Numbered from the stretch's first letter, positions 1 to 9,829 are shown. The stretch is 9,829 bases of DNA from Candidatus Poribacteria bacterium (GCA_014730235.1 WJIO01000114.1:1-9829), one strand, 5' to 3'. Program-made: numbers and translations. The notes: a model not told the origin generated them from the letters alone.

Positions 1-2
1 CC

Positions 3-590
3 GCCATTCCTTACAGGGAAAAGCTGGCCAGGACTAACCCGGAGGAATACAAGCCGGACTTGGCCATGACGCTGAATAACATGGGCATACTTCATTATAA
101 CATGGGTCATCCCGATGAATCCCTGACCTGCTACACCAAAGCCCTGGAGATATACAGGGAACTGGCAGAGAAGCATCCTGAAGCATTTCAGCAGGATGTG
201 GCCATGACGCTGAATAACATGGGCGCACTTCATGATGACATGGGTCATCCCGATGAAGCCCTGACCTGCTACACCGAAGCCCTGGAGATAAGAAGGGAAC
301 TGGCCGAGAAGCATCCGGAAGCATTTAAGCAGTATGTAGCTGGCACGCTGAATAACATGGGCGCATTATATGCAGATATGGATAAACCGGATGAAGCGTT
401 GCCATATTACCGGGAATCCCTGGAGATATACCATAAGCTCTTTCTCAGGTATCCGTCGGCCTATATACAGGATTTTTCAAGAACATTAAAATATGGTGGA
501 GAAGTTTACCTGAAGCTGGGTCTGGAGGATGAGCTTAAGCCGTTTATGGAGTCTTTACAGAAGGTTATGGAAGCCGCCGGGGATGAATAA
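3..590 (+). CDS. Tetratricopeptide-repeat protein, C-terminal part (5' end outside window)
   Basis: The reading frame is open from the window edge (first full codon at 3) to TAA at 588-590, giving the last 195 residues. A TTG at 60 lies inside a repeat and is not a convincing start, so the gene very probably begins upstream. The protein is a series of TPR-type helical hairpins with the signature TLNNMG...PDEAL.CY.EALEI...L..KHPEAF. This is the long kinesin-light-chain-like variety with a 46-residue period, against 34 for a classic TPR. Units start at 63, 201 and 339; the first two are about 90% identical in DNA and the third is more diverged. A degenerate last unit (about 477-590) closes the array. 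TPR arrays are protein-protein interaction scaffolds; partner and role cannot be read here. No signal peptide or catalytic domain is visible in this part. Family is certain, function unknown. Confidence 0.9.
   Translation, partial: AIPYREKLARTNPEEYKPDLAMTLNNMGILHYNMGHPDESLTCYTKALEIYRELAEKHPEAFQQDVAMTLNNMGALHDDMGHPDEALTCYTEALEIRRELAEKHPEAFKQYVAGTLNNMGALYADMDKPDEALPYYRESLEIYHKLFLRYPSAYIQDFSRTLKYGGEVYLKLGLEDELKPFMESLQKVMEAAGDE
63..476 (+). repeat. Three tandem 138-bp TPR-coding units
   Basis: Units run 63-200, 201-338 and 339-476. Each opens with a variant of GCC-ATG-ACG-CTG-AAT-AAC-ATG (the third has GCT-GGC-ACG...). By hand alignment units 1 and 2 differ at about 14 of 138 positions, several of them amino-acid changing. 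The period is an exact multiple of three, so copy-number change would keep the frame. This indicates a recent in-frame duplication. Confidence 0.85.
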
Positions 591-632
591 TCGGTTAAAT
601 GAAGTTCTAAGGTCGCGCTAAAATACCCCTCG

Positions 633-649
633 CCCCCTTATTAAGGGGG
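633..649. repeat. Short palindrome CCCCCTTA-T-TAAGGGGG downstream of the TPR gene
   Basis: Perfect 8-bp arms around one central base; as RNA it would form a 7-bp stem with an ATT loop. It sits 43 bp after the TPR stop codon and is followed by AAAATGGG rather than a T-run, so it does not look like an ordinary rho-independent terminator. It may be the remnant of a dispersed intergenic repeat, or help end transcription. Confidence 0.5.
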
Positions 650-743
650 AAAATGGGCTTCGCTCATTAAGGGAAAAGCTGAATATGTTTCCTGAAAATT
701 GCTTATCCACTGATTTTCTATGAATAAATGTAAAAACAAATTT

Positions 744-820
744 TGTCATTCCTGCGAAAGCAGGAATCCAGTAGATCCGCATAAAGACTGTATTCCTGCT
801 TTCGCAGGAATGACAAGCTT
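744..820 (+). repeat. 77-bp intergenic inverted-repeat element, copy A (REP/MITE-like)
   Basis: Perfect 25-bp inverted arms (743-767 and 792-816, outer ends TTGTCATTCC / GGAATGACAA) surround a 24-bp spacer. Each arm is itself a hairpin: ATTCCTGC-GAAA-GCAGGAAT on the left and ATTCCTGC-TTTC-GCAGGAAT on the right, so either strand carries one hairpin with a GAAA tetraloop. The unit can fold as two small hairpins or one long one, like a bacterial interspersed mosaic element made of paired REPs. Its reverse complement matches copy B (3681-3757) with one mismatch over 77 bp, including the outer AAGCTT. It lies between the convergent TPR and URO-D genes. No transposase is encoded, so it would be non-autonomous. 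Confidence 0.9.
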
Positions 821-955
821 ATAGAAGTTTTTTACTTTTACCACATTTAACTCCGAAGAACCTTATTTTTTGCTTCAAACTGGTTTTAATTTTACTACAT
901 ATTTATTTTTATTAAGTCAAAATCTGGTTAATATTTAGCAAAGGTTCGGATTACC
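821..955. other. AT-rich convergent intergenic remainder
   Basis: The rest of the 365-bp gap between the TPR stop (590) and the URO-D stop (956) is AT-rich and holds no credible ORF, promoter or strong hairpin that I can see. The only structured parts of the gap are the palindrome at 633-649 and the inverted-repeat element at 744-820. Confidence 0.6.
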
Positions 956-1984
956 CTAATATACGCCATATTCAAAAGCCTCATCATACATAACAATTAC
1001 ATTTTCCGGAGGGAATTCATCCAGCATCAGGTCATGGCTGGGGGCCAGGCAGAAACCTCCCCCTGAGGCCATTATGTCAATCACCCGACGCACTTCTTTT
1101 TTGACAACTTCTGTCGTACCCCTTGCCAGTACGTTCTGGTGGTCTATACAGCCATGAAAAGTCAGCTTATGTCCAAAATCCGCTTTAAGTTCCAAAAGTT
1201 CCATACCTTTGGCGGCTACCTGGACGGGATTGAGGGCATCCAGACCTAAGTCTATCAGGTCGGGTATAAGTTCTCTTACAGCGCCGCAGGAGTGAAACAT
1301 GGTTTTTAGTTCATATTTTTCACCCAGTTCCAGAAATCGCTTTATGTGGAGTTTGCAAAACTCCCGCCAGTGTTTCAGGGAGATCAGAAGGGCCAATTGT
1401 GTTCCCATATCATCGCCAAAAAAGAATATATCAATCTTATCTCCCACAGCTTCAAAGAAACGCACAGCCAGTTCATAATAAAAATCGCTGACTTTCTGTA
1501 TAACCGCGTGCATAACTTCCGGGTGTGTATACATCTTCATGAAGAATTCATCCATACCCACCAACTCTGTAGCGTCAGTAAAAACTACTACCCAGGGCCC
1601 GCCGATGATGGCGTATTCTTTCCATGCCTCACATTGTTCCTCAATGCCTGCAAAGTCAAACCAATCGGGGGATGGCCAGTCGGGATAATCCTCCACCTGT
1701 TGTATAGTTTCAACCCCGGATAGAGGATGAGACATGGGTTGTCCATAATATACTCCATCCCGCTGGACTCCCCAGAAATTCTTATCATCCAAAGGCGGAC
1801 CTATATAATTTTCCCTGACTCGACGGAAATCAATATGCAGTCTCTGCATCAATTCCTCTTCATCGGATACTTTACATTTCTGAATTAACTTTTCCGTAAG
1901 ACCTTCGGAAGCGCCATACCACAGCGGCACTCGATCTGGCTCTTTATGATTAAATGTGGCTATTACTCTCTGTTTGCTGTTCAT
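956..1984 (-). CDS. URO-D superfamily protein, corrinoid/methylcobamide methyltransferase-like, with zinc signature
   Basis: 342 residues, a normal length for the uroporphyrinogen-decarboxylase superfamily (COG0407, MtaA/CmuA-like), which adopts a TIM barrel. The N-terminal family motif NHKEPDRVPLW is at residues 12-22. H231-S-C233-G and C312 (in GGGFCLAPSH) fit the His-X-Cys...Cys zinc-thiolate site of MtaA-type methyltransferases, which move methyl groups between a corrinoid and a thiol. I therefore infer methyl transfer rather than haem synthesis; substrate unknown. The ATG at 1982-1984 is preceded by GAGGT eight bases upstream. It starts 28 bp after the glpK stop on the same strand and is very likely cotranscribed with glpK. 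No partner corrinoid protein (MtaC-like) gene is in the window. A true haem-pathway HemE is less likely because the zinc-site cysteines are present. Confidence 0.92.
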   Translation of the reverse strand: MNSKQRVIATFNHKEPDRVPLWYGASEGLTEKLIQKCKVSDEEELMQRLHIDFRRVRENYIGPPLDDKNFWGVQRDGVYYGQPMSHPLSGVETIQQVEDYPDWPSPDWFDFAGIEEQCEAWKEYAIIGGPWVVVFTDATELVGMDEFFMKMYTHPEVMHAVIQKVSDFYYELAVRFFEAVGDKIDIFFFGDDMGTQLALLISLKHWREFCKLHIKRFLELGEKYELKTMFHSCGAVRELIPDLIDLGLDALNPVQVAAKGMELLELKADFGHKLTFHGCIDHQNVLARGTTEVVKKEVRRVIDIMASGGGFCLAPSHDLMLDEFPPENVIVMYDEAFEYGVY

Positions 1985-2009
1985 TTTGTACCTCGAATAA
2001 ACGGATTAT

Positions 2010-2030
2010 TGATCACGAATTACTGATCAC
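2010..2030. repeat. TGATCAC direct repeat at the glpK / URO-D junction
   Basis: Two identical TGATCAC heptamers (2010-2016 and 2024-2030) are separated by GAATTAC, one turn-and-a-half apart, each containing the palindrome TGATCA. One overlaps the last codons of glpK. It could be a small operator or chance; nothing else supports a role. Confidence 0.3.
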
Positions 2031-3491
2031 CTGATTAACCGCTTTATGCCAACCGGATAAAAGTTCTTTTCTCTTTTTGTTATCCATTTTTGGATTAAAA
2101 ATAACATCTGTTTTCCTGCAGGCTTCTATCTCTGATTTGCTGTTCCAGAAACCCACTTCCAGACCAGCCAGAAAGGCTGCGCCCAGGGCTGTAGTTTCAT
2201 TATACACAGGACGATCCACCTTAATGTTAAGTATATCGCTCTGGAACTGCATAAGGAAGTCATTGGCTGAAGCGCCGCCGTCGGCTTTCAGTGTCAATAA
2301 ATCCTCACCCAGGTCTGATCTCATAGCATCAATAACATCGGCTGTCTGGTATGCTATGGATTCAAGAGCAGCCCTGACCAGATGGCTTTTGCCTGTTCCT
2401 CTTGTTATGCCCAGTATGGCCCCTCTAGCGTCAGAATTCCAATACGGCGCGCCCAGCCCTGTGAAAGCCGGAACCATGTATACACCATCGGCGTTACCAA
2501 TTGTTTCAGCGATACCCTCTGTTTCAGATGCCGTTTCAATAAGACCCATTTCATCTCTGAGCCACTGCACAGCCGCCCCTGCTATAAAAACGCTGCCTTC
2601 CAGGGCATAAACCGGCTTATCGTCTACACTACAAGCCAGGGTGGTTAAAAGCCCATAGTTAGAAGCTACCGGCTTTTCGCCTGTGTTCAGCATTATGAAA
2701 CACCCTGTTCCATAGGTATTCTTTACAGAACCCACTTCAAAGCATGCCTGACCGAATAAAGCCGCCTGTTGATCCCCCGCTATGCCGGCAATGGGTATAC
2801 CATCCAGGACACAGCCACAGTCAACTGTACCAAAGCTTGCAGATGACGCATATACCCGGGGCATCATATTGGATGGGATATTCATCAGTTCCAGGAGTTC
2901 ATCATCCCATTCCAGAGAATGTATGTTAAAAAGCATGGTTCGGGAGGCATTGGTATAGTCTGTAGCGTGAAATTTACCGCCTGTAAGCTTCCAGACCAAC
3001 CAGCTATCTACTGTACCAAAAACAGCTTCACTTTTTCGCGCATTTTCTACATTATCCATTATCCAGGCAACTTTTGTGGCTGAGAAATACGGATCGATCA
3101 CTAATCCCGTTTTGGCTCTGATCTTCTCCGATAAGCCTTTTGATCTCAGCTCCCGGCACATATCCGCTGTCCGTCTGCACTGCCACACGATAGCTCTATG
3201 GAATGGCTCATCGCTTTTAGTGTCCCAGACTACAGCAGTTTCACGCTGGTTGGTAATCCCTATACCAGCGATCTGGTTAGCTTTTATTTCAGAAGCTTCT
3301 ACAGCTTCGCATGCAGTTGAAAGAGTTTTTTCCCATATCTCTTGTGGATCATGTTCCACCCAACCGGGCTTTGGGTAATACTGGCTAATCTCACTGTATG
3401 CTTTTGAAGCAATATTGCCATTTTTGTCTATAAGTAATACCGTTGTACCTGTTGTTCCCTGATCTATTGCAAGGATATATCTTTCTTTCAT
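2013..3491 (-). CDS. glpK: Glycerol kinase
   Basis: 492 residues (the E. coli enzyme is about 500), FGGY carbohydrate-kinase family; makes sn-glycerol 3-phosphate from glycerol and ATP in the cytoplasm. The ATP-binding start IDQGTTGTT is at 9-17. Glycerol-contact residues are all in place: R83-E84 (GITNQRET), W103 (AIVWQCRRT), Y135 (VIDPYFSATK), D240 (GIAGDQQAALFGQ) and F265 (YGTGCF). The DGGASANDFLMQ block is at 404-415. This set separates glycerol kinase from xylulokinase and other FGGY kinases. The segment before GIAGDQQ reads CVLDGIPIAG: it has neither the Arg of the E. coli fructose-1,6-bisphosphate loop nor the His phosphorylated by HPr in Firmicutes, so both classical controls may be missing (inference). 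ATG at 3489-3491 with GGAG eight bases upstream. First gene of a two-gene unit with the URO-D gene; no glpF or glpD is adjacent. Confidence 0.97.
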   Translation of the reverse strand: MKERYILAIDQGTTGTTVLLIDKNGNIASKAYSEISQYYPKPGWVEHDPQEIWEKTLSTACEAVEASEIKANQIAGIGITNQRETAVVWDTKSDEPFHRAIVWQCRRTADMCRELRSKGLSEKIRAKTGLVIDPYFSATKVAWIMDNVENARKSEAVFGTVDSWLVWKLTGGKFHATDYTNASRTMLFNIHSLEWDDELLELMNIPSNMMPRVYASSASFGTVDCGCVLDGIPIAGIAGDQQAALFGQACFEVGSVKNTYGTGCFIMLNTGEKPVASNYGLLTTLACSVDDKPVYALEGSVFIAGAAVQWLRDEMGLIETASETEGIAETIGNADGVYMVPAFTGLGAPYWNSDARGAILGITRGTGKSHLVRAALESIAYQTADVIDAMRSDLGEDLLTLKADGGASANDFLMQFQSDILNIKVDRPVYNETTALGAAFLAGLEVGFWNSKSEIEACRKTDVIFNPKMDNKKRKELLSGWHKAVNQVISNS

Positions 3492-3531
3492 ATCTGTATC
3501 TCCGTTCCATATTCAAAACTCAAACAATGGG

Positions 3532-3560
3532 AATATATCATAGGATACATGTATAGTCAA
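3532..3560 (-). promoter_or_regulatory. Sigma70-type promoter of glpK, with a palindrome in the spacer
   Basis: Read on the minus strand: -35 TTGACT (3555-3560), a 17-bp spacer, -10 TATATT (3532-3537). The predicted start near 3525 leaves a leader of about 35 bases before the glpK ATG. The spacer contains the perfect palindrome ATACATGTAT (3545-3554), positioned where a repressor dimer could block RNA polymerase. The promoter call is well supported by spacing and sequence; the operator is only a suggestion. Confidence 0.7.
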
Positions 3561-3680
3561 CGGATTTGTATATCAGAGATTATCAAAAATCTTCCAAGCA
3601 TAAAAGCACCTGTCTCAATTTAGTAGGTTAGTCACAATTCGGGAGAGCAAAGTTCCTGCTGAGCTTTTCCTTTTTTGTTC

Positions 3681-3757
3681 AAGCTTGTCATTCCTGCGAA
3701 AGCAGGAATACAGTCTTTATGCAGATCTACTGGATTCCTGCTTTCGCAGGAATGACA
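3681..3757 (-). repeat. 77-bp intergenic inverted-repeat element, copy B (opposite orientation to copy A)
   Basis: Arms at 3686-3709 and 3734-3757 are perfect 24-bp inverted repeats around a 24-bp spacer. The whole stretch is the reverse complement of 744-820 except for one base in the spacer (GCAG here, GCGG in the complement of copy A). It lies between the divergent glpK and DUF2284 genes, outside the predicted glpK promoter and upstream of the DUF2284 promoter. Together copies A and B frame the glpK/URO-D unit as inverted repeats about 2.9 kb apart. Confidence 0.9.
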
Positions 3758-3794
3758 GCATAAAGAGAGACAGATACAGAATAAAAAGTTTTCC

Positions 3795-3823
3795 TTGCTT
3801 AGAGGATACTGGTGTTATATAAT
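3795..3823 (+). promoter_or_regulatory. Probable sigma70-type promoter of the DUF2284 gene
   Basis: A consensus -10 TATAAT (3818-3823) stands 17 bp downstream of TTGCTT (3795-3800), a half-matching -35. A second TATAAT at 3832-3837 has no good -35 at normal distance. The leader to the ATG at 3873 would be about 43 bases. Together with 3532-3560 and copy B, this accounts for the 381-bp gap 3492-3872; I see no gene or RNA in the remainder (3561-3680). Confidence 0.5.
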
Positions 3824-3860
3824 CATACGCATATAATTTATAAGATTACATGTTATTTAT

Positions 3861-3866
3861 AAGGTG
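3861..3866 (+). promoter_or_regulatory. Ribosome binding site deciding the DUF2284 start
   Basis: AAGGTG is followed by six bases and ATG at 3873. The GTG at 3864 in the same frame is part of this site and has no Shine-Dalgarno sequence of its own, so the ATG is preferred. Confidence 0.6.
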
Positions 3867-3872
3867 AAAAAT

Positions 3873-4382
3873 ATGAATGATAGTTCTGATTTGAATATTT
3901 TTATACAGCGTGCTTGCGAGTTAGGAGCAATTGAAGCGAAAATAATAGATCCCACTTCTATAGTTACTGCTGAATGGGTAAGGTTTAAGTGCCAATTTGG
4001 ATGCGGTGGATATAACAGCAGCTTATGTTGTCCGCCCAATTCGCCAACTCCAGATCAGACCAGGAAAATTCTTGATTGCTATAACAGGGCTGTGATGTTT
4101 CACTGCAAAGTCAATGGGGATCCAAAGAAAATCGCAACCGCTTTAGAACGTGAAATTTTCCTGAGTGGATATTACAAAGCTCTTGGGTTAGGTGATGGGC
4201 CTTGCAGATTGTGTGATAAATGCAACTTACAGAAATGTATACATCCCAGGGAAGCCAGGCCATCTATGGAAGCCTGTGGAATTGATGTATATTCCTCAGC
4301 CCGGGCTAACGGCTTTTACATACAAGTTGTGACAGACCATTCATCCGATCAGAATTATTACGGTGTGGTGTTAGTTGATTAA
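3873..4382 (+). CDS. DUF2284 family Cys-rich putative metal-binding protein
   Basis: 169 residues from ATG 3873. The pattern fits the DUF2284 (predicted metal-binding) family, whose biochemical role is not established. There are two Cys clusters. The first, C40-x3-C44-x7-C52-C53, lies in the block FGCGGYNSSLCCPPNSPTP. The second, C111-x2-C114-x2-C117-x4-C122 plus C135, reads CRLCDKCNLQKC...MEACGIDV. The second cluster has the spacing style of an iron-sulfur site, so redox or metal handling is a reasonable inference. There is no signal peptide or membrane segment; it should be cytoplasmic. It has its own promoter and ends 95 bp before the TonB-receptor gene, so the two may be partly cotranscribed. 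In anaerobes such proteins often sit near methyltransferase and radical-enzyme genes, which fits this neighbourhood but proves nothing. Confidence 0.87.
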   Translation: MNDSSDLNIFIQRACELGAIEAKIIDPTSIVTAEWVRFKCQFGCGGYNSSLCCPPNSPTPDQTRKILDCYNRAVMFHCKVNGDPKKIATALEREIFLSGYYKALGLGDGPCRLCDKCNLQKCIHPREARPSMEACGIDVYSSARANGFYIQVVTDHSSDQNYYGVVLVD

Positions 4383-4420
4383 TTTAACTATATCTTTATC
4401 TTATCTTAACCCAACTAGCT

Positions 4421-4426
4421 TATAAT
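4421..4426 (+). promoter_or_regulatory. Possible -10 box upstream of the TonB-receptor gene
   Basis: A consensus TATAAT 51 bp before the receptor ATG, but without a recognisable -35 at 16-18 bp. No cobalamin-riboswitch box, Fur box or terminator hairpin was recognised in the 95-bp gap 4383-4477, so regulation of the receptor is not shown by the sequence. Confidence 0.25.
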
Positions 4427-4477
4427 AATCACGATCTGTATAAACTTAAAATTATTACTTGAGCTAAGGAGCAAAGA

Positions 4478-6490
4478 ATGTTCGGAAAAAAAACATGCTT
4501 GATGAAAATAAGCACTGTTATATACTGTTTGTTGTTCTTAGGGTTAGGAAACATATATGCTGAAGAGACAGAGCAATCTGATGATACTGAACGCATACAT
4601 GTAATGGAGCCAATAGAAGTAACGGGTAAGCGCCCCCGGGATGTTATAGCAAAGCCCATGTCCGAATCATCCGGTCTTGAAATTTCCACCACCCTGGTGA
4701 ACGAAGAGGAAATAGAAAGGCAGGGAGCCAAGACTATTGTAGATGCCCTGAAATACGTGCCCGGAGCATGGATAGAAAGCCGGGGGCGTAAGGTCAAGCA
4801 GTTCTTTTCTGTGAGAGGTCAAAAGTATCCGTATCCCGAATATGCCATAGATGGGGCATGGCAGCGGGAATTTCACGAAACACCTTATTTCTTCTCTGCT
4901 ACAAATATTGAGCGCGTCGAGGTTATAAGATCCAGCGCAGCCCTTCTTAACGGTCTGGGCGGTTTAGTAGGTATTGTAAACATAGTTCCCAAGGCATACA
5001 AAAAACCGGGAACTGGAGCTGAAATGGAATACGGCAGTTTTGACACTTATCGATTCAGCCTCTCTCACGGTGCAACAGCCGGAGATCTATCCTACGCCTT
5101 CAGTGGAGGTACAAATCACACCGCCGGACCTGAAGATAAAAACGCCGCCGAAAGTATCTCCAACTTTATGGGAAGCACAAGCTGGAAGCCAATAGAAAGC
5201 CTGAGAATAAAGACCAATCTCTTTCATCTTTATGGTGAACGAAAGTTAAGGCGTGCAGAACCACCGGCTGGCAAAAGATTTCAACAAACCACCGAGAGCT
5301 TTGATCCCCTGAAAACCACCCTGGGTAATTTACAAGCCCATTTCCAGCCTAATGAGAAACTATCCACAGAGCTTGTAATGCACTATATTGACAGGGATCA
5401 TACATTTATCGGTGACGAAACAGCACCCCATGAAAGTACCGATGAACGGGATTATGAATGGGGAGCAAACATCATTCAATCCCTCGCTGTTACTGATGAC
5501 AACACCTTGCGTTTCGGCGCGCTATATAACCACTGGGTCGCTCCCAACGGCAAGCGCTTTTATGTCGGCAGGAGATCTGATCTGGAAACCGTATCAGCCG
5601 TTGCCGTTGATGAACAGAAGTTTGGAAGTCTTAAGCTGGATGCCGGACTCCGCTGGGCCAAAACCTACATCAATGAATACGGTGCTTTCAATATAAATGG
5701 CAGCGGTGGTAAATTTAGACAGGTAGAACCTATCAAAGATCAGTGGGAACCTTCTACATTCAATGGAAGCGCGGGAGCATCTTATAGATTATCCGAAAGA
5801 ATACTGCTCAATCTGAACGTTGCAGCGGGGCAGATACAACCAAGAGAAGGTTCACTTGACGTAAACATGGAAGAGCCGGGAAATGAAACCCGAATCAAAG
5901 CCGACCTGGGTTGTCGTGTAATACAGGAAAAAGTAGGACGCGTATCCCTGACAGGATTCCTGACTCAGCAGAAAAATGCCATCGTCCTCAGCGGACAGAC
6001 AAAAGAATACCAGGGACGCATAATGGAGCTTTATCTAAACAGAGATCAGGATCAACTGGGAGTCGAGTTAGACATCCAGGGAGCGCCAATACTCCGGGTA
6101 ATAGAACCTTTTGTAAATCTTACAGCCATGAGATCCCGAGCTGACAGCAATGGTGAAATGGTAAAAAATGAGGAAAAGCCAGAGTTAATCGCCAGTGGTG
6201 GAATTTACGCTGAAAAACTAGGCTTTGATTTCAGCATTTTATGGAAATACGTTTCATCCTACGAAAGCACAAGATTTGTAGCTGCCCCTGAGGGAGAAAA
6301 GCCCACACCTCAGCCTTTGGGTGATTTCCATTCTCTCAACGCTTCATTTGGTTATACATTTGGCAAAAAACAAAATGCCAGAATTTATTTTGAAATAAAA
6401 AATCTTATGGATGAGGAATATTCAACGGTTGTTGGGTATCCCGATTACGGCAGAAGATATATGGTAGGTCTGCGGCAGACTTTTAATTAA
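4478..6490 (+). CDS. TonB-dependent outer-membrane receptor
   Basis: 670 residues, a usual length for TonB-dependent receptors, which import siderophores, cobalamin, haem or oligomers using TonB-ExbBD energy. Residues 1-28 form a signal peptide (KK, then the hydrophobic ISTVIYCLLFLGLG, cleavage after IYA). A TonB-box-like MEPIEVTGK follows at 43-51. The plug domain spans roughly 65-175 with the hallmarks IVDALKYVPG, FSVRGQ, IERVEVIRSSAALLNGLGG and IVNIVPK. The rest is a 22-strand barrel of alternating aromatic/polar segments, closing with NLMDEEYSTVVGYPDYGRRYMVGLRQTFN-like receptor terminal sequence in two parts. ATG 4478 has AAGGAG six bases upstream; a later Met (residue 9) has none. The ligand is unknown. 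The GYP..GR..MVGL ending recalls vitamin-type receptors such as BtuB, but this is weak. It is followed after 22 bp by the asparaginase-II gene, likely in one operon. No TonB or ABC importer gene is adjacent. Confidence 0.95.
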   Translation: MFGKKTCLMKISTVIYCLLFLGLGNIYAEETEQSDDTERIHVMEPIEVTGKRPRDVIAKPMSESSGLEISTTLVNEEEIERQGAKTIVDALKYVPGAWIESRGRKVKQFFSVRGQKYPYPEYAIDGAWQREFHETPYFFSATNIERVEVIRSSAALLNGLGGLVGIVNIVPKAYKKPGTGAEMEYGSFDTYRFSLSHGATAGDLSYAFSGGTNHTAGPEDKNAAESISNFMGSTSWKPIESLRIKTNLFHLYGERKLRRAEPPAGKRFQQTTESFDPLKTTLGNLQAHFQPNEKLSTELVMHYIDRDHTFIGDETAPHESTDERDYEWGANIIQSLAVTDDNTLRFGALYNHWVAPNGKRFYVGRRSDLETVSAVAVDEQKFGSLKLDAGLRWAKTYINEYGAFNINGSGGKFRQVEPIKDQWEPSTFNGSAGASYRLSERILLNLNVAAGQIQPREGSLDVNMEEPGNETRIKADLGCRVIQEKVGRVSLTGFLTQQKNAIVLSGQTKEYQGRIMELYLNRDQDQLGVELDIQGAPILRVIEPFVNLTAMRSRADSNGEMVKNEEKPELIASGGIYAEKLGFDFSILWKYVSSYESTRFVAAPEGEKPTPQPLGDFHSLNASFGYTFGKKQNARIYFEIKNLMDEEYSTVVGYPDYGRRYMVGLRQTFN

Positions 6491-6512
6491 ACAGTTAGTT
6501 ACGGAGGTAATA

Positions 6513-7436
6513 ATGGTCAGAGCTGAAGAATTAGTCCATGTCATTAGAGGTGGTCATATAGATTTAATACATTATGGCTCAATAGTGGCAGTGGATACAG
6601 AGGGCAAAATAGTATATTCTGTAGGTGATGTAGATAGATCAGCCTTTATGCGATCCTCTGCAAAGCCTATCCAGGCCATCACTGTAGCCGAAACCGGCGC
6701 ACTGGAAAAATTCGGTATAAGCCAAAAAGAGCTTGCTATAATATGCGCCTCTCATGCCGGACAGGACATACATGTGGAAACAGTAAGGGATATATTGAGC
6801 AAATTGGGTTTGACTGAGGATGCTTTACAATGTTCCAAAAGCAACGCTATAAGGGACAATTGTTCGGGAAAACATTCCGGTATTCTTATGCTGTGTAAAT
6901 TTCATGATTTTCCCCTGGATAATTACACAGATCCGCATCATCCGGCCCAGGTCATGATAAGAAAAGTCATGGCTGAAATGTGTAAAGTGGATAAGGTGGA
7001 ATACGGAATAGATGGCTGTGGAGTACCTACTTTTTATATGCCATTAAGTAGTATGGCCGTAGGCTTTGCCCGATTAGCAAATCCTGAAGATTTACCGCCA
7101 AAGCGAAAAGAAGCCGTTACAAAAATCGTAGCCGCCATGCAGGCCCACCCGGAAATGACCGGTGAAATTAGAGACGGGAAGACCTGGCCAAAACAGATGG
7201 TAGCCAAGGGAGGCGCTCTAGGAATGTATTGTGGCGGCATTCTTGGCAAAAAAGTTGGAATAGCAGCCAAGTCCGATGATGGCAATTCAACAGCCTGTGC
7301 ATTAGCCTTTACCGAAACTATAAAAAGACTTGAACTGGTGGATAATGAAGAATTGACAGAATATCAAAATCTGCGTTCCACAACCATAACCAACCGGCGC
7401 GGTGAAGTTGTCGGTGAGATGAAAGCGGTTTTTTAG
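6513..7436 (+). CDS. Asparaginase-II family (Rhizobium etli ReAV type) amidohydrolase, short form
   Basis: 307 residues; family members are typically about 330-370. The family (PF06089) is unrelated to the E. coli AnsA/AnsB fold and hydrolyses L-asparagine to aspartate and ammonia. S48 and K51 of RSSAKPIQA match the catalytic Ser/Lys and even the numbering recalled for ReAV. C117-x2-K120 (NCSGKH) and C169 (GIDGCGVP) match its zinc ligands Cys135, Lys138 and Cys189. K in GIAAKSDDGN and the terminal NRRGEVVGEMKAVF are also family-like. Between LQC (107) and NCSGK (116) only about nine residues remain where relatives have about 27, so a loop of about 18 residues is missing. The frame is intact, so it is probably a functional variant, possibly with another amide substrate. 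ATG 6513 has GGAGG five bases upstream. No signal peptide: cytoplasmic. It follows the TonB receptor by 22 bp. Confidence 0.87.
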   Translation: MVRAEELVHVIRGGHIDLIHYGSIVAVDTEGKIVYSVGDVDRSAFMRSSAKPIQAITVAETGALEKFGISQKELAIICASHAGQDIHVETVRDILSKLGLTEDALQCSKSNAIRDNCSGKHSGILMLCKFHDFPLDNYTDPHHPAQVMIRKVMAEMCKVDKVEYGIDGCGVPTFYMPLSSMAVGFARLANPEDLPPKRKEAVTKIVAAMQAHPEMTGEIRDGKTWPKQMVAKGGALGMYCGGILGKKVGIAAKSDDGNSTACALAFTETIKRLELVDNEELTEYQNLRSTTITNRRGEVVGEMKAVF

Positions 7437-7512
7437 TAAATTTATTTGTCTCTTCCGACTTGAGTGCGGAAATATAAAAACATTGTCTTATTGAGAAATA
7501 ATATCCTCAGCT

Positions 7513-7561
7513 TGTCATTCCTGCTTCAAGCTTTTTCAAAAAGCTTGAAGCAGGAATGACA
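7513..7561. repeat. 49-bp perfect palindrome sharing its ends with the 77-bp elements
   Basis: Two perfect 24-bp arms flank a single central C. The outer 12 bases TGTCATTCCTGC and their complement are identical to copies A and B, and the flanks AGCT and GC also match copy B. The inside differs: TTCAAGCTTTTT replaces the GAAA hairpin and the spacer. It is 77 bp after the asparaginase stop and could act as a strong transcript-end hairpin, but no T-run follows. It is best read as another member of the same repeat family with a swapped core. Confidence 0.88.
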
Positions 7562-7640
7562 GCCTGATAGAATTTTCATTTGCTAATGTCTCTTTAAGCA
7601 CTGCAACATCTGGTTTTAGTTAATTTTAGAAATATCAACA

Positions 7641-7783
7641 CCTATACTTTCGCTCTTTTTAAAAGACATAGTATTTATGCGCTTGTAGTAGTAGGGATAC
7701 GGCATGCCGTATCCCTACAAGCCGAAAACCCTCATGAAACCTGTATTTACCGTTTTGATATATAAAAAGTGCGAAAGTATAGG
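7641..7783. mobile_element. 143-bp MITE-like element with 20-bp terminal inverted repeats
   Basis: The left end CCTATACTTTCGCTCTTTTT (7641-7660) and the complement of the right end (7764-7783) agree at 19 of 20 bases. The interior contains a 28-bp palindrome (7691-7718) and no ORF. Size, matching ends and lack of coding sequence suggest a non-autonomous miniature transposable element. No clear target-site duplication was found: the flanks are AACA before and CAAA after, at best a 2-bp CA. With the palindrome at 7513-7561 it accounts for most of the 450-bp gap 7437-7886; 7784-7873 shows no gene or convincing promoter. Confidence 0.6.
7691..7718. repeat. 28-bp perfect palindrome with adjacent GTA triplication
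   Basis: The half GTAGGGATACGGCA is followed directly by its exact complement. The symmetry continues as GCTT...AAGC outside if the extra GTAGTA at 7685-7690 is set aside, so the left arm appears to have gained two GTA triplets by slippage. It lies in the middle of the 143-bp MITE-like element. Confidence 0.85.
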
Positions 7784-7873
7784 CAAATGCCATTAAAATT
7801 TTAGACTCTCAGTTCCGCAAGCCAGCGCCATCTTAAATCAAATTCCTCTGCGCCGCTGTGGTTTTACTTACAT

Positions 7874-7880
7874 AAAGGAG
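7874..7880 (+). promoter_or_regulatory. Ribosome binding site supporting a TTG start
   Basis: AAAGGAG is followed by six bases and TTG at 7887-7889. No ATG or GTG in this frame lies at a better distance, and the conserved CxxC begins only six residues later, so the TTG is the likely start of the DUF89 protein. Confidence 0.7.
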
Positions 7881-7886
7881 ATTTCA

Positions 7887-8777
7887 TTGATAGCAAAAAT
7901 TGAATGTATACCATGTATTATTGACGATATACGCGGCGCTCTGGAATTACTTACAGATGACGAAGAGCTAAAGCGAAGGGTCATGAAAAAATCCCTGGAA
8001 TATATGGCAGAAAATGCAGACCTGGGTAAAGAACCGTCAATTTATATTACGGAAGTACACAGGATCATTAAAAGGGTATGTAAAATAGAATTGCCTTTTG
8101 CCCAAAGACGTGAAATGTGTAACCAAATGGGTTTACAACTAGCCCAACGTCTGAGGAAAACCATATCCGGTATAGGCGGTTATGAACGCTTTTCCCTGCT
8201 GGCGAGGTGGTCAATAGCGGCTAATTCCCTGGATTTCCGTACTGTAGGAACGGGATATGATTTTGACCTGGACGAACTGGAAAAAGAAATGAATGCCATC
8301 GCAGATATACTGGACGTGAGCCATCTCCCCCAGATATACGAAATGATAAAATCCGCGGAAAAAGTCCTGTTTATCCATGACAACGTGGGTGAAATAGCTA
8401 TTGACAAGCTGCTTATTGAGGATATAAAGGGAAATGGAGATACCAGGGTAGTAGCCGCAGTTCGGGGTGGTCCCATCACCAGCGACGCAACAATAGACGA
8501 TGCTCAACAGGTAAAACTCCATGAATCAGCATCGGAGGTGATAATCGCCGGCCCCGACACCTTGGGCATAAGCTTTGATGAAATGTCCGAAGATTTAATA
8601 TACGAGCTTTCACAGGCCGATATAGTAATAGTAAAAGGCCAGGCCAATTACTACGTTTTTTCTGAACACAAAAATCAGCTAAGATGTCCAGTTGTAAGCC
8701 TGTTCAGGACAAAATGCCCTGTGGTATCAAATATTTTTGGCCATCCTGAAAATATCAGCATAGCTGCTGTTCTTTAA
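7887..8777 (+). CDS. DUF89 / ARMT1-like metal-dependent phosphatase family protein
   Basis: 296 residues, close to the small prokaryotic DUF89 proteins (subfamily I, AF1104/PH1575 type). DUF89 proteins are metal-dependent phosphatases thought to remove damaged or surplus phosphometabolites ('damage control'); the exact substrate here is unknown. Visible family marks: N-terminal C7-x2-C10 (IECIPC), A-AANSLDF around N113, the metal-binding D165-N166-x-G-E (IHDNVGEIAIDKLLIE), VRGGPITSDATIDDA (192-206) and KGQANYYVF (250-258). All main conserved blocks are present, so it should be active. It starts with TTG behind a good ribosome binding site. It is followed after 93 bp by a URO-D family gene on the same strand, so the two may be cotranscribed. 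No signal peptide; cytoplasmic. Confidence 0.88.
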   Translation: MIAKIECIPCIIDDIRGALELLTDDEELKRRVMKKSLEYMAENADLGKEPSIYITEVHRIIKRVCKIELPFAQRREMCNQMGLQLAQRLRKTISGIGGYERFSLLARWSIAANSLDFRTVGTGYDFDLDELEKEMNAIADILDVSHLPQIYEMIKSAEKVLFIHDNVGEIAIDKLLIEDIKGNGDTRVVAAVRGGPITSDATIDDAQQVKLHESASEVIIAGPDTLGISFDEMSEDLIYELSQADIVIVKGQANYYVFSEHKNQLRCPVVSLFRTKCPVVSNIFGHPENISIAAVL

Positions 8778-8793
8778 TTAATGTCCAGGGAGG

Positions 8794-8817
8794 GAAAAGT
8801 TCATGCTGAGACTTTTC
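8794..8817 (+). other. Imperfect hairpin between the DUF89 and URO-D genes
   Basis: GAAAAGT-TCA pairs with TGA-(G)-ACTTTTC: ten base pairs with one bulged G and a TGC loop. AT-rich sequence follows, without a clean T-run. It could be a weak terminator, an attenuator or an mRNA-stability element in the 93-bp gap. Confidence 0.35.
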
Positions 8818-8870
8818 AATTTAATTGAATTTTCCGGCCAACAAAAGAATCTATTCTACAGGAGAAAAAA

Positions 8871-9829
8871 ATGCTGCCCAGAGAAAGAGTTATCAGTGTT
8901 ATAGAACATAAAAAGCCTGACAGAATACCTGTATACGGATGGGTTCGGGCTAATCTGGAAGACCAGATTAATGAGGCATTCGGCTCAGTAACAGCTTTTG
9001 AGGATAAATACGAATTCGACTTCGCCCATCTATTCGGCGGGCCTGGCCCTTATCCAGGTGAAAAATTGAAGGAAATAAGGGATAATAACGACGGCGTAAT
9101 AGAACCGAGAATGCTTCTGGATATTGAATTGACCGATCCAAACAATTCAGACGCCTATAATAATATAAGGGATCAGGTCAAGCATCACAAGGAAGAAAGA
9201 GGCCGGTTTGTTTATGTTCAAACGCCAGGTATATTTGAGTGTTTAAACGGGCCCTTTGGAATCCAGAACCATCTGACTTATCTGATGCTGTTTAAAGACG
9301 ACCTGCATCAGGTCTACAAACGCCAGGCCGAATGGAACCGGGATTTTGCCCTTAATTGCATTGATGCAGGGGTTGACATGGTTCATGTTTCCGACGACTG
9401 GGGAGCGCAGAAAGGACTCATGTTCAGCCCTGATATTTGGTGGCAGCTTATCTACCCATATCATAAGCTTACCTGTGACGCGGTTAAAGATCGCGGGGTT
9501 TATTTAAGCGTTCACAGCGATGGAAATGTCTCCCAGGTAATAGATGGAATAATCAAACTGGGTTATGACGTTGTTCATCCATACCAGGAATCAGCCGGTA
9601 TGGATTTATATGAATATAAGAATAACTATTCTAGCAATTTTGTTATTATGGGTGGTCTGGATGTTCAAACTACTATTGGCTTTGGCAAGCTGGATTTCTT
9701 AAAAAGCGAAATTAAGCGGGTATTGAAACTCTTTGCCGATGGTGGGCTTTTATACAGCACATCCCATTTTGTCCAGGATCACTGCACTATTGAGGAATTG
9801 ACATTTGCCTTTGATACTATATATGAAAC
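8871..9829 (+). CDS. URO-D superfamily protein lacking the zinc cysteines (3' end outside window)
   Basis: Open from ATG 8871, with AGGAG six bases upstream (8860-8864), to the window edge: 319 residues, probably missing the last 20-40. The N-terminus LPRERVISVIEHKKPDRIPVYG (in two halves around residue 12) is the typical URO-D superfamily opening, shared with the gene at 956-1984. Other family blocks are DAGVDMVHVSDDWG (165-178), H215-S-D-G-N and the MGGLDVQ barrel strand (260-266). Where the methyltransferase-type relative has His-X-Cys and a second Cys, this protein has H215-x-D217 and Y295 (GGLLYSTSH). It therefore probably does not bind zinc as MtaA does. It may be a corrinoid- or tetrapyrrole-associated enzyme of another reaction; no function is assigned. 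It follows DUF89 by 93 bp. Confidence 0.9.
   Translation, partial: MLPRERVISVIEHKKPDRIPVYGWVRANLEDQINEAFGSVTAFEDKYEFDFAHLFGGPGPYPGEKLKEIRDNNDGVIEPRMLLDIELTDPNNSDAYNNIRDQVKHHKEERGRFVYVQTPGIFECLNGPFGIQNHLTYLMLFKDDLHQVYKRQAEWNRDFALNCIDAGVDMVHVSDDWGAQKGLMFSPDIWWQLIYPYHKLTCDAVKDRGVYLSVHSDGNVSQVIDGIIKLGYDVVHPYQESAGMDLYEYKNNYSSNFVIMGGLDVQTTIGFGKLDFLKSEIKRVLKLFADGGLLYSTSHFVQDHCTIEELTFAFDTIYE

Follow-up and report, generated by a model that had tools for sequence, protein, structure and literature searches.

Two near-identical sequences in inverted orientation stand on either side of a two-gene glpK/URO-D unit in the window, a stretch of 9,829 nucleotides of Candidatus Poribacteria DNA that we analyzed at its full length. 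The arrangement raises the question of whether the pair, here called copies A and B, marks a gene segment that can flip or move. An earlier note on this DNA had proposed both: inversion of the whole segment by recombination between the copies, or its transport as a cassette. We found no support for A and B marking a special movable or flippable gene cassette. Very probably, each copy is the central hairpin of a miniature transposon (MITE) of a kind that has proliferated across the genome, the main family being ISL3-like and at least two other backbones carrying the same hairpins; A would be a chimeric element, B a hairpin without ends, and their position around glpK/URO-D a matter of copy spacing. 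As a pair they are nothing out of the ordinary among these very abundant miniature transposons; what is unusual is that backbones with no relation to one another have an exchangeable hairpin centre in common.

The inverted 77-bp pair

The repeat search confirmed the near-identity and the coordinates that the earlier note had given: positions 744-820 and 3681-3757 form inverted arms of 77 nt, 99% complementary with one mismatch and separated by 2860 nt, a pairing far above chance. The enclosed minus-strand unit was also as described and consists of a URO-D gene and a glycerol-kinase-type FGGY kinase gene. Each copy is made up of a 72-bp hairpin core and approximately 5 bp of flank. In both cores, arms of 29-30 nt enclose a 14-nt loop and form a 24-bp stem with four further pairs; folding as single-stranded DNA yielded -30 and -33 kcal/mol, with z values of -11.8 for A and -12.6 for B. 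The core comes close to a palindrome, so that A and B still show 85% identity when compared as direct repeats, and their orientation is defined only by the hairpin centre and a few bases. The coordinates of these and the other features discussed below are collected in the table.

Features of the window, with positions counted from its first nucleotide
Feature	Position	Strand	Description
Copy A, left arm	704..742	+	Dispersed 'family V' arm, not ISL3-type; six other loci, 82-91% over 32-39 bp
Copy A, hairpin core	744..815	+	72 bp, TGTCATTCCTGCGAAAGCAGGAATCCAG...CAGGAATGACA
Copy A, right arm	817..862	+	ISL3-type R arm, 80% over the full 46 bp; 167 matches in 87 loci
8 bp beside the copy A terminal repeat	863..870	+	TTATTTTT, position of a would-be target duplication
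URO-D family protein	956..1984	-	342 aa; PF01208; between A and B
FGGY kinase, glycerol-kinase type	2013..3491	-	492 aa; PF00370/PF02782; between A and B
Copy B, left flank	3619..3683	+	One other hairpin-bearing locus, 83% over 65 bp
Copy B, hairpin core	3686..3757	-	72 bp, inverted relative to A
Copy B, right flank	3758..3766	+	9-bp stub GCATAAAGA, the same 9 bp with which the ISL3-type R arm begins; unique DNA after it
Third element, left arm	7447..7506	+	ISL3-type subfamily, terminal repeat approximately GTCTCTTCCGACTTGAGTGCGG; BLAST match 7453-7506, 87%
Third element, hairpin	7513..7561	+	49 bp, TGTCATTCCTGCTTCAAGCTTTTT...; same system
Third element, right arm	7562..7637	+	Family II arm; other loci match at 97% over 76 bp

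Abundant hairpin modules and the ISL3-like family

We carried out the genome-wide search for copies and the comparison of their flanks that the earlier note had proposed as a check. The source genome assembly comprises 5.53 Mb in 451 contigs and is 91.6% complete. A 22-mer from the hairpin arm has 263 exact matches in the whole assembly (150 forward, 113 reverse), and its reversed control has none. When whole elements were sought, 40 of the 741 candidate places were scored, and full-length relatives with 92-99% identity were found among these. A sample of 1.82 Mb contained 272 hairpin modules, one per 6.7 kb with a median gap between neighbours of 3.1 kb, the density being an upper estimate because many of the sampled contigs were picked for holding copies. 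Since copies thus stand a few kilobases apart genome-wide, two of them at a distance of 2.9 kb around a gene pair represent typical spacing and are to be expected here. The control stretches 880-950, 3500-3600 and 3820-3863 of the window had no matches elsewhere in the sample.

The modules are strongly intergenic. In an earlier 0.67-Mb part of the sample, only 4 of 123 lay inside open reading frames and 119 between genes, even though coding sequence makes up 86% of this part. The numbers of modules in tandem, divergent and convergent gaps were roughly proportional to the intergenic space on offer. A preference of the transposons for A+T-rich targets would explain why they land between genes. 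All but three of the 272 hairpins have a recognised arm on at least one side, which suggests that the hairpin is not mobile by itself. This observation bears on the reading of the hairpins as REP/BIME-type repeats dispersed by the action of a RAYT (REP-associated tyrosine transposase), which their small size, palindromic form, intergenic position and occurrence in hundreds of copies would fit. Unlike REP/BIME, however, the hairpins have no RAYT association and sit within elements that have transposon ends and target duplications. The assembly holds a single Y1 transposase gene, which is not flanked by these hairpins and which, by our own reading rather than by a RAYT model score, resembles IS200 TnpA. 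We therefore consider a spread by RAYT barely credible.

MITEs with transposon ends account better for the flanks. In the printed flanking sequences the hairpin mostly lies in the middle of a larger unit with outer inverted repeats. The terminal inverted repeat of the main family, denoted family I, reads GGTTCTTCCGGGTTTAGTGTGG; its half-sites, scored over the 16-bp inner part with at most one mismatch, number 532, compared with none for the reversed control. Among 28 elements bounded by such repeats in the first 388 kb, 17 are flanked by an 8-bp duplication matching in at least seven of eight positions (expected 1.2), and the same 28 elements yielded no duplication signal at 4-7 or 9-11 bp. 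A larger set of 97 distinct elements contained 58 with a match of this quality, the duplications being approximately 90% A+T. In the 1.82-Mb sample, 100 of 169 elements have retained seven or eight matching positions of the target duplication, which supports the recent spread suggested by the earlier note. Family I elements lack a transposase gene and fall into size classes of 120, 141, 164 and 205 bp, the first three being accounted for by a 46-bp arm on each side of a 28-, 49- or 72-bp hairpin. Many family I elements without a duplication have a common right flank, AAAGTTTTCACGGACATAAA (L121:1998-2117, L121:12652-12760, L209:4422-4581 and others), which suggests a larger composite element containing the miniature one.

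For three annotated ISL3 elements from plasmid records, the ends read GGTTCATCCGGCTAAAGCGTAC, GGTTCATCGCGCTTTAGCGTGA and GGTTCTTCGCGGGATCTTGGGG, and the 8-bp duplication is perfect in every case; GGTTCTTCCGGGTTTAGTGTGG agrees with the first of these ends at 15 of 22 positions, counted by eye. Given ends of the matching type and the 8-bp duplications, family I as a whole is therefore ISL3-like in end sequence and duplication length. Like known ISL3-derived MITEs, its members are short, non-coding and present in many copies, start their terminal repeat with GGTTCNTCCGG as do the ISL3 elements measured here, and produce exact, A+T-rich 8-bp target duplications; unlike them, they have their hairpin centre in common with other MITE families, and a parental transposase was not found in the assembly. 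Presumably family I was mobilised in trans by an ISL3-type transposase. The assembly holds three ISL3 transposase genes, all of them partial: two at contig ends (C342 and C236) and a C-terminal fragment on C391. Ends could be read for two of the three and are related to those of family I, not the same. The C391 fragment was discarded as the direct parent, as the end after its stop codon, GGATTCATCCGGG..., is related but different. No intact ISL3 transposase with ends matching GGTTCTTCCGGGTTTAGTGTGG and no ISL3 zinc ribbon were found in this fragmented assembly. As a separate observation, contigs C342 and C236 (L092, L093, L061) carry partial ISL3 and IS200-type genes among foreign-looking neighbours and, as an impression, may be contamination, which is estimated at 4.8% for the assembly.

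The GGTTCTTCCGGGTTTAGTGTGG-type terminal-repeat pattern gave only zero to two one-mismatch matches in each of 38 other genomes of the phylum, and the miniature family has therefore expanded in this lineage. The exact 28-bp hairpin was not found in viral contigs, and no Rfam family matched within the window.

Hairpin centres shared by unrelated backbones

Automatic clustering of the flanks defined the arm classes, and copies without ISL3-type arms turned out to be flanked by other dispersed arms. Family II comprises nine copies, with a perfect 5-bp duplication in six of the eight that are measurable (expected 0.0). Family III comprises 20 copies, and a 5-bp duplication is present in 9 of 15 (expected 0.14). 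An identical 28-bp hairpin occurs in families I, II and III, and hairpins of 49 and 69 bp occur in both I and II. The hairpin is the interchangeable centre of at least three families of non-coding miniature transposons. Both arms could be classified in 230 copies, of which 195 belong to a single family and 35 are mixed, that is, chimeras. Some of the chimeras, such as L227:4827-4898, which runs from an ISL3-type arm into a family III end, resemble the product of a nested insertion and subsequent loss between two hairpins.

Exchange of hairpins and arms between elements would most simply proceed by recombination, by deletion between nested copies or by replication template switching through the hairpin. 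Because at least three unrelated MITE families have the hairpin in common at their centre, it is conceivable that the hairpin acts as an exchange hub: arms and centres would be swapped through it by recombination or template switching, which would generate new mobile chimeras, rearrangement junctions throughout the genome and possibly also small inversions, or conversion where two copies lie close together, as A and B do. We put this broader proposal forward tentatively.

The elements of the window reflect the same mosaic structure. The third element (7447-7637) is a chimera, since its left arm is ISL3-type and its right arm belongs to family II. Copy A is a chimeric, partly decayed element. 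Its right arm ends in a degenerate terminal inverted repeat, CCACATTTAACTCCGAAGAACC, at 841-862; as read from the sequence, TTATTTTT next to this repeat has no partner on the other side of the copy. Copy B is a hairpin whose transposon ends are no longer recognisable; its left flank (3619-3683) contains no ISL3-type terminal repeat. Neither copy has the full set of family I characters: A retains one degenerate terminal repeat and B none, and a target duplication was seen at neither. They were counted as hairpin modules, not as intact elements, and their membership therefore rests on the hairpin together with partial arms. Two further repeats were seen close by. Positions 640-690, beside copy A, contain another dispersed repeat with 13 matches in 12 sampled loci (for example, 92% over 49 bp) and a CCCCCTTATTAAGGGGGA-like sequence. 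Positions 7685-7730 hold a separate palindrome, GTAGGGATACGGCATGCCGTATCCCTAC, similar to one beside a hairpin at L221; it probably represents yet another repeat family.

That A and B face opposite ways does not necessarily mean that a segment was inverted or that the elements were inserted in opposite directions. Relative to the arms, the loop of the 28-bp hairpin reads GAAA in 24 copies and TTTC in 22, and the spacer of the 72-bp hairpin points one way in 11 copies and the other way in seven. The spacer thus also flips on its own, and cores in opposite orientation are what would be expected by chance. Spacers are known to become inverted through template switching at short inverted repeats (PMC8604942), and this may have produced the spacer flips seen here. 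The two orientations of the spacer in our copies resemble that process; the published cases differ in that they concern changes of 2-5 bp in yeast genes, whereas here a 4-nt loop and a longer spacer of a repeat family are involved.

With a single difference in 72 positions, A and B rank among the closest three when all 946 hairpin pairs are compared, but a copy found on a different contig likewise differs from A at one of 72 positions. Among 72-bp pairs within 3.5 kb of each other, three of four lie above the 96th similarity percentile, in a test chosen after seeing the data; no elevated similarity of near pairs was present in the other hairpin classes or in the arms. The ongoing gene conversion that the earlier note had read from the near-identity is thus weakly suggested, on small numbers, as a local process between nearby 72-bp hairpins.

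Apart from one Neisseria paper with a related GTCATTCCCGCGAAAGCGGGAAT, no paper in the literature collection searched gives these sequences. The neisserial dRS3 repeat, ATTCCC(N8)GGGAAT, is present in about 700 copies and is modular with larger intergenic repeat units (PMC3898611). The hairpin core described here, ATTCCT(N8)AGGAAT with exchangeable arms, is similar to it; the organism and the flanking units are different, and the palindrome lies centrally in elements that have terminal repeats and are flanked by target duplications. A further difference is that no IS110/Piv-type gene was found in this assembly, for which reason we rejected such a recombinase acting on dRS3-like palindromes. 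Interchangeable hairpin centres across unrelated backbones with different target-duplication lengths make these elements a clear case of modular miniature transposons. They would bear on the evolution of such elements, on the origin of mosaic intergenic repeats like those of Neisseria and on a possible role of short hairpins in driving genome rearrangements of uncultured bacteria.

The glpK/URO-D segment

A near-identity of 77 bp offers enough length for homologous recombination. A and B could on this ground act as sites at which RecA or a dedicated recombinase inverts the 2.9-kb glpK/URO-D segment in the manner of phase variation, and both the closeness of the pair and the 35 chimeras among the 230 classified copies, which attest recombination or exchange somewhere, are in line with it. 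However, the several hundred other copies stand in both orientations without any link to this segment, so that no pair is special, and they largely undo the proposal of an invertible segment or cassette. Flipping about A and B would, as read from the flanks, rebuild no recognisable intact element, and the assembly yielded no recombinase of the IS110/Piv type. A reciprocal exchange of target duplications, sought among 41 elements without duplication within one third of the genome in what is a weak test, gave a best candidate no better than the maximum that 60 of 200 shuffles attained, and hence nothing above the null. Inversion about A and B is accordingly very unlikely.

Two inverted elements that bracket a pair of genes could also be the remains of a compound transposon that brought glpK/URO-D in as a cassette. 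The gene pair is indeed not conserved: no glpK lies next to the relatives of the URO-D protein in other phyla (65-72% identical) within the DNA examined, and in a same-order genome, the nearest compared, the most similar-looking place is a match of 66% over 77 residues. Against such an import, the GC content of the two genes is 0.45-0.46, the same as that of their neighbours. Outer terminal repeats and a duplication around the whole, as expected of a compound transposon, were not seen at A and B. The two copies have outer flanks that bear no relation to one another, no terminal repeat stands at either outer end and the sole remaining one, that of A, faces inward; the segment was therefore not carried as a compound transposon by these elements, and we regard the cassette reading as highly improbable. 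With A and B read as hairpin centres of MITEs, the part of the proposal that is specific to glpK/URO-D becomes ordinary.

Two observations concern the coding content of the window. Positions 24-437 hold three units of a 138-bp tandem repeat encoding TPR units, with 82% and 64% identity to the first. The URO-D protein (956-1984; compare 8871-9829) belongs to a large family expansion: it has no match in most of the phylum, 40 matches in the same-order genome and 54 in the source genome.
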